A DNA stretch of 64,000 nucleotides. Source: Evansella cellulosilytica DSM 2522. GTDB lineage: Bacteria; Bacillota; Bacilli; Bacillales; Salisediminibacteriaceae. Under the pieces are notes generated by a model. It made no database searches. It saw only the letters and a list, made by a program, of their open reading frames with translations, and had not been told where the DNA came from. Below are positions 1 through 64,000 of this stretch, piece after piece (the stretch's first letter is position 1; each line of letters begins with the position of its first letter). The stretch covers positions 2,170,001 through 2,234,000 of the forward strand of contig NC_014829.1 of NCBI RefSeq assembly GCF_000177235.2, read 5' to 3'. The translations under genes were made by a program, and so were the position numbers.

Positions 1-44
1 TTCTCATCTTTGTTATCAATCAGGGCTTTTGGAGTATAAGTCAT
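1..44 (-). CDS. 5' end of an unidentified gene running off the left edge
   Basis: An ATG at 44 on the minus strand follows a strong GGAGGAG ribosome site and opens a frame beginning MTYTPKALIDNKDE that leaves the window. Fourteen residues are too few to identify the product. It lies downstream of narK on the same strand, but a terminator at 176-223 separates the two, so it probably has its own promoter in the very AT-rich stretch at about 60-110. Confidence 0.5.
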   Translation of the reverse strand, partial: MTYTPKALIDNKDE

Positions 45-175
45 TACGATCTCCTCCGTTAATATTAAATGAATTAAATTATATTATATATATTACATAT
101 ATATGGCTTTCTGATTAGTGCGTGTATGCGCTATACAAGTTAAATATTTTACAATACATAGAACCGAAGTTCAAC

Positions 176-223
176 AAAAAAGCTGTTATCTAAGGGAATA
201 AATCCATTCGATAACAGCTTTTT
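176..223 (-). terminator. Rho-independent terminator of narK
   Basis: A 14-bp inverted repeat (left arm ending GCTGTTATC at 190, right arm GATAACAGC from 210) is followed on the minus strand by a T-run. It lies about 110 bp past the narK stop. The rest of 45-334 shows only AT-rich sequence and a weak stem at about 268-304. Confidence 0.85.
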
Positions 224-334
224 ATGAAAATATCAGAATATGATAGCAGTGAATATCACGGCGTAAGTCAACTTTTAAGTGTTCTATACATTGCTTAAGG
301 TTGAGTTAAAAGATAAAACATCCTGTCTATCTAA

Positions 335-1630
335 TTAACAATGTTGACCGCAGCCTTTCCTAGTATACCAATACCAACATACAGCTAAACTCACTAAGTA
401 GTAGCAAATAAAAATGATTAAAGCGACATTTGCGTTTCCGGTCGATTCGATAGACCAACCGAAAATTTTCGGAATGAAAAATGCACCATAGGCAGCTAAT
501 GCTGCAATAAGACCCATGACAGGGGCAGCTTGCTTTTCTTCAACTATATATGGCACCATTCTAAATGTAGAGCCATTAGCAATTCCAGTACCGGCGAACA
601 GCAGAAGGAAACTAATTAAGAACCCAATGAAGTTTTGTATATTTAAGAAAAATATGGCACCACCTGTTCCTAACATCATTACGATTATGGTCCAAAAAGT
701 CACTCTTGCACCACTGTTAACTTTATCTGACAACCAACCACCTGCTGGTCGTAAAGATGCGCCAATTAATGGACCTAAAAACGCAAAAGCTACAGCATTT
801 ATCTCTGGAAACTCAGCTCTAATTAACAAAGGAAATGCTGCCGCAAAGCCAATGAATGAACCAAAACACATGATATATAACCAAGCCATGATCCAGAAAT
901 GTTTCAGCTTCAATACTGAAAGCTGACTTTTCACACTTTGCTTTGTATTGGGTAATTCATCCATAAAAAATATTGTTAAAATAGTTGCAACAATAATAGG
1001 AACTACCCAAATAAATGCAGCATTCTGAATGTATACTTCAGAACCATCTGGCAATATTTGAGCACCACCAGTAATGGCTCCTATAAACCCTAAGCCTATG
1101 ACAATTGGAGTAACAAATTGTACGACACTTACTCCTAAATTTCCAATTCCAACATTAATCCCATTTGCTGTACCCTTTGATTGTTTTGGAAAAAATGGAT
1201 TAATAGTAGCTGTTGAAGAAGCTAAATTTCCTCCTCCCAATCCGCATAAAGCAGCAAGTAATGCCATTGTGAAAAATGAAGTTTCTGGATTCTGCACTGC
1301 AAAACCAATTCCTATAGCCGGAATAAGGAGTACGACAGTTGTGAGTATTGTCGTTTTTTTCCCACCTAATAAGCCAGGTAAAAATGTGTAAACTAATCTT
1401 AATGTTGCACCAGTTAATCCAGGTAGTGCTGCAAGTGTAAATAATTCACTGTTTGTAAAGTTAAATCCAACATCATTTAACCTTGTTGCTGTAACAGACC
1501 ATAGTTGCCAAATACAAAAAGCTAGTATTAGAGCAAATACAGAAATTTTTAAATTTTTATTAGCAATTCTTTTACCTTTTTCTTCCCAAAATTTGTTGTC
1601 CTCAGGATTCCATACTGTTAATTTTTCCAC
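335..1630 (-). CDS. narK: Nitrate/nitrite transporter, NarK family (MFS)
   Basis: The 431-residue product is a twelve-helix major facilitator of the nitrate/nitrite porter family, expected in the cytoplasmic membrane importing nitrate and/or exporting nitrite. The family pattern is seen in the glycine-rich helices (GLGGGNLASS and NVGIGNLGVSVVQF) and the RPAGGWLSDK loop. The start is GTG at 1630, nine bases after AGGAGG. No nitrate reductase gene is visible here; one may lie beyond the left edge. Upstream are an Fnr-like box (1733-1748) and a perfect palindrome (1685-1700), suggesting anaerobic induction as known for narK of Bacillus subtilis. Whether it imports nitrate or exchanges nitrite cannot be told from sequence. 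Confidence 0.92.
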   Translation of the reverse strand: MEKLTVWNPEDNKFWEEKGKRIANKNLKISVFALILAFCIWQLWSVTATRLNDVGFNFTNSELFTLAALPGLTGATLRLVYTFLPGLLGGKKTTILTTVVLLIPAIGIGFAVQNPETSFFTMALLAALCGLGGGNLASSTATINPFFPKQSKGTANGINVGIGNLGVSVVQFVTPIVIGLGFIGAITGGAQILPDGSEVYIQNAAFIWVVPIIVATILTIFFMDELPNTKQSVKSQLSVLKLKHFWIMAWLYIMCFGSFIGFAAAFPLLIRAEFPEINAVAFAFLGPLIGASLRPAGGWLSDKVNSGARVTFWTIIVMMLGTGGAIFFLNIQNFIGFLISFLLLFAGTGIANGSTFRMVPYIVEEKQAAPVMGLIAALAAYGAFFIPKIFGWSIESTGNANVALIIFICYYLVSLAVCWYWYTRKGCGQHC

Positions 1631-1684
1631 TTGTGTTCCTCCTACTACATATCGTTTGACATATGAGATGGTAAGTATCAGTAC

Positions 1685-1700
1685 TACAAAACGTTTTGTA
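1685..1700. promoter_or_regulatory. Perfect 16-bp palindrome, candidate operator for narK
   Basis: TACAAAACGTTTTGTA is a perfect inverted repeat. It lies between the Fnr-like box and the narK start, over the place where transcription would begin if Fnr binds about 41 bp upstream of the start point. Such a position would suit a repressor. The cognate regulator is not known to me. Confidence 0.45.
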
Positions 1701-1732
1701 ATTTAATAAAACCATTTCTAAAAAGAAGTGTA

Positions 1733-1748
1733 TGTGATATTTATCACG
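1733..1748. promoter_or_regulatory. Fnr/CRP-type box upstream of narK
   Basis: TGTGATATTTATCACG matches the Gram-positive Fnr/CRP consensus TGTGA-N6-TCACA with one mismatch. A candidate -10 (TATTAA on the minus strand, 1708-1703) lies at the spacing expected for Fnr activation of narK. The site is also 91 bp before the divergent DUF4395 gene, so it could act both ways. Confidence 0.65.
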
Positions 1749-1838
1749 TGTAATTCTCGTAAGACTTTTTTATTGTTATTTGTTACTATTTTTGTCATAA
1801 TTCTAAGTAAGCATATAAGAATTAAAGGAGGCTGAAGA

Positions 1839-2267
1839 ATGAAGGGAATTCCTGTTTCTTTAGTAAAAGCGAATCAGTCTATGTTAGTAGCATTGACTAC
1901 TTTGTCAATATTGTTACAAAATGTTTGGATCCTGTTAATAACATTTCTAATTATAATGACATCACTCATCTTTGGGGGAAAAGCAAATATTGCATTTATT
2001 GTAAAGAAAATGATTACTAAAAGAGATCTTTCGCAGGATGATACAGAATCGGCTGTTTTAACACGATTTAATCAATCAATTGCTGCAAGTCTGCTTTTTG
2101 TTGGCTTATTAGTCTTATTTATTTCTGAACATTGGATTGGTTGGGTATTCGTAGCAATGGTCACGGTAGCGGCAACTGTAGCCTTATTAGGATTTTGTAT
2201 AGGGTGCTTCATGTATTTTCAATTTAAACAACTAAAATATAAATGGAAAACTCGAAATAGTAATTAA
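1839..2267 (+). CDS. DUF4395 family membrane protein
   Basis: The 142-residue protein begins with the IPVSLVKANQ-type segment and contains the DTESAVLTRFNQSIA motif typical of DUF4395, then two hydrophobic helices and a CIGC cysteine pair near the end. About four membrane helices are predicted. The function of the family is not established; it often occurs beside thiol-redox or rhodanese genes, which are absent here. A strong AAAGGAGG ribosome site fixes the ATG. It is divergent from narK and shares the region with the Fnr-like box, so anaerobic co-regulation is possible. Confidence 0.8.
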   Translation: MKGIPVSLVKANQSMLVALTTLSILLQNVWILLITFLIIMTSLIFGGKANIAFIVKKMITKRDLSQDDTESAVLTRFNQSIAASLLFVGLLVLFISEHWIGWVFVAMVTVAATVALLGFCIGCFMYFQFKQLKYKWKTRNSN

Positions 2268-2293
2268 TACATTCTTTTCGGCGTTCTCCTTTA

Positions 2294-2341
2294 AACCTGA
2301 ATCATGCTAGCGAAAGTGTTCGCCAGTTATCGATTCAGGTT
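2294..2341 (+). terminator. Stem-loop after the DUF4395 gene
   Basis: AACCTGAATC (2294-2303) pairs with GATTCAGGTT (2332-2341), and an inner stem GCGAA/TTCGC lies in the loop. The T-rich tail is weak. It probably ends the DUF4395 transcript, or it could act in the leader of the dehydrogenase gene. Confidence 0.55.
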
Positions 2342-2402
2342 ATTTATAGTTTTACTTAAGTTGGGTATTATACATTTGGAAATGATTTTAGGAGGTTTCT
2401 AT

Positions 2403-3179
2403 ATGTATAAAGATTCCGAGGTTGCTGTCATCACTGGTGGAGGATCTGGCATAGGCAAAGCAGCTGCTTTAAAGCTAGCTAAGGAGGGTTATTTTGTTTA
2501 TATCATTGACTTAAAAGAAGAGAGGGGTAAAACGGTTAAGAATCAAATAATAGACAATGGGGGAAGCTCGGAGGTTTTAGACATTGATGTAAAAGATGAA
2601 GCGAGAATTATAGAAGGATTTCAACAAATTAAGGACAATCACACTTCTGTTCAAACAATTTTTATTAATGCCGGAATAAACGGAATATTAAGTCCAATTG
2701 AAGCGATGTCAATTACTGAATGGGAAAATACTTTAGAAACAAATTTAAGAAGTACATTTTTATTTGTTAAGCATAGTATTCCCTTAATGAAACAAGAGGG
2801 GGGAAGTATTATTATTACTAGTTCAATAAATGGTAATCGTGTATTTTCCAATATTGGTATGTCTGCTTATAGTACATCTAAAGCAGGTCAAGTTGCTTTT
2901 ATGAAAATGGCAGCGTTGGAGCTTGCGAACTATCATATTAGAGTAAATGCGATCTGCCCTGGAGCGATTACGACGAACATTGGTGAAAACACAACAGAAA
3001 AACACGAATTAGATAATGTGAAAATTCCAGTCAATTATCCAGAAGGTAATCAGCCTTTAGAGCATGGTCCTGGTTCTCCAGAGCAGGTTGCTGAACTTGT
3101 ATATTTCCTCTCATCAAATGCATCTAGTCACATAACGGGTACAGAAATTTATATCGACGGTGCAGAATCCTTACTATAA
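2403..3179 (+). CDS. Short-chain dehydrogenase/reductase (SDR)
   Basis: This 258-residue classical SDR would use NAD(P)H to oxidise or reduce a small alcohol or ketone in the cytoplasm. It shows the cofactor motif TGGGSGIG near residue 11, the NAG-type motif (NAGING), an active-site serine in ITSSINGN, and the catalytic YSTSK. The end GTEIYIDGAESLL is typical of the family. The open frame extends upstream to 2304, but GGAGG at 2391-2395 places the start at ATG 2403, and the earlier part overlaps a stem-loop. The substrate cannot be assigned. Confidence 0.9.
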   Translation: MYKDSEVAVITGGGSGIGKAAALKLAKEGYFVYIIDLKEERGKTVKNQIIDNGGSSEVLDIDVKDEARIIEGFQQIKDNHTSVQTIFINAGINGILSPIEAMSITEWENTLETNLRSTFLFVKHSIPLMKQEGGSIIITSSINGNRVFSNIGMSAYSTSKAGQVAFMKMAALELANYHIRVNAICPGAITTNIGENTTEKHELDNVKIPVNYPEGNQPLEHGPGSPEQVAELVYFLSSNASSHITGTEIYIDGAESLL

Positions 3180-3337
3180 TAAGAAAAAAGTTAGAAAGTT
3201 GAATAAACTTCATCACTCATTTTCTAAAATTACAAAAAAATGTATCTTCTCATTTTAAAAAATTTGCTTGTTAACTAAACTTTGTTGTCACTTTTCACCA
3301 CAGAATATTCGCTTGTCTCTTCTTTTTCCAGTCCCTC

Positions 3338-3449
3338 GATGCAACGAACAGAACTATTGCTACTTTAAAGACATGTTGCATCATTCCTTTATCGCTTCTA
3401 AGAAAAAACTAAAAACGAGCTTCACCAAACTCGTTTTTAGTTTTTCTTA
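3338..3449. repeat. Interspersed repeat copy A with built-in terminator
   Basis: GATGCAAC (3338-3345) pairs with GTTGCATC (3375-3382). Between them is ACTACTTTAAAG-type sequence shared with copy C. A long terminator palindrome follows (3400-3448, centred on ACGAGCTTCACCAAACTCGT) with oligo-T on both strands. Related copies are at 23056-23176 and 42243-42374. The rest of 3180-3587 is AT-rich with one weak stem at about 3190-3226 and no convincing gene. Confidence 0.7.
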
Positions 3450-3587
3450 TGCTTTTAAACACTTTGCCTGTAAGGGGCGATCATAATGCAATTTCAGTGT
3501 ATTAAATATACCTCCATCTTTTCTGCTACACATTGTAACATAAGAAGAATGTCATAAATAGTATAGTGGTAAGAGGAGGGGAATGAT

Positions 3588-3728
3588 ATGAGCACTAATA
3601 AAGAGCTAGAAAAAATATTAGAAGAAGCAAAAAAAGTAGACGAAGAGAGATGGGAAAAATTGAAGTTGATATTGGAAGATCACAAAAATAAAAAAGTTAG
3701 CGATCAAAAGAAAAAAGAAGGGAACTAA
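3588..3728 (+). CDS. Small highly charged protein, 46 aa
   Basis: ATG 3588 follows AGAGGAGGGG and opens a 46-codon frame (MSTNKELEKILEEAKKVDEE...) rich in Lys and Glu with no hydrophobic segment. It probably forms a single amphipathic helix. The stop is embedded in a terminator (3714-3744), so this is a self-contained small gene. I do not recognise the family. Confidence 0.55.
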   Translation: MSTNKELEKILEEAKKVDEERWEKLKLILEDHKNKKVSDQKKKEGN

Positions 3729-3744
3729 CCTTCTTTATTTTTTT
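3714..3744 (+). terminator. Terminator of the 46-aa gene
   Basis: AAAGAAGG (3715-3722) and CCTTCTTT (3729-3736) form a short hairpin followed by seven T. The following 3745-3993 is AT-rich and holds only the presumed promoter of the CAP gene. Confidence 0.75.
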
Positions 3745-3993
3745 GGATTTTGACAATAAACAATGTGAGAAACATTTCTCATTTAAGAAAAGTGTAGATT
3801 TTGCGATATGTGGTATTCGAAGTTTTCTACTTTTTAATATAATGCACACCTAAAGATTTGAAATTCAATCTATTTAATCTCATCAATGAGACAAGCAATT
3901 GCGATTATCTAAAAAAATTAAATTTACATACATTACTTTTCATTGAAAGATACAAACTATTTTATGTAAATAAAAGAACATAGGAGGTAAAAC

Positions 3994-4617
3994 ATGATAA
4001 AAAAATTAGTAGCAATTACATTTGCATTAATGTTCCTTTTCCCAGTAGCGGCCCAGGCACAAATTCAAATGTTTGATGAACCGCCATTTGAGCACTATAA
4101 AGTATCTAGGGGAGATTCATTTTGGTTTATTGGACAAAGGTATAACGTTGATTATCGTGAGCTTATGAGACTTAATCCAGAAATTGATCCTTATAATATG
4201 CAAGTTGGCGAGGTAATACGATTAAAAGAATCAGCAGAGCACCATAGCCAATTTGAAGATCAAGTTGTGCAATTAGTCAATCGTGAAAGAACGAATAGAG
4301 GCTTACAGCCACTACAGCACAGAGCTGACCTAAAAAACGTTGCTCATAGAAAAGCCGAAGATATGATTAATTCAAATTACTTTTCACATAATAGCCCAAA
4401 TTATGGGTCCCCTTTTGACATGATTAGGTCATTCGGGATTAATTATCAAGCAGCAGCAGAAAACATTGCAAAAGGCCAAACTACTCCAGAGCAAGTTATG
4501 AACTCATGGATGAACTCCCAAGGGCATAGACAAAATATACTTAATGGTCAGTTTGACACGATAGGTGTTGGGTTTTATCGTGGTGCTTGGGTACAACTAT
4601 TTATTAGAGCAAGATAA
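3994..4617 (+). CDS. Secreted LysM plus CAP (SCP-like) domain protein, YkwD type
   Basis: The 207-residue protein has a Sec signal peptide (KK followed by a hydrophobic core, probable cleavage after AQA, residues 21-23). A LysM peptidoglycan-binding repeat (YKVSRGDSFWFIGQRYNV...) covers roughly residues 35-78, and a CAP domain covers about 88-207 with FSHNSPNYGSPFDM and the AAENIAKG and SQGHRQNIL motifs. It should be exported and held on the cell wall or spore cortex. The biochemical role of bacterial CAP domains is unclear. AGGAGG supports the start, and a terminator follows at 4636-4664. Confidence 0.9.
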   Translation: MIKKLVAITFALMFLFPVAAQAQIQMFDEPPFEHYKVSRGDSFWFIGQRYNVDYRELMRLNPEIDPYNMQVGEVIRLKESAEHHSQFEDQVVQLVNRERTNRGLQPLQHRADLKNVAHRKAEDMINSNYFSHNSPNYGSPFDMIRSFGINYQAAAENIAKGQTTPEQVMNSWMNSQGHRQNILNGQFDTIGVGFYRGAWVQLFIRAR

Positions 4618-4635
4618 AAAATAAATTGGAAATAA

Positions 4636-4664
4636 GAAAGCACCTCTAAATTGGGGTGCTTTCC
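4636..4664 (+). terminator. Terminator after the CAP gene
   Basis: GAAAGCACC (4636-4644) pairs with GGTGCTTTC (4655-4663) with a short tail. The T-run is short, so efficiency is uncertain. Confidence 0.7.
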
Positions 4665-4790
4665 TTAGTATAAAATAATAAGTGGTGCGACCAACTAGAT
4701 AACTAATGAATTTGCTTTCTTTTTTCGCACTATTAGCTACTCTGTGTGATAAGATGTTGGTAAATACATATTCGTTAGGTAGGTTTTAAG

Positions 4791-6233
4791 ATGGCCTCTA
4801 TACTATTAACAACTTTATTTATTATTAACATCCTCTTTGCAATTGTCATCATATTTATTGAAAGAAAAGATGCTTCTGCTACTTGGGCATGGTTAATGAT
4901 TTTATTTTTTATCCCTTTTTTGGGCTTTATTATTTATTTATTCCTTGGACAAAATTTAACGAGAAGGAGATTGTTTGATTGGGAAGGAATACGCAAAATA
5001 GGAATTGAAAATTTAATAAAGGAACAAATCAGGCAAATTAAGAATAAAAACCATACATTTAATAATCCAATTGTTGACCAATACCGTGACCTAATCTTTA
5101 TGCATTTAGTAAACAACGACTCTATCCTTACGAAAGGTAATGACATAAATATTTTAGTTGACGGGGAGAACAAGTTTAATGAACTCCTTGCTGATATTGT
5201 CGCAGCTAAACGATTTATTCATATACAATATTACATATTCAAAAATGATGAATTAGGTTCAAAAATAATTAATTTACTTGTTGAAAAAGCTAAACAAGGT
5301 GTAAAAGTAAGAGTATTGTACGACGAATTAGGTTCTAGAAAGCTAAAGAGAAAACATTTTTCAGAGCTAGAGGCTGTTGGAGGAGAGGTTGGTGTCTTCT
5401 TCCCTTCAAAGCTTGCATTAATTAACATTAGGTTAAATTATAGAAATCATCGTAAGCTAGTAGTGATTGATGGTGTTGTTGGATATATTGGAGGGTTCAA
5501 CGTAGGAGATGAATATTTAGGGAAATCCAAAAAATTTGGTTATTGGAAAGATACTCATCTAAGGATAAAAGGTCCAGCAGTTGATGCTATACAAACGAGA
5601 TTTATTCTAGATTGGAATCAAGCTTCAAAGCGTTATCAAATTGATTATCATGAAGATTATTTTCCTAAGAAACAATATAACGGCACAGCAGCTATCCAAA
5701 TCGTATCAAGCGGACCAGATTCCGAGTGGGAGCAAATTAAAAATGGATATATAAAAATGATTATGTCGGCAAAGGATTCAATCTTTATACAAACCCCATA
5801 TTTTATACCAGATCAAAGCCTACTTGATGCACTTCGCATTGCTGCATTGTCGGGAAAAGATGTAAGAGTTATGATACCGAATAAGCCAGATCACCCATTT
5901 GTTTATTGGGCTACACTTTCCCATGTTGGTGAAATATTAAAAACGGGTGCTAAGGTTTATATTTATGAAAAAGGTTTTATTCATGCTAAAAAAATAATAG
6001 TAGATAAGCAAATAAGTTCTGTTGGAACTGCTAATATAGATATTCGTAGCTTTAAATTGAACTTTGAAGTGAACGCTTTTATATACGATGTGAAAACATC
6101 AGAGGCACTTGCTTTTTATTTTGAAAATGATATCGCTGATAGTACGGAGCTAACATTGGAATTATATCATAATCGATCGAGGACGATTAGATTTAAGGAA
6201 TCGATATCGAGATTACTGTCTCCTATATTATAG
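4791..6233 (+). CDS. cls: Cardiolipin synthase (phospholipase D family)
   Basis: The 480-residue enzyme joins two phosphatidylglycerols into cardiolipin at the membrane. Two N-terminal helices (about 1-25 and 32-52) precede two phospholipase D motifs: H220-K222-D227 (NHRKLVVID) and H398-K400-D405 (HAKKIIVD). Length and layout match Bacillus ClsA-type enzymes. The ATG at 4791 has only a weak GTAGG-type ribosome site but begins the first helix correctly. Cardiolipin rises in salt-adapted bacilli, which would fit the ectoine genes nearby; that link is inference. Bacilli usually have several paralogues, so I give the generic symbol. Confidence 0.95.
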   Translation: MASILLTTLFIINILFAIVIIFIERKDASATWAWLMILFFIPFLGFIIYLFLGQNLTRRRLFDWEGIRKIGIENLIKEQIRQIKNKNHTFNNPIVDQYRDLIFMHLVNNDSILTKGNDINILVDGENKFNELLADIVAAKRFIHIQYYIFKNDELGSKIINLLVEKAKQGVKVRVLYDELGSRKLKRKHFSELEAVGGEVGVFFPSKLALINIRLNYRNHRKLVVIDGVVGYIGGFNVGDEYLGKSKKFGYWKDTHLRIKGPAVDAIQTRFILDWNQASKRYQIDYHEDYFPKKQYNGTAAIQIVSSGPDSEWEQIKNGYIKMIMSAKDSIFIQTPYFIPDQSLLDALRIAALSGKDVRVMIPNKPDHPFVYWATLSHVGEILKTGAKVYIYEKGFIHAKKIIVDKQISSVGTANIDIRSFKLNFEVNAFIYDVKTSEALAFYFENDIADSTELTLELYHNRSRTIRFKESISRLLSPIL

Positions 6234-6266
6234 CAGTCCCATCAGCTATTAAACCACACACCGAGC

Positions 6267-6297
6267 GCCCACTATAAGAAATCTTATTATAGTGGGC
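6267..6297. terminator. Stem-loop between cls and the convergent Mo-enzyme gene
   Basis: GCCCACTATAA (6267-6277) pairs with TTATAGTGGGC (6287-6297). No T-run follows, so it may be a weak bidirectional terminator. The adjacent 6300-6327 (GCACATTGCATAGAGG) resembles the short motif found in the repeats at 42080 and 55300. Confidence 0.55.
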
Positions 6298-6343
6298 TTA
6301 AGGCACTGCGTCGACTCTGCACATTGCATAGAGGTACGTTCCC

Positions 6344-7405
6344 TTACTCAATGTTAATAAATGCCTTAGTTATTTCATTGTAACCATAGCCTTTACGGTT
6401 CCATAAGGCACTTTCCGGTTGAAAGCGACCATAAGAATCCTCAGCTTGAACTAATATGACATAATGCCCTTTCCTTTTAAAATGCCAAAGGAGCGACCAT
6501 TGAACCCATGTATATGATTCAGTATTTGTAGATTTATTTAAATAAGCTGTTTGCCATGTCTGCCCTTCATCAACACTAACACGAACGGACTTTACTACTC
6601 CTTCACCTGTCCATGCAATACCTTTTATAAGATGTTTACTACTAGATAAAGTTGCATAATTTATAGGAGATTGAATAATACTATTAACATTTATTGAAGT
6701 AACAGGTTTTACATTAGCGTGATTAGGCGGGAGAGGATAATACATATAGTCTTCCGATTGGAATTGTCCATTAAATTTATTTTTAATAACAGTTATCTCA
6801 GAAAGCCATTTCACAGAGGCCATTCCATACCATTGTGGTACGATGAGACGAATAGGACCTCCAGCTTTATAAGAAATTGGTTTACCATTATATTTAAAAG
6901 CAACAATTGTATCTTTATGTAATGCTTTTTTAATTGGAAGGCTACGTTCAAAATGAACAACTCTCTTTTTTTTAACTCCTTTGTCTCTCCCTTTAAATAC
7001 GACCTCATTCGCATTTCGATTAATTCCAGTACATAATAACAAGTCTCTCAGTGATACACCACTCCATTTCCCCTGACTTATAGCACCGTTCTCCCATTGC
7101 TCCCCGTATACTTTAGGACGAAAAAAAGAACGTTTATTCCCTGCACATTCCAACACACAATGGACAGTTCTAATTGGGTATTTACATATATCAGCTAGGG
7201 TAAATAAGATACTTTTTTGTACATGTCCACTAATAAAAATAGAGATATTCGTTTCAGGAGGGTAGGGGTATGAAAAATGGTTTCTTATAAATTTCAGGTG
7301 TGTAGGAGTATTAGTGTCATGGAGAAAGTGGATTGGTGACTCTTTATTTTCTGGATAAAGGTTTCGAGTGTTTAATGATAGTTTATGTAATTTTTCCATA
7401 TTCAT
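6344..7405 (-). CDS. Molybdopterin-dependent oxidoreductase, sulfite oxidase family
   Basis: The 353-residue protein has a sulfite-oxidase-type molybdopterin domain followed by the Mo-co dimerisation domain (about residues 235-353). The Mo-ligating cysteine is C87 in VLECAGNKRSFF. The FEGxD-type and VPQWYGMASVKWL segments are also conserved. There is no Tat signal, no haem domain and no membrane helix, so it is probably cytosolic and needs an unseen electron acceptor. The frame extends to 7507, but AAAGGAG places the start at ATG 7405. The substrate could be sulfite or an oxidised methionine or other S/N compound; sequence alone does not decide. A membrane-protein gene is divergent 141 bp away. 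Confidence 0.85.
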   Translation of the reverse strand: MNMEKLHKLSLNTRNLYPENKESPIHFLHDTNTPTHLKFIRNHFSYPYPPETNISIFISGHVQKSILFTLADICKYPIRTVHCVLECAGNKRSFFRPKVYGEQWENGAISQGKWSGVSLRDLLLCTGINRNANEVVFKGRDKGVKKKRVVHFERSLPIKKALHKDTIVAFKYNGKPISYKAGGPIRLIVPQWYGMASVKWLSEITVIKNKFNGQFQSEDYMYYPLPPNHANVKPVTSINVNSIIQSPINYATLSSSKHLIKGIAWTGEGVVKSVRVSVDEGQTWQTAYLNKSTNTESYTWVQWSLLWHFKRKGHYVILVQAEDSYGRFQPESALWNRKGYGYNEITKAFINIE

Positions 7406-7545
7406 AGTTTTCTCCTTTCTATTTATAACCATTATATGGTGAATACACGTTATTAGTACAAAGGAGATGAGCCGAAAGTGAATAAATTCATTCGAAAGAG
7501 TAATCATATTAACGCTTATAAATTTATGTTAAGAGGTGGAAATAT

Positions 7546-8550
7546 ATGAAGAGGCTTTCTACTGCTACTGCATTGATTACAATTATATTTGTTTTATTTA
7601 TCCCGTTTGTTGTATCTAGTCATGTTAAATGGTTTACAGATGTAATACCAGAAAAAGAAATGATTGAAAATATTATTAGTCCCTTTTTTATTGTAATGAC
7701 AATTATTATTGCCATCATTTTAGCTATTTTACCGCAAATGCTTCCTAAGTTAATGGAATTTGAATGGTCTAGAAAAACCGATAGAAAGCTCGAAAAATAT
7801 AGGCCGTTTACTTTTCCAATATTAAGATATGGCACAGGGTTAGCGTTAATAATCCAAGTTGTTACTGGTGGGTTGTTTGCACCAGAATTACAGTATGACA
7901 TGTTAGTCGTTCCAATATTAACTTGGATAGCAATTATTTGTTTATTTATACCACATCGATATAGTACAAGGACAGCTGCATTTATCATATTATGTCTGTT
8001 TATAAATAAGCTATTTCAATATGGTGTATTCCACATGCTTGACTATGGATTCTATTTAGCTATTGTTTTTGTACTAATTACTGGAAAAACAAAATATGAA
8101 CAATGGGGCTTTCCGTTTCTCTATTTAGCAACTGGACTTTCTTTATGTTGGGTAGCTGTTGAAAAATGGGTGTATCCCGTCATGGCAGTTGATGTCATTA
8201 ATCACCATGGTGTTCCAACCTTTGGATTTTCACCTGAAATTTTCGTTAGTTTAACTGCATTTATCGAGTTTGTTGTTGGTTACTTACTTGTTGTAGGCAT
8301 ATTAAATCGATTGTTGGCATTTGTGTTAACAGGTATTTTCGTCATGACAACAATGCTTTTTGGTTTTGTTGAAATCATCGGTCATTTTATGATTCATATT
8401 ATTTTAATCACATTTATTATAGAAGGAGTATCTTTTTACAAGCCACCTATTAAAATGCATAAAACTAAAGTCGATCAAATAATATTTGTTTTCCTGAATT
8501 TTATATTTGTTTTGTCCACCATTATGTTGATTTATTATCGCTTTGCTTGA
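7546..8550 (+). CDS. Polytopic membrane protein, possibly DoxX-like in the C-terminal half
   Basis: The 334-residue protein is mostly hydrophobic, with about nine or ten predicted helices starting at residue 8 and polar loops around residues 72-90 (KLMEFEWSRKTDRKLEKYR). The C-terminal half (YLATGLSLCWVAVEKW... then TAFIEFVVGYLLVVGIL) resembles DoxX-like proteins, but I am not certain. AAGAGGTGG precedes the ATG. It is divergent from the molybdopterin enzyme and 194 bp upstream of the FtsZ-like gene on the same strand. No catalytic motif is recognised. Confidence 0.65.
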   Translation: MKRLSTATALITIIFVLFIPFVVSSHVKWFTDVIPEKEMIENIISPFFIVMTIIIAIILAILPQMLPKLMEFEWSRKTDRKLEKYRPFTFPILRYGTGLALIIQVVTGGLFAPELQYDMLVVPILTWIAIICLFIPHRYSTRTAAFIILCLFINKLFQYGVFHMLDYGFYLAIVFVLITGKTKYEQWGFPFLYLATGLSLCWVAVEKWVYPVMAVDVINHHGVPTFGFSPEIFVSLTAFIEFVVGYLLVVGILNRLLAFVLTGIFVMTTMLFGFVEIIGHFMIHIILITFIIEGVSFYKPPIKMHKTKVDQIIFVFLNFIFVLSTIMLIYYRFA

Positions 8551-8744
8551 ACTAAAATTCATTATCTCCTATACAAGGTTATAAAATAGAAATTTTATAT
8601 TCCTATTTGAATAAGACAGGATAAGAGGTATGATGAGTGAATTACTTATAGTCCGACAAATATATCGACCGATGCAACGACGGCAATTGACAGGAATTTT
8701 GTCCCTTTCCATATATAATAAAATTTAGAGGGAGGGAGAAAGAA

Positions 8745-9611
8745 ATGGATAACTCCATAACAATATACGAACTAAAACAAGAGCTTCATGAACAGGATTT
8801 ACAATATTTACTTCATCATCAACAGCAAAGCATTTGTTTTTTTCGATTTACTGGTGGTAATCAAAGTGAAACAGATGCTCTATATGAAAAACTATATAAA
8901 TTAAAAGATGGACAAGCCCTCTTATTTGTCATTTTTAGATTTCCATTCCGATTCGAGGGCAAAAAAAGAATGGAAACAGCCATCATGCAGTATTTCAGAC
9001 TAAAAGAAATTAGTGATGCTATTATATATTTTAATAGTGATGGAATGATGGAAACAATTGAATCGAAAACTTCTATTATCGATGCTAATAAAATCTTTGA
9101 CAAGATTGAAGCAGCACCAATAAGAAGTATTCGAGAAATGATACAACATACTGGAGATATTAATATAGATGTTCATGATTTAAAAACGTTTGTTAGTAAT
9201 AAAGATGGCGCTTTATTTGTACGAACATTTGAAGGGAAAACATTTGATGAGCCATTAAAACACTTTATTTCAACACCGTATTTACCATCAGATTTTGCTG
9301 AAGGAAATCAGCTCATTGTCAATATAGGTTACTCACAAGACGTTCATATGGATACGTTTCGACAAATAAATTTAAGGCTAAATGACCTTTTTCATAAAGC
9401 AGAAATATTTAAGCTAGGCAGTTATGCAATGCAAGAACAAGGAGAAAAATTAAAGGTGACTATAATAGCCAATGGTATTGCTGATCCATTCGAGTGTCCT
9501 GATGAAAATATTACATCATTTCAGCGTGGATGGATGATGGAGAAATTAAATAGGGTGAAAATGTGGGGGAATTCCTTTAATAAAAAAGAAGTGAGAACAA
9601 TGAAAAAATGA
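8745..9611 (+). CDS. Divergent FtsZ/tubulin-family protein lacking the GTP-binding half
   Basis: The 288-residue protein aligns by eye with the second half of FtsZ. Residues 60-74 (VIFRFPFRFEGKKR) match the FtsZ segment after the tubulin signature. Residues 136-152 (TGDINIDVHDLKTFVSNK) match the T7 loop, with N140, D142 and D145 in the catalytic positions. Residues 172-250 follow the FtsZ C-terminal domain and end at KVTIIANGI. At the T4 position GGGTGTG is replaced by TGGNQSE (residues 36-42), and loops T1-T3 are missing, leaving about 35 unrelated residues. The FtsZ C-terminal peptide is absent. It probably cannot bind GTP but might contact FtsZ through T7; this is inference. AGGGAGGGAG precedes the ATG and a strong terminator follows, so it is monocistronic. 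A candidate promoter (TTGACA 8687, TATAAT 8714) has poor spacing. Confidence 0.75.
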   Translation: MDNSITIYELKQELHEQDLQYLLHHQQQSICFFRFTGGNQSETDALYEKLYKLKDGQALLFVIFRFPFRFEGKKRMETAIMQYFRLKEISDAIIYFNSDGMMETIESKTSIIDANKIFDKIEAAPIRSIREMIQHTGDINIDVHDLKTFVSNKDGALFVRTFEGKTFDEPLKHFISTPYLPSDFAEGNQLIVNIGYSQDVHMDTFRQINLRLNDLFHKAEIFKLGSYAMQEQGEKLKVTIIANGIADPFECPDENITSFQRGWMMEKLNRVKMWGNSFNKKEVRTMKK

Positions 9612-9622
9612 ATGGAAATATG

Positions 9623-9668
9623 AAAAAAAGGACCATAAAGGCAGTTCATACCTTTATGGTCCTTTTTT
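9623..9668. terminator. Strong terminator after the FtsZ-like gene
   Basis: AAAAAGGACCATAAAGG and CCTTTATGGTCCTTTTTT form a 17-bp stem (arms 9623-9641 and 9651-9668). A-runs and T-runs on both sides let it serve the convergent gene at 9735 as well. Confidence 0.9.
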
Positions 9669-9734
9669 AGATGAAACAAAGATAAAACTTGACTGTGGAC
9701 TTTTCAGTCGCTTAAAAAGAATGTGAAGCAATTA

Positions 9735-10814
9735 CTATGCTGCTTTTTTAACCTTTTCTTTTTTCTTTTTCATTTCGAAAAACCATTTTATCAAAGGTGG
9801 TACGAAGATAATAATTATCAGTATTCGTATAAACTGAAGCGCGCTTACAATTGCTGGGTCTGCACCGATTGCTGCAGCGGTTAATACCATTTCAATTAGT
9901 CCACCAGGAGCAATACTTAACATCGCTGTAGACAAAGACAAAGAAGTTAATGCTGCTAAAATGACACCTAGTCCAAACGATATAGCGATGAGAGCAAGCG
10001 CTAAACCAAAATAAGCAAAGCAATATTTACCACCAATTTTTAAGTCTTTAAAATGAATATTTTTACCAATTCCTATTCCGACGAAAATTTGTGCAATAAT
10101 GAGAATGATGGATGGGAGTGGCAATAATTCAAGCGAACTAATATTGAGCAAAGCGGTTATTGCTAATGGGAAAATAATAATACCTGCAGGCATCACATTT
10201 CTTAGCGTTATACCTGCCACAATTGGAATAACATACAACAGATACCCCCAACTTAGTGAGATCATTTCATTCCCTTCGTTTTCTAATGCAAAGGATGATT
10301 CAACATCACTCGCTGTAAATAAATGTATAGTTACAAAAGGTACAACGAATAGAACAGTTAATAGTCGTACAGTTTGAAAAATGGCGACTAACGATGGACG
10401 CGCATGCAACGATTCACTAGCTGTCACCATCTCTGTTAAACCACCAGGAATGGAACCTAAAATACTTGTGATTCTATCAACTTTAATCCACTTGGCTAAT
10501 AGAGCACTGTTAAAAATACTAATAAAGATGAGGATGATCGTTAAAAGTATGTACGGTAAGATATAAGGTCCAACAGTTATAAAGGTTTCATTAGTAAAGT
10601 AAAGTCCGAAAAATGTACCTAATATTAATAAACCACTATTTTTTATTGGGGATGGCCATAGTATTGTTCTTTTTGAAAAACCTTGCCAAAGCATAATGAA
10701 AGCCATTGCTCCTAAAACCCATGGTAAAGGTAAATCCAATACGAAGAATAACAAACCACCTAGCAAACCAACGAGGAAAGTTTCTAATATAACTTTTAAA
10801 TGTATGTTTTTCAT
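9735..10814 (-). CDS. AbrB-family membrane protein (putative ammonia monooxygenase/transport family)
   Basis: The 359-residue protein has about ten helices arranged as two similar halves, the AbrB-duplication family often labelled ammonia monooxygenase without good evidence. Characteristic repeats are LGSIPGGLTEMV (first half) and LSIAPGGLIEMVLTA (second half). It is likely a transporter of unknown substrate. The frame begins at 10838, but AAGGAGT eight bases ahead supports ATG 10814. It is divergent from the hydrolase at 10928. Confidence 0.85.
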   Translation of the reverse strand: MKNIHLKVILETFLVGLLGGLLFFVLDLPLPWVLGAMAFIMLWQGFSKRTILWPSPIKNSGLLILGTFFGLYFTNETFITVGPYILPYILLTIILIFISIFNSALLAKWIKVDRITSILGSIPGGLTEMVTASESLHARPSLVAIFQTVRLLTVLFVVPFVTIHLFTASDVESSFALENEGNEMISLSWGYLLYVIPIVAGITLRNVMPAGIIIFPLAITALLNISSLELLPLPSIILIIAQIFVGIGIGKNIHFKDLKIGGKYCFAYFGLALALIAISFGLGVILAALTSLSLSTAMLSIAPGGLIEMVLTAAAIGADPAIVSALQFIRILIIIIFVPPLIKWFFEMKKKKEKVKKAA

Positions 10815-10927
10815 AGAGAAATACTCCTTACATGTCATACAGTAATTGTAACATAAATATATGACTCATAACTTCCCTTGATATTTGGGTATATTATAAA
10901 CAAAAAGCAAAAGGAGTTAAACGATTT

Positions 10928-11752
10928 ATGTCAAAAATCTACTTAAATAATGAATATATTAATATAGCAAATGTAAACATTTATTGTGAATACAAGTTAA
11001 ATAATAAGCCTCCACTACTTTTACTCCATGGCTTCGTCTCCTCTACCTATACATTCAACAAGCTTATTCCATTATTATCTGAGCATTTCTCCATTATAGC
11101 TATCGATCTACCTGGATTTGGGAAAAGTGAAAAATCGAAATCGTTTGTTTATTCATTTGAAAGTTATGCATCGCTTGTTGTTGAGTGTATGAAACATTTT
11201 GAAATAAATAAAGTATCTATAGTCGGTCACTCAATGGGAGGACAAATAGCGCTTTATATAGCTAAATCAAATCCTGAGTTAATCGACACGTTGATTCTTT
11301 TATGTAGTTCTGGATATAGAGCAAGAGCAAAAAAAATCCTTATATATTGCTCCTACTTACCCCTTTTTACTTATATAGCAAAAAAGTGGATACAACAAAA
11401 AGATATCCAGAAAACTTTAGAAACAGTTTTTTACAACAAAAGTCATATTCATGAAGAACTAATTAAGGAGTTTTCTAGACCACTTCAAGAAAAGGCATTT
11501 TATTGTTCCTTAGTTCGCCTCCTTCGCCATCGAGAAGGAGATTTGCATAGTTTTGATTTAAGGAAAATTCATATACCAACATTATTATTATGGGGAGAGA
11601 ATGATCGAGTTGTCCCTGTACACGTAGGTGAAAAACTAAAAGACGACTTGCCAAATGCGAAATTAGTAACCTATAAAGAAACAGGTCACCTTATTACAGA
11701 GGAAAGGGTAAAGGAAGTATTTAAAGAAATAACAGCTTATCTAAAAACTTAA
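10928..11752 (+). CDS. Alpha/beta hydrolase
   Basis: The 274-residue protein has the alpha/beta-hydrolase fold signatures: the oxyanion-hole motif HGFVSSTYTF, the nucleophile elbow GHSMGGQ, a late Asp in LLWGENDRVVP and a catalytic His in TGHLITEE. It has no signal peptide, so it is a cytosolic esterase or carboxylesterase-like enzyme. AAAAGGAG supports the ATG. It sits 84 bp before a ring-cleaving dioxygenase on the same strand; hydrolases of this kind accompany MhqD/MhqO-type quinone detoxification in B. subtilis, so a similar role is possible. Confidence 0.85.
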   Translation: MSKIYLNNEYINIANVNIYCEYKLNNKPPLLLLHGFVSSTYTFNKLIPLLSEHFSIIAIDLPGFGKSEKSKSFVYSFESYASLVVECMKHFEINKVSIVGHSMGGQIALYIAKSNPELIDTLILLCSSGYRARAKKILIYCSYLPLFTYIAKKWIQQKDIQKTLETVFYNKSHIHEELIKEFSRPLQEKAFYCSLVRLLRHREGDLHSFDLRKIHIPTLLLWGENDRVVPVHVGEKLKDDLPNAKLVTYKETGHLITEERVKEVFKEITAYLKT

Positions 11753-11836
11753 TAATAAAGGCAACTTTGCAAAAAGGAATAATTGGGACTATCATAAGGT
11801 TAACAGCTAACTATATTATCGTGGGAGGTATTTAAG

Positions 11837-12805
11837 TTGCCGAATAAACAATTAATAGGCATTCATCACGTATCTGCAATAACAAAAAATGCAAGAGATA
11901 ATTATAACTTTTATACAAAAATGTTAGGACTAAGGCTTGTAAAAAAGACTGTAAACCAAGATGATACGTCCATGTATCACCTTTTCTACGCCGACGAAAG
12001 AGGAAATCCAGGAACTGATTTTACTTTTTTTGAAATACCAGTCGTGGGTAGGACGTATGAAGGTACCAATTGTATATCATTAACGACTTTAAGAGTAAAA
12101 AATGATAAAGCATTAGAATATTGGAAAAATAGATTTAATAAATACGGTGTGCAACATGAGATCATCTCAGAAGTATGTGGACGAAGTACTTTAGCATTTA
12201 AGGATCATGAAAATCAAAGACTTATGCTTGTTTCTGATGAAAAGAACGTAGGCGTACCTGGTGGTAAGGCGTGGGGCAAAAGCACTATTCCTGATGATTA
12301 TGGAATCATTGGCTTAGGTCCTGTCGAATTAACAGTTTCACGATTAGAACGCACTGTTAATACATTAGTTGAGGTATTAGGATTTAGAAAGAAACATACA
12401 TATCAATCAAGCAAAACGATTCATGTATATGAAACTGGGGAAGGGGGGAGTGGTGCAGAAGTTCATGTTATAGAAGAGAAAGCTCTCCCCCGAGAAAAAG
12501 CGGGTAGAGGCAGTGTTCATCATGTTGCATTTCGTGTTAAAGATAATATTGAGTTAAAAAAGTGGGAAAATAAGCTGACCAGTTTAAACATTGGTCATTC
12601 TGGTATTGTTGAACGATACTATTTTCAATCACTTTATTTTAGAGAACCGAATGGAATCTTATTTGAATTGGCAACGGATGGTCCAGGATTTGAAGTAGAT
12701 GAGGAGTTTGAGGAACTTGGTGAGAAGTTAGCTTTGCCTCCATTCTTTGAAGATAAAAGAGCTGAAATTGAGGCGAAACTACAACCGTTAGAAACTTCTA
12801 AATAA
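11837..12805 (+). CDS. Ring-cleaving dioxygenase, MhqO/MhqE type (VOC superfamily)
   Basis: The 322-residue protein carries two vicinal-oxygen-chelate (glyoxalase-like) modules: about residues 6-130 (IGIHHVSAITKNARDNYNFY) and 150-285 (GPVELTVSRLERTVNTLVEV, then GSVHHVAFRVKD). Metal ligands are probably H9, the His pair in SVHHVAF and the late Glu in ILFELATDGPG. Family members are annotated as ring-cleaving dioxygenases acting on hydroquinone-like compounds and are induced by quinones in B. subtilis. The start is TTG 11837 after GGGAGG. A terminator follows. Confidence 0.88.
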   Translation: MPNKQLIGIHHVSAITKNARDNYNFYTKMLGLRLVKKTVNQDDTSMYHLFYADERGNPGTDFTFFEIPVVGRTYEGTNCISLTTLRVKNDKALEYWKNRFNKYGVQHEIISEVCGRSTLAFKDHENQRLMLVSDEKNVGVPGGKAWGKSTIPDDYGIIGLGPVELTVSRLERTVNTLVEVLGFRKKHTYQSSKTIHVYETGEGGSGAEVHVIEEKALPREKAGRGSVHHVAFRVKDNIELKKWENKLTSLNIGHSGIVERYYFQSLYFREPNGILFELATDGPGFEVDEEFEELGEKLALPPFFEDKRAEIEAKLQPLETSK

Positions 12806-12810
12806 AGCAA

Positions 12811-12850
12811 GAAAAAAAGATGGTTCTTTTTTGGAAGTATCTTTTTTCTT
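12811..12850 (+). terminator. Terminator after the ring-cleaving dioxygenase
   Basis: GAAAAAAAGAT (12811-12821) pairs with ATCTTTTTTC (12839-12848) and runs into T-rich sequence. Confidence 0.75.
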
Positions 12851-12938
12851 TTCTGTAAAAACTGATAAATACTGATTCAAAGGGTACACTGAAAAAAGTA
12901 TGTACATAATCAATAAATAAGAGGGAGGATATCGCTAA

Positions 12939-14429
12939 ATGGAAAAACCTAGTACAGTTATCGTCATATTTGGGGCTACTGGTGACTTAGCAAAAAGAAA
13001 GCTCTATCCATCGATTTATAACCTATATAAAAAAGGACAACTCTCCAAAAAATTTGCCGTTGTTGGTGTAGCAAGGAGAGCTTGGACGAATGAAATTATA
13101 AGAGAGAATGTATCTGCTTCTATAAAAAGTGAAGTAGAAGGCGATATAAGTGATTTAGATGAATTTAGTAATCATTTTTACTATTTACCTTTTGATGTCA
13201 CTAGTAAATCGTCCTATCATGACTTAGACAACCTTATCAATTCATTAGAAGATGAGTATGACATACAAGGAAATAGAATTTTTTACATGGCAATGGCACC
13301 GGAATTTTTTGGTACAATAGCGTTGAATCTAAAAACAGAGGGAGTAACAAATACAAAAGGTTGGACAAGGTTAGTAATAGAGAAGCCATTTGGACATAAC
13401 TACGACTCTGCAAAAAAATTAAATGATGAAATTCGCGAAGCCTTTACAGAAGATGAAATTTATCGCATAGATCATTACTTAGGAAAGGAAATGGTCCAAA
13501 ATATAGAAGTCATTCGATTTGCAAATGCCATTTTTGAGCCATTATGGAATAACAGATATATTTCTAATGTACAAATTACTTCTAGTGAGACTTTAGGAGT
13601 TGAGGATAGAGGTGGATATTACGAAAACTCTGGTGCTTTAAGGGACATGGTCCAAAACCATATGTTACAAATGGTTTCTTTACTAGCAATGGATCCACCA
13701 ATCCGGCTTACGACGGATGAGATTAGGAGTGAAAAAATCAAAGTGCTCCGTGCCTTACGGACTATTAAAGGAGACAAAGTTGAAAAATATTTTGTAAGAG
13801 GACAATATGGTCCTGGAAAGATCAATAATAATGAAGTACCTGGTTATCGAAGTGAAGATAAAGTAAATCCAGATTCAAACACAGAGACCTTCGTAGCAGG
13901 AAAATTAATGATAGATAATCATCGATGGGCAGGAGTACCTTTTTATATTAGAACTGGAAAAAGGATGAAAGAGAAATCTACTAAAATTGTAATACAATTT
14001 AAAGAATTACCGATGAATCTGTACTATAAAAATAAGGAAACCCTTCACTCGAATTTACTTATCATTCATATACAGCCTGATGAAGGGATTAGCCTTACAT
14101 TAAACGGAAAAAAACTCGGGCCAACAGGTGGGACGGTCCCAGTTCGTTTAGATTATAGAAACGACGGTATTGATGGCTTTAATACTCCAGAAGCATATGA
14201 ACGATTATTATATGATTGTATGTTAGGCGATGCTACTAATTTTGCTCATTGGGATGAATTAGACCTTTCATGGAATTTCATTGACGCTATCTCAGAAGTG
14301 TGGGAGAAAAAGAGCAAAAAAGAACCATTTCTCTATCCATCTGGTACAATGGGACCAAATGAATCTGAAGATTTGTTACAAGAGAATGGTCATAAATGGT
14401 GGCCAATCACAAAATATGAATTAGAATAA
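12939..14429 (+). CDS. zwf: Glucose-6-phosphate 1-dehydrogenase
   Basis: The 496-residue enzyme oxidises glucose-6-phosphate to 6-phosphogluconolactone, the entry to the pentose-phosphate pathway and a main NADPH source. It shows the cofactor motif FGATGDLAKRKLYPS at residues 11-25 and the active-site signature RIDHYLGKE near residue 180. The length is normal. AGGGAGGA precedes the ATG. The gene is monocistronic, and its terminator (14461-14494) is shared with the convergent ectC. No gnd gene is beside it, although the two are often linked elsewhere. Confidence 0.97.
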   Translation: MEKPSTVIVIFGATGDLAKRKLYPSIYNLYKKGQLSKKFAVVGVARRAWTNEIIRENVSASIKSEVEGDISDLDEFSNHFYYLPFDVTSKSSYHDLDNLINSLEDEYDIQGNRIFYMAMAPEFFGTIALNLKTEGVTNTKGWTRLVIEKPFGHNYDSAKKLNDEIREAFTEDEIYRIDHYLGKEMVQNIEVIRFANAIFEPLWNNRYISNVQITSSETLGVEDRGGYYENSGALRDMVQNHMLQMVSLLAMDPPIRLTTDEIRSEKIKVLRALRTIKGDKVEKYFVRGQYGPGKINNNEVPGYRSEDKVNPDSNTETFVAGKLMIDNHRWAGVPFYIRTGKRMKEKSTKIVIQFKELPMNLYYKNKETLHSNLLIIHIQPDEGISLTLNGKKLGPTGGTVPVRLDYRNDGIDGFNTPEAYERLLYDCMLGDATNFAHWDELDLSWNFIDAISEVWEKKSKKEPFLYPSGTMGPNESEDLLQENGHKWWPITKYELE

Positions 14430-14460
14430 ATAATTGATCGTCATTTAAATTAGACAAAAT

Positions 14461-14494
14461 AAAAAAACAATCAAGTGTTAGCTTGATTGTTTTT
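14461..14494. terminator. Bidirectional terminator between zwf and ectC
   Basis: AAAAAACAATCAAG and CTTGATTGTTTTTT form a 14-bp stem around a six-base loop. It is symmetrical, so it should end both convergent transcripts. Confidence 0.9.
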
Positions 14495-14503
14495 TATCAT
14501 ACA

Positions 14504-14890
14504 TTATTCTTTTATTACTGGATAAACACCGTTTTCATCATGAACTTCGCGGCCCGTAATCGGTGGATTAAATACACAGACCATTCGCATATCTGTTTTT
14601 CCACGTAATAAATGCTCGTCGTGCTCATCTAATGCATAGATGGTACCAGCTTTAATTTCATGTACTTTGTTATCTTTTAAAGTAACAACTTCACCTTCAC
14701 CTTCAATACAATAAACGGCTTCTAAATGATTTTGGTACCAAATGTGTGTTTCAGTACCGGCTTTAATAATTGTATCGTGAACAGAATATCCCATTCCGTC
14801 TTTTGCTAATAGTAATCGTCTACTAACCCAGTTACCACCATCAATTTCTTGATCAGTTCCAATAATGTCTTCAAGTTTAACTGTTTTCAT
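14504..14890 (-). CDS. ectC: L-ectoine synthase
   Basis: The 128-residue cupin closes N-gamma-acetyl-diaminobutyrate into ectoine, the last step of the compatible-solute pathway. The family pattern is plain: the start [20 protein letters not shown], the [17 protein letters not shown] cupin strand and [11 protein letters not shown] with metal-ligand histidine. The length equals known EctC. AGGAGGAAG lies ahead of the ATG, and 35 bp separate it from ectB. No ectD hydroxylase follows, so ectoine rather than hydroxyectoine is the product of this operon. Confidence 0.97.
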
Positions 14891-14925
14891 GTTGTGCTTC
14901 CTCCTGTAAATTCAGTATATTTTTA

Positions 14926-16209
14926 TTAATTAGCAACTAATTCTTTTTTAGCAATCAGTGATTTAATACTTTCTTCTATCAGGTTAAAACCTCTTTTCAA
15001 TCCTTCTTCGTCTATTGTTAACGGTGGAAATAATTTAAATACTTGATCATTTACACCTGATGTTTCCATAATTAACCCTTTCTCAAAAGCAACTTCAGCG
15101 ACTTTTGCAGAAAGACCATCAATTTGGGACTCGATTCCTTGCATGAATCCACGACCACGAACGTTACCTTCAAGTTCAGGATATTTAGTAACCATCTCAT
15201 GTAAAAACTCAGTAATTAATTTTGACTTTTCTTGTATCCCTTCCTCAAAGGACTTATCTTCCCAATAAGTTAAGGATTCTGTAGCGGTTATAAATGCAGG
15301 ATTGTTACCACGGAAAGTACCATTATGTTCACCAGGGTTCCAAATATCTAACTCAGGCTTGAACAAAGTAAGTGCCAATGGTAATCCGTAGCCACCAATT
15401 GATTTAGATAAACATACAATATCAGGATTAATTCCCGCTGGTTCAAATGAGAAGAAAGTACCTGTACGACCTACTCCAGCTTGAACATCATCAACGATAA
15501 GTAGAATACCCCATTTTTTACAGATTTCATCAACCCGCTGTAACCATTCGAACCTTGCAGCATTGATTCCGCCTTCTCCTTGAACTGTTTCAAGAATCAT
15601 AGCAGCCGGAGTATCAACACCACTACCATTATCCTCTAAAAATCTCTCTAAATAATCTAAAGTATCCATTTCTTCGTTCACAAAGTTATCAAATGGCATT
15701 GTTACAGTATTATTTAATGGGATTCCTGCGCCCGCTCGTTTTGACGCATTTCCTGTGACGGATAATGATCCAATAGTCATTCCATGGAAACCATTTGTAA
15801 AGCTAATAATGTCCGTTCTTCCAGTGACTTTTCGTGCTAATTTTAACGCACTTTCTACAGTATTTGTTCCAGTTGGTCCTGGAAACATCACTTTATAGTC
15901 AAGGTTACGCGGTTTTAATATAACTTCTTTGAATTTCTTCAAAAACTCCGCCTTCGCTTCCGTTGCCATATCTAATGAATGTGTTACGCCATCATTCATA
16001 ATATACTCAACAAGTTTTTCTTTCATTTTAGGATCGTTATGACCATAGTTTAAAGCACCAGCTCCAGAGAAGAAATCAATATATTCTTTTCCATCTGCAT
16101 CCCACATTTTATAATTTTTAGCCTTCGTAAATACAGTAGGAAACCCTCTCACATAACTCCGTACATTAGATTCAATTTCTTCAAAAATACTCAGGTCATT
16201 TTTAATCAT
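14926..16209 (-). CDS. ectB: L-2,4-diaminobutyrate aminotransferase
   Basis: The 427-residue class III PLP aminotransferase makes L-2,4-diaminobutyrate from aspartate semialdehyde and glutamate. The PLP lysine is in [13 protein letters not shown] and the aspartate pair in [15 protein letters not shown]. The typical EctB start ([21 protein letters not shown]) is present. It is the middle gene of ectABC: 49 bp after ectA and 35 bp before ectC, each with its own ribosome site. Confidence 0.97.
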
Positions 16210-16258
16210 ATTTAAAGTAATACCTCCATTTTATTTTATACATACTAACTCTATCGTT

Positions 16259-16777
16259 TTACTTGGTTATTGGTCCAACTCTATACGTATCCTCTGCTTC
16301 ATGATTTCCTTTTTCACCAGGAAATAGCTCTTCAGAGAAGCATTCATTTACGGTACATTCTGTGTTCAACTCACGTGCTAGCCTGAAAAATAACGATTGT
16401 GAAGCGATATTTGTTGGGGTAACAGTGGCTTCCACATACTTTACTTTTTTACACACATTTCTTTCCAAAAGCTGTTGAAGCATTTTAGATGCTATGCCTT
16501 TGCCGCGTTGCGATGCATCAACACCAATTTGCCAGATAAATAGAACATTATTCTTTTCTGGGGGAATAAAAGCAGTAACAAAACCAACGACTTTACCATC
16601 TTCCTTAGCCACAACACATGTTTCTGAGAAAAACTCACACATCATGATGTATTTATACGGAGAATTTAAATCGAGTGTGGATTTATTAACGAGTTCCCAC
16701 ATTGGAGCACCATCTTGTGTAGTAGGCTTACTAAATGTAAGAGTACCATCTAATACCATTTGTGTTTTATTTGTCAT
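16259..16777 (-). CDS. ectA: L-2,4-diaminobutyrate N-gamma-acetyltransferase
   Basis: The 172-residue GNAT enzyme acetylates diaminobutyrate with acetyl-CoA. The acetyl-CoA loop is QRGKGIASKML, and the family features PTTQDGAPMWELV near the start and EATVTPTNIASQSLF near the end are present. ATG 16777 follows GAGGTG. It is first in ectABC, whose transcription is expected to rise with salinity. A second, stronger ribosome-like site (16828-16838) lies 50 bp further upstream without a start codon in the right frame. Confidence 0.97.
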   Translation of the reverse strand: MTNKTQMVLDGTLTFSKPTTQDGAPMWELVNKSTLDLNSPYKYIMMCEFFSETCVVAKEDGKVVGFVTAFIPPEKNNVLFIWQIGVDASQRGKGIASKMLQQLLERNVCKKVKYVEATVTPTNIASQSLFFRLARELNTECTVNECFSEELFPGEKGNHEAEDTYRVGPITK

Positions 16778-17241
16778 GTGGAATTTTCACCTCGGTTAAA
16801 AAGTGATTTTCTTTTAAAATGGAAAATCCTCCTCCTTTGGTTACGTAAATAATTTAACATTAACAATATTAATCGTATTGTTTTATTGTATTTAAATCAA
16901 ACTCGTTTAAATATGATTATTAGCAATATATTTGGATAAACCTACTATCAAGTAGATGAGGGTATAGTATCTTTTTTATTACTCATAAATCGTATCATTT
17001 TCAAGACTTTTGATAAAATGTGACAAATTTTTTTCTAATATATGGAATATTTTAATGGTGAATTAGAAAAATAGTAAAAAAGTCTTTTTGTAAAATGCAA
17101 AATTTCGATGAGGTTGTCCGTTAAATATGATAAATAATCTTTTTATGTAAAGGCTATTTTCGCATAGAATGTTGTTTTTAATACACCAAGTCAGAAAAAA
17201 GTGACAATTTATAGGAAAACAGCCTATGTAATAAACCCTTT
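16778..17241 (-). promoter_or_regulatory. Promoter and leader region of ectABC
   Basis: This 464-bp gap separates ectA from the upstream AEC gene. On the minus strand a candidate promoter TTGATT, 17 bp, TACGAT lies around 16870-16900, followed by an orphan GGAGGAGG at about 16828-16836. The distal part (16920-17240) is AT-rich and shows no gene, strong hairpin or obvious terminator. Long AT-rich upstream regions are usual for osmoregulated ect promoters. Confidence 0.45.
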
Positions 17242-18171
17242 TTAAATAAGGAGGAAAAGAAGAAAGTAAAGGAAGGGGACAGTGATAAAAGACAATAACG
17301 TAGATAAAGATACACCTATAGAAGCAAAGATATCATCACCAGCATATTTTTTTGCAAACATTGGTGTTGTCGGTGCACTCGGCATGGAGGCGATTAATAT
17401 AGCAACCATAACGACATCTAGAGAAATTGTAAAAATAAGACTTGGAAATAACGATAACGGAACAATTACTAGTTTTGTGAAAACAGCAATCCATAAAAAT
17501 TTATTTAAAATAAATTGAGACAATAAAAATTTATTATCAGCAATAATACAACCTATGAATAGCATGGAAAGAGGAATAGTCATACTGCCTATACTGTATA
17601 ACACGTTATTTATAAAAAGAGGTAGCTGATAAGGTAATAGTAAAATTACGATACCACAAATAGTTGATGCCATTCCTGGAGTTAAAAATATGTTTTTTAT
17701 AGAGATTTTTTGTTTATCCTTAACAAATATATAAATACCATATGACCAAATGTAAATAAGAAAGCTAAGGTTAAATACTGCAGCATACAAAATTCCTAGT
17801 TCTCCAAGAAGTAAATAACAAATAGCATATCCGATAAATCCTTGATTACCGAAAATGACAAGAGCTTGAAAAACTGCTTTCTGTGATTGTTTCAGAGATG
17901 CATTCTTACTAAGTAAGGTTGCCAATCCCGTTGCAATTAGTAACATGACACACGACAAAATCATTAGCCAAAAGAAATCAATAAGAAAATTCGAGTATAG
18001 AGTCACGTCCATTGAATATATGATAAGCGCGGGTAATGTGATATATAGTATTAATTGCACCATAACATGATTGCTCGTCTCTGGTATTACTTTGAGATAT
18101 TTAACGATAAATCCGATAGCTGCAAAAACAAATAAGGTACCCATTTCATAAAAAAGCAATAGAAACGACAT
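17242..18171 (-). CDS. Auxin efflux carrier (AEC) family transporter
   Basis: The 309-residue integral membrane protein has about ten helices and the AEC layout: N-terminal FAAIGFIVKYLKVIP, a glycine-asparagine motif FGNQGFIGYAI in the middle and SMPSAPTTPMFAKKYAGD in the C-terminal half. Bacterial members carry malate or other carboxylates; the substrate here is unknown. TAGGAGGG ahead of ATG 18171 fixes the start. It is transcribed toward ectA without a clear terminator, so some read-through is possible. It is divergent from uvsE (84 bp). Confidence 0.88.
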   Translation of the reverse strand: MSFLLLFYEMGTLFVFAAIGFIVKYLKVIPETSNHVMVQLILYITLPALIIYSMDVTLYSNFLIDFFWLMILSCVMLLIATGLATLLSKNASLKQSQKAVFQALVIFGNQGFIGYAICYLLLGELGILYAAVFNLSFLIYIWSYGIYIFVKDKQKISIKNIFLTPGMASTICGIVILLLPYQLPLFINNVLYSIGSMTIPLSMLFIGCIIADNKFLLSQFILNKFLWIAVFTKLVIVPLSLFPSLIFTISLDVVMVAILIASMPSAPTTPMFAKKYAGDDIFASIGVSLSTLLSFITVPFLYFLLFLLI

Positions 18172-18255
18172 GATGATTATCCCTCCTATAACACCATATG
18201 TTTAGCAGTTTTTTTTGTAGCTCGTCACGATATAACAAAGAAAGAAGGATATTTA

Positions 18256-19221
18256 ATGACTTTAGTAAGATTAGGCTATGTGGCAATGAGTATGGAACTA
18301 AAAAATAGCTCACCATCTCAAACAATGACATATGACCAATTTTTAAAGATAGGTGATAAAGAAGCCGCAATAAGAAAATTAGAAAGAATTGCACAGTCGA
18401 ATATAGAAAATTGCTTGCGTTTACTTAAGCATAATGCCTTTCACGATATAAAATTTTTTAGATTGAGTTCGCGCCTTATCCCATTAGCAACGCATGATGC
18501 GCTAGCGGGGTGGAATTATTTAACTCCTTTAAAAAATTCCTTAAATGAAATCGGGGAGTTTATCAATGAGCATAAAATGAGAATAGACTTTCATCCTGAT
18601 CATTTTGTGTTATTAAACTCACCTAAAAAAGAGATTTTAAAAGCATCAATTACTGCTTTAAAAGTTCATGCACATTTACTAACTGCTATGAAAATAAACT
18701 TAACTCATCGTTGTGTATTACATGTAGGAGGAAGTTATAAGGATAAAGAAGGTGCATTAGAACGCTTCATTGAAAACTGGGGTCACGTTCCACAAAAAAT
18801 TCAGAAAATGATTATGTTAGAAAATGATGATAAATCTTTTCACATTGAAGATACCCTTTATTTATGTGAAAAACTTGGGATACCTTTAGTCTTTGACCTA
18901 CATCATCACTTAGCAAACAATAAAGATATGGACTATTTTCCTGTTTGGGATCAAATCGTCCAAACATGGTCTGATTCACCATTGCCAATGAAAATGCATA
19001 TTTCTAGTCCGAAGTCTGAAAAGAATTTTACTCATCATGCCGACTATATAGATAAAAATATGTTTCTTTCATTCTTAAACACAATCAAGGGGAGTGTAAA
19101 TCAGTTGGATTGTATGATAGAAGCAAAACAGAAAGATCATGCATTGTTTCGATTAATAGAACAATTAAAGGAAGAGGACTCGATAGAAATTGTAGATGAA
19201 GCAAGTTTCTACTTAAAATAG
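18256..19221 (+). CDS. uvsE: UV DNA damage endonuclease
   Basis: The 321-residue TIM-barrel enzyme nicks DNA 5' of UV photoproducts as an alternative to UvrABC. Family signatures are the opening RLGYVAMSM, the FFRLSSRLIPL strand, the metal ligand segments MRIDFHPDHFVLLNS and LVFDLHHHLAN, and KMHISSPKS near the end. It is cytosolic. AGAAGGA precedes the ATG. Length and motifs are complete. Confidence 0.95.
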   Translation: MTLVRLGYVAMSMELKNSSPSQTMTYDQFLKIGDKEAAIRKLERIAQSNIENCLRLLKHNAFHDIKFFRLSSRLIPLATHDALAGWNYLTPLKNSLNEIGEFINEHKMRIDFHPDHFVLLNSPKKEILKASITALKVHAHLLTAMKINLTHRCVLHVGGSYKDKEGALERFIENWGHVPQKIQKMIMLENDDKSFHIEDTLYLCEKLGIPLVFDLHHHLANNKDMDYFPVWDQIVQTWSDSPLPMKMHISSPKSEKNFTHHADYIDKNMFLSFLNTIKGSVNQLDCMIEAKQKDHALFRLIEQLKEEDSIEIVDEASFYLK

Positions 19222-19571
19222 TTGTTAATTGAAAGAATATTAATAAATACATATATGAATGGTTAATGATGGTCAATGTAAAGAATATAGCAGCCATCAA
19301 TTTCATCGTGCTTTTCATGAAAGATAGAAAGAACATTTTAGGCGGGGGAAAGTTCTTCACAAGTATGAGGAGACCACTTTTTCAGTGTCTTTGTTTGAGA
19401 GAGGGGGGTTGCCCTATAAGCTTAGAAGAAACATGATTTCCTTTTTAAGGAAGCAGTACAAGGTTATCGGTTGCATAATATTTCGTTCATTGAGATAATT
19501 AGTCCATTAAATCTTATAATATATGAATAATATTTGTAAGCGTAAACAATAGGGGAAAAGGAGAGAAATGA
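19222..19571. other. 350-bp intergenic region before the MoxR operon
   Basis: No gene is supported. A short stretch (about 19370-19395, CCACTTTTTCAGTGTC) resembles the sequence at 55277-55293, so it may be a decayed repeat. An AT-rich region at 19515-19540 (TTATAATATATG) is a plausible promoter for the downstream operon. Confidence 0.4.
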
Positions 19572-20543
19572 ATGAACTTAATAGAAGTAAAAGAGTTGGC
19601 AGACAAAGTAAAGGCTAATATTAACAAAGTAATCGTCGGAAAGGAGGAAACGATTGACCATTTATTCGTAGCACTTATTTCATCAGGGCATGTATTATTA
19701 GAGGACGTACCGGGTACTGGGAAAACAATGATTGCAAAGGCTATGGCAAAGTCGTTATCTAGTTCATTTAAACGTATTCAATTTACGCCAGACTTACTCC
19801 CGACTGATGTAAGTGGACTTAATTTTTACAATCAAAAAGAAGGAGAGTTCGAATTTCGTGAGGGACCAATTTTTGGTAATATCATATTGGCAGATGAAAT
19901 TAATCGAGCGACCCCTAGAACACAGTCCGTTTTATTAGAATGTATGGAGGAAAGGCAAGTAACAATAGATGGTGTTACAAGGCAATTAGAAAGGCCATTT
20001 CTAGTCATTGCGACACAAAACCCAATAGAGAACCAAGGGACATTTCCTTTACCGGAAGCACAGTTAGACCGTTTCTTGTTAAAAATTAATTTAGGATACC
20101 CGACAAAAGAAGAAGGAGTACACATATTAAAACGATTTAAAGAAAAGAATCCAATGGAGGAAATGCAAGCTGTAGCAACTAATGAATTAATTGTTGCGGC
20201 ACAACAGTTATATTCGAGTGTGTATGTAAGTGATGAAATATATACATATATCGTAAGTTTAATAGAAAAAACACGGAATCATGATGAAATTGAATTAGGA
20301 GTTAGTCCGCGTGGAGCACAAGCAATTTTAAAGGCAGTCCAAGTAGTTGCAATTATTAACGGAAGGGATTATGTGCTACCAGATGATGTGAAAGCGATGG
20401 TTAATCCAGTACTAGCACATAGATTAGTACTTAAGCACTCGATGCGATTGAAGAAAAACCAAGCGAATATGATATTGGATCAAATACTTAATGAAGTTCC
20501 CGTGCCATCAGAAGCGGCAATTTTAAAGGAGATTGAAAGGTAA
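19572..20543 (+). CDS. MoxR-family AAA+ ATPase
   Basis: The 323-residue AAA+ ATPase has Walker A in EDVPGTGKTMIAKA (about residues 43-55), Walker B in ILADEINRA, sensor 1 in IATQNP and an arginine-finger region QLDRFLLK. MoxR proteins act as chaperones for partner complexes and are nearly always followed by a DUF58 gene, as here; the stop codon abuts the next ATG. In B. subtilis the equivalent cluster is yeaC-yeaD-yebA. GGAGAG precedes the ATG. Confidence 0.95.
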   Translation: MNLIEVKELADKVKANINKVIVGKEETIDHLFVALISSGHVLLEDVPGTGKTMIAKAMAKSLSSSFKRIQFTPDLLPTDVSGLNFYNQKEGEFEFREGPIFGNIILADEINRATPRTQSVLLECMEERQVTIDGVTRQLERPFLVIATQNPIENQGTFPLPEAQLDRFLLKINLGYPTKEEGVHILKRFKEKNPMEEMQAVATNELIVAAQQLYSSVYVSDEIYTYIVSLIEKTRNHDEIELGVSPRGAQAILKAVQVVAIINGRDYVLPDDVKAMVNPVLAHRLVLKHSMRLKKNQANMILDQILNEVPVPSEAAILKEIER

Positions 20544-21680
20544 ATGAGTATTGGATGGTTAATTGCTACTACAGTAATAATAGTACTCATCCTGAGCTTC
20601 TTATATCATAAATTTGGTCTGAAACGAATCCAATATCAACGTTATTTTAGTGAAGTGGCAGTTTTTGAAGGTGAGCAAGTAGAAATGATTGAAGTGATTA
20701 GTAATAAAAAGCTATTGCCTCTTCCTTGGTTAAGGCTAGAATCAAAGTTTAGTGCTAATCTACAATTTGAAAAACAAAATAATATTAATATTATTGATGA
20801 GCGTTTTCATCGAAGTGTTTTTAGCTTAAGGCCCTTTCAGAAAATCACTCGCCGTCATAAAATTAAATGTGCTAAAAGAGGATATTTTCATATAAAAACT
20901 GTCGGGATGACATGTGGTGACCCTTTTGGTTATGGAAGTAATACCGAAACTGTCCATGTAGCAGCTGAAATTTTAATCTTCCCGAAAATAGTGCCGATCA
21001 AGGAGATGCCTTTACCTTCTAAAAGCTGGCAAGGTGATTTAATTGTTAGAAGATGGATTATGGATGATCCTTTTATTATTGCAGGAGTTAGAGATTATAC
21101 TTTTGGTGACCCAATGAAATCGGTGAATTGGAATGCTACAGCCCGTACAGGCCATTTGCAAGTAACAAAAAACGACTATACAGCAGATCACCATTTAATG
21201 ATCTATTTGAACTTTGACCTAACAGAAGATATTTTCATGCCTATAAAGGATGAAATCCTTATTGAAAAAGGGATTTCGTACGCTGCTTCTATTGCTGAAC
21301 ATGCTATTTCTCAAGGAATTCCAACAGGTTTTGGTTGTAATTCTTATACGAAAGATAGAGATGGAAAGTTTAAAATAATTAAAGACTCAGTACGTAGGGA
21401 GCCAAGTAATGGCAATAGTCACTTACATTACTTATTAGAAACGATGGCAAAGCTACAAATGGACAGAAGTAAAAACTTTAATCAATTTTTAAAAGAAGAC
21501 ATTGAAAATAAAAGAACTGGAATGGATATTTTAGTAATTACTGCTATCCTTACAGAAACAATGGAAAGAAATATTCACTTATTAAGATCTTTAGGTAATT
21601 CCGTAGAAGTATTCATGCTTTCTCATCATACAGTACCGGAAACGGATACGCTAAACGAGGAAGGTGAACAGTATGCTTAA
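20544..21680 (+). CDS. DUF58 domain protein
   Basis: The 378-residue protein has one N-terminal helix (about residues 4-22) and a DUF58 domain with the hallmark VRDYTFGDPMKSVNWNATART (seen around residues 180-200). The domain is related to von Willebrand A folds and works with MoxR ATPases in envelope-related assembly; the exact role is unknown. The start immediately follows the moxR stop, and its end overlaps the next gene by 8 bp, indicating translational coupling. Confidence 0.92.
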   Translation: MSIGWLIATTVIIVLILSFLYHKFGLKRIQYQRYFSEVAVFEGEQVEMIEVISNKKLLPLPWLRLESKFSANLQFEKQNNINIIDERFHRSVFSLRPFQKITRRHKIKCAKRGYFHIKTVGMTCGDPFGYGSNTETVHVAAEILIFPKIVPIKEMPLPSKSWQGDLIVRRWIMDDPFIIAGVRDYTFGDPMKSVNWNATARTGHLQVTKNDYTADHHLMIYLNFDLTEDIFMPIKDEILIEKGISYAASIAEHAISQGIPTGFGCNSYTKDRDGKFKIIKDSVRREPSNGNSHLHYLLETMAKLQMDRSKNFNQFLKEDIENKRTGMDILVITAILTETMERNIHLLRSLGNSVEVFMLSHHTVPETDTLNEEGEQYA

Positions 21681-22989
21681 AAAAATGCAGTTTATATTAC
21701 AAAAGTGGTTTCAAGGCGCATTTGAATTAATTGCGGTTTTACCTTTACTCCTGATAATATGGATTTATTTCGTCCCATCGGAAACGTTAATATTAGCATT
21801 GATAACAATGATGTTTTGTAGCCTAATGGGAATATTGCTAAGGCATTTACTAGAGAATAAAAGGAAATGGGTATACTTAACATTAACCGTTTTACTGAGC
21901 AGTATAGTATCTATTTTATTATTTGAGAGCTTTATAGTTCCTTTAATAGTAAATTGGCTATTTATTTATAGAGGAACGTTGTTTATTGAACGAGAATGGG
22001 ATAGTATTTTTCCTGTCCCTTGGATGTGGGTTAGTGTCTTTGTATATTTTTTAACTTACTTTATATTTACCTCAATGGAGTTACCGTTCGTTAACGTGAT
22101 TTCATGGTCTGGCGTCATCATGGTTATATTGACCTTATTTATTAGTAATAATAGACAATTAGTTGCAGCAATGATGTCTGATGATAAAAAGACACAATTA
22201 AATCATAAATTGAAAAATCATAATCGTTTATATATTATAGGTACTTTAATTGTAATCGTCATTTTCGCAAACTTTAAAATGATACATGAATTTTTATTTA
22301 ATATCATTGCTAAAGTAATTTCATTTTTTGTTTACCTTTTGACTTTAATTTCCTTTGATGATGATGGTGGACGTGGTCCTGAAGAAATAGGAGCAATGCC
22401 AATTCCAGAAGCTGAGGAACAATCTAGATCAATCATTTCAATTATTTTAGAGTATTTATTAATAGCTTTAGGTTATATTTTTATTATCTTTGTTGTTATT
22501 TTTTTACTAATCGTACTCTGGAGAGAATCAAAGCGTGTCCTAAGTAAATTTTATAATTGGATAGCAGTTTTTATCAATAAAATTGTTGGGAATAATGTTA
22601 CAGAAGAAGACGAAGGTATATACGTTGATGAAAAGGAGAGCTTGTTCGATTGGAAAAAGTTTCAAAAAGAAAACAAAGATAAAGTAAAAGATTGGCTAAA
22701 AGCACCATTTAAGAAAAAAGTAAAATGGAATAATCTCACAACCAATAAGGAAAAAGTTACTTTTTTATACAAAGCATTTTTACAGAGAAAAACTGAAGAG
22801 GGTACTGTTTTAAAAGAAACGAATACTACTTATGAAAATATAAAAGAGATTTGTGCGAAATCAAATGAAAATATTGAGGATTATAGTAAGGTCGCTGAAA
22901 TATATAGTAAAGGCATATATGGAAAAGAAACACAGCTAACAGAATTAGACGTCGATCAAATAAAGAATATTATTGAAGACGAGAAATAG
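21673..22989 (+). CDS. Membrane protein of the MoxR operon, YebA-like but without transglutaminase domain
   Basis: The 438-residue protein has a cluster of N-terminal helices (about residues 15-165), further hydrophobic segments to about 285, and a cytosolic C-terminal region resembling DUF4129 (VTFLYKAFLQR... to the end). Third genes in this operon type commonly encode a longer protein with an extracellular transglutaminase domain between helices; no Cys-His-Asp motif is visible here and the space between helices is only about 50 residues. GAGGAAGG places the start at ATG 21673, overlapping the DUF58 gene. Confidence 0.75.
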   Translation: MLKKMQFILQKWFQGAFELIAVLPLLLIIWIYFVPSETLILALITMMFCSLMGILLRHLLENKRKWVYLTLTVLLSSIVSILLFESFIVPLIVNWLFIYRGTLFIEREWDSIFPVPWMWVSVFVYFLTYFIFTSMELPFVNVISWSGVIMVILTLFISNNRQLVAAMMSDDKKTQLNHKLKNHNRLYIIGTLIVIVIFANFKMIHEFLFNIIAKVISFFVYLLTLISFDDDGGRGPEEIGAMPIPEAEEQSRSIISIILEYLLIALGYIFIIFVVIFLLIVLWRESKRVLSKFYNWIAVFINKIVGNNVTEEDEGIYVDEKESLFDWKKFQKENKDKVKDWLKAPFKKKVKWNNLTTNKEKVTFLYKAFLQRKTEEGTVLKETNTTYENIKEICAKSNENIEDYSKVAEIYSKGIYGKETQLTELDVDQIKNIIEDEK

Positions 22990-23001
22990 TCAACGAAAAT
23001 G

Positions 23002-23039
23002 AAACTATTTAAGTGCGCGACATGCTTAAATAGTTTTTC
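23002..23039 (+). terminator. Terminator of the MoxR operon
   Basis: AAACTATTTAAG (23002-23013) pairs with CTTAAATAGTTTTT (23025-23038), ending in T5. Confidence 0.85.
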
Positions 23040-23055
23040 TTAAAAGATAAGAAAT

Positions 23056-23176
23056 TTGAGGTGGAAATGATGCCACTCGTAGTAGCGAGGAGATCACTCA
23101 TGTGGCATCATTTCTTTATCGCATCTAAAAAAAATCTAAAAACGAGCTTCACCAACCTCGTTTTTAGTTTTCCTTA
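23056..23176. repeat. Interspersed repeat copy B with built-in terminator
   Basis: GAAATGATGCCAC (23064-23076) pairs with GTGGCATCATTTC (23102-23114). The loop contains CGTAGTAGCGAGGAGATCACTC, closely matching copy C at 42262-42283. A terminator hairpin CTAAAAACGAG / CTCGTTTTTAG (23136-23167) follows, nearly identical to copy A. Confidence 0.75.
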
Positions 23177-23249
23177 TAAAAAATAAGTTACATTTTGAGC
23201 AGATCGGGTAATTAATAGTTATAGTAATTTAAAAAAGGAATGGTCATAC

Positions 23250-24320
23250 GTGTTGAAAAGCAGCAAGGGGAAGACAATTGTATTTTTATTAATGATAAGT
23301 TTGGTAGGAGCTATCGTTTATCAGTTCTTAACTAGACCAAATTATATAGCTGTATCGAATTGGGAGGTTCATGAATCTATAGATGAGGTTGGCTGGTCAG
23401 CAGAAAAACTAAATCGTGCAAGAGAATATTTTGATTCACTCGATTCCACAGCTGCAATGGCAATCTATGATGGCAAAATACTTTTCTCCTGGGGAGATGT
23501 AACCAAAAATACTAATGCACATTCTGTAAGGAAAAGTTTCTTAAGTAGCTTATACGGTATTCAAGTAGAAGAGGACTTAATAAATCTCCAACATACTTTA
23601 GACGAGCTCAACATTTCTGATGAGCCACCGTTAGCCGAGAACGAAAAATTAGCTACTATTGAGCATTTATTAACATCAAGTTCAGGTGTTTTTCATAAAG
23701 CCGGTGAGGAGTCTTGGTCAATGAGGCGTAATCGTCCAAGCAGAGGCAGTCATGAGCCTGGCACACATTTTTATTATAATAATTGGGATTTTAACGTTTT
23801 AGGTACGATTTATAATGATGAAACAGATTCTGATCTGTTTCATCATTTTCAAAATAAAATTGCAGAACCTATAGGAATGGAGGACTTTTCTTTATACGAA
23901 ACAGAATATAAAAATGAGGAAAGTAGATCTATACATCCCTCGTATTTATTTCAAATCTCTGCTCGTGATATGGCGAGATTCGGTTTGCTATATTTACAAG
24001 AAGGGTATTGGGGCGAAGATCAAATAATCCCGCAAAATTGGGTAAAAGAAAGTACGAGCGTGCAAATGGAAGTACCGAATAATGAGGTTTATGATTATGG
24101 CTATATGTGGTGGGTAGCAACAGATGGTCCATTTAAAGAGTTGGGACTATATTCAGCTGTTGGTCGATATGGACAATCTATTGATATCGTCCCAGAAGAA
24201 AATCTAGTTTTTGTCCATCGTGTTGATTCTAATCGAAGGACGTTAAGCTTTCTACAAGGAAATGTAAGTCAAAAAGAGCGTCTTCATTTACTAAGCCTAA
24301 TACTAGCTGCTAAAGAATAA
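23250..24320 (+). CDS. Membrane-anchored serine hydrolase (class C beta-lactamase-like)
   Basis: The 356-residue protein has one N-terminal helix (residues 9-27), then a beta-lactamase-fold domain. The nucleophile motif S92-V-R-K95 and the YYNNWDFNVLG segment (Y-x-N type) are visible, and GRYGQ may serve as the third motif. Such proteins are usually esterases or D-aminopeptidases acting outside the cell rather than true beta-lactamases. The start is GTG 23250 (or TTG 23253) about nine bases after AAAGGAA. A terminator follows at 24335-24377. Confidence 0.85.
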   Translation: MLKSSKGKTIVFLLMISLVGAIVYQFLTRPNYIAVSNWEVHESIDEVGWSAEKLNRAREYFDSLDSTAAMAIYDGKILFSWGDVTKNTNAHSVRKSFLSSLYGIQVEEDLINLQHTLDELNISDEPPLAENEKLATIEHLLTSSSGVFHKAGEESWSMRRNRPSRGSHEPGTHFYYNNWDFNVLGTIYNDETDSDLFHHFQNKIAEPIGMEDFSLYETEYKNEESRSIHPSYLFQISARDMARFGLLYLQEGYWGEDQIIPQNWVKESTSVQMEVPNNEVYDYGYMWWVATDGPFKELGLYSAVGRYGQSIDIVPEENLVFVHRVDSNRRTLSFLQGNVSQKERLHLLSLILAAKE

Positions 24321-24334
24321 AATAAAAGCGAAAG

Positions 24335-24377
24335 AGGTTTACTCTGAAAGGTAGATTATCACCTTTTGAGTAAACCT
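24335..24377. terminator. Stem-loop between the serine hydrolase and acyltransferase genes
   Basis: AGGTTTACTC (24335-24344) pairs with GAGTAAACCT (24368-24377), with an inner AAAGGT/ACCTTT stem. It lies between convergent genes and could serve both. Confidence 0.75.
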
Positions 24378-24407
24378 GTTTGTATAGTAATTACCCTCGT
24401 ATTTTAT

Positions 24408-25529
24408 TTAAGAAGAGTATTTTAAATGTTCTTCCCGATATTTCTTCGATTTATTGTCAAGATTGTTGTTTTTTAGACCAACTCCAACTTTTCCAACAAT
24501 ATATTGACCAAAATTCCATTGATTTAAGAATTGGATTGTGGCAATAGATAAAAATATGCTGGCAGAGAATAAAGCAAAGATAGATATAGAAATAGGTAAG
24601 GAAACGCTAATCAAATTCAATACATATTGTAATGCTAAAATATAAAAGAAGTGGAGCAAGTAAATACCGAAAGAATACTTACTTATTGTAAGTAAAAATG
24701 AAGGGATGTTATTTTTTATTTTCGTTGCAATTAGAAATAAGAACATTGCTACAATGGTTGTGTGTAATAGTATATCGATTCTTTTAGAGCTATGAATGAC
24801 GAGTATTTCATTATGATAAAGATATAGTAAGATAAAACTCGAGAGCAATGGTCCAAAAAGAACGATATTTTTATATTTCTTTACATAACTCACTACTTTT
24901 TCAAAGTAAAGGCCACTGTAATAACCTACTGCAAAATAAAAAATCCAACCAACAAAAGGGACCCAATAAAACCTCTCCCAAATATACTCTGCAAAAGGAA
25001 AGCTTAATGGTTCGGTATAGTTAAAAAAACTTAAATAAGCAATGTTTACTAGGAAAGCAAAGCTTATGACTTTAAATGGTGACATTTTTTTTAATTGTTT
25101 ATGCACGAGAAGATAAATAACATAAAATTGAAAAATGATTAACACAAAGTAACCATGAAAATCACCGATCACCGCGTTGGCTACAAACTTCACTCCCCAA
25201 TCACTAAAGGAACTCATATAAGGGATGGAGTAGAAAAAAGCCATGATAATAAAAGGGACGTATATTAGCTTTAATCTTTTATTTAGGAAGTTTTTCGGCA
25301 TTTCCTTATTTCTATAAGAAAAGGAAAGCAGAAAGATTGATATAAAAATAAACATTGGTGTACCAAAATATAAAAGTATATTCATTGAATCATAGAATCT
25401 ATAACTAAAGCTACTAACTGAATAGTGATTTGATTGCAATGTGATTGCAATCGCATGAATGAAGACAATACTTAAACAAGCTACACTTCGTAAAAAGAAT
25501 ATTTCATTAACCATCATTTGTTTTTTCAT
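24408..25529 (-). CDS. Membrane acyltransferase (acyltransferase 3 family)
   Basis: The 373-residue protein has about ten helices and the family start FFLRSVACLSIVFIHA, where the histidine is the presumed catalytic residue, followed by a Y/R-rich second helix. Members transfer acetyl or other acyl groups to cell-surface sugars or lipids. The frame reaches back to 25604, but ATG 25529 with GGTGGG eight bases upstream gives the normal family N-terminus. The substrate is unknown. Confidence 0.85.
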   Translation of the reverse strand: MKKQMMVNEIFFLRSVACLSIVFIHAIAITLQSNHYSVSSFSYRFYDSMNILLYFGTPMFIFISIFLLSFSYRNKEMPKNFLNKRLKLIYVPFIIMAFFYSIPYMSSFSDWGVKFVANAVIGDFHGYFVLIIFQFYVIYLLVHKQLKKMSPFKVISFAFLVNIAYLSFFNYTEPLSFPFAEYIWERFYWVPFVGWIFYFAVGYYSGLYFEKVVSYVKKYKNIVLFGPLLSSFILLYLYHNEILVIHSSKRIDILLHTTIVAMFLFLIATKIKNNIPSFLLTISKYSFGIYLLHFFYILALQYVLNLISVSLPISISIFALFSASIFLSIATIQFLNQWNFGQYIVGKVGVGLKNNNLDNKSKKYREEHLKYSS

Positions 25530-25646
25530 TATATTTCCCACCGTATTGTAGAAATTATTTAAGTCTTTTCGATTATGTCTATTGTAAACAATACTTGTGA
25601 TCAAACTTTAATTAAAATATTAAAAAACTGTTAAAAGACATTAAAA

Positions 25647-25683
25647 AGCTGTGTCAAAGGCGGTTATCACCTTTGCCACAGCT
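25647..25683 (-). terminator. Terminator of the two-component operon
   Basis: AGCTGTG-CAAAGG arms (25647-25660 and 25670-25683) form a stem followed by T5 on the minus strand, just past the histidine kinase stop. Confidence 0.85.
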
Positions 25684-25685
25684 GA

Positions 25686-27137
25686 TTATTCATAACCTTT
25701 TTTTCGTTGAGTTGGGAAAAAAATAGTAAACGTTGTTCCAACACCTAATTCACTTTCTACGGTAATTTCACCATGATGCAATTGAACAAGCTCTTTCACT
25801 ATAGCAAGCCCTAAGCCTGTTCCTCGCTCCTTTTTTTGTCTTACCCGGTCTACTTTAAAGAATCTCTCCCAAATTCTCTTTACATCGTAGGACGGAATAC
25901 CGATACCATTATCAGAAATCTTCACGCATACATTATCTTTACAATGTTCTTCGAGTTTAATAGTGATGGATCCATTTTCTGTAAATTTATTTGCATTATG
26001 TATAATGTTTTTAAAAATTTGTTCTAACCTGATCGAATCGCCAATGACTGGTGGAATGTTATCTGGTGCGTCGATAATAATATCATTATTTCTACTCTCA
26101 ATAGAGGGTTGTAAGTTTAATGCGACTTTTCGAATAATTTCCTGTAGATGTACACAATACAAATCTAAAGATATATCTTGTCGTTCCAGTTTAATTAAAT
26201 CCATTAAGTCGTTCACTAAATGATTCAAATACTCAGTCTCTCTATACATAATGGCATAATATTTCTGTTGTGATTCGGTATCTTTCACTAGACCGTCCTG
26301 AAGTGCTTCTAAAAAACCTTTCATAGCGGTTAGTGGTGTTCTTAATTCATGTGAAATGTTAGCAATAAAGTCGTTCCTGCGCTTTTCAAGCGTACCGCGT
26401 TCATTTTCAATCGTGTTTAGTTTTTCTGCCATTCTGTTAAAGGACTTTATTAGTTCGCTAATTTCATCAGAGAATTGATTATCATGCTCCACTCGTTTAC
26501 TATAATTTCCCAATGCAATTTCATTTGTTGCTTCTTCCACTTTTTTTAAAGGTTTTGATATACTCCATGAAAGATAAGAAACTAATATAGTAACAATGAT
26601 AAGGCCACCAATAATTGCCCATTGAACAATTTCACGAATATTTCTAATGGTCGAATTGATACCAGCGATAGGGGAGTGTAGTATAATTCCCCCGTGAATC
26701 TGCTCATTTGAGCCCCATGGAACTATAACAGAAAGCATGGGTCGTTCTTCACCTTCTATATCCATCACTTGTATTCGATTTTGTCCATCCATTATTTCTT
26801 TTAACAAGTCATCACTGATTGGCTCACCAACAAAAATATCTTGCCTTGAAGAAGTAGCAACAATTTGTCCGGAATCGTCAAAAAGCCATATATTTGAATT
26901 AGAAAATTCCCCTAATTGTTCAATGGTTAATAATACCTCTGGGGTAACTACTTCACTATGATAAATAGCACCATTAATACTACCAGCTTGTTGAAGCATT
27001 TCTTGACGTTTCTGATCAGTTAAGTAATCTTTAGAAGAAGTAGAGATAACTATTCCAATGATTCCGAAGCCTAGGATGAAAATAAATAAATAACTAATTA
27101 GTAACCTACGAAATAAGCTTTGGTTAATCCATTTCAT
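25686..27137 (-). CDS. Sensor histidine kinase
   Basis: The 483-residue kinase has a helix at about 8-32, an extracytoplasmic sensor of about 135 residues, a second helix near 172-192, a HAMP linker, a HisKA domain with the phospho-acceptor H263 (SHELRTPL), and an ATPase domain with N (NIIHNANKF), G1 (DNGIGI), F and G2 (GTGLGLAIVKELV) boxes. The frame could begin at GTG 27149, but that codon overlaps the ribosome site AAGGAG; ATG 27137 has a nine-base spacing and is preferred. It follows the response regulator directly. The signal is unknown. Confidence 0.95.
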   Translation of the reverse strand: MKWINQSLFRRLLISYLFIFILGFGIIGIVISTSSKDYLTDQKRQEMLQQAGSINGAIYHSEVVTPEVLLTIEQLGEFSNSNIWLFDDSGQIVATSSRQDIFVGEPISDDLLKEIMDGQNRIQVMDIEGEERPMLSVIVPWGSNEQIHGGIILHSPIAGINSTIRNIREIVQWAIIGGLIIVTILVSYLSWSISKPLKKVEEATNEIALGNYSKRVEHDNQFSDEISELIKSFNRMAEKLNTIENERGTLEKRRNDFIANISHELRTPLTAMKGFLEALQDGLVKDTESQQKYYAIMYRETEYLNHLVNDLMDLIKLERQDISLDLYCVHLQEIIRKVALNLQPSIESRNNDIIIDAPDNIPPVIGDSIRLEQIFKNIIHNANKFTENGSITIKLEEHCKDNVCVKISDNGIGIPSYDVKRIWERFFKVDRVRQKKERGTGLGLAIVKELVQLHHGEITVESELGVGTTFTIFFPTQRKKGYE

Positions 27138-27145
27138 GAGTGTGG

Positions 27146-27850
27146 TCACTCCTTTTTATTAATATGAAATTGGTAACCCACTCCCCAAACAGTATGAATA
27201 CACAGAATTTGATGCTTTGCGAATTCATCACGTATTCGTTTGATATGGACATCTACTGTCCTTACATCACCAGCAAAGTCAAATCCCCACACTTTTTGTA
27301 GTAATTGTTCTCGTGTAAATACAATTTGAGGATTTTGTACTAAGTAAAGAAGTAAATCAAATTCTTTCGGACGAAAAAACAACTTTTCTCCATGGGCGAT
27401 AACTTCTCTTTGATCAACTAAAATAGAAAATGAAGAGAAGGTGAAGTCTTTGTTTTCATTTGTATTAGTGTTATTAGTGAGGGCTGGCATTCGTCTAAAA
27501 ATCGCTTTAATTCTAGCTACTACCTCTCGTGGACTAAATGGTTTCGTTACGTAATCATCAGCCCCAATCTCAAGGCCTAATACACGGTCTAGCTCCTCGT
27601 CTTTTGCGGTTAACATAATAATCGGGACATTGGCTTTTTTACGTATTTCTTTACATACTTCATAACCGTCTATATCGGGCATCATAATATCTAATAAAAT
27701 AATATCTGGTTTCGAGGATTCAAATAAAGATATTGCCTCTTTACCATTATTAGCTTCTACGACATCATATTGGTTTTGTTTTAAATATAGGCTAATGATT
27801 TCACATACGTTAGGGTCGTCATCAGCGACAAGCACTTTTATATTGCTCAT
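27146..27850 (-). CDS. OmpR-family response regulator
   Basis: The 234-residue regulator has a receiver domain (acidic pocket D10-D12, phospho-acceptor D54 in ILLDIMMPD, lysine in YVTKPFSPRE) and a winged-helix DNA-binding domain (LTREQLLQKVWGFDF, then RTVDVHIKRIRDE). The TGA stop lies eight bases before the kinase ATG, and its last codons supply the kinase ribosome site. AAGGAGGAC precedes ATG 27850. It should control genes outside this pair; targets are not evident. Confidence 0.95.
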   Translation of the reverse strand: MSNIKVLVADDDPNVCEIISLYLKQNQYDVVEANNGKEAISLFESSKPDIILLDIMMPDIDGYEVCKEIRKKANVPIIMLTAKDEELDRVLGLEIGADDYVTKPFSPREVVARIKAIFRRMPALTNNTNTNENKDFTFSSFSILVDQREVIAHGEKLFFRPKEFDLLLYLVQNPQIVFTREQLLQKVWGFDFAGDVRTVDVHIKRIRDEFAKHQILCIHTVWGVGYQFHINKKE

Positions 27851-28032
27851 AAGTCCTCCTTATAAAAATAGGCTAACATTAAGTGGAAAAACAACGTAAG
27901 AAATGGTTATTATGGTTTGATTATAGTAAGTATTATTTTATCAATAAATAAAGAAGCTCTCCACCAATTTTATTTTTGGAGAACAAAAAAGCGAATGTCT
28001 AAATGAAAAAAGATGCACACATTGTTAGAAAA

Positions 28033-28076
28033 GAGGTCGACTCTAAAAGTAAAAAGTAACTTTTAAAGTCAACCTC
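28033..28076 (-). terminator. Terminator of proBA
   Basis: GAGGTCGACTCTAAAAGT (28033-28050) pairs imperfectly with ACTTTTAAAGTCAACCTC (28059-28076), followed by TTTTC on the minus strand. The remaining 27851-28032 is AT-rich and includes the promoter of the response regulator. Confidence 0.85.
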
Positions 28077-28082
28077 CTTTTA

Positions 28083-29333
28083 TTATTCTTTTATTTGTCC
28101 TGTACCGTAAATAACATATTTATAAGATGTTATTGCCTCAAGTCCCATTGGTCCTCTTGCATGTAATTTTTGTGTACTAATGCCAATTTCTGCTCCAAAA
28201 CCAAACTCCGCACCATCGGTAAATCGTGTCGATGCATTATGGTATACTGCGGCGGCATCTACGAAAGTAAAAAACTTTTCAACATTTTCATTAGATTGTG
28301 TAATGATCGCTTCTGAATGCTTCGTGCCGTAGTTGGCTATATGGGTTATAGCATCATCAATTGAGTCAACGACCTTAACAGCGAGTGTTAAATCTAAAAA
28401 TTCATCCGTCCAATCTGACTCCTCACCGATGTCGATACGACTATCATATTTAGAAGTCTCTACATCACCTTTTAAAGTAACATTATTTTCTACTAGCTTA
28501 TCAACTAGTTGATTAAAGTATTTTTTTGCCCAACTGCGATGAACAAGCAATGTTTCTGCCGCATTACATACGGAAGGGCGTTGTGTTTTTGCGTTAATCA
28601 CGATATTTGTTGCCATTTCTTCGTCAGCGGACTCATCTACAAATACATGACAATTTCCAACACCTGTTTCAAGTACTGGTATTGATGCCTTTTCTACAAC
28701 TGTTTGAATTAATGATGCGCCTCCTCGAGGGATGAGTACATCTAAATATTCATTTAACGCGAACATTTTTTCTGCATTTGCTCGACTTGTATCTTCTAAC
28801 AATTGTATACAATCTTTTGGTAAGGCAGACTTTTCTAAAGCTTGATGAATAACCTTCACTAATGCTTTGTTAGAGTAGGCTGCTGATGAGCTTCCTCGAA
28901 ATAAAACAGTATTTCCTGTTTTTAAACATAAACTAGCTGCATCAACGGTCACATTAGGTCTCGCCTCATAAATCATTCCGATAACACCGATTGGAACTCG
29001 TTTCTTTTTAATTACCAAACCATTTGGTCGTTCAATTTCTTCCAGTGTAATTCCAATAGGGTCTTTAAGTTCGATTAAGGAGCGTAGCGCATTTGCCATC
29101 TCTTTAATTCTATCTTCTGTTAACGTTAATCGATCGATTAATGCACTAGTAAAACCTTTTTCTTTACCTAATTGTACGTCCTTGCGATTTTCTTGCAAAA
29201 TTTCAATCATACAATGTTCTAATTCGGAAGCAATCAAGAGTAGTGCACTATTTTTATCATCTGTACTTGCTGCTGCCATTTCACCTGTGACACCTTTTAA
29301 TAATGAAGCCTTTTGGATTAATTCATCCATCAT
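28083..29333 (-). CDS. proA: Gamma-glutamyl phosphate reductase
   Basis: The 416-residue enzyme reduces gamma-glutamyl phosphate to glutamate semialdehyde with NADPH in proline synthesis. The catalytic cysteine is in [13 protein letters not shown], and [13 protein letters not shown] and the end of the protein ([20 protein letters not shown]) are typical. The frame begins at GTG 29339, but AAAAGGG favours ATG 29333. It follows proB after only 12 bp, so the two are co-transcribed under the T-box. Confidence 0.97.
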
Positions 29334-29345
29334 TATCACCCTTTT

Positions 29346-30452
29346 TTATAGTATTAATAAATGATCTCTATGGATCGCTTCTACTGTTGCTTTATTAGTA
29401 AACTTTTTCGCATCGCAGCTATCTTTACCTTTAATTTCTAGCAATTCGTCCGAAGAATAATTTACTTGACCTTTTCCGATTATTTTCCCTTTTTCGTTTA
29501 TTATTTCTACTACGGCACCTTCTTGAAAGCTTCCGTAAACTTCTGTTATACCGACAGGAAGTAGGCTTCTCCCTTTATTTAAAAGTGCCTGAACGGCACC
29601 GGTGTCGATAACAATTTTTCCAGAAGAGGAGGAGTGGAATGCTATCCACTGCTTCTTATTATTCAACACCTTTCGTTCACTTTTCCCAATATAAGTTCCA
29701 TCACCTTTACCTAGTAAAATATCGTGAAGCTTAGTGGCCCCATATCCTGAACCAATAAAAATATTATTTACACCTAAAGAAAAAGCAGTTTTAGCAGCAT
29801 TAATTTTTGACTTCATTCCACCAGTACCTAACTTAGAACCGTTCTCTTTCGCTTCAATTAATAGATTGCCCGTTATTTCAGGTAAAAAATGGTATTTTTT
29901 TGCATCTTTATTTTTACGAGGATCTTCATCGTAAAGTCCGTTTATATCAGTAAGAATGATAAGGTGATCTGCATGGATAAGACCACTTACTAGTGCGGAA
30001 AGCATATCATTATCTCCAAATGTTAATTCTTCTATGGAAGTAGAATCATTTTCATTGATTATTGGGACAACATCCCGTTTAAGTAGTTCAGTCAATGTAG
30101 CATAAGCATTCTTATATTGTTCTTGATTAACGAAATCATTTCTTGTGAGTAATAATTGGGCAACTGCAATGCTATGCTTTTGGAATGCTTCAGTATAGCC
30201 TTGAATGAGAAGACCTTGGCCAACCGCTGCTGCTGCCTGCTTGCCTGCAATCTTAACCGGTCTAGTTGGATAACCAAGTTTTTTGAATCCGGCAGCCACT
30301 GCTCCAGAAGAAATCAAAATTATATCGTGGCCCTTTTTCTTCAATTCCACAATTGCTTCAGTATGCTCGGTTAGTTTTCCGATATGCAATTCTCCATTAT
30401 TCTTCGTTAGCGAGCTACTTCCTATTTTTACAACGATTCGTTTTTTACTCAT
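29346..30452 (-). CDS. proB: Glutamate 5-kinase with PUA domain
   Basis: The 368-residue enzyme phosphorylates glutamate, the first step of proline synthesis. The amino-acid kinase domain ([48 protein letters not shown]) fills residues 1-255 and a PUA domain (about 275-360) follows. GAGGGAG precedes ATG 30452. It is preceded by a T-box leader, so the operon should respond to uncharged tRNA-Pro, an anabolic control rather than an osmotic one. Confidence 0.97.
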
Positions 30453-30497
30453 AATTACTCCCTCTTTTTACATTAGCTCCAACAAAATTTTGACATA

Positions 30498-30735
30498 AAA
30501 AAAAGCCATCCTAAAAAAGGACGGAGTTTCATTCCGCGGTACCACCTTCATTGGTATGATTATACCCACTCATCACCATTAACGCTGGTTAAACGATTAG
30601 TATGATTTACTAACAGCTCATGGACAGGTTCAATAGGGTATAATACGATGAGATTTTTCAGCCAATGAATCTCACTCTCTGACGTACAACAAACTATTTA
30701 CTATTCCCAATCAATGCTTTATCGAGTTTACTTTT
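30498..30735 (-). promoter_or_regulatory. T-box leader of proBA, proline specifier
   Basis: On the minus strand the conserved T-box sequence AAGGTGGTACCGCGG occupies 30548-30534, followed by a terminator (CCGTCC/GGATGG) with a T-run at about 30500. Stem I shows the AGTA/GAA internal-loop motif; the codon after GAA is CCT (30628-30626), a proline specifier. Uncharged tRNA-Pro would stabilise the antiterminator and allow proBA expression. This agrees with known T-box control of proBA in Bacillus. Confidence 0.93.
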
Positions 30736-30739
30736 TTTA

Positions 30740-30768
30740 ATTATCTGATATTTGTTTATGAGAGTCAA
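30740..30768 (-). promoter_or_regulatory. Vegetative promoter of the proBA T-box transcript
   Basis: On the minus strand TTGACT (30768-30763) and GATAAT (30745-30740) are 17 bp apart, a close sigma-A match. Transcription would begin near 30733, at the base of the T-box. Confidence 0.8.
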
Positions 30769-30923
30769 GGCACAAGGGTGAATTATAAAATATTCTTATT
30801 GTATTGAAACAGATTTTAGACAACTGCATTGATGTTTATGTAAAAAAATGATATTCTTCTTTAAATTACTTCGATATATGAGACGATAACACTATATATG
30901 CAATTGAAAGGGGATTGATATAC

Positions 30924-32666
30924 TTGAAGGTGAAAAAAGATGTATTAAAGAAAAGACTTGCTGTAGCTGCAAGAAAAACCCCCGCAGACAAAGTATTTAA
31001 AAATGGTCAAATTATTGATGTATTTAACGGTACTTTAATGACAGGTGATGTTGCAATCGTAGATGACACTATTGTTGGAATTGGAGATTTTGAAGGGCAT
31101 ATAGAGATAGATGCAACAAATAAATACATTAGTCCAGGATTTATAGATAGTCATGTACATATCGAGTCTTCCATGGTAACTCCATCACAATTTGCTAGAG
31201 TCGTTCTTCCTCATGGTGTCACAACAGTTATAGCCGACCCACATGAAATTGCCAATGTTTCTGGTACAATAGGAATTGAATTTATGTTAGATGATTCTGA
31301 AGGAATTCCCTTACATGTATTTTTAATGTTACCTTCATGTGTTCCTGCGACTCCTTTCGAAAATTCCGGTGCAAATTTACAAGCGAAAGATTTAGCGCAG
31401 TTTTATACTCATCCAAGAGTATTAGGGTTAGGCGAAGTAATGGATTACCCTTCTGTACATCATAATGACGATGTCATGATTGAAAAAATATTCGGTGCAC
31501 AAGTTAATGGAAAAATCATTGATGGGCACGCTGCTGGTCTTAATAATAATGCGATTAACGTATATCGAACTGCAGGTATAAGGACAGACCACGAAGCAGT
31601 AACTAAAGAGGAGGCCGAGGAACGATTAAAGCGAGGAATGTACTTGCTTATTCGGGAAGGATCAGTGGCGAAAGACTTAACGCAGCTCTTAAAAGTAGTA
31701 ACAAACAGTAATAGTAGAAGGTGTGCGTTTTGTACAGATGATAAGCATATAGATGACCTTATCCAAGAAGGGAGTGTAGACCATAATGTTCGGTTAGCTA
31801 TTCAGAAAGGGATATCTCCTATTACAGCTATACAGATGGCTACAATTAATGCTGCCGAATGTTACAAGCTAGACAATAAAGGTGCTATTGCCCCTGGGTT
31901 TGATGCCGACATTATACTATTAGACAGTTTACAAGACATCGCTATAGATGAAGTATATTCTAGTGGACAACTAGTAGCAAAAAAAGGACGTTTTCTTATA
32001 AAAGAAGAAATAGGTATTAAACCGGGGGAAGACATCATAAGTAGTGTTCATGCTACTGAAATTACTGAAAAGGATATTACGTTAAGCATAAATGAAAAAC
32101 AGTTAGCCAACGTCATTAGTATCATTCCAAATAGTTTAATCACAAAGCACATTGTTAAAGAAGTAAAAGGAAGAGAAGGAGCTTTTGTATCGGATATAGA
32201 AAATGACCTGTTGAAACTTGCTGTGATTGAAAGACACCATTACACTGGAAATGTGGGTCTAGGTATTGTTCATGGATTAAAGCTAAAACGTGGCGCAATA
32301 GCTACAACTATTGCACATGATTCACATAACATGATAGTTACAGGTACTTCAGATAAGGATATGCTTTTTGCCATAAAAAGTGTTGAAGAAATTGGTGGAG
32401 GATTGGTTGTTGTTTCGGAAGAAAAGGTCATCGCATCTTTACCATTACACATTGCAGGTTTAATAACAGATGATGATTACGAAATAGTTTATAAAAAACT
32501 TAATCATATTAATGATGCTTTAAGTGATATCGGTATTTCACAAGACTTTAATCCTTTTTTAACACTGTCTTTTCTGGCGTTACCTGTTATTCCAGCTCTG
32601 AAACTTACAGATATTGGATTGTTTAACGTAGATCAATTTAAACATATTAATTTGTTTGAGACTTGA
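30924..32666 (+). CDS. ade: Adenine deaminase
   Basis: The 580-residue amidohydrolase converts adenine to hypoxanthine and ammonia in purine salvage. The metal-binding GFIDSHVHIESS, the DPHEIANVSG and DGHAAGLN segments and the CTDDKHIDDL motif match the Ade family, and the long C-terminal domain (SIIPNSL... to the end) is complete. AAAGGGG ten bases ahead supports TTG 30924; an earlier TTG at 30915 is too close to the ribosome site. No purine riboswitch is visible upstream. It could feed the xanthine dehydrogenase at 51.6 kb. Confidence 0.95.
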   Translation: MKVKKDVLKKRLAVAARKTPADKVFKNGQIIDVFNGTLMTGDVAIVDDTIVGIGDFEGHIEIDATNKYISPGFIDSHVHIESSMVTPSQFARVVLPHGVTTVIADPHEIANVSGTIGIEFMLDDSEGIPLHVFLMLPSCVPATPFENSGANLQAKDLAQFYTHPRVLGLGEVMDYPSVHHNDDVMIEKIFGAQVNGKIIDGHAAGLNNNAINVYRTAGIRTDHEAVTKEEAEERLKRGMYLLIREGSVAKDLTQLLKVVTNSNSRRCAFCTDDKHIDDLIQEGSVDHNVRLAIQKGISPITAIQMATINAAECYKLDNKGAIAPGFDADIILLDSLQDIAIDEVYSSGQLVAKKGRFLIKEEIGIKPGEDIISSVHATEITEKDITLSINEKQLANVISIIPNSLITKHIVKEVKGREGAFVSDIENDLLKLAVIERHHYTGNVGLGIVHGLKLKRGAIATTIAHDSHNMIVTGTSDKDMLFAIKSVEEIGGGLVVVSEEKVIASLPLHIAGLITDDDYEIVYKKLNHINDALSDIGISQDFNPFLTLSFLALPVIPALKLTDIGLFNVDQFKHINLFET

Positions 32667-32822
32667 AAATATTCTTACCAATTATTACAGACAATAGAAA
32701 AAAACATATTAAATGCCAAGCTAATAAAAATTAAAGAAAAAATCACTTTCCTCTTGTAATCATTTGAGGTAATCTTTAAAATAGTCAGAAATAGGCGGTT
32801 TAATAGAAGGATGGGGAGAAAT

Positions 32823-33887
32823 ATGACACTGACAATAGACAAAGTAAAAGAATTAAAGGAAAAACCAAATCCTAAACAGTTGGGATTTGGTAAATATTTC
32901 ACAGACCATATGTTTATGATGGATTATGAAAGAGAGAAAGGCTGGTTTAACCCAAGAATTAAACCTTATGAACCATTATCTTTAGACCCTGCAACGATGG
33001 TTTTTCACTATAGCCAATCTGTTTTTGAAGGTTTAAAGGCTTATCGAACAGAAGATGATAGGGTGTTATTATTTAGGCCTGAAAAAAACTTTGAGCGTTT
33101 AAATGAGTCAAATAGACGATTAAGCATTCCTCTTGTTGATAATGAATTGATACTACAATACTTAAAAAAGCTAATCGAAATAGAAAAAGAATGGATTCCT
33201 AAAGAAGAAGGAACATCTTTATATATACGTCCATTTATTATACCGACAGATACTAATTTAAGGGTTGCTCCTGCGAATACATATAAACTAATGATTATCT
33301 TATCGCCAGTTGGATCTTATTATCCAGAAGGAATTCACCCTGTAAGTATTTATGTGGAACATGAGTATACAAGGGCTGTAAAGGGCGGTACAGGTACTGC
33401 TAAAACAGCAGGCAATTATTCCGCGGGCTATGTCGCCCAAGAAAAAGCCGCTCAAAATGGTTTTGCACAAGTTCTTTGGTTAGATGGTATGGAAAAAAAG
33501 TATATAGAAGAAGTCGGTAGTATGAATGTTTTTTTTAGAATTGATGATGAGGTGGTCACTCCTAAACTTAACGGGAGTATTTTACCTGGTATTACTAGAA
33601 TGTCTATTATTGAGTTATTAAAATCTTGGGGAGTCCCAGTGAAGGAAAGACTTGTTTCAATGGAAGAAATTATTGAAGCATACAAAAATAACCGTCTTAA
33701 AGAAGCTTTCGGTACTGGAACTGCCGCAGTTATCTCGCCTATTGGTGAGTTAAACTGGCATAATGAACAATACATTATTAACAATAAAAAAACAGGGGAA
33801 CTTTCTAAGAAGCTATATGAAACAATTACTAGTATCCAAACCGGTAGTATGAAAGATACCTTTAATTGGACTGAAGTAGTAAAATAA
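32823..33887 (+). CDS. ilvE: Branched-chain amino acid aminotransferase
   Basis: The 354-residue class IV PLP enzyme interconverts leucine, isoleucine and valine with their keto acids. The PLP lysine is in GGTGTAKTAGNYSAG, and VFHYSQSVFEGLKAYR, EVGSMNVFFRID and EAFGTGTAAVISPIG are family hallmarks of the longer (type II) bacterial form. GGGGAG places the start at ATG 32823 rather than 32811. It stands alone with its own terminator. No leader regulation is visible in 32667-32822. Confidence 0.95.
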   Translation: MTLTIDKVKELKEKPNPKQLGFGKYFTDHMFMMDYEREKGWFNPRIKPYEPLSLDPATMVFHYSQSVFEGLKAYRTEDDRVLLFRPEKNFERLNESNRRLSIPLVDNELILQYLKKLIEIEKEWIPKEEGTSLYIRPFIIPTDTNLRVAPANTYKLMIILSPVGSYYPEGIHPVSIYVEHEYTRAVKGGTGTAKTAGNYSAGYVAQEKAAQNGFAQVLWLDGMEKKYIEEVGSMNVFFRIDDEVVTPKLNGSILPGITRMSIIELLKSWGVPVKERLVSMEEIIEAYKNNRLKEAFGTGTAAVISPIGELNWHNEQYIINNKKTGELSKKLYETITSIQTGSMKDTFNWTEVVK

Positions 33888-33895
33888 CTTGGCTA

Positions 33896-33924
33896 AAATC
33901 AGGGGAGAACCTCCTGATTTTTTT
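33896..33924 (+). terminator. Terminator of ilvE
   Basis: AAAATCAGG (33896-33904) pairs with CCTGATTTT (from 33913), followed by T-rich sequence. Confidence 0.85.
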
Positions 33925-33975
33925 CTGTTAAATACTAGTAACCAAAAAATCAGGGATTTTGCGTAATTTTTATTC

Positions 33976-34098
33976 TTATTTTAAATGATTATTTTTCACT
34001 TCCCAATATTGAATTTGTGGTAATTTATAATAAATCCAATAGTCCTGTAACAAGGAATAGCTAACAAATAGCATCATTTGTATTGGTATGAGTTTCAT
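33976..34098 (-). CDS. Candidate 40-aa small protein
   Basis: ATG 34098 on the minus strand has a perfect AAAGGAGG seven bases upstream and opens a 40-codon frame (MKLIPIQMMLFVSYSLLQ...). The first half is hydrophobic and could span the membrane; the end is charged. A longer frame reaches 34266 but has no ribosome site. It lies just after the HpaB-like gene on the same strand. I know no homologue. Confidence 0.45.
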   Translation of the reverse strand: MKLIPIQMMLFVSYSLLQDYWIYYKLPQIQYWEVKNNHLK

Positions 34099-34288
34099 TT
34101 GCTTTCCTCCTTTGGCCAGTTTCTTAATCTTTATTACAGATGGCGGTTGTCTAATAACTTTAATATGAAAATTGTAGGACGGTGAGTATTTTATATTTTT
34201 GTCGTATATTGCGCTTGCCCAGGGAATATATGTTAGGTTGTACCAGTGATGTTGCCTATGACACAACCTAACGTTTCATATCAACCGA

Positions 34289-35740
34289 TTATTGATTGTT
34301 CAAAAATGCTTGAATGTCGTCAACATATGGTTTTTTATTATATGCTTGGTATAAAGAAGAAGATAATCTGACTGGATCTCCAAAAAAGAATCTTTCATAT
34401 TGTGTTTGACGTGTACCAAAAGAACTCATCGTTAAATCCCATGCAAGTCGAAATAATTGGACCCTGTCTTTCGCATCAGCATTTTTCGCTTGTAAATACA
34501 ATTCTAGATCAGAGGAAATACTACTATTAAAGTCAGATTCTGTCGGTAATGTAATAAATCCACTAGCTCCTAATAAATGCAGTATTTCTATAAGACGAGG
34601 ATATATTTTTTGATAATAGTTTGAAGCTGTCATTAAAGAAAGTGGATTTGGCACCATCATTCCAAATTCGTTTTTTATTGCACTCATTTCTGATTTTTGC
34701 AACAATGCCTTCATAATTTCAAGTGTTACGATAATTTCACTAATTTTTTCTTGGACATGTTGATATTCAGTAATAGAAATTGTTTCTGCAATCGATTCAG
34801 CTAAACCGAGTATAAATTCTGTTTTTACTACTTGACGGGAAGTCGCTTGGAATAAGAGCATTAAATTTAAACTAGTTTTTGTATATATACTTCCAACTGC
34901 ATGTAAATCTTTATAAAGAAAAACTCTTTCCCATGGAACTAAAACGTGATCAAACACAACGACAGAATCAATTTCATCAAATTGAGCAGACAATGGATGA
35001 TCGAACGTATTAGTAGGATGCTTCGAAAAAGGTTCCCGACATATAAATTTTAACCCTGGCGTGTTAGAAGGGATAGAGAAAGCATACGCGTAATCATTGT
35101 TAATGGCATCACCACCTGATGGTAAAACGAGTAGCTCATCTGTTACACCGCCCTGCGTCGCAAGAAGTCGAGCCCCTTGAATAACAATGCCATCACTCGT
35201 TTCATCTACTATTTTTGCAGCAATTATTTTGTCTTGGTTACTATCTAATAAGTTTATTTGGCTGTAAGGAGATCTATTTACTTGAGGATTTATAAAAGTA
35301 TGGGTGAATGATAGATCATTCTTCACTGCATTTTCATAAATAGCAGTAATGTTTTCCGTATATTTTTCTTCAAAAAATGGTAGAGAGGATGCTAGAGTCA
35401 TAATGGCTGTATTAATATAGTCTGGTGACCTTCCAATTGTGCCACAGCTTTTACGGGCCCATAGCTGTGTAGCTTCCCTTCGTTTTTTTAAATCATCAAT
35501 AGACGTTGGTTTTTCAAAAGCAAAATTTATTGTTTCACCGTGTACTTCTGAATATCTAGTTAAGTAGGATTTAGTCGGTTCATGGTGCTGCATATCGTAA
35601 AGAGATGCTTTACTTTTTAATACCCCTTTAAATGCTCGTTGCTCCGAAACGTCTCCATCAATCCTTTTTCCTTCAATCCAAATTTCATTTTTCATTTTAT
35701 TAATTCGCTTTATATATTGTTGTCCTGTTATGATAGACAA
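34289..35740 (-). CDS. Flavin-dependent 4-hydroxyphenylacetate 3-monooxygenase family oxygenase (HpaB-like)
   Basis: The 483-residue protein belongs to the two-component FADH2-using hydroxylases of phenolic acids. Landmarks are the start ITGQQYIKRI, LWARKSCGTIGRSPDY, the FDHVLVPWERVF strand and FFFGDPVRLSSSLYQAYN near the end. A separate flavin reductase is needed and is not adjacent. Substrates of Bacillus members vary (hydroxyphenylacetate, chlorophenols), so no symbol is given. The start is TTG 35740 after AAGGTGGG. It is divergent from a flavoprotein oxidase 144 bp away. Confidence 0.88.
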   Translation of the reverse strand: MSIITGQQYIKRINKMKNEIWIEGKRIDGDVSEQRAFKGVLKSKASLYDMQHHEPTKSYLTRYSEVHGETINFAFEKPTSIDDLKKRREATQLWARKSCGTIGRSPDYINTAIMTLASSLPFFEEKYTENITAIYENAVKNDLSFTHTFINPQVNRSPYSQINLLDSNQDKIIAAKIVDETSDGIVIQGARLLATQGGVTDELLVLPSGGDAINNDYAYAFSIPSNTPGLKFICREPFSKHPTNTFDHPLSAQFDEIDSVVVFDHVLVPWERVFLYKDLHAVGSIYTKTSLNLMLLFQATSRQVVKTEFILGLAESIAETISITEYQHVQEKISEIIVTLEIMKALLQKSEMSAIKNEFGMMVPNPLSLMTASNYYQKIYPRLIEILHLLGASGFITLPTESDFNSSISSDLELYLQAKNADAKDRVQLFRLAWDLTMSSFGTRQTQYERFFFGDPVRLSSSLYQAYNKKPYVDDIQAFLNNQ

Positions 35741-35884
35741 GTGGATCCCACCTTATCATTTATGTCGTGTTAGTATATGCAAGAAATAACATTCGTGATA
35801 TTAGTGGAGTTGGCATTTTTATTTCTATTGTTACACGATGATATTCCCTTTTATAAAAGAAGTGAAACTAAAAAGGAGTTACAT

Positions 35885-37009
35885 ATGGATAAGATTATCA
35901 TTATTGGTGCAGGTATTTTAGGTGCATCTGCAGCTTATGAGCTTAGTAAAATAGGATTTGATGTTACAATCATTGATCGCCATGAAAAAGGACAGGCTAC
36001 TAGAGCTGCTGCGGGGATAATAGCTCCCTGGCTTTCACAGCGTAGAAACATGGCGTGGTATGACCTTGCAAGAAGAGGTGCAAAACATTATCCTCAATTA
36101 ATCAAAGAGCTTGAGAGTGATGGAGAATGGAATAGTAGCTATAAAAAGGTAGGCGTATTAAAATTACACGATGATTTAAATAAACTAGAAAAATTAAAGC
36201 TGAAAGTGGAAGGGAAATTAAAACAAGCCCCTGAAATTGGTGATATAACTATATTATCTAGTGATGAGTTAGAGGAGAAATTTCCAATAGTAAGTAAAGA
36301 ACATTATGCACTTTATGTTACTGGAGCAGCACGTATCAATGGGAATGATTTTTGTCAATCACTTATCCGTGCTGCCCAAAAAAGAGGAGTAAAGGTAATA
36401 AAAGGTAATGCAGAGATAATAACTAATGAGGAATCAAAAGTGTTTGTTAAGGTTAATGGACAGCAATTGAATAGTAGTATTGTCGTATGTACTGTTGGAG
36501 CATGGGAAAGCGATTTGTTAAAGCCGCTTCAAATAGAACGAAACATAAAGCCACAAAAAGCACAAATACTCCATCTTGAAATAGACGGTGTTGAATCAGG
36601 AGAGTGGCCAGTCGTCATGCCTCCAAATAATCAATACTTTGTTCCTTTCGATAATGGTCAAATAGTAGTTGGTACAACCCATGAAGACAATGTTGGATTT
36701 GATATGAGAACGACAGCTGGTGCGATAAATGAGATTTTATCGAAAGCTTTGCAATTTGCTCCAGGATTAAAGGACAGTGCCTTTAAGGAGGCGAGAGTAG
36801 GTTTTAGACCAGTTGCTCCACAATTCTTACCGACTTTAGGTCAAATTCCACATTACAATCGGTTATATGTAGCTAATGGACTTGGTTCATCAGGTCTAAC
36901 GGTTGGGCCATACTTAGGACGTCAATTAGCGCTTCTTGTATCTGGCAGAAAACCAGACATAGACTTATCGCCATATTCTCTTCTCTCTAATGAGAAGCTT
37001 TGTAAATAA
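35885..37009 (+). CDS. FAD-dependent amino-acid oxidoreductase (DAO family, glycine-oxidase-like)
   Basis: The 374-residue DAO-family flavoprotein has an N-terminal dinucleotide-binding motif GAGILGASAAYELSK, the RAAAGIIAPWLSQRR segment, a middle substrate domain, and the C-terminal VANGLGSSGLTVGP FAD motif. It could oxidise glycine, sarcosine or D-amino acids; proteins of this kind in Bacillus include the thiamine enzyme ThiO, but no thiamine genes are adjacent. The frame opens at 35777, but AAAAGGAG supports ATG 35885. A terminator follows. Confidence 0.88.
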   Translation: MDKIIIIGAGILGASAAYELSKIGFDVTIIDRHEKGQATRAAAGIIAPWLSQRRNMAWYDLARRGAKHYPQLIKELESDGEWNSSYKKVGVLKLHDDLNKLEKLKLKVEGKLKQAPEIGDITILSSDELEEKFPIVSKEHYALYVTGAARINGNDFCQSLIRAAQKRGVKVIKGNAEIITNEESKVFVKVNGQQLNSSIVVCTVGAWESDLLKPLQIERNIKPQKAQILHLEIDGVESGEWPVVMPPNNQYFVPFDNGQIVVGTTHEDNVGFDMRTTAGAINEILSKALQFAPGLKDSAFKEARVGFRPVAPQFLPTLGQIPHYNRLYVANGLGSSGLTVGPYLGRQLALLVSGRKPDIDLSPYSLLSNEKLCK

Positions 37010-37034
37010 ACTCTTTTTGATTTTTTAAAAATAG

Positions 37035-37080
37035 GGGAGGATTCAAATTGGTTTTAACCTTTTGTAATCCTCCTCTTTTT
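37035..37080 (+). terminator. Terminator after the DAO-family gene
   Basis: GGGGAGGATT (37035-37044) pairs with AATCCTCCTC (37067-37076), followed by T8. It isolates the oxidase gene from the amtB operon. Confidence 0.88.
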
Positions 37081-37205
37081 TTCAATTAATTGTTAGACCG
37101 TGAAGGTATGAATTCAACATCAATGGGAAATTTCCTAAAGCTATGCCTGACAGAAAAGTATGTATCTCCGTTAAAAGTAATGTAACCGGTTACTACATAA
37201 AAGTG

Positions 37206-37222
37206 TGGTAGATTTTCTGACA
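37206..37222. promoter_or_regulatory. TnrA/GlnR-type binding site upstream of amtB
   Basis: TGGTAGATTTTCTGACA differs at one position from the TnrA/GlnR consensus TGTNANATTTTNTNACA. Its centre lies about 49 bp before the predicted start point of the amtB promoter, the spacing known for TnrA-activated promoters. Activation under nitrogen limitation is the natural reading. Confidence 0.75.
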
Positions 37223-37228
37223 GTTTTG

Positions 37229-37256
37229 TTGTTTCAGAAAATTTGAAAAGTATAAT
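37229..37256 (+). promoter_or_regulatory. Candidate sigma-A promoter of the amtB operon
   Basis: TTGTTT (37229-37234), 16 bp, TATAAT (37251-37256). The perfect -10 with a poor -35 fits an activator-dependent promoter. The start point would be near 37263, giving a leader of about 47 nt. Confidence 0.7.
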
Positions 37257-37309
37257 TGGACTTAACAAAGGATGTTAACTACATTTACAAAGAGAGGGAG
37301 ATGTTAGAA

Positions 37310-38575
37310 ATGGAAATAGTTTTAATGGATAATTTATGGGTAATCATTGGTACATTTTTAGTTTTACTAATGCTAGGTGGGTTTATCCTTCTAGAAGCCG
37401 GATCGACGAGAATGAAAAACGCTGGTCACATCGCCGGCAAAACAATTTTCACAGTAGGTATTGGTGCTTTAGTATTCTGGGCAGTTGGATGGGGTTTTAT
37501 TTATGGAGAAGGAAACTTGTTTATAGGTTTATCTGATTTCTTCTTCGGAGATGCATCCTTTGATGGGGAAGGGTTGTCACCAGCAGTTGATTTCATGTTT
37601 CAAATGATGTTTGCATTAATTGCAATGACAATTATGTTTGGTGGTTTCGCAGAACGTGCAAAATTATCAGCATACGTATTATTCGCAGTATTATTCTCAG
37701 CACTTATTTATCCTGTAGTTGCACACTGGACTTGGGGTGATGGTTGGTTAGCGGAACTTGGTAAACAAGACTTTGCTGGATCAACAGTAGTTCATTTAAC
37801 TGGGGCAATGGCAGCACTAGCAGCAACAATCATTTTAAAACCACGTATTGGAAAGTTTAATAAAGATGGTTCAGCAAATGATATAGCAGGACATAACCAA
37901 GTATATACAGCTTTAGGTGTGTTACTACTTTGGGTAGGTTGGTTTGGATTTAACGGTGCTAGTACGTTTGAAGTAGCGGATGCATTCTTTGGTTTTGTTA
38001 TTCTTAATACACAGTTAGCAGCAGCAGCAGGTGCAGTTGCAGCAATGGCTACAGTTTACTTAGTAACAGGTAAGGCAGATGTTCCAACTACTTTAAACGG
38101 AGCGTTAGCTGGTTTAGTAGCAATTACAGCTCCTGCAGGCTTTGTAGAACCTTGGGCAGCAGTTGTTATCGGTTTAGTCGGTGGTATTATGGTAGTCTTC
38201 AGTATGAAACTGTTTGACAGAGCAAAAATTGATGATCCTATTTTCGCATTGTCAGTCCATGGTACAGTAGGTGTATGGGGTACAATCGCTTGTGGTTTAT
38301 TCGCTACAGAAGCTTTCTCAACAGGTGTAGGTTGGGGAGCACCAGGATTATTCTACGGTGGTGGATTTACTCAATTAGGAGTTCAAACTCTTGGTGTGGT
38401 AGCTAGTGGATTATATGCTTTCATAGTTGCATTTATCATTTTGAAAATTTTAGACAAAGTTTTAGGCGGACTTCGAGTTTCTGAAGAAGAAGAAATTGTA
38501 GGTCTTGACTTAAGTGAACACGGTAGTTATGGTTACCCTGAAAGTATGACTAAAAATGATAAAACTGGGGCATAG
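37310..38575 (+). CDS. amtB: Ammonium transporter
   Basis: The 421-residue channel has eleven helices and conducts ammonia/ammonium across the membrane. The twin histidines of the pore are in HLTGAMAALAA and HGTVGVWGTIACG, and FGGFAERAKLSAY and GHNQVYTALGVLLLWVGWF are typical. GAGGGAG lies nine bases before ATG 37310; ATG 37301 would be too close. A TnrA-like site precedes it. No glnK (PII) gene follows; instead come a nucleotidyltransferase, an exonuclease and a MerR-type regulator. Confidence 0.97.
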   Translation: MEIVLMDNLWVIIGTFLVLLMLGGFILLEAGSTRMKNAGHIAGKTIFTVGIGALVFWAVGWGFIYGEGNLFIGLSDFFFGDASFDGEGLSPAVDFMFQMMFALIAMTIMFGGFAERAKLSAYVLFAVLFSALIYPVVAHWTWGDGWLAELGKQDFAGSTVVHLTGAMAALAATIILKPRIGKFNKDGSANDIAGHNQVYTALGVLLLWVGWFGFNGASTFEVADAFFGFVILNTQLAAAAGAVAAMATVYLVTGKADVPTTLNGALAGLVAITAPAGFVEPWAAVVIGLVGGIMVVFSMKLFDRAKIDDPIFALSVHGTVGVWGTIACGLFATEAFSTGVGWGAPGLFYGGGFTQLGVQTLGVVASGLYAFIVAFIILKILDKVLGGLRVSEEEEIVGLDLSEHGSYGYPESMTKNDKTGA

Positions 38576-38610
38576 TCTCCTACCAATACAATAAGAAAAG
38601 ACTGATTATT

Positions 38611-39582
38611 ATGAAGAGCTATGAACAATTGAAAAAGTGGCGAGCAGACAATATATACAAAGTTTCAATGGACCATCAAAAATTAAATGCGTTCCACGAT
38701 GAGCTTATGAAGCAAATTGTTCATACTGCTTTAGAGAAGGTGAAAAGTGAGTCGGGTTTACCCCCAGCTCACTTTGCTTTCTTTCTTATGGGCAGTGCTG
38801 GTAGAGCTGAACAAGCTATTTGGAGTGATCAGGATCATGGCATCATCTTTGATGGGGATAAAAAGGATGAACAATACTTTTTAAAACTAGGTTCAGAGAT
38901 TTCAGAAGGGTTTGCTATTTGTGGCTACGAGCTTTGTGAAGGGAACGTGATGGCTTCAAATCCACTATGGTGTAAGTCTTTAGTAGATTGGGAAAAGCAA
39001 ATTTTAAATTGGTTTGATGAAGATAGCTGGACTTCCATTCGAAATTTTACCATCTTTTTTGATTCAAGAGTGTTAGTAGGAAAACATAAATTGTTAGAAC
39101 AATTGAAAGAAATAGCGTTTAATAAGCTTTCTCACGAAAAGCATTTAATGAACAGATTAATAGATAATGTAGGACGTATAAAAAAAACACTTGGAGTGTT
39201 TGGTCAATTTTTACCTGAACAATACGGAGAACATGCTGGTGCTATTCACTTAAAGCATGCTGTTTTCTTTCCTTACGTAAATGCATTAAGACTGCTAGCG
39301 ATATATGAGAGGGTATCAGACCCATCTACTTTAGCCCGGTTTCAGAAGTTACCATCAAATTATGATCATAGTCTTAAATTGTATAGACGTGATTTTAACA
39401 ATTTATTAGATTTTCGATTACGTTCATTTGAAAATGCAAAAGATTATCATGATGTTCATTACTTAAACATAAAATCACTGTCAAAAAGTGAAAGGGAAGC
39501 GTTGAAAGTAATCGTCAAACGTGGAATTAAACTGTTTAATGAAACAAAGCTTGTTATAGAAAAAAGGGGAAAAAATGTATGA
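38611..39582 (+). CDS. DUF294 putative nucleotidyltransferase
   Basis: The 323-residue protein has a Pol-beta-type nucleotidyltransferase core: GSAGR with E67 (residues 61-67) and catalytic D73/D75 in SDQDHG, then the DUF294 C-terminal domain (about 190-310). The core resembles the uridylyltransferase domain of GlnD, but there are no HD, ACT or CBS domains. It lies 35 bp after amtB with a poor ribosome site and overlaps the exonuclease start by four bases (ATGA). A role in signalling or modifying a nitrogen-control partner is inference from context. Confidence 0.85.
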   Translation: MKSYEQLKKWRADNIYKVSMDHQKLNAFHDELMKQIVHTALEKVKSESGLPPAHFAFFLMGSAGRAEQAIWSDQDHGIIFDGDKKDEQYFLKLGSEISEGFAICGYELCEGNVMASNPLWCKSLVDWEKQILNWFDEDSWTSIRNFTIFFDSRVLVGKHKLLEQLKEIAFNKLSHEKHLMNRLIDNVGRIKKTLGVFGQFLPEQYGEHAGAIHLKHAVFFPYVNALRLLAIYERVSDPSTLARFQKLPSNYDHSLKLYRRDFNNLLDFRLRSFENAKDYHDVHYLNIKSLSKSEREALKVIVKRGIKLFNETKLVIEKRGKNV

Positions 39583-40307
39583 ATCCAATGATTCAATTTT
39601 TAAAACAAATATCAGGCAAATTAAGCTTTAACCAATATTCATCCGTTATGGGTCAATCTGATGCAAAGCAAATTGCGTACATTAGAGCACTGCAAAGAGA
39701 GCATCAGAGAGAAAACGTCTTGGAGATCCCTTTTTCAAAATTAGATGTTGTTGTTTTTGATTTAGAGACTACCGGTTTTTATCCAAATAATGGTGATCGT
39801 ATTTTATCAATTGGTGGAATCAAGGTTAAAGGAGATAAGGTGATAGATAGTGAGACATTTTATTCACTTATAAATAGTAATGGTGGTGTTTCAGAGGAAA
39901 TTACAAAATTAACAAACATCACAGAAAAAGATTTAATAGAGGCACCTCCTATTAATGATGTATTACAAAATTTTTATACATTTATGTCAGGTTGTACTCT
40001 TGTTGCACATCATGCTAATCATGAAAGAAGTTTTATGCAACATATGACGTGGTCAATTTTAAAATCGCGGTTTGAGCACCGGATTATAGATACTGCCTTT
40101 TTAACAAAGATTGTGGAGCCTAATAAAAACTTAGTGTCTCTAGATGAGTGTTGTGATCATTATGGAATTACGATCAAGAAAAGACATCATGCTTTATACG
40201 ATGCAATAGCCACTGCACAGCTTTGGACGGAAAGTGTACGCGAGATTCAAAATTTAGGATTTCAACATTTGAAGGACGTGTACACTCATCTAGCTACATT
40301 AAAGTGA
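39579..40307 (+). CDS. DnaQ-like 3'-5' exonuclease (DEDDh)
   Basis: The 242-residue protein has an exonuclease domain from about residue 54: D61/E63 in FDLETTGFYPN, the Exo II region VAHHANHERSFM, and Exo III with KRHHALYDAIATA. An N-terminal extension of about 50 residues is helical. AAAAAGGGG supplies the ribosome site within the DUF294 gene, and the start overlaps its stop. In other bacteria DUF294 genes with CBS domains are paired with such exonucleases next to transporters, so the pair is probably functional; substrates are unknown. Confidence 0.88.
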   Translation: MNPMIQFLKQISGKLSFNQYSSVMGQSDAKQIAYIRALQREHQRENVLEIPFSKLDVVVFDLETTGFYPNNGDRILSIGGIKVKGDKVIDSETFYSLINSNGGVSEEITKLTNITEKDLIEAPPINDVLQNFYTFMSGCTLVAHHANHERSFMQHMTWSILKSRFEHRIIDTAFLTKIVEPNKNLVSLDECCDHYGITIKKRHHALYDAIATAQLWTESVREIQNLGFQHLKDVYTHLATLK

Positions 40308-40341
40308 ACATAAACGTATTTAAGGAGGGAGGGATGTCGTC

Positions 40342-40701
40342 GTGATAAACAAGATTCCTCAACATCTTGCAATATTTCCAATTAGTTTCGTAGAGGAAGT
40401 TACGAACTTGTCCGGACGACAAATACGTTATTATGAGGAACAAGGGCTCATTCAACCAGTAAGGAATAAAGGAAATCAACGCATCTTTTCTTTAAATGAC
40501 ATCGAACGTTTATCTGAAATTAAATCTCTAATTGATCAAAAAGTAAATATTGCAGGTATAAAAGCAATTATAACCTCTAAAGTGCAAAAGGAAAATGTGA
40601 TTATAAAAGACGATGTAATTAACTCATTTTCAAGAAAAGAATTAGAAGATATATTAGTTCGTGTTCAAAACAAAGGGAATAATAATGAGAATTTAAATTA
40701 A
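40342..40701 (+). CDS. MerR-family regulator of the GlnR/TnrA type
   Basis: The 119-residue protein has an N-terminal winged helix-turn-helix (NLSGRQIRYYEEQGLIQPVR, then RIFSLNDIERL) that matches GlnR and TnrA closely, and a short tail resembling TnrA or GlnR in length (110 and 135 residues in B. subtilis). These regulators bind the site class found upstream of amtB and are controlled through glutamine synthetase. The start is GTG 40342 after AAGGAGGGAGG; an ATG at 40334 is out of frame. Which of the two it is cannot be decided, and autoregulation via 37206-37222 is likely. Confidence 0.85.
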   Translation: MINKIPQHLAIFPISFVEEVTNLSGRQIRYYEEQGLIQPVRNKGNQRIFSLNDIERLSEIKSLIDQKVNIAGIKAIITSKVQKENVIIKDDVINSFSRKELEDILVRVQNKGNNNENLN

Positions 40702-40757
40702 AGAGAAATTAGCAAGGATAAGTAGTTCAAATAATAGGGAGAAACTAAATTAATATG

Positions 40758-40806
40758 AAAAAAATGAGAGCTTTTCTAATATAAAAAAAGGGTCTCATTT
40801 TTTTTC
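40758..40806 (+). terminator. Terminator of the amtB operon
   Basis: AAAAAATGAGA (to 40769) pairs with TCTCATTTTTT (from 40793), ending in a long T-run. Between here and 40966 I see only AT-rich sequence. Confidence 0.85.
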
Positions 40807-40966
40807 TGATCTAATACATTTAGATACTTGGAATCGAAATAAATTATTTATCAAAACTAGTAACCGTTCATATTAACTGAGTGAGTAGATTTTTGATTCT
40901 AGCCTTTAGTTTAAAAGCGTACATACATTAATATTACGAATTATATTCTAATATATTGTTTAATCT

Positions 40967-40995
40967 TTGACAGATAGTTTTAAAGTATGTATGTT
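40967..40995 (+). promoter_or_regulatory. Promoter of the DMT transporter gene
   Basis: TTGACA (40967-40972), 17 bp, TATGTT (40990-40995). The predicted start point near 41002 lies downstream of the ATG at 40987, so translation must begin later. Confidence 0.7.
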
Positions 40996-41037
40996 TTAAT
41001 AATAAAGCGTTTTGTTTTCAGAAAGAAGGGGTCAAAG

Positions 41038-41973
41038 CTGTCAAAAACATGGACTTATATTTTAGTTTTATTCGTTATGATATTATGGGGATTGAACGTA
41101 GTAGCTGTTAAATTTCTAGTTGAATCACTCCCTCCTGTAGCGATGCAGGGGCTAAGAATCTTTATTGGCGGCATTATCGCCATAATCGTTTTATTTTTCT
41201 TAAAAGATTTACGTAAATTAACAAAAAAGGAATGGGGCTATACGATAGTAGCAGCGGTCTTTGGACAAATGCTTCATCATTCGTTGTTGGCCTTAGGTCT
41301 TGTTCAAACAACTGCTGGAAATGCTTCGTTGATTTTAGGGTTGATTCCATTAGCAACGGCAATCTTTGCAATGTTGTTTCTAAAGGATAGCATAACGCTT
41401 TTACGTACAATTGGAATTGCCTTAGGTTTTGGTGGTGTCTGTTTAGTAGTGCTTCAAAATGCTGAAATTGGGGTAATTTCTCCGGGCGATATATTAGTGT
41501 TTATAGCGATGCTTTCACAAGCATTCAGTTTTGTTATTATAAAAAAAGTTACTGCAACACTATCATCTCGACAATTAACTGCTGTCATGCTACTTGTAGG
41601 GGCAGTAATGCTTTTAATTTTAAGCTTTATATTTGAACCACAAGGAGTAGGGAATCTTGTACATGGTAATACAATTGTTTGGACAGTTTTAGTATTGTCG
41701 GCTGTATTTGCTACAGGTTTAGGCCATATTTTATATAATGCAGCAATTCAAGAAATTGGTGCAGGACAGACAGCAATTTTTAATAACTTAGTCCCTTTTA
41801 TATCCCTTATAGGTGCATTTTTCTTATTAGGAGAAGCAATTTATACGTCTCAAATAATAGGTTTTGTACTCATTGTTTTAGGTGTTCTCTTTGGAACTGG
41901 TTATATTGAAACAAGAGTACTTAAGAAAAGAATGAATAGTATTGGAAAAAAACAGAAAAAGCAAACTGCATAA
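41038..41973 (+). CDS. EamA/DMT-family transporter
   Basis: The roughly 311-residue protein has ten helices in two EamA repeats (ILWGLNVVAVKFLVESLPP and the later FATGLGHILYNAAIQEIG). It would export or import metabolites; the substrate is unknown. The open frame begins at ATG 40987, but the promoter predicts transcription from about 41002 and AAGGGG (41026-41031) stands six bases before CTG 41038, so I place the start at that CTG (product MSKTWTYILV...). This is a rare start codon; the next candidate ATG would cut into the first helix. Confidence 0.82.
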   Translation: MSKTWTYILVLFVMILWGLNVVAVKFLVESLPPVAMQGLRIFIGGIIAIIVLFFLKDLRKLTKKEWGYTIVAAVFGQMLHHSLLALGLVQTTAGNASLILGLIPLATAIFAMLFLKDSITLLRTIGIALGFGGVCLVVLQNAEIGVISPGDILVFIAMLSQAFSFVIIKKVTATLSSRQLTAVMLLVGAVMLLILSFIFEPQGVGNLVHGNTIVWTVLVLSAVFATGLGHILYNAAIQEIGAGQTAIFNNLVPFISLIGAFFLLGEAIYTSQIIGFVLIVLGVLFGTGYIETRVLKKRMNSIGKKQKKQTA

Positions 41974-42079
41974 TACAGTAGAATTTTTCCGCCACGCGTA
42001 GCCATTGCTATACAAATAAAAGCACCGGCGACATTCCGCCTCTTTAAAGGGTCTGTCCAAAAGCTATTAAAAGTCTAGG

Positions 42080-42211
42080 AATGGCTCCACTCGCGTGAGC
42101 CACTACAATTCACTTATAGTTGGCGTTAGAGATTGTCGCGGCTCCGCTCATTGCTTAGAGATTAACTCAAAAGGTAAGAAAAACAAAAAACGAGCTTTCA
42201 GAAGCTCGTTT
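42080..42211. repeat. Interspersed repeat copy D and terminator of the DMT gene
   Basis: The segment contains GGCTCC-CTCGCG and GCGGCTCCGCTCATTGCTTAGAGA, the latter closely matching 55369-55394 (GCGGCTACGCACATTGCTTAGGGA). A terminator AAACGAGCTTTCAGAAGCTCGTTT (42187-42210) follows, identical in its core to that of copy C. The preceding 41985-42060 contains a related GCGTAGCCATTGCTATAC stretch. Confidence 0.65.
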
Positions 42212-42242
42212 ATAGCATGAAGGAGAAGAAAGAATAAATATG

Positions 42243-42374
42243 GCGGTGGAAATGGTGCCACGCGTAGTAGCGAGAAGAGCACTCACTACTACTTTAAAGA
42301 CATGTGGCAACATTTCTTCACCGCTTCTAAGCAAAACAAAAAACGAGCTTTCAGAAGCTCGTTTTTTGTTTTGC
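42243..42374. repeat. Interspersed repeat copy C with perfect terminator palindrome
   Basis: GCGGTGGAAATGGTGCCAC (42243-42261) pairs with GTGGCAACATTTCTTCACCGC (42304-42324); the loop carries CGTAGTAGCGAG and CACTACTACTTTAAAGACAT shared with copies A and B. Then GCAAAACAAAAAACGAGCT and its exact complement (42331-42374) form a bidirectional terminator. It ends three bases before the stop of the convergent gene. Confidence 0.75.
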
Positions 42375-42602
42375 TTATTCTATAAGTGATTGCATGCCAG
42401 CATTTCTTACAGTACGTTCTTCGGGTGAAACTAAATCGTACTTTTTTAGATAATGGAACAATTCATTTAGTTTTAATTGTGGTATAGAAGGATTTAGGTA
42501 TGATTCAATTGCTTCATATAATGATTTTGGTATGTGTTTTTTTTGCAATGCTAGCTTATTTTGTACATCTTCGAAAGAATGGTCTATATTGCATTTACTC
42601 AA
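42375..42602 (-). CDS. Conserved-looking small protein, 75 aa
   Basis: TTG 42602 follows GGAGGG and opens a 75-codon frame. The product is soluble, helical and charged (FEDVQNKLALQKKHIPKSLY, then LNELFHYLKKYDLVSPEERT). It ends in the repeat-borne terminator at 42331-42374. I recall similar short proteins in bacilli but cannot name the family or function. Confidence 0.65.
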   Translation of the reverse strand: MSKCNIDHSFEDVQNKLALQKKHIPKSLYEAIESYLNPSIPQLKLNELFHYLKKYDLVSPEERTVRNAGMQSLIE

Positions 42603-42669
42603 CAGTTTTCCCTCCTACTATTATATAAATAAATGATACATTTTTTTTTATTGTTTGACCATGACGAGA

Positions 42670-43392
42670 TTATACATACTTTTTCTTCTTTGTTTTCCAG
42701 TATGGTATAAAAGGAATGTAAAGTAGAAAAAAAATCATGAGTGCTAATATTTCTAAAGAAAGAATGTACCACGGGTAAGGTCCTAAATAATCAAGGACAC
42801 TTGGTCCCGCAGGTTTTTCAGCTAAGAACATGTAATTTGCCCCAGTTCTTACATTCACTATAAAAACGAAAATTGCAATTACGTTAAGTACTATGAATGA
42901 TTTGAACAAAGAATGCAAGGTTACAGCAAAACGGTATATCCAAACCATATATAAAATAGAGAGAATTATGGCGACATGTGCAATAAAGAAATGTAAAAAC
43001 CGAAAATGCGGGAATGTATAAAAGAGATCGGGAGTAATGAGTGCTTGAATCGCACCTCCAATTCCAAAAAAATATAACACTTCAAAAATTTTTTTTGATT
43101 TAAAAATCAACATAAAAATGCACAAATAAAGGCTAATACTACAAAGGTTTAGGGGAAGATTATGTCTTGTTGTCCAAGAACTATATGAAAAGCTCCAGTA
43201 AAATAAGAAGACCTCAGATAGAATAAGTATCACTAAGATGATCCATCGAACATGCTTCATATACTCCTTTTTTCTATGAAAATATAGCCAAATGATGGAG
43301 ATCGTAAATAATGTGAGTGCGACTAGGTGAGGAAGGCTTAGAAATACAGCACTTTCTCGATACATGTCTCTACTAAAGAATGACTCTAACAT
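42670..43392 (-). CDS. TIGR02206-family integral membrane protein (YwaF-like)
   Basis: The 240-residue protein has about seven helices. The pattern LSLPHLVALTLF near the start, RHNLPLNLCSISLYLCIF, and the later HFFIAHVAIILSILYMVW match the TIGR02206/YwaF family of unknown function. The frame extends to 43464 without a ribosome site; GGTGG seven to eight bases ahead favours ATG 43392, which gives the usual family N-terminus. It is divergent from topB. Confidence 0.8.
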   Translation of the reverse strand: MLESFFSRDMYRESAVFLSLPHLVALTLFTISIIWLYFHRKKEYMKHVRWIILVILILSEVFLFYWSFSYSSWTTRHNLPLNLCSISLYLCIFMLIFKSKKIFEVLYFFGIGGAIQALITPDLFYTFPHFRFLHFFIAHVAIILSILYMVWIYRFAVTLHSLFKSFIVLNVIAIFVFIVNVRTGANYMFLAEKPAGPSVLDYLGPYPWYILSLEILALMIFFLLYIPFIPYWKTKKKKYV

Positions 43393-43533
43393 CAAAAACA
43401 CCACCGTATACATGATAATAGAAATTATACTTTGATTTACTATTTTTGTTAATATACTACCCAAAAATGTGTTAATCGACTATAATGGAAACAAATGTTC
43501 TTCATTCGATATACATAAAAGGCGGAATGCGTA

Positions 43534-45705
43534 ATGAAATTAATAATTGCAGAAAAGCCTGATCAAGGTGCGAAGCTTGCTGCACCTTTTTCGAGTAAAA
43601 AGCAAGCTGGATTTATAGAAATATCCCCTAATGATACATTTCCCAAAGGTGCACTTGTTACTTGGGCAGTTGGGCATTTATGTGAACTTGTTCCCCCAGA
43701 TTACTATCATCCTCACTGGAAAAAGTGGTCATTAAAAAACCTTCCAATTATCCCTGAACAGTTTCAACATCGTGTCATAACCTCTAAGTGGAAGCAATTC
43801 AACATTATAAAAAGGCTTATACATGATCAACGAATTACAGAGATTATCATTGCTGGTGATGCAGGAAGAGAAGGGGAAGCAATAATTAGAATCGTATTGA
43901 CATTATGTAAAAATTCAAAACCGATGAAACGGCTTTGGATATCATCATTAACAAAAAATGCTGTGTTAACAGGTTTTAATCATCTGCTAGATGAAGCTGA
44001 AACGAGAAGCTTATACTATGAGGCGTTGAGTAGGTCATGTGCTGATTGGATTGTAGGAATTAATGCCTCGAGAGCATATACATTACTACTACAACAAAAA
44101 GGAATTAAAGATATATTTTCAATTGGTAGAGTTCAAACACCGACACTTGCTTTAATCGTCCAACGCGAAAAAGAAATTGAAACGTTTAAACAAGAAGAGT
44201 TCTGGGAGGTTGTTGCTACTTTTCACATGAACAATAATCAATATAAAGGAAAATGGCATAAGGAGAACGACTCAAGACTAAAAGAAAAAGAGTTAGCGGA
44301 GAAAATTAGACGGTTTTGTGTTCACAAAGAAGCAACTATTCAATCTATTGAAAAGAAACGAAAAGACTTTAAACCACCATTTTTATTAAATTTATCTAAT
44401 TTACAAGCATTAGCAAATAAAAGGTTTAAATACTCGCCACAAAAAACGCTTGATATTGCCCAGAAGCTATATACAAAAGGGATAATTTCCTATCCACGAA
44501 GTGACTCCAATTTTATTACGAAGGAAGAAGCAAAAATGCTTCCTGATATCCTCTTTAAATTGAGTAAATTAGAGCATTTTGAAAAATACTTTCCATTACA
44601 AGTTGAGTCGATACTTAATAATAAACGGTATGTTAATGATAAAAAGGTGTCTGATCATTACGCGATAATTCCAACTGAGCAAGTTACGAACCCTACAAAG
44701 CTTCAAAGTGAAGAATCGAATATTTATATATTAATTGTTGAACAGTTGATTGCTGCCCATTATAAGTCAGCTATTATTGATTATACAACGATTCAAACAC
44801 TTGTAGATAATAGGGCTACTTTTTTGACTAAAGGGAAGGAAATTGTTCAAGCAGGATGGCGGGAAGTGTTATATAAAAATGATGATAAGGCGAGTAATGA
44901 CGAAGATCAACAACTTCCAGCTCTTCGTGAAGGTGAGAGTGGTCATGTTTTTGATGTTGATATAAAATCTGGAAAAACGCAACCTCCTAAACGATTTACA
45001 GAAGGAGAACTAATTACAGTAATGAAAACTGCGGGAAAAGCATTAGACGATAAAGAGCTTGTTCATATATTAAAAAACACAGAAGGCTTAGGTACAGAAG
45101 CAACTAGAGCTGGCATCATTCAAGTATTAAAGGATAGAAAATACATCCAAGTTATAAAAAATCAAGTTTTTGTAACAGAAAAAGGAAAACTATTAGTTGA
45201 AGCAGTAGGTGACAGTATTTTAGCTTCCCCCGAGATGACAGCGAAATGGGAAAAGCGTTTAAGCGAAATTGGTGAAGGGAAAGCTGCGCCTAAAATATTT
45301 ATCGAACAAGCTAAAAACCTTGCATGTAATGTATTAGAGACTGCAAATAAGCAAGTGGAAAATTGGGATTTTAAAAATATTGATATTAGTAGCATTGAAT
45401 CGTTTTCAAGTAAGAATAAAAAAGGAAGAAGACAAACTGTTGTAGGAAAGTGTAAAAAGTGTGATGGACAAATAATCGATAAAGGAAGTTTTTATGGCTG
45501 CTCAAATTACCGGAATACAAATTGTTCATTTACATTATCAAAGATACTTTTAGGGAAGACAATAACGCAAACACAAGTGAAGAAATTATTAACTAAAGGA
45601 AAAACAGATATTATTCATGGATTTAAAAAGAATTCCAAAACGTTCAATGCCTCTCTTATACTAAATACAACAACATATAAGTTGGAATTTAAGTGGGATA
45701 ACTAA
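43534..45705 (+). CDS. topB: DNA topoisomerase III
   Basis: The 723-residue type IA topoisomerase relaxes and decatenates DNA. The TOPRIM domain begins MKLIIAEKPDQG and carries the acidic motif DAGREGE from D109; the catalytic tyrosine is Y320 in SYPRSDS. A C-terminal zinc-type element (CKKCDGQ... GCSNY...C) is present at about residues 645-670. AAGGCGG precedes the ATG. The gene is complete and of normal length. Confidence 0.96.
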   Translation: MKLIIAEKPDQGAKLAAPFSSKKQAGFIEISPNDTFPKGALVTWAVGHLCELVPPDYYHPHWKKWSLKNLPIIPEQFQHRVITSKWKQFNIIKRLIHDQRITEIIIAGDAGREGEAIIRIVLTLCKNSKPMKRLWISSLTKNAVLTGFNHLLDEAETRSLYYEALSRSCADWIVGINASRAYTLLLQQKGIKDIFSIGRVQTPTLALIVQREKEIETFKQEEFWEVVATFHMNNNQYKGKWHKENDSRLKEKELAEKIRRFCVHKEATIQSIEKKRKDFKPPFLLNLSNLQALANKRFKYSPQKTLDIAQKLYTKGIISYPRSDSNFITKEEAKMLPDILFKLSKLEHFEKYFPLQVESILNNKRYVNDKKVSDHYAIIPTEQVTNPTKLQSEESNIYILIVEQLIAAHYKSAIIDYTTIQTLVDNRATFLTKGKEIVQAGWREVLYKNDDKASNDEDQQLPALREGESGHVFDVDIKSGKTQPPKRFTEGELITVMKTAGKALDDKELVHILKNTEGLGTEATRAGIIQVLKDRKYIQVIKNQVFVTEKGKLLVEAVGDSILASPEMTAKWEKRLSEIGEGKAAPKIFIEQAKNLACNVLETANKQVENWDFKNIDISSIESFSSKNKKGRRQTVVGKCKKCDGQIIDKGSFYGCSNYRNTNCSFTLSKILLGKTITQTQVKKLLTKGKTDIIHGFKKNSKTFNASLILNTTTYKLEFKWDN

Positions 45706-45788
45706 TGATGAGAAAAGCAATACTTTGGAAAATTGCTATAATTGTATGATAAATTTATATTACAGACAAATAAAATAAAGGAAGTTAT

Positions 45789-46058
45789 ATGATGGCTTTA
45801 TTAAAAAAACTGTTCAAACAGGAAAAAGTAAAAATTGATTTTTGCCAAAATAATCTCGATAAATTCCTTTCAGAGCAATGCTTTTCTGACTTTAACTCTT
45901 TTTTATCGCAAAAAAATATAGACTTTAAAGAATACACTTGTCAAAGCAAATGTGAAATTTGCGAGGAATCCCCGTATGCAATCATAAACGGTGAAGTGGA
46001 GAAAGCAGAAACGGCTGAGCAATTGCTTAAAAAACTAAAGGAAAGAGTAAACCGATAG
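45789..46058 (+). CDS. DUF1450-like small cysteine-containing protein
   Basis: The 89-residue protein ends with a cysteine-rich segment CQSKCEICEESPYAIINGEVEKAETAEQL, split here as CQSKCEICEESPY and AIINGE, resembling the DUF1450/YuzB family, which may bind a metal. An N-terminal basic stretch (LLKKLFKQEKVK) is extra. The start is ATG 45789 or 45792 after AAGGAAG. The function is unknown. Confidence 0.65.
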   Translation: MMALLKKLFKQEKVKIDFCQNNLDKFLSEQCFSDFNSFLSQKNIDFKEYTCQSKCEICEESPYAIINGEVEKAETAEQLLKKLKERVNR

Positions 46059-46146
46059 TAAATTACAGGGAGACTACTAGAGTTCTTTTTAGAAATAATT
46101 GCAAGCTAGGTTTTCTACATGCCAAGGTTGCTCTTGACACGTTAAG

Positions 46147-46192
46147 AGGCTGAGTCAATTGATCGAACTCGATCAGTTGATTCAGCCTTTTA
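46147..46192 (+). terminator. Terminator after the DUF1450-like gene
   Basis: AGGCTGAGTCAATTGATCG and CGATCAGTTGATTCAGCCT form a long, nearly perfect stem followed by TTTT. Confidence 0.9.
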
Positions 46193-46286
46193 TGGTCGGG
46201 TAAAAACTGGTATGTATTGTTTATGTGAAAATATTGCATCTTATAAAAGTATTAATTTTACAAAAAATTGTAAAGGAGATATAGTT

Positions 46287-47540
46287 TTGGCTAAGAAAAG
46301 GAAAGGTTTAGTTATTTTAGCAATTAGCTCGATACCTTTAATTATGACTCTAGGTAATTCCATGCTTATTCCTATTTTGCCTAAAATGCAATCTGAACTA
46401 AATTTAACAGCTTTTCAAGTTAGTTTAACCATTACAATCTTTTCTGTTTCTGCAGCTTTGTTTATTCCTATTTTAGGCTATTTGTCAGATCGATTTTCTA
46501 GAAAAGCAATTATTTTACCGTCGTTAATTTTATATGGAACGGGAGGCTTACTAGCAGGGATAGCTGCAGGATGGTTCACAAACCCTTATTTATGGATCAT
46601 TTTTGGCAGAAGTCTTCAAGGTATTGGCGCTGCTGGCACTGCTCCTATAGCGATGGCATTAACAGGAGACCTCTTTAAAGGTGGAGACCAAAGTAAGGTG
46701 TTAGGTTTAGTTGAAGCTTCAAATGGATTTGGGAAAGTATTGTCTCCTATTGTAGGTTCTTTATTGGCTTTATGGTTTTGGTATGCACCATTTTTAGGAT
46801 TTCCAATTTTTTGTTTAATTTCAGTATTCTTAACGTTATTCTTTATACGAGAAAAAAAGAAAAAAAAGGAAGCACCACCTATAGGTAAATACGTTAAAGG
46901 ATTATTCTCTGTATTTAAGTTAGAAGGTAGATGGTTGTTCACTGCTTATTTAGCCGGAGCTACATGCTTGTTTACACTCTTTGGCATTTTATTTTACTTA
47001 TCTGATGTATTAGAAGCACAATACGATATAGTAGGGGTCTTAAAGGGAGCAATTTTGGCCATTCCACTCCTATGTATGATGACAACATCCTACATAACTG
47101 GTAGTAAAATAGGAAAAAATATGAAAAGAATGAAAGCTTTTATAGTAATTGGACTTTTATTAATGACAGCTTCATTTTCAACGCTTGTATTTTTTTCAGC
47201 TTTAGTACCATTTATAAGTGTACTTGTAGTAAGTAGTATTGGGACTGGTTTAGTACTCCCTTGTTTAAATAGTTTAATTACTGGATCGGTAGGAAAAGCG
47301 AGACGCGGTTTTGTTACGTCATTGTATGGTTCAGTTCGATTCCTAGGTGTTGCTGCAGGCCCACCAATATACGGATGGTTAATGGCATGGAATCGTAATG
47401 GGATGTTTTTAGTCACAGCAGGCTTAACGTTACTCGTGTGTATTCTTTGCATATTCTTAATCCATGCTAAAACTAAGAAAGAACAAGAAGAAGAGAGCGC
47501 CACAACAATATTTACAAAGTATCACCTTACTACAGAATAA
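46287..47540 (+). CDS. MFS multidrug-efflux-type transporter
   Basis: The 417-residue protein is a twelve-helix major facilitator of the drug:H+ antiporter type ([12 protein letters not shown] loop between helices 2 and 3, [20 protein letters not shown] with the motif C-like glycine pattern). It likely exports drugs or metabolites. The open frame begins at 46212, but TAAAGGAG fixes TTG 46287. The small gene at 47559 follows after 18 bp and is probably co-transcribed. Confidence 0.9.
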
Positions 47541-47558
47541 ATAAAGGAGGAACATCTC

Positions 47559-47846
47559 ATGCAAATTTACTTTTCTCCAGAATTAATGAAGGAAGATGCT
47601 CAAGTTTTAAATATTTTGACAGATCATAATAAACCAGTTGGTTATATGGCTTTTTTGTTAGAAGCTGAAAAAAAGAAAATGTATATTTATGGTCATTTAC
47701 AAGATGAAGGGGTGAAAGCTGATTTTAAAGATCTTGTTACTCCCTACATTCAAGGACTTACAAAAATAAAACCGGAATTAGAAGTGCTGACATACCTTTC
47801 TGTAGGTGGAGAGAAGGTAGAAGTGGAAATAGAGAAGGATGAATAA
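47559..47846 (+). CDS. Hypothetical protein, 95 aa
   Basis: The acidic soluble protein begins MQIYFSPELMKEDAQVLNIL and has alternating strands and helices (MYIYGHLQDEGVKADFKDLV). AAAGGAGG supports the ATG. It sits directly behind the MFS gene. I do not recognise the family; no motif points to a function. Confidence 0.75.
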   Translation: MQIYFSPELMKEDAQVLNILTDHNKPVGYMAFLLEAEKKKMYIYGHLQDEGVKADFKDLVTPYIQGLTKIKPELEVLTYLSVGGEKVEVEIEKDE

Positions 47847-47962
47847 TTTTATTTTATAATTATAGATCCATTTCATCATCCTTTTTTTGAAAAAAGTGCA
47901 TACTCTTATAATATTTTCATAAAGCTGGTTTCGTAAAATTTGTTGCATTTTTCAGCTTGGTG

Positions 47963-48072
47963 AAACGAAAGGTGGCGAACTCTTCAAGTGTCGATCTGAA
48001 GCTGAAGCCGTCGAGACATCTCGGATCGTATTCCAGTATGTATACCCGCAGGTGTCTCGTCCCCTTTCGTTT
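47963..48072. other. Structured GC-rich intergenic element, possible RNA or repeat
   Basis: AAACGAAAGG (47963-47972) pairs with CCTTTCGTTT (48063-48072) and CGAGACA (48012-48018) with TGTCTCG (48053-48059). The interior is clearly more GC-rich than its surroundings and contains GAAGCTGAAGC and CATCTCGGATCG. No open frame is convincing. The rest of 47847-48196 is AT-rich. It may be a structured RNA, a mobile repeat remnant, or a terminator for the 47559 gene. Confidence 0.45.
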
Positions 48073-48196
48073 TAATCAACAAAAGCCTTTAAAAGAGCGC
48101 TTATACATTAACTTTTATGAAAGTAGGCTATGCTAGTTATGATACTAGTAATACCTTGAATAGTATTTTCATGCCAAAACCTTTTCTATGAATAGT

Positions 48197-48814
48197 TTAC
48201 TTTTTCCTCCAAGCATAGGTTGGTTCTTTTATAAAATTTAAATTTACTCTGTAAACGATGTCTACTACCTTTGTTGAAATCCATTGAGAAACGATTGCGA
48301 GAAAAATGATCTTCCAATCAATAATAGACGCTGTAAATATAAATATCGAACCGTTTATTAGAAGGAGAGGTTTTCCAGGTGGGATGTTTTTATATTTTGA
48401 AAATAGGAGTGCAAGTACACCCATACCGCCGTTCGATACTTCCTGTCTTAACAATATCCCTACTCCGATACCGAGAAAAATTGAACCTACAATTAAGTCA
48501 AACCATAAATGTAAAGTAGGTAAATACAATTTTGAATGAAAAAAGTAAATGGTTAATGAAGAAATTGTAATACCATACATCGTACCTATAGCGCTATTGT
48601 TACCAAGCCAGTATATAGCAATAACAAGCATAGAGAAGTTAACAACCCATAATCCAAAACTTAAAGGAATATTAAACCAAAAATGAAATAAAACTGCTAG
48701 ACCACCTGCACCTCCAGATGGAATGGAATTAGGAAATAAAAAAAGTGCCATTGCCATACCTTGTATAAATGCACCAATTGTGATCATGATATAAACATCA
48801 ACTGAATTCTTCAA
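48197..48814 (-). CDS. YitT-family membrane protein, short form
   Basis: The 205-residue protein has about six helices with the YitT landmarks FLFPNSIPSGGAGGLAVLFHF and GVGILLRQEVSNGGMGVLALLF. The C-terminal DUF2179 domain of full-length YitT proteins is absent. Function is unknown. The start is TTG 48814 after GAGGGGA. A second, partial YitT-like gene lies at the right edge. Confidence 0.82.
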   Translation of the reverse strand: MKNSVDVYIMITIGAFIQGMAMALFLFPNSIPSGGAGGLAVLFHFWFNIPLSFGLWVVNFSMLVIAIYWLGNNSAIGTMYGITISSLTIYFFHSKLYLPTLHLWFDLIVGSIFLGIGVGILLRQEVSNGGMGVLALLFSKYKNIPPGKPLLLINGSIFIFTASIIDWKIIFLAIVSQWISTKVVDIVYRVNLNFIKEPTYAWRKK

Positions 48815-49219
48815 TAGCTTCCCCTCATTTAACTTTAATGAAAACAGATACCTTGTCCACTATTATTCAGTTTATTTTTCACTTTAAAAAATATGATGTT
48901 TTTTAATATGTGCAAACAGAAACCTCTGTAGAACATAGAGGTAAGAGAATAATATCTTCTTAGTATATTGACAATATGATAGTTTTAATTAAAAGCATAA
49001 GGGCTAAAAAGGCGAGTATACGAGGACACTCCTAAAAAGTGTGATACTTAAGAGCACTTAAAAAGTGGGTCCGATACTTACCTTTTTTCGTGCCTCTAAC
49101 CAAAAGGTTGGCGTCTCCCTTTTGCAATTACAAAAAATAGTTTTAATTGTTACCTCCTTTGAATAGTATGTACAAGCGGTTTGTTTGTCCAACATTCGAA
49201 ACTATTAAAGGAGGTTAAC
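48815..49219. other. 405-bp intergenic region before the LysE gene
   Basis: It contains a hairpin ACCTCT/AGAGGT (48922-48942), an imperfect direct repeat with TAAAAAGTG and GATACTTA (about 49032-49080), and a short hairpin around ACCAAAAGGTTGG (49100-49112). No gene is supported. Confidence 0.4.
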
Positions 49220-49846
49220 ATGAGCGTTTTTATTGCATACATATTTTTAGGACTTTCTTTAGCTGCACCAATTGGACCAGTAAATGCAGCCCAATTAGAT
49301 AGAGGTATTAAAAGTGGCTTTTTTCATGCGTGGCTTGTCGGTTTAGGTGCAACTGTTGCGGACGGTATATATATGTTTTTAGTATTTTTAGGCGTATACC
49401 ATTTAATTGAAATTCCTTTTGTCCAATCTTTTTTATGGTTATTTGGCTTTTTTGTACTCGTATATACAGGGATTGAAAGTTTGTCTGGTGCAAACAAAAT
49501 AGAACTTAATCATGAAAAAATGAATAGAGAATCACCGACAAAGTCTTTTTTTGCAGGTTTTTTTATGTCACTTTTCAATCCAATTACTGTTCTTTTTTGG
49601 TTAGGAATTTTCGGGTCCATTTTAGCAAAAACGGTTACGTCATATAGCCAAATAGAAGTTTTGTTGTACGTCACAGCTATATTTATAGGTATAACTGTTT
49701 GGGATTTTACAATGGCAGGTCTATCTAGCACATTACGAAGGTTTTTATCAAAAAAGCTTCTAACGACTATTTCTCTGTTATCGGGACTATCTTTAATAGG
49801 ATTCGGTATTTATTTCGGGATTCAAGCTGCTAAGATTTTATTTTAG
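49220..49846 (+). CDS. LysE-family amino acid exporter
   Basis: The 208-residue protein has six helices and the LysE/RhtB start LGLSLAAPIGPVNAAQLDRGI with conserved proline/glycine, plus FFMSLFNPITVLFWLGIFGS. Such proteins export amino acids or related metabolites. AAAGGAGG supports ATG 49220. Its end overlaps the convergent permease gene by 17 bp, so no intergenic terminator is possible between them. Confidence 0.9.
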   Translation: MSVFIAYIFLGLSLAAPIGPVNAAQLDRGIKSGFFHAWLVGLGATVADGIYMFLVFLGVYHLIEIPFVQSFLWLFGFFVLVYTGIESLSGANKIELNHEKMNRESPTKSFFAGFFMSLFNPITVLFWLGIFGSILAKTVTSYSQIEVLLYVTAIFIGITVWDFTMAGLSSTLRRFLSKKLLTTISLLSGLSLIGFGIYFGIQAAKILF

Positions 49847-51206
49847 TAAAAGCAGATTTAGGTGTTGGGTCTACAGGTTTTTGTGGGTGCTTCTTCCAAT
49901 ATTGTCTCATAAGTAGCGTAACTAAACCAATCACTACTATAAAACCTATACTTACAAAGAATCCAGGACGACTTGTTTCGTGAAAAAGAGTCCCAACGAT
50001 TGCTGCAAGTACTAACATGGAACCGAGCAATCGTTTAACGTTGTCAAATGTAGAAAGCTCGTGTAAACGTCCGTATGAGCCAATAATAAAAAACCAGTTA
50101 TATAGAAGCATTAAACCTGCTGCTGTTGTAAAGTATTCATAAATGTTACCCGGCATGAGAAGAGACAATACAATCGATACAATTAAGCCTACGATCGTTA
50201 AGCCTAATGCTGGAATCGCATACTTGTTTTTTACTTTTTTACCAAAGATGGCAGGTGCATCTTTATCTTCAGCAAGCGTCACTAAAACCCTAATGACTGC
50301 AAATAATGAAGCTACCATTGTAGAAAATCCAGCAATAATAAAAACCCCATTAAAAATATGTGATATATAAGGTATGTTGTATATCGTTAAGGCTGTGACA
50401 AAAGGACTTTCATCCGTTGTGAATGTATCCCAGGAAACGAGTGTTAATGCCAAACCAATAGAAGCCATATAAATGATACCTAATGTTATAAGCATCACTT
50501 TTCCAGCCTTTAAAGCTTCTGATTTCTCCTTTAAACGCATCGCTAATAAACCGATAATTTCGATGCCAGCAAAGCCATAAAAACCGAAAATAAGTGACGG
50601 AAGTAATCCAGTAACGCCATTTGGGAAAAGGGTAGCAAAAGTTCTAGGAACGGTATTTTCTGGCGCATCCCCTTCAAATACTCCAAATAATGCGAGCATT
50701 GCAATGATAATAAACATGACGATTGCACTTGCTTTTAGAACTGCAAGTAAATTTTCTACGCGATCAAAGCCTTTTGGTCCGGAAACAATGACAACAATGG
50801 CCAGTACAGAATAACCAGTTGCAAAAATCCAAAGAGGGATATTTGGAAACCAAAACTGAGAGAAAATCGATAAAGCAGTTAGCTGACTACCAGTGATAAG
50901 CATTTCTGATAACCAATAAACCCAGCCGCTACTAAATCCTGCCCATCTTCCATATGCTTTTTTTGCATACGTTCGAAAGGAACCTTTTTGAGGGTCAGCA
51001 GTTGTCATTTTTGCTAATGCCTCGTATACAAAATAAGTACCGATTGCAGCAAGTGCAAAGGAAAAGACCACTGAGGGCCCAGCCATATTAATTGCAATGC
51101 TTGAACCTAGAAAGAAGCCAGTTCCGATCGTACATGCGATGCCTAATAATGATAATTGCCACCACATGAGTGGTTTTTCTTTAACTTCCTTAGACTGTGA
51201 TTTCAT
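49830..51206 (-). CDS. APC-family amino acid permease
   Basis: The 458-residue permease has about twelve helices and the APC signature near the N-terminus (CTIGTGFFLGSSIAINMAGPSVV), split as GTGFFLGSS and INMAGPSV. It is probably an amino acid:H+ or Na+ symporter; specificity is unknown. GAGGAGGGG precedes ATG 51206. Its 3' end overlaps the lysE-type gene on the other strand. Confidence 0.9.
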   Translation of the reverse strand: MKSQSKEVKEKPLMWWQLSLLGIACTIGTGFFLGSSIAINMAGPSVVFSFALAAIGTYFVYEALAKMTTADPQKGSFRTYAKKAYGRWAGFSSGWVYWLSEMLITGSQLTALSIFSQFWFPNIPLWIFATGYSVLAIVVIVSGPKGFDRVENLLAVLKASAIVMFIIIAMLALFGVFEGDAPENTVPRTFATLFPNGVTGLLPSLIFGFYGFAGIEIIGLLAMRLKEKSEALKAGKVMLITLGIIYMASIGLALTLVSWDTFTTDESPFVTALTIYNIPYISHIFNGVFIIAGFSTMVASLFAVIRVLVTLAEDKDAPAIFGKKVKNKYAIPALGLTIVGLIVSIVLSLLMPGNIYEYFTTAAGLMLLYNWFFIIGSYGRLHELSTFDNVKRLLGSMLVLAAIVGTLFHETSRPGFFVSIGFIVVIGLVTLLMRQYWKKHPQKPVDPTPKSAFTKIKS

Positions 51207-51341
51207 AAAAGTCCCCTCCTCAAAACAGTATTATTGTTTAATATTTGTATCTGATTTATGTAAGTCCATATAAATGAGCAAATGTTCTAAAAAATAGAAG
51301 TGTGCATATAATCAAAAGATTTTAAAAAAGGTGGGGATAGG

Positions 51342-51497
51342 GTGATACCACAAATGGTAATGACAATTGCTTGGGTCATCATTGGTATTAGAGCAGGATT
51401 AAAGTTTTTTCATTTAATCAATCGAAAATCAAAGGACTGGTTAGAAATTTTGTTTCACCTCTCAATCGTTATTGTTGCTCTGTCTTTCGTAACATGA
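51342..51497 (+). CDS. Small membrane protein, 51 aa
   Basis: GTG 51342 follows AAGGTGGGG and opens a 51-codon frame with two hydrophobic helices (residues 4-22 and 35-50) separated by a basic linker (HLINRKSKDW). It is just upstream of the xanthine-dehydrogenase-type operon. No family is recognised. Confidence 0.5.
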   Translation: MIPQMVMTIAWVIIGIRAGLKFFHLINRKSKDWLEILFHLSIVIVALSFVT

Positions 51498-51575
51498 ACT
51501 TTCATAGTATTTACATCTAATATGATGAAAATGCAAAGCACAAATATAGGAGTCTAGATAGAGGGGGCTATTGTC

Positions 51576-53900
51576 TTGAGTTTTATTGGAAGAAGTGTGA
51601 TTAGAAAAGAGGCCTCAGAAAAAATAACAGGAAAGGCAATGTATACAGATGATTATCATGCTGGAGATAAAAAAACATTACATGCAAGACTTGTTATTAG
51701 CACTGTAGCACATGCGAAAATTAAGAAAATTTCCACAGAGGAAAGTTGGAAAGTAAAGGGTGTCAGGGCAATCATATGTCAGGAAAAGCTTCCTTTGACT
51801 GGTGAAGAAATAAGAGACCGTCCACCCATCGCTCATGAAAAAGTTCGTTATCATGGTGAAGTTATTGCCATTGTTGTGGCAGAGGAACCTGTTCAAGCAA
51901 TGAAAGCTGCTAGTCTTATAAAAGTTGATTATGAATCGTTACCTGTCGTCAATTCACCGTCCGAGGCAATTAAAAAGGATGCACCAATTATTCATGAAGA
52001 ATTAGATAAATATGATAAAGACGAAGGAATTGAACCTGTCCCAAATACGAATATAGCAAATAAAGTTAAAATAAGAAAAGGTGATATTTCAGTAGGATTG
52101 GAAAGTGCAGATACAATAGTAGACGCAAATTTTACTTTTTCTCCATCTGACCATACCGCTATGGAACCTCGTAGCGCAATCGCAGAAATTAAACCATTCG
52201 GTGAAGTATATATTTCTACATCATCGCAGGCACCATTTATGGTAAAAAAGTTAATAAGTAGTTATTTCGATATAGAAGTTGGAAAGATTATAGTAGACAC
52301 ACCATTAGTAGGTGGCGGTTACGGTGGGAAAGCATCAGTATTTTTAGAAATATTAGCTTATATTGCGTCGAAAGCAGTTGGCGGGAAAAAAGTAAAAATC
52401 GTTCATACAAGAGAGGAAGACATGATTACCTCGCCTTGTCATGTAGGTCTTGATGCAACTATTAAACTAGGAGCAACGAAAGACGGTAAGTTAACAGCGG
52501 CAGAAATTATTTACTTATTTGATAGTGGAGCATATTCAGACAAAGCTGTGCATATTACGCGAGCGGGCGCTGTAGATTGTACTGGACCGTACCGGATTGA
52601 CAACGTTTATTGTGATTCTTATACAGTGTACACAAACCATCCTTTCCCTGCACCGTATCGAGGCTTCGGTCATACTGAAGTACTATTTGCTTTTGAACGC
52701 GCAATGGATATGTTAGCAGATAAATTAAATATCGACCCATTCACATTCCGCTATATAAATGCTATAAAACCTGGGGATACTACGCCGACACAAACGCTCC
52801 TTAATAGAAGTAACGTAGGGAATTTACACAAATGTATGGAAAGAGTTCGCGAGCTTAGTAACTGGGAAGAAGGTCAAATTGTTAGGATGAATGATCGCTT
52901 TTCTCGTGTTAAGGGATTGAGCTGTGTTTGGAAAAATTCTACAATTCCTCCTGACTCATCATCGGGTGTTATTTTGACGTTTAACGAAGATGGCAGTATC
53001 AATATCATATCTGGGGTAATTGAAATTGGAACTGGGACAAAGACGGTTTTGGCTCAAATGCTTGCAGAACATATGCAAATGGATATTAATCAAATTCACG
53101 TAAAAATGGAAGTAGATACACAATCGACTCCTGAACATTGGAAAACAGTTGCAAGTAGAGGTACTTTTATGGCAGGTCGTGCTCTGATAGAAGCAGCAGA
53201 TGATGTTATTAGTCAGTTAAAGGATATAGCAAGTACTGTTCTCAGGCGACGTGCAGATGATTTAGTCGTTGCTAATCAAAGAGTTTTCTTAAAGGATAAT
53301 CCGTCAGTATGTTTAAGCTTCGATGAAATTGCTTATGGATATGTATATCCAAACGGTAATTCTATTGGTGGGCAAATCATTGGAAGAGGTAAATATATAC
53401 TACAAGGACTTACTTATTTAGATGAAGAGACAGGTGCTGGAAAGCCAGGTCCTGAATGGGCAGTTGGTGCCCAAGTCGTTGAAGTTGAATTTGATCATCG
53501 AGACTTAACTTATAGGGTCCTAAAGGTTACAAATGTATTGGACGTTGGTAAGGTGCTGAACTATAAAGCAGCAATGGGGCAAGTGACTGGAGCGGCAAGT
53601 ATGGGTCTAGCTTTTGCTGGCAGAGAATCTTTTATTTTTAATGAAAAAGGAATCGTCATGAATCCCCAGTTAAGAACATATCGACCTATTCATTATAGTG
53701 AACGACCAGAATATGTCGTTGATTTTATTGAAACACCACATATAGAAGCACCATTCGGAGCAAGGGGTGTTGGTGAACAAGGGTTATTAGGAATGCCAGC
53801 AGCATTAAGTAATTGCTTATCATCAGCTATTAATGCTCCTGTGAATCATCTGCCGTTAACACCAGAATTACTTTGGAGAGTAAAGGGGGCTAACAAATGA
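51576..53900 (+). CDS. Xanthine dehydrogenase-type molybdopterin subunit
   Basis: The 774-residue large subunit binds the molybdopterin-cytosine cofactor and performs the hydroxylation. The N-terminal aldehyde-oxidase a/b hammerhead (SVIRKEASEKITGKAMYTDD) is followed by the Mo domains (GGGYGGKAS, APYRGFGHTE) and the catalytic glutamate in GARGVGEQGLLGMP. Subunit layout resembles PucD of B. subtilis, but the order large-FAD-FeS also occurs in other hydroxylases, so the purine substrate is likely, not proven. The start is TTG 51576 after GAGGGGG. It overlaps the next gene by four bases. Confidence 0.88.
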   Translation: MSFIGRSVIRKEASEKITGKAMYTDDYHAGDKKTLHARLVISTVAHAKIKKISTEESWKVKGVRAIICQEKLPLTGEEIRDRPPIAHEKVRYHGEVIAIVVAEEPVQAMKAASLIKVDYESLPVVNSPSEAIKKDAPIIHEELDKYDKDEGIEPVPNTNIANKVKIRKGDISVGLESADTIVDANFTFSPSDHTAMEPRSAIAEIKPFGEVYISTSSQAPFMVKKLISSYFDIEVGKIIVDTPLVGGGYGGKASVFLEILAYIASKAVGGKKVKIVHTREEDMITSPCHVGLDATIKLGATKDGKLTAAEIIYLFDSGAYSDKAVHITRAGAVDCTGPYRIDNVYCDSYTVYTNHPFPAPYRGFGHTEVLFAFERAMDMLADKLNIDPFTFRYINAIKPGDTTPTQTLLNRSNVGNLHKCMERVRELSNWEEGQIVRMNDRFSRVKGLSCVWKNSTIPPDSSSGVILTFNEDGSINIISGVIEIGTGTKTVLAQMLAEHMQMDINQIHVKMEVDTQSTPEHWKTVASRGTFMAGRALIEAADDVISQLKDIASTVLRRRADDLVVANQRVFLKDNPSVCLSFDEIAYGYVYPNGNSIGGQIIGRGKYILQGLTYLDEETGAGKPGPEWAVGAQVVEVEFDHRDLTYRVLKVTNVLDVGKVLNYKAAMGQVTGAASMGLAFAGRESFIFNEKGIVMNPQLRTYRPIHYSERPEYVVDFIETPHIEAPFGARGVGEQGLLGMPAALSNCLSSAINAPVNHLPLTPELLWRVKGANK

Positions 53901-54742
53901 TCCCTTTTGATTTTGAGTATTTTAGACCAACAACTTTAAATGATGCTTTTGCTCTTTTCCAAAAACTATCGAATGCTGGTAAAACGCCAATGTATTTTTC
54001 TGGTGGAACAGAGATCATTACACTAGGTAGAATAAACGAGCTTTATACAGATGCAGTGATAGATATGAAGGGAATAAGTGAGTACCAAGCACTAGAGCAA
54101 GATGATCATTATTTTTATTTTGGAGCTGGTAAAACGTTAGCAGAAATTGGGGAAGCAAATGTTTTTCCATTACTTACGAAAACAGTAAAGGACATTGCTG
54201 ATCATACTGCACGAACTAAAATAACTTTAGGCGGCAATATATGTGCTAATATTTTTTATCGAGAAGCAGTACTTCCATTTCTCGTAACAGATAGTTATGC
54301 GTTTATAGTTGGTAAAGATGGGACTCGTACAGAGCGTATTAACGACATCTTTAAAGAGACACTCCAATTACAACAAGGCGAATTTCTCCTCCAAGTATGT
54401 ACTGAAAAAAAGTATTTTGATATGCCACATATTCATATAAAAAGAAGAAAGCAGTGGTTTACTGGTTACCCACTAATAACAATTGTAGCTGTGAAGGAAA
54501 GTAATAACATTAAAATAGCGATTAGTGGGTTAACACCTTATCCGTTTAGGTCAAAAGAAATGGAAGCTAGTTTAAATGACAAAAATTTAACGGTTTCTGA
54601 GAGGATAAATGCAGCATTAGATAAATTACAAAAGAATGTGTTAACTGATACTGAAGGTTCTGCACAATATCGTCTATTTGTTATGAAAAACCTACTATAT
54701 GATGTTCTTGATCACCTAGAAGGGGAAGGGGGTATTCACTAG
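53897..54742 (+). CDS. FAD-binding subunit of the xanthine dehydrogenase-type enzyme
   Basis: The 281-residue subunit transfers electrons from the iron-sulfur clusters to FAD/NAD+. It has the N-terminal FAD domain (PMYFSGGTEIITLGR), the TLGGNICANI motif and a CODH-type C-terminal domain. The ATGA overlap with the large subunit and a one-base overlap with the iron-sulfur subunit show a tightly coupled operon. It resembles PucC. Confidence 0.88.
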   Translation: MIPFDFEYFRPTTLNDAFALFQKLSNAGKTPMYFSGGTEIITLGRINELYTDAVIDMKGISEYQALEQDDHYFYFGAGKTLAEIGEANVFPLLTKTVKDIADHTARTKITLGGNICANIFYREAVLPFLVTDSYAFIVGKDGTRTERINDIFKETLQLQQGEFLLQVCTEKKYFDMPHIHIKRRKQWFTGYPLITIVAVKESNNIKIAISGLTPYPFRSKEMEASLNDKNLTVSERINAALDKLQKNVLTDTEGSAQYRLFVMKNLLYDVLDHLEGEGGIH

Positions 54743-55209
54743 TGATAAAAAAAACGTTTGATTTAAGTATCAATGGTGAAATACATTCCGTGATTGCTCG
54801 TCCAGCTGATACGTTACTTTATGTTTTACGTGAGTACATTGGATTAACTGGCTCAAAGCCAGGGTGTTTAAATGGTGACTGTGGCGCTTGTACGGTTAAT
54901 GTAAATGGGAAGCCAATGAAGTCATGCTTGATGTTAGGAATTGAAGCGATTGATAAGGAAGTAGAGACGATTGAAGGGGTTCGTGGTACAGAAATTCAAA
55001 AAGCGTTCGTGGAGAAGTTCGCTTTCCAATGTGGCTATTGTACTCCTGGATTTATAATGAATTGTCATTCCTTATTAAAAAATCACCCGAACGCTGATGA
55101 TAGAACGATAGCCGATTGGCTAGATTCAAATATTTGTAGATGCACAAGCTATGAAGAAATTGAAGCAGCAGTCAAGTCGGTAATAAAGCATTCTAAACAA
55201 TCAAACTGA
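54742..55209 (+). CDS. 2Fe-2S subunit of the xanthine dehydrogenase-type enzyme
   Basis: The 155-residue subunit carries two 2Fe-2S clusters. The plant-type ferredoxin motif is GCLNGDCGACTVN with a later C in KSCLMLG, and the second cluster is formed by CGYCTPGF and NICRCTS. The start is GTG 54742, sharing its first base with the previous stop. Length is normal for the family (resembles PucE). Confidence 0.93.
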   Translation: MIKKTFDLSINGEIHSVIARPADTLLYVLREYIGLTGSKPGCLNGDCGACTVNVNGKPMKSCLMLGIEAIDKEVETIEGVRGTEIQKAFVEKFAFQCGYCTPGFIMNCHSLLKNHPNADDRTIADWLDSNICRCTSYEEIEAAVKSVIKHSKQSN

Positions 55210-55299
55210 TAAATTGGAAACAAAATAATTGAACAAAGAATGAGAATAATTCATTAATATAACTATAAACAAACCAACTTTTTCAGTGCCTTTTATTTG

Positions 55300-55436
55300 T
55301 ATTGCAATGGCTACGCTCGCCGCTCGCCTGATAGGAGAACCCCATTCCTATCAGGCTTTTTAACGTTTGCGGCGGCTACGCACATTGCTTAGGGAAACTG
55401 AAAAAGCGAAAGAACAACACTTTTTCAGTTTCCCTA
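55300..55436. repeat. Interspersed repeat copy F with two hairpins
   Basis: It contains a GCTACGCTCGCC start and GCGGCTACGCACATTGCTTAGGGA, matched by copy D and, more weakly, by 6300-6327. The first hairpin, GCCTGATAGGA/TCCTATCAGGC with T5 (55326-55362), is a terminator for the operon. The second, AGGGAAACTGAAAAAG and its complement (55391-55435), has no T-run. The rest of 55210-55479 is featureless. Confidence 0.65.
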
Positions 55437-55479
55437 AAGTGGTGATAGCGCCTTATTTTGCGTAACCTCTTATCGCTCG

Positions 55480-56043
55480 TTAAGCTTCCTTCAGTTGTTC
55501 TTCCCCAGAAACTGCCAATATTCCATTCCTTAAAGTATGAAGCATATACAAGTCTTTCGGAATTTCAAGTAAATGATACTCAAATATGCCTTTATTAATT
55601 TCTTCGTATAAACTTTTATATGTTTCATCAACTAAAACAACATAAGCTAACTTCTGTGCTGCTTTTAGTGAACGGACATTTTCTTTTCTTATTTTCATAA
55701 AAATCCTATCAATATTAAGTTCATAAAAAAGCTCATTAAAAAATGCTTCCTTAGCTAAATTATTGTATCCTTTACCATGATAATTCTTCCCTATCCATGT
55801 ACCTAAAAATCCAGCATTCTCATGGATATCGAACAAATTAATTGTGCCAATTGGATTTCCCCATTCATCTATAATAGTTCTTGAGATGGTTTTTCCAATT
55901 TCTTCTGCTTCGATTGTTTGTTTTGTCATAAACATGTATTCTTCAAAGGAAGTTGGTTTTTGACGTACAAAAGGGAAGACATCAGGGTGTACCATAAGTT
56001 CATAAAGAGCCTGACTCTCGAATAGATCACGTTTTTTTATCAT
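55480..56043 (-). CDS. GNAT-family N-acetyltransferase (RimJ/RimL-like)
   Basis: The 187-residue protein has a GNAT fold with acetyl-CoA loop segment WIGKNYHGKGYNNLAKEAF and the late KIRKENVRSLKAAQKL motif. It resembles ribosomal-protein or spermidine acetyltransferases; the substrate is unknown. GGAGGG places the start at ATG 56043 rather than 56085. A terminator-like hairpin (56081-56124) lies between this start and the upstream region, so expression may depend on read-through. Confidence 0.85.
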   Translation of the reverse strand: MIKKRDLFESQALYELMVHPDVFPFVRQKPTSFEEYMFMTKQTIEAEEIGKTISRTIIDEWGNPIGTINLFDIHENAGFLGTWIGKNYHGKGYNNLAKEAFFNELFYELNIDRIFMKIRKENVRSLKAAQKLAYVVLVDETYKSLYEEINKGIFEYHLLEIPKDLYMLHTLRNGILAVSGEEQLKEA

Positions 56044-56074
56044 TACTAATCCCTCCAGATGAGGGAGGACGAAA

Positions 56075-56155
56075 AAAACGCCCACCCTCGAAATTTTTTA
56101 GTAGTACAAAAATTTCGGGGTGGGAATCGAACCCACTAGAACCAGTAACCTGGTG
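56075..56155 (-). promoter_or_regulatory. Leader with tRNA-like T-arm overlapping a terminator
   Basis: On the minus strand a perfect T-arm, GTGGG TTCGATT CCCAC (56136-56120), shares its 3' arm with a terminator stem (CCCACCC.. 56124 downward, GGGTGGG 56087-56081) that ends in T7. The two structures cannot form together, as in an attenuator. A further hairpin ACCAG/CTGGT lies at 56154-56141. No matching acceptor stem is found, so it is not a complete tRNA gene. Confidence 0.55.
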
Positions 56156-56199
56156 GCGCACCATTTGCCTTCCCATAAATAATCGAATTGCTTCGTGAT

Positions 56200-56579
56200 T
56201 ATTTAAGCAAAGTGTATGAAATTGTAATTTATACTCGTATGAGAGAAATCCCTCATTACATTAGAAAAAATATTTCCTTTCGTATAATACAAGAAAAATT
56301 GAAAAAAAGATACTATTTTTTTATCAATTTTTTATAAAAAAATATACCAAAATTCTCCACTCCACTGAGATCCAAAATTTCGCAATAAACGTACTACTCA
56401 CGGTGGTAGACAGCTAACCTCATTTCGGTAAATAATTAATATATATTTACTTACTTGAATGAATTACATCATGATGGCCCCTAAGAGCCAAGTGTTGAAA
56501 TTGAATTACTCACATGAGTATTTTTAGTTATTATTATTTAAATATTTGTTATAGTAGAAATATAAGGAGGCTGTTTGAA
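56200..56579. other. 380-bp AT-rich region upstream of dynA
   Basis: No gene is visible. It holds the promoters of dynA and of the divergent leader. GTATAATA at 56284 and TTGTTATAGT (56547-56556) are possible -10 regions, but neither has a clear -35. Confidence 0.4.
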
Positions 56580-59500
56580 TTGATCAACTTAAAACAACAC
56601 GAAGAATTTTCTTTTCCGTTAACGATTAGTGAAAATTTTCGACTAAAAAAGATTCAGGAAAAAAAGGAAAATACGCTGTTTGAAGTAGCGTTCTGCGGCC
56701 ATTTTTCTGCAGGTAAATCTACTATACTAAACACTTTATTACATGCTGAAGTATTACCAACTAGTCCAATCCCAACTAGCGCAAATATTATCAAGATAGC
56801 AAATGGAGAACTAGGTTTAACAATAAATACAAATGAAGAAAATAAACAATGGTATGGAGAAATTCCTTGGGATAAGGTGAGAGAGTGGGGAATGGATGGA
56901 AGTGAAGTTTCCTCGATTTCAATAAAAGCGCCATTACCATTTTTACATGACAATAGTTGTATTTTGGATACTCCAGGGGTTGATTCAACAGACCCTACTC
57001 ACAAGGCGATGACGATGGAGCAGTTGTATACAACTGATGTTATCGTATATTGCATGGATTATAATCATGTTCAATCAGAAACAAACTTATATTTTCTTCA
57101 GCAGCTTTCAAATGAAAATAAGCCAATATTTATTATTATTAATCAAGTGGATAAGCATAATGAATCAGAAATACCATTTTCTGAATTTAAATCATCTGTT
57201 AAAGAAGTATTACAGCAATGGGATATAGACTATATTAAACTGTATTACACATCGATGAAAGAAAGAAGCCATCCGCTTAACGAGTTTGATGCATTTGAGA
57301 AAAATATAAAAGGACTCTTATATAATAGTAATCATTTAATTTCAGATGCAAAACATCGATTAGAGAAGGGGTTCTTGAAATCAATACAAAGTAGATTAAT
57401 TGAAGAAAAAGATGAAGAGATTGAGGAGATAAAACTTCAATTACATAAAGAAGGCTTTACTCTTGCTCAATTGAAGGAGCGCGAAGAACTTCTTCATAAA
57501 CAAGAAAAAGTAATCAATTATCGAGAGCATTTACGAAGTGATTTTGAAAATGATTTAGGAAAGTTATTTAAAAATGTCACTCTCTTTCCATATGTTACAA
57601 CTGAGTATACGAGACAGTGGCTTGAGAGTATTCAACCTGGCTTTAAAGTAGGGCTATTGTTTTCTAAAAAGAAAACTGCAGAAGAACAAGAAAAACGACT
57701 TCAGGCGTTAGTTACTGACCTCCAAGAGAAGGTGAAAACGCAGTTGATTTTTCATATTCACGATTATTTTAATAAAGTGGACCGTGAGATGTTGAGTAAT
57801 AAAGACATGTTTGATTCTAAACTTAGTAAGCTATCATATGAAGTAAGTGAAAAGCTACTAGTCGAGCAAGCGAAGACCGGATATACTGATCGGAATTATG
57901 TCTTTACTTTCACAAACGAAGTAACCTCGCTTATTATTAGTGATGTTAAAAGAAAATCATTGGAACTTCATCAAGTACATATTGATGGTATGGCTCCACA
58001 AATGGAAATCGAAGAAAAACGACTCGAAAATGAGCTTGTACTATTAAACAAACTTACGAAGTACTTAAATAAATTGAATGACATTGAAACAAAGTTCCAG
58101 TTATTGTTAAATGAATTGGATAAATCATTAGCAAAGTTTCCGCAGGACACAAACTACAACCGCTTAATTTTAGAGTCACTTAGTAAATCGTATGAAGATA
58201 TTTCGAATAGTTTTGCCCACGTTTTAAATATCAAAGATGGTGTTATTGATGATGATGAAATATATACTATCAATGAGAGTGAAATTGTTTTTGATGAAGA
58301 GCAAGCACTCAGTAGACTAAAGAAATTAAAAGATGTATTAGATAAGTACAAAGCGAAAAAAGTGCTGAGCGAGGAAAGAAATCAGCTATCTGAAAAGATT
58401 GATAAATATGAACAGCAATCATTCGTCATTTCTTTATTCGGTGCATTCAGTGCGGGAAAAAGCAGTTTTGCAAATGCACTAATAGGTGAAGATATATTAC
58501 CTGTATCACCCAATCCTACGACTGCTACGGTGAATATGGTAACTCATCCTCAAAAAAATTATCCGAATGGTACAGTAGAAGTAAAGGTCAAATCAAAACA
58601 AATGTTAGAGAAGGAACTTGACTCTATTGGTCAACAGCTCGATATTAAGCTAACGGTTGATAATCTTAGGAAATGGAAACCTCGACAAGGAAAATACTTA
58701 TCTAGCTGGCAACGAACATACATAGACTATGTTTCAACGTTGAAATCTAGCATTGCAGGGACGAAGTGGTCGCTCGGATCTACATTTACTGTAAATATAA
58801 ATGAAATACAAAATATTGTCGCTAAGGAAAGTAATGCTTGCTTAATAGAAAAAGTAGTGATTTACTATGATTGTCCAATTACTGCTAAAGGTATTACAAT
58901 CGTAGATACTCCAGGTGTTAACTCGATTCATGGTCGCCATACGAACGTTGCGTTTGAACAAATGCGCCAATCCGATGCGATATTTTATTTAACTTATTAC
59001 AATCACGCATTTTCAAAAGCGGACCAACATTTTTTACAGCAAATAAGCAAAGTGAATATGAGCTTTTCTTATGATAAATTATATTTTTTAATCAATGCAG
59101 CTGATCTAGCAGGAAGTGAACGAGAACTAAATGGTGTAAGAAAGCATGTTTTTCATCAGCTCGTACAAAATGGTGTAAAAACGCCGCGATTATTTGACTT
59201 ATCTAGTAAAGAAGGCTTAAAACAAAAAAGACAAAATAGTAATATAATGACAAGTTTCGCCAAATTTGAAAAATACTTCTATGATGAGACTATCGTTCAG
59301 TTAAAATTGTTAAGTAAAAATACAATTGAGGCTGATTTATCGAATTATACTAAGAAAGTTGAAGAGAGTCTTCGGTTTTCAAATGATGAGCTAGATCAGC
59401 AAAAAGAAAAATATATACTGCAAAAGGAAAAGGTTGAAGAGCAGGTGAAAGTGGTACAAGAAGCATCCTATCATTTTCTTGAGGATAAGCTTCAACAAGA

Positions 59501-60143
59501 GCTTGATCAGTTACTTTTATATTTAAAGGATAGATCGAAATTAGTTCTAAGTGATAACTTCCTCACAGCGATTAACGTAGCAGTTTTAACAGAAAATTCT
59601 AAGTCCGCACTTCAAAAACAATTGATAAATGCGGTGAGAGAATGGCGGAGTTTGGGTGAATACTTTATACAACAGGAACTTGAAGCAACATTGATTAGGG
59701 TAGAACAGAAAATAAAGCAAGTAGTAGAAAAAGAGCTTATGGTGAAAAAAGCGGAAATTCAAAAGCACCTTCCTTATCTTTCGTATTCTCCAAATGTTGA
59801 AATTGATCCAATTAAACAAACGGTTGATGTTCGAATGATAATAGACCTTAGCAGTTACGGTGATTATCTAAAATCGAAGAGAGATTTTTTTGAGGGTGGA
59901 AAAATGAAAACACTGAAAGAAAAACTTGTTTCTGATGGGACCTCTCAAGTTAATAAGCTTCTTGAAAAAGTTTCTGAAAAAATGAAATATGAAATTAAAA
60001 ACAGGTTAACAGCCTTAGAGAGGAAAACGAAAGAAGAATTAATATTAAGTATGCACTATGAGCTAGAGCATATGGAAGCTTTATTTGATAAAGCGGAATA
60101 CAACTCTTTAGAACATGAATTAGAAGAACTAAAAGGAGTATGA
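56580..60143 (+). CDS. dynA: Double-headed bacterial dynamin-like protein DynA
   Basis: The 1187-residue protein is a fusion of two dynamin modules, as in B. subtilis DynA (YpbR, 1193 aa). The first GTPase has P-loop G40-HFSAGKST and D130-TPG, with NQVDKH as the G4 motif; the second has P-loop G621-AFSAGKSS and D776-TPG. Long coiled-coil stalk regions follow each GTPase (about 265-520 and 925-1180), with a hydrophobic membrane-binding stretch near FPYVTTEY. DynA tethers and fuses membranes and helps survive phage and antibiotics. The start is TTG 56580 after AAGGAGG. Confidence 0.95.
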   Translation: MINLKQHEEFSFPLTISENFRLKKIQEKKENTLFEVAFCGHFSAGKSTILNTLLHAEVLPTSPIPTSANIIKIANGELGLTINTNEENKQWYGEIPWDKVREWGMDGSEVSSISIKAPLPFLHDNSCILDTPGVDSTDPTHKAMTMEQLYTTDVIVYCMDYNHVQSETNLYFLQQLSNENKPIFIIINQVDKHNESEIPFSEFKSSVKEVLQQWDIDYIKLYYTSMKERSHPLNEFDAFEKNIKGLLYNSNHLISDAKHRLEKGFLKSIQSRLIEEKDEEIEEIKLQLHKEGFTLAQLKEREELLHKQEKVINYREHLRSDFENDLGKLFKNVTLFPYVTTEYTRQWLESIQPGFKVGLLFSKKKTAEEQEKRLQALVTDLQEKVKTQLIFHIHDYFNKVDREMLSNKDMFDSKLSKLSYEVSEKLLVEQAKTGYTDRNYVFTFTNEVTSLIISDVKRKSLELHQVHIDGMAPQMEIEEKRLENELVLLNKLTKYLNKLNDIETKFQLLLNELDKSLAKFPQDTNYNRLILESLSKSYEDISNSFAHVLNIKDGVIDDDEIYTINESEIVFDEEQALSRLKKLKDVLDKYKAKKVLSEERNQLSEKIDKYEQQSFVISLFGAFSAGKSSFANALIGEDILPVSPNPTTATVNMVTHPQKNYPNGTVEVKVKSKQMLEKELDSIGQQLDIKLTVDNLRKWKPRQGKYLSSWQRTYIDYVSTLKSSIAGTKWSLGSTFTVNINEIQNIVAKESNACLIEKVVIYYDCPITAKGITIVDTPGVNSIHGRHTNVAFEQMRQSDAIFYLTYYNHAFSKADQHFLQQISKVNMSFSYDKLYFLINAADLAGSERELNGVRKHVFHQLVQNGVKTPRLFDLSSKEGLKQKRQNSNIMTSFAKFEKYFYDETIVQLKLLSKNTIEADLSNYTKKVEESLRFSNDELDQQKEKYILQKEKVEEQVKVVQEASYHFLEDKLQQELDQLLLYLKDRSKLVLSDNFLTAINVAVLTENSKSALQKQLINAVREWRSLGEYFIQQELEATLIRVEQKIKQVVEKELMVKKAEIQKHLPYLSYSPNVEIDPIKQTVDVRMIIDLSSYGDYLKSKRDFFEGGKMKTLKEKLVSDGTSQVNKLLEKVSEKMKYEIKNRLTALERKTKEELILSMHYELEHMEALFDKAEYNSLEHELEELKGV

Positions 60144-60179
60144 AAAGAGGGTGTCCCAAAACCTCTTTGTATAAAGGGG

Positions 60180-60211
60180 AAACAGCTTATCGTATGGATA
60201 AGCTGTTTTTT
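60180..60211. terminator. Terminator of dynA
   Basis: AACAGCTTATC and GATAAGCTGTTTTTT form an 11-bp stem around GTATG. It also serves the convergent small gene. Confidence 0.9.
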
Positions 60212-60222
60212 ATGCCTATTAC

Positions 60223-60417
60223 TTAGACATATTCGTTATCGTTATTACTACGGTTCTTATTTGTAATCTGTCCCATAGCTTTTTGGATTGGTTGCATCAT
60301 ATTGCCATTGTTTCGACCTCTCATCATGCTGTATGCTGCTGCACCTATCCCAATGCCGACTAATGACATCATTAATCCATTACGATTGTTGTTTCGCTTT
60401 TTTCCGAACATGTCCAT
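60223..60417 (-). CDS. Small protein with hydrophobic centre, 64 aa
   Basis: ATG 60417 follows GGAGGGG. The product begins MDMFGKKRNNNRNG, has one hydrophobic segment (residues 16-31) and an Asn/Met-rich end. It looks like the small sporulation-associated or DUF3918-type membrane proteins of bacilli; identification is tentative. Confidence 0.65.
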   Translation of the reverse strand: MDMFGKKRNNNRNGLMMSLVGIGIGAAAYSMMRGRNNGNMMQPIQKAMGQITNKNRSNNDNEYV

Positions 60418-60581
60418 AGTATAAGCCCCTCCTTTAATCTTCGTTTGAAGTGAGTGATAACTTCAAACATTATATAGTTTCATTCATATTGAATAAATTC
60501 ATACGAGGATATCGTTTCCACCTTCTTTACTTCTAAATGACGAGTGTATTTATATAAATATTAAAAGGGTGAGGTGAAATA

Positions 60582-61766
60582 ATGAATTTATTTAAAGGTA
60601 TTGAAGTAAGCGTTAAAAAAGTAAGTCATGCAATAGAAGAAAGGTATCTTTCATACAAATATGAAAAAATGATAAAAAAGTTTAAAGTAGATAATATTGA
60701 TAAAGTGCAAGTAAAGAAAGCAATAAATGAGATTTCAGCATATCAGGAAATAATATATGTTAATCAACGAGAAAGAATTATTATTGAGGATATCAAACGA
60801 GAAACAAGTAAACTGAATAGAAATAATGTCACAAGAACTAATGCGTATATACAATTTTATCGGAAATTCCCTAAGCTACACTGGTCATTTTTAGCTCATA
60901 TGGTTTCAAGAAATGGTGGCTGGAATATGACTGATTTAAAAGGAAGCATTGTTTCAGAAGTGTTAAATTCAAACGAACAACAAGATTTCTTTACTTTTTT
61001 AGAGAAATCAAATGCGTACATATTCCTTGATGCTTATCCACAATTATTGTTGTATGAAAAAAGTGTGAATATAGGAAAGAGTTTATTTCACTTGTTACCA
61101 ATATTTGGAGTGTCGAAATTTATGATCCCATTCTGGGAACATTATTACATAAACGGGAACTCTCAAATGATTACGGTTGCATTAATTATTAATGAGCAGC
61201 ATTTTATCGAAAAGAAAGTTGTTGAAAATCATTATTTTACAAAGAACGTTTTTAATACTTGGCAATACAAAACACAAGAACTATTCCAACTAACGAACGT
61301 TATATTTCCGTATAAAGATAATAAAGAAAAAGTACGATTAGTTGGAAGGAAGGTAAAAGGTTTCCAGAAAGTAAGAGAAAGAGTGGCTGTTGGCAAACAG
61401 TTATATGCGATATTGTTCGGACTAAAGGATCATGTTTATCAATTCGCAAATGAGATCGTGCACACTGGGTCAAGGGCAGACTATTGGCCTTCAACTTTCT
61501 CAAGACATAAATTAGCAGAAAATGAGGAGATTGTAAATGAAGCTAAAGGAAATAATCCAAGAATATATAGCCCTACATTAGAGAAAGCTTGGGGTGATGT
61601 TAGTTGGAAGAGGCCTAGAAACTCTGATTGGTTTACACAAGAAATAGATGTTAGCCCTTTATTTGAAACAGAGGAGTTGCCAAAAAGAATAGATTTAACA
61701 AAAAAATACGAACATGAGTTACAAACGCTTCATTTTGTTGTGATTGCTAAAAAGAATTCAATTTAA
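60582..61766 (+). CDS. DUF2515 family protein (YppC-like)
   Basis: The 394-residue protein matches YppC of B. subtilis in its features: FYRKFPKLHWSFLAHMVSRNGGWNMTDLKG and FFTFLEKSNAYIFLDAYPQLLLYE, split here into HWSFLAHMVSRNGGWN and LDAYPQLLLYE. The function of DUF2515 is unknown. It is mostly soluble. It follows dynA by about 440 bp in the same direction; in B. subtilis the same genes lie near each other, suggesting conserved order. Confidence 0.85.
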   Translation: MNLFKGIEVSVKKVSHAIEERYLSYKYEKMIKKFKVDNIDKVQVKKAINEISAYQEIIYVNQRERIIIEDIKRETSKLNRNNVTRTNAYIQFYRKFPKLHWSFLAHMVSRNGGWNMTDLKGSIVSEVLNSNEQQDFFTFLEKSNAYIFLDAYPQLLLYEKSVNIGKSLFHLLPIFGVSKFMIPFWEHYYINGNSQMITVALIINEQHFIEKKVVENHYFTKNVFNTWQYKTQELFQLTNVIFPYKDNKEKVRLVGRKVKGFQKVRERVAVGKQLYAILFGLKDHVYQFANEIVHTGSRADYWPSTFSRHKLAENEEIVNEAKGNNPRIYSPTLEKAWGDVSWKRPRNSDWFTQEIDVSPLFETEELPKRIDLTKKYEHELQTLHFVVIAKKNSI

Positions 61767-61787
61767 TAACTATGTAAGAAGGATAAA

Positions 61788-62726
61788 CTATCCTTCAAGT
61801 ATAAAACTAATCGGTTCTGCAATTGTGCCATCTAACAGCATTACTTTACAATTGTAAGATGCATGTTCTTGATACGATTGTAACATTTCTTCATAAAAGT
61901 TTGTGAGCAATTGGATAGCTGTGACTACTTGATTTGAGAACATTTTCGAACGATTTATACTAACATTGTGATATTTATCCACTATTTTTTTGATTCGTTT
62001 CACCAATTTACATGCGTCGGTTATTTTATAAATCTTTTCTATTCCTTCTGTAATCTGTTTGATGTCGTCTTGTAACTCCTCTAGAATCATTTTTTCAATT
62101 CTGGCTTGGTCGTTGTCAGGAGGAATGTTCCCATCAAGAATAAACCGACTAATCATAATAAAGTCTGATTTTAGAGGCTCATTTAAGAAACTCAAATAAA
62201 TGCGTAACGTATTGTAAGCATCGTCCACCGGGTTGTGTAGCTGACCTTTAAATGATAATTCATATAATTTAAGAGCATTTTCTACTGAAGGAGTATTTTT
62301 AGATACTCTTTTACTAAAAATAGCTTGGAAATCGATATAACGTTTTTTGATCTTATAGATTGTAGACAGTGGAATATGGTGTGTTTTTGAATCAATAATC
62401 AATCTAGATAGATCACTCTTAGACCAGGAAAAAAAACGTGATTTCTTTACACCACCAATCCAACGGAGGAAATCTGCAAAGACTACCGGAAAGCTTTTTG
62501 CATTTTTCAAGTTTTCTTCGGAAATACGAGTAAGATTTTTGCAAAAGGCACTGAGTGGTTCATCGTTTATAGGTTTAATAAAATGATCAAATGTCGAAAC
62601 AGTTTCAGATTCAATGTCATACTTCACAGCTCCTAAGCGTATTGCTTCCATCTCACGAAAGGACATATTTTTGTTAGAGCAAAGCATCTCAAAATCGAAG
62701 AAGATATATTGTTTTATCTGTGCCAT
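61788..62726 (-). CDS. DEDDh 3'-5' exonuclease, KapD-like
   Basis: The 312-residue protein has an exonuclease domain with FFDFEMLC (Asp-Glu), a mid-domain DFLRWIGG and the late HNPVDDAYNTLRIYL (His-Asp), as in KapD/ERI-1-type nucleases. The C-terminal 120 residues are helical and unassigned. AAGGAGG supports ATG 62726. The substrate, RNA or DNA, cannot be told. It is convergent with the DUF2515 gene and only 21 bp away. Confidence 0.8.
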   Translation of the reverse strand: MAQIKQYIFFDFEMLCSNKNMSFREMEAIRLGAVKYDIESETVSTFDHFIKPINDEPLSAFCKNLTRISEENLKNAKSFPVVFADFLRWIGGVKKSRFFSWSKSDLSRLIIDSKTHHIPLSTIYKIKKRYIDFQAIFSKRVSKNTPSVENALKLYELSFKGQLHNPVDDAYNTLRIYLSFLNEPLKSDFIMISRFILDGNIPPDNDQARIEKMILEELQDDIKQITEGIEKIYKITDACKLVKRIKKIVDKYHNVSINRSKMFSNQVVTAIQLLTNFYEEMLQSYQEHASYNCKVMLLDGTIAEPISFILEG

Positions 62727-62886
62727 AAACATCCTCCTTCCTATCAACAAATAATTATAATTGTAGGATTATAAAAAGAAAAGAAGTAAATTTTGGAGGA
62801 ACGAGGAACATTTTAGTTGTAATTCGTGTTCAATGTATGTGAAAATGATCACATAACATCGATTAAGTATGAAGGAGAGAAGTAGA

Positions 62887-63561
62887 TTGGAAAAAGCATT
62901 AACGAAAAAAGAGATCATAGAGGCATTCAATTTTAGACACGCAACAAAAGAGTTTGATGCAAATAAAAAAATAAGCGAAGATGATTTTCAGTTTATTTTA
63001 GAAACAGGAAGGCTGTCTCCGAGTTCGATAGGATTGGAGCCATGGAAATTTCTAGTAATCGAAAATAATGAATTAAAAAATAAGCTAAAAGAAGTAAGCT
63101 GGGGAGCACAAGGGCAATTGCCGACAGCTAGTCATTTCGTTGTTATTTTAGCGAGAACAATTAAGGATGTAAAATACGACTCAGAATATATAAAGAAGCA
63201 AATGTTAGAGGTGAAAAAATTCCCCGAACATCTTTTAAGTAAAATACAAGAAAGATACAAGACTTTTCAAGAATCTGATTTGCACTTATTAGAAAATGAG
63301 CGTACTATTTTTGATTGGTCGGTGAAACAATGCTACATTGCACTTGCAAACATGATGACTGCAGCAGCACTTATCGGAGTAGATTCTTGTCCTATTGAGG
63401 GATTTCAATATGATCATGTTCACCAAATTTTAAAAGAAGAAGGATTATTAGAGGATGGGAACCTAGATGTCGCTGTGATGGTTGCGTTTGGTATTCGAGC
63501 TCAGGAGCCTCGACCTAAAACGAGAAAACCATTAGAAGACATTGTTCATTGGGTAAAATAA
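62887..63561 (+). CDS. Nitroreductase-family NAD(P)H oxidoreductase (YfkO-like)
   Basis: The 224-residue FMN enzyme reduces nitro compounds, quinones or similar acceptors. FMN-binding residues are in FRHATKEFD, LSPSSIGLEPW and SCPIEGF. It resembles YfkO. GGAGAG seven bases ahead favours TTG 62887 over the upstream ATG 62869, which overlaps the ribosome site. A terminator follows at 63631-63674. Confidence 0.88.
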   Translation: MEKALTKKEIIEAFNFRHATKEFDANKKISEDDFQFILETGRLSPSSIGLEPWKFLVIENNELKNKLKEVSWGAQGQLPTASHFVVILARTIKDVKYDSEYIKKQMLEVKKFPEHLLSKIQERYKTFQESDLHLLENERTIFDWSVKQCYIALANMMTAAALIGVDSCPIEGFQYDHVHQILKEEGLLEDGNLDVAVMVAFGIRAQEPRPKTRKPLEDIVHWVK

Positions 63562-63630
63562 GAGGGCGCACTCTGTTACATCAGCGAGGGAACGGTCTCT
63601 TCGCTGTTTGTATAGGAGTTGTCGCAAAGT

Positions 63631-63676
63631 AAAAAGATTAAGAGTAGCTTCGAATAGCTAATTTTAATCTTTTTCT
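63631..63676. terminator. Bidirectional terminator between nitroreductase and YitT genes
   Basis: AAAAAGATTAA and TTAATCTTTTT (63631-63641, 63664-63674) form the outer stem, with TAGCT/AGCTA inside. Confidence 0.85.
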
Positions 63677-64000
63677 TATGCGCTAGCATCTACTTCTACA
63701 CGTTCCTCAGCTTCTTGATTATAATTTGCTATCTTTGTTTTAAATAGACTAATAACTGCTGAAAGCATAATAATAGATAAAATGGAATATGCACCTCTTA
63801 TTAGTCCAACACTATAAAGCCCAATTAAAATAACAACTAAATCAAAGACAAACATCGTTTTACCAGGATCTAAGTTAAATCGTTTTTGTAAAAATAATGA
63901 TAATATATTTGCTCCACCTAATGAAGAGCCGTTTAAAAATAACAGACATAGCCCAAAACCTACTATCATGCCACCGGTAATAGACCCGACAAGTGGGTGG
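63676..64000 (-). CDS. YitT-family membrane protein, C-terminal part (runs off the right edge)
   Basis: The frame is open to the window end: HPLVGSITGGMIVGFG leads into residues typical of the YitT family (NGSSLGGANILSLFL, then YSVGLIRGAYSILSI). The start lies outside. The visible 108 residues carry three helices and an acidic C-terminus, without DUF2179. It is related to the gene at 48197. Confidence 0.75.
   Translation of the reverse strand, partial: HPLVGSITGGMIVGFGLCLLFLNGSSLGGANILSLFLQKRFNLDPGKTMFVFDLVVILIGLYSVGLIRGAYSILSIIMLSAVISLFKTKIANYNQEAEERVEVDASA

Follow-up and report, generated by a model that had tools for sequence, protein, structure and literature searches.

A pseudo-GTPase relative of FtsZ in bacilli that retains the T7 loop and has no complete GTP pocket

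The window, a stretch of 64,000 nucleotides from Evansella cellulosilytica DSM 2522, encodes a member of a pseudo-GTPase family (hereafter pseudo-FtsZ) which belongs within the FtsZ/tubulin superfamily and outside FtsZ proper, an assignment made by comparison with FtsZ itself. The protein has the FtsZ fold, has lost nucleotide-binding elements and selectively retains the T7 and T5 loops, and its gene is preceded by a conserved promoter (Table 1).

Table 1. Features of the pseudo-FtsZ locus, in positions of the window.
Feature	Position	Strand	Remarks
Conserved promoter region	8655..8719	+	GACAAAT box, GACGG box, TTGACA at 8687-8692, 21-nt spacer, TATAAT at 8714-8719
Ribosome-binding stretch, purine-rich	8729..8739	+	from sequence
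Pseudo-FtsZ gene	8745-9611	+	288 aa plus stop
Strand S1, retained	8760..8777	+	model strand, residues 6-11; aligned to FtsZ start
Degraded T4 loop	8850..8873	+	residues 36-43; 6/8 FtsZ-conserved positions changed
T5 loop FPFRFEG, retained	8940..8960	+	residues 66-72
T7 loop GDINIDVHD	9153..9179	+	residues 137-145
Helix H10, family-conserved, not FtsZ-conserved	9348..9401	+	residues 202-219; 8/18 columns at least 90%
C-terminal helix in basic tail	9504..9575	+	residues 254-277; replaces FtsZ linker and C-terminal peptide; model helix, low confidence
Terminator-like hairpin	9624..9668	.	20 pairs, 6 G-C; called on - strand; + strand also ends in a T run
Convergent downstream gene	9735-10838		PF05145 (AbrB) protein; shares the hairpin

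The original prediction described an FtsZ homologue of intact length without a frameshift, and on both counts it holds. The reading frame starts with ATG behind a purine-rich stretch and runs for 288 codons without an internal stop. Its product matches the NCBIfam ftsZ model (TIGR00065; E 3.1e-20, residues 54-257), FtsZ chains in the PDB (from E 6.1e-17, alignments mostly starting at residue 52-58) and the host's own FtsZ (E 2.1e-15, 26% identity), all significantly; the PDB sequences listed up to E 1 comprise 49 FtsZ and 2 EpiD. The TIGR00065 score of 72.8 bits lies below the curated cut-off of 295.2 and so does not make the protein an FtsZ, and the Pfam Tubulin and FtsZ_C matches are both sub-threshold. 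The four Pfam families with matches up to E 1 do not include MciZ (PF13072). The fold check named in advance came out in favour of the homology, the structure model showing the FtsZ/tubulin superfamily fold.

The protein had been thought of as a C-terminal half of FtsZ whose GTP-binding half was gone, and here the picture changes. Residues 1-246 of the model align to Kp/SaFtsZ from about FtsZ residue 7-12 onwards, so strand S1 is retained, and it is followed by H3, S4, a T4 remnant, H4, S5, T5, H5 and S6. What is absent, by alignment with FtsZs, is a segment inside the protein that corresponds to about 61 FtsZ residues and comprises H1, S2, H2 and S3 together with loops T1-T3; T3, H1 and H2 are missing from the family. 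The protein is internally trimmed rather than halved: T1-T3 and a normal T4 are lost, as predicted, but S1 and the S4-S6 region are present. The GGGTGTG tubulin signature is not found; T1-T3 are missing and T4 is altered, with G37 and G38 of the T4 remnant invariant among 26 members. At H6/H7 the N, F and D of FtsZ, known guanine contacts, are for the most part replaced by S, N and N in the family. Pseudo-FtsZ cannot build a complete GTP pocket.

It coexists with one intact FtsZ, which in the host is a separate gene with GGGTGTG whose product ends in LDIPTFLRNRKKRS. When the first 110 residues of host FtsZ were used as a query, each of the 25 holder genomes (25/25) gave exactly one match to the FtsZ N-terminal half, always inside an open reading frame 366-399 aa long. 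Because every such match sits inside FtsZ itself, no separate N-terminal half was found in these 25 genomes, and a split FtsZ with its other half elsewhere was rejected. Nor does an upstream gene or frame, which would have counted against the original prediction, supply the missing half, the upstream gene being DoxX-like. As for known FtsZ inhibitors, MinC (PF03775) occurs in 52/52 genomes and MciZ (PF13072) in 12/25 holders and 8/27 non-holders, the host having a separate MciZ gene. Given this distribution, which shows no trade-off with pseudo-FtsZ across the 52 genomes, the protein is a substitute for neither.

Conservation was tabulated for 26 family members against 25 FtsZs, with a column counted as FtsZ-conserved at 90% or above. 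Fifty-one columns of the named elements reach this level in FtsZ, and pseudo-FtsZ keeps 5/5 in T5, 4/4 in T7 and 8/42 elsewhere (Fisher p 8e-6; T7 alone, p 0.0095), p values which assume an independence that alignment columns do not have and which the aligner, prone to anchor on motifs in common, biases mildly in favour. The T7 residues N140, D142 and D145 are present as originally claimed and, with G137 and I141, invariant in 26/26 aligned members, all of which carry the N-x-D-x-x-D motif; the GTPase-activating domain (GAD) is present in the modelled fold. Missing from that claim were T5 and the family-specific H10, which are also strongly conserved: all seven T5 columns (7/7) reach at least 90% within the family, F64, R65, F66, P67, E71, G72, K73 and R75 are invariant in the 26 members, and the H10 columns stand in a region (197-219) where FtsZ has 0 columns at that level. 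H9 has 10/24 columns at 90% or above and the H6-H7 stretch, residues 97-110, has 2/14. T5 and the T4 glycines, which are on the opposite face from T7, are conserved as strongly as T7 itself. The GAD face (T7, H8, H10 and S9) is modestly enriched, with 17/48 columns at 90% or above versus 51/240 elsewhere. As H8 and S9 keep one FtsZ-conserved column between them and H10 has none to keep, this face, T7 excepted, is not FtsZ's own.

In FtsZ, the T7 aspartates act on the nucleotide of the neighbouring subunit. Given that the protein has no complete pocket of its own, a GTP-bound partner, most simply host FtsZ, accounts best for their invariance, and with FtsZ as partner pseudo-FtsZ would be placed on the nucleotide face. 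Our tentative reading, to which we give close to an even chance, is that it docks by its T7 face on this face of host FtsZ and caps, nucleates or triggers GTP hydrolysis. The T7 loop and the conserved H10 would lie on the surface which, in FtsZ filaments, covers the next subunit's nucleotide; the target would be the exposed nucleotide face of monomers or of the shrinking filament end, and docking could lead to capping, nucleation or triggered hydrolysis. That FtsZ is bound, at which end and with what outcome, we infer, any binding and any effect on assembly being predicted from the retained T7 residues.

The original prediction foresaw a subunit that binds one filament end and stops growth, or that stimulates the GTPase of FtsZ. 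GAP action stays; a stop to growth becomes less likely, because the bindable end is the one that exposes the nucleotide, which one account describes as the shrinking end (PMC8936486). Binders of the nucleotide face, as discussed in another, would promote nucleation and stabilisation, or inhibit only by sequestration, while the known FtsZ inhibitors it describes act on the plus face (PMC11938149). Compared with a stop to growth, it is likelier that pseudo-FtsZ caps or stabilises the minus end, nucleates filaments, sequesters GTP-FtsZ or acts as a GAP. A narrower proposal, that pseudo-FtsZ would be a minus-end cap and nucleator, a counterpart of gamma-tubulin in which T7 sets the GTP hydrolysis of the terminal subunit, is in our view doubtful.

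The docking reading does not need the conservation of T5, the T4 glycines and H9. The merely modest enrichment of the GAD face, the lack of linked division genes in 25 loci and the missing trade-off with MinC or MciZ also count against it. The T5 columns, all at 90% or above, and the invariant G37 and G38 would instead suit self-assembly, or insertion inside FtsZ filaments, through retained half-interfaces; nucleotide would not be needed and the result would be a static polymer or a weak link. Contacts would run between H10 and the H6-H7 loop and between S9 and T5, and contact regions A and B, as they are described for FtsZ, need only these four elements (PMC8936486), all of which are in the model. 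We consider this unlikely, however, as there is no evident reason for invariant T7 aspartates in a nucleotide-free self-polymer and the H6-H7 stretch is the poorly conserved one noted above. Invariant residues also occur in S4, T4, S5, T5 and H5 of the trimmed N-terminal sheet, and they bear on a further alternative. A crystal with swapped FtsZ N- and C-terminal domains has been described (PMC5414002), and the C-terminal domain of pseudo-FtsZ might similarly exchange with that of FtsZ to give dead hybrids. A swapping fragment would need no such sheet of its own, and we hold domain exchange to be very improbable.

Upstream of the gene, GACA-N21-TATAAT occurs in 26/27 regions (the window and loci L080-L103, L105 and L106, with L104 left out), the exception being L086. 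One spacing count had chosen the spacing nearest 21 in each sequence; the 26/27 comes from a recount without that choice. For this pattern count, mononucleotide shuffles gave 0.05%. A second GACA lies exactly 10 bases upstream of the first in 9/27, and a further ACAAAACTAGT element is exact in 11/27 by eye, with near variants in most others. The sigma-70 scan, with spacers of 16-18, does not call this promoter (3 sites found versus 6.9 expected). The spacer of 21 bases exceeds what a standard promoter allows, which suggests that a regulator binding the direct repeats activates the gene. The boxes resemble, we assume, those of PhoP-type or Spo0A-activated promoters. The host genome contains the box-plus-TATAAT pattern a single time, at the pseudo-FtsZ gene. 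Among eight holder genomes, ACAAAACTAGT with GACA after it was matched in 4/8, in 8 rows of which two share one place; 4 rows fall at the pseudo-FtsZ gene and the others at 3 further places. A second host site, C1:4186647-4186687, has GACA, TGACA, a 21-base spacer and TATAAT; behind it lies a small open reading frame (L168, 1294-1533, - strand) with no convincing Pfam or NCBIfam family, its one Pfam match (E 0.043) being under the cut-off.

The tail is net positive in 25/26 members, and none of the 26 tails, inspected by eye, shows the C-terminal peptide with which FtsZ binds its partner proteins. That the C-terminal helix may target the membrane stays a hint, the combined score being reached by at least 10% of shuffles in 18/26 members. 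Together with the peculiar conserved promoter and the eight invariant residues from F64 to R75, the positive tail would fit an FtsZ fold reused apart from FtsZ under its own regulator, either as a phosphate-ligand sensor or scaffold at the T4 GG and T5, or bound to the membrane via the basic helix. This we rate as rather unlikely, if less so than self-assembly: the T7 residues, whose target in FtsZ is the nucleotide of a neighbouring subunit, are invariant, and shuffled tails match the combined score as just described.

The gene does stand alone, as the original prediction had it, but the terminator assigned to it is common to the convergent gene, and terminator-like hairpins number 1 against 0.6 expected in shuffles. 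Operon or neighbour clues to function were rejected since the widest neighbour cluster spans only 7/25 loci, and no division genes were seen by eye among the neighbour clusters of these 25. The conserved promoter accompanies pseudo-FtsZ across differing neighbourhoods. Loci L061, L062, L067, L068 and L070 have a common neighbourhood unlike that of the window's genus, with one neighbour resembling, by eye, thioredoxin reductase.

Orthologues occur in 6/9 genomes of the genus, the matches with the relatives having 58-67% identity, and the same six are the holders among 35 genomes of the taxonomic family. Wider draws, with E limits (1e-30 or 1e-25) too strict to show intermediates, gave matches in 18/397 genomes and 13/135 genera of the order (weakest E 5.5e-94) and, the host's own genome being counted in both, in 3/398 genomes of the class and 1/299 of the phylum. 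An alignment scan of GTDB species genomes found 91 relatives, of which the best 80 were retained, giving 79 loci. Twenty-seven, at E 7e-69 or below, are pseudo-FtsZ; the remaining 52 have E 3e-16 or weaker, 36 with GGGTGTG in frame and 16 with only short frames under table 11, so that among these best relatives the gap from 7e-69 to 3e-16 holds no intermediates with FtsZ. A contig scan with one protein as query found nothing. Holders among the bacilli include Evansella, Litchfieldia, Salirhabdus, Salinibacillus, Aquibacillus, Piscibacillus, Alkalibacillus, Ornithinibacillus, Melghiribacillus and Brevibacillus migulae, many of them presumably halophiles or alkaliphiles. A tree built from 26 members and 29 FtsZs separates the family, far from the FtsZs, by a branch supported at 100/100; of 82 FtsZ frames gathered, 29 entered the tree and 25 the conservation table, and 16 were short under table 11 and unused.

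Mobile origins were considered and rejected. Viral contigs held no confirmed relative, PHROGs has no family for pseudo-FtsZ, and the 34 plasmid and 9 phage matches are all below 60% identity, none covering 80% of the query. Among the matches listed (20 of the 34 plasmid, 9 of the 9 phage), the named features are all FtsZ.

The patchy distribution (6/9 genomes of the genus, 18/397 of the order) might be taken for that of a decaying ftsZ duplicate, particularly as two loci have no full frame: L105 (6001-6624), a Virgibacillus frame shortened to 208 aa with the promoter still present, and L104, a Piscibacillus salipiscarius copy whose frame lacks the N-terminal motif. Both were left out of the 26-member alignment and tree. 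The gene is under purifying selection, in agreement with the original prediction. Lengths are similar (272-314 aa in 25 loci), 35 residues are invariant across 26 members, and dN/dS is 0.05-0.10 in 7/20 printed pairs with finite dS (22 sequences used, the 20 closest pairs printed), albeit at dS values of 1.06-2.58 that approach saturation. With the conserved promoter and a single clade far from the FtsZs, these observations leave decay scarcely credible.

Compared with FtsZ (TIGR00065), pseudo-FtsZ shares the fold, T5, H7, the T7 loop with its G, N, D and D, and the GTPase-activating domain; it differs in having no T1-T3, a degraded T4 and changed guanine-side residues, and no linker or C-terminal peptide was seen, H10 being conserved instead. 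Full-length gamma-tubulin presents its nucleotide face, whereas pseudo-FtsZ could present only its T7 face. ARC3, likened to pseudo-FtsZ by description, is a plant protein with a degenerate FtsZ-like domain and other domains. ARC3 is described as a chloroplast FtsZ-ring regulator (PMC13335998), and gamma-tubulin as a tubulin-family paralogue capping ends independently of nucleotide binding (PMC9930161); the latter, as the minus-end cap and nucleator of microtubules (gamma-TuRC), is proposed only as an analogue. MciZ, MinC, SulA and MipZ, inhibitors acting on one polymerisation face of FtsZ, are described as binding its C-terminal (plus) face or H10 region (PMC11938149), and pseudo-FtsZ would bind the opposite face. 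FtsZl1, described as keeping the GTP loop while neither T6-H7 nor the C-terminal domain of FtsZ can be recognised (Makarova and Koonin 2010, PMC2875224), is the mirror image of pseudo-FtsZ, which lost the GTP loop, kept the C-terminal domain and so falls outside the FtsZl1 definition; FtsZl2 is described there as having all nucleotide-domain motifs. By description, TubZ, CetZ, FtsZl1 and FtsZl2 are likewise divergent members of the superfamily. As the original prediction supposed, no description of a protein of this design was found in searches of the open-access PMC literature.

FtsZ treadmilling guides where the division septum is built. A small group of bacilli carries, beside a normal FtsZ, a shortened relative which may serve specifically to regulate FtsZ filaments, a pseudo-GTPase arisen in the prokaryotic tubulin line. 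If the narrower gamma-tubulin proposal is true, pseudo-FtsZ would regulate the FtsZ minus end in nature, as against the modulators with known sites that are described as acting on the plus end (PMC11938149). A family that keeps only the T7 half-reaction would be a natural tool for separating catalysis from nucleotide binding, and pseudo-FtsZ might serve as a marker of the minus end and put the published polarity assignment to the test.
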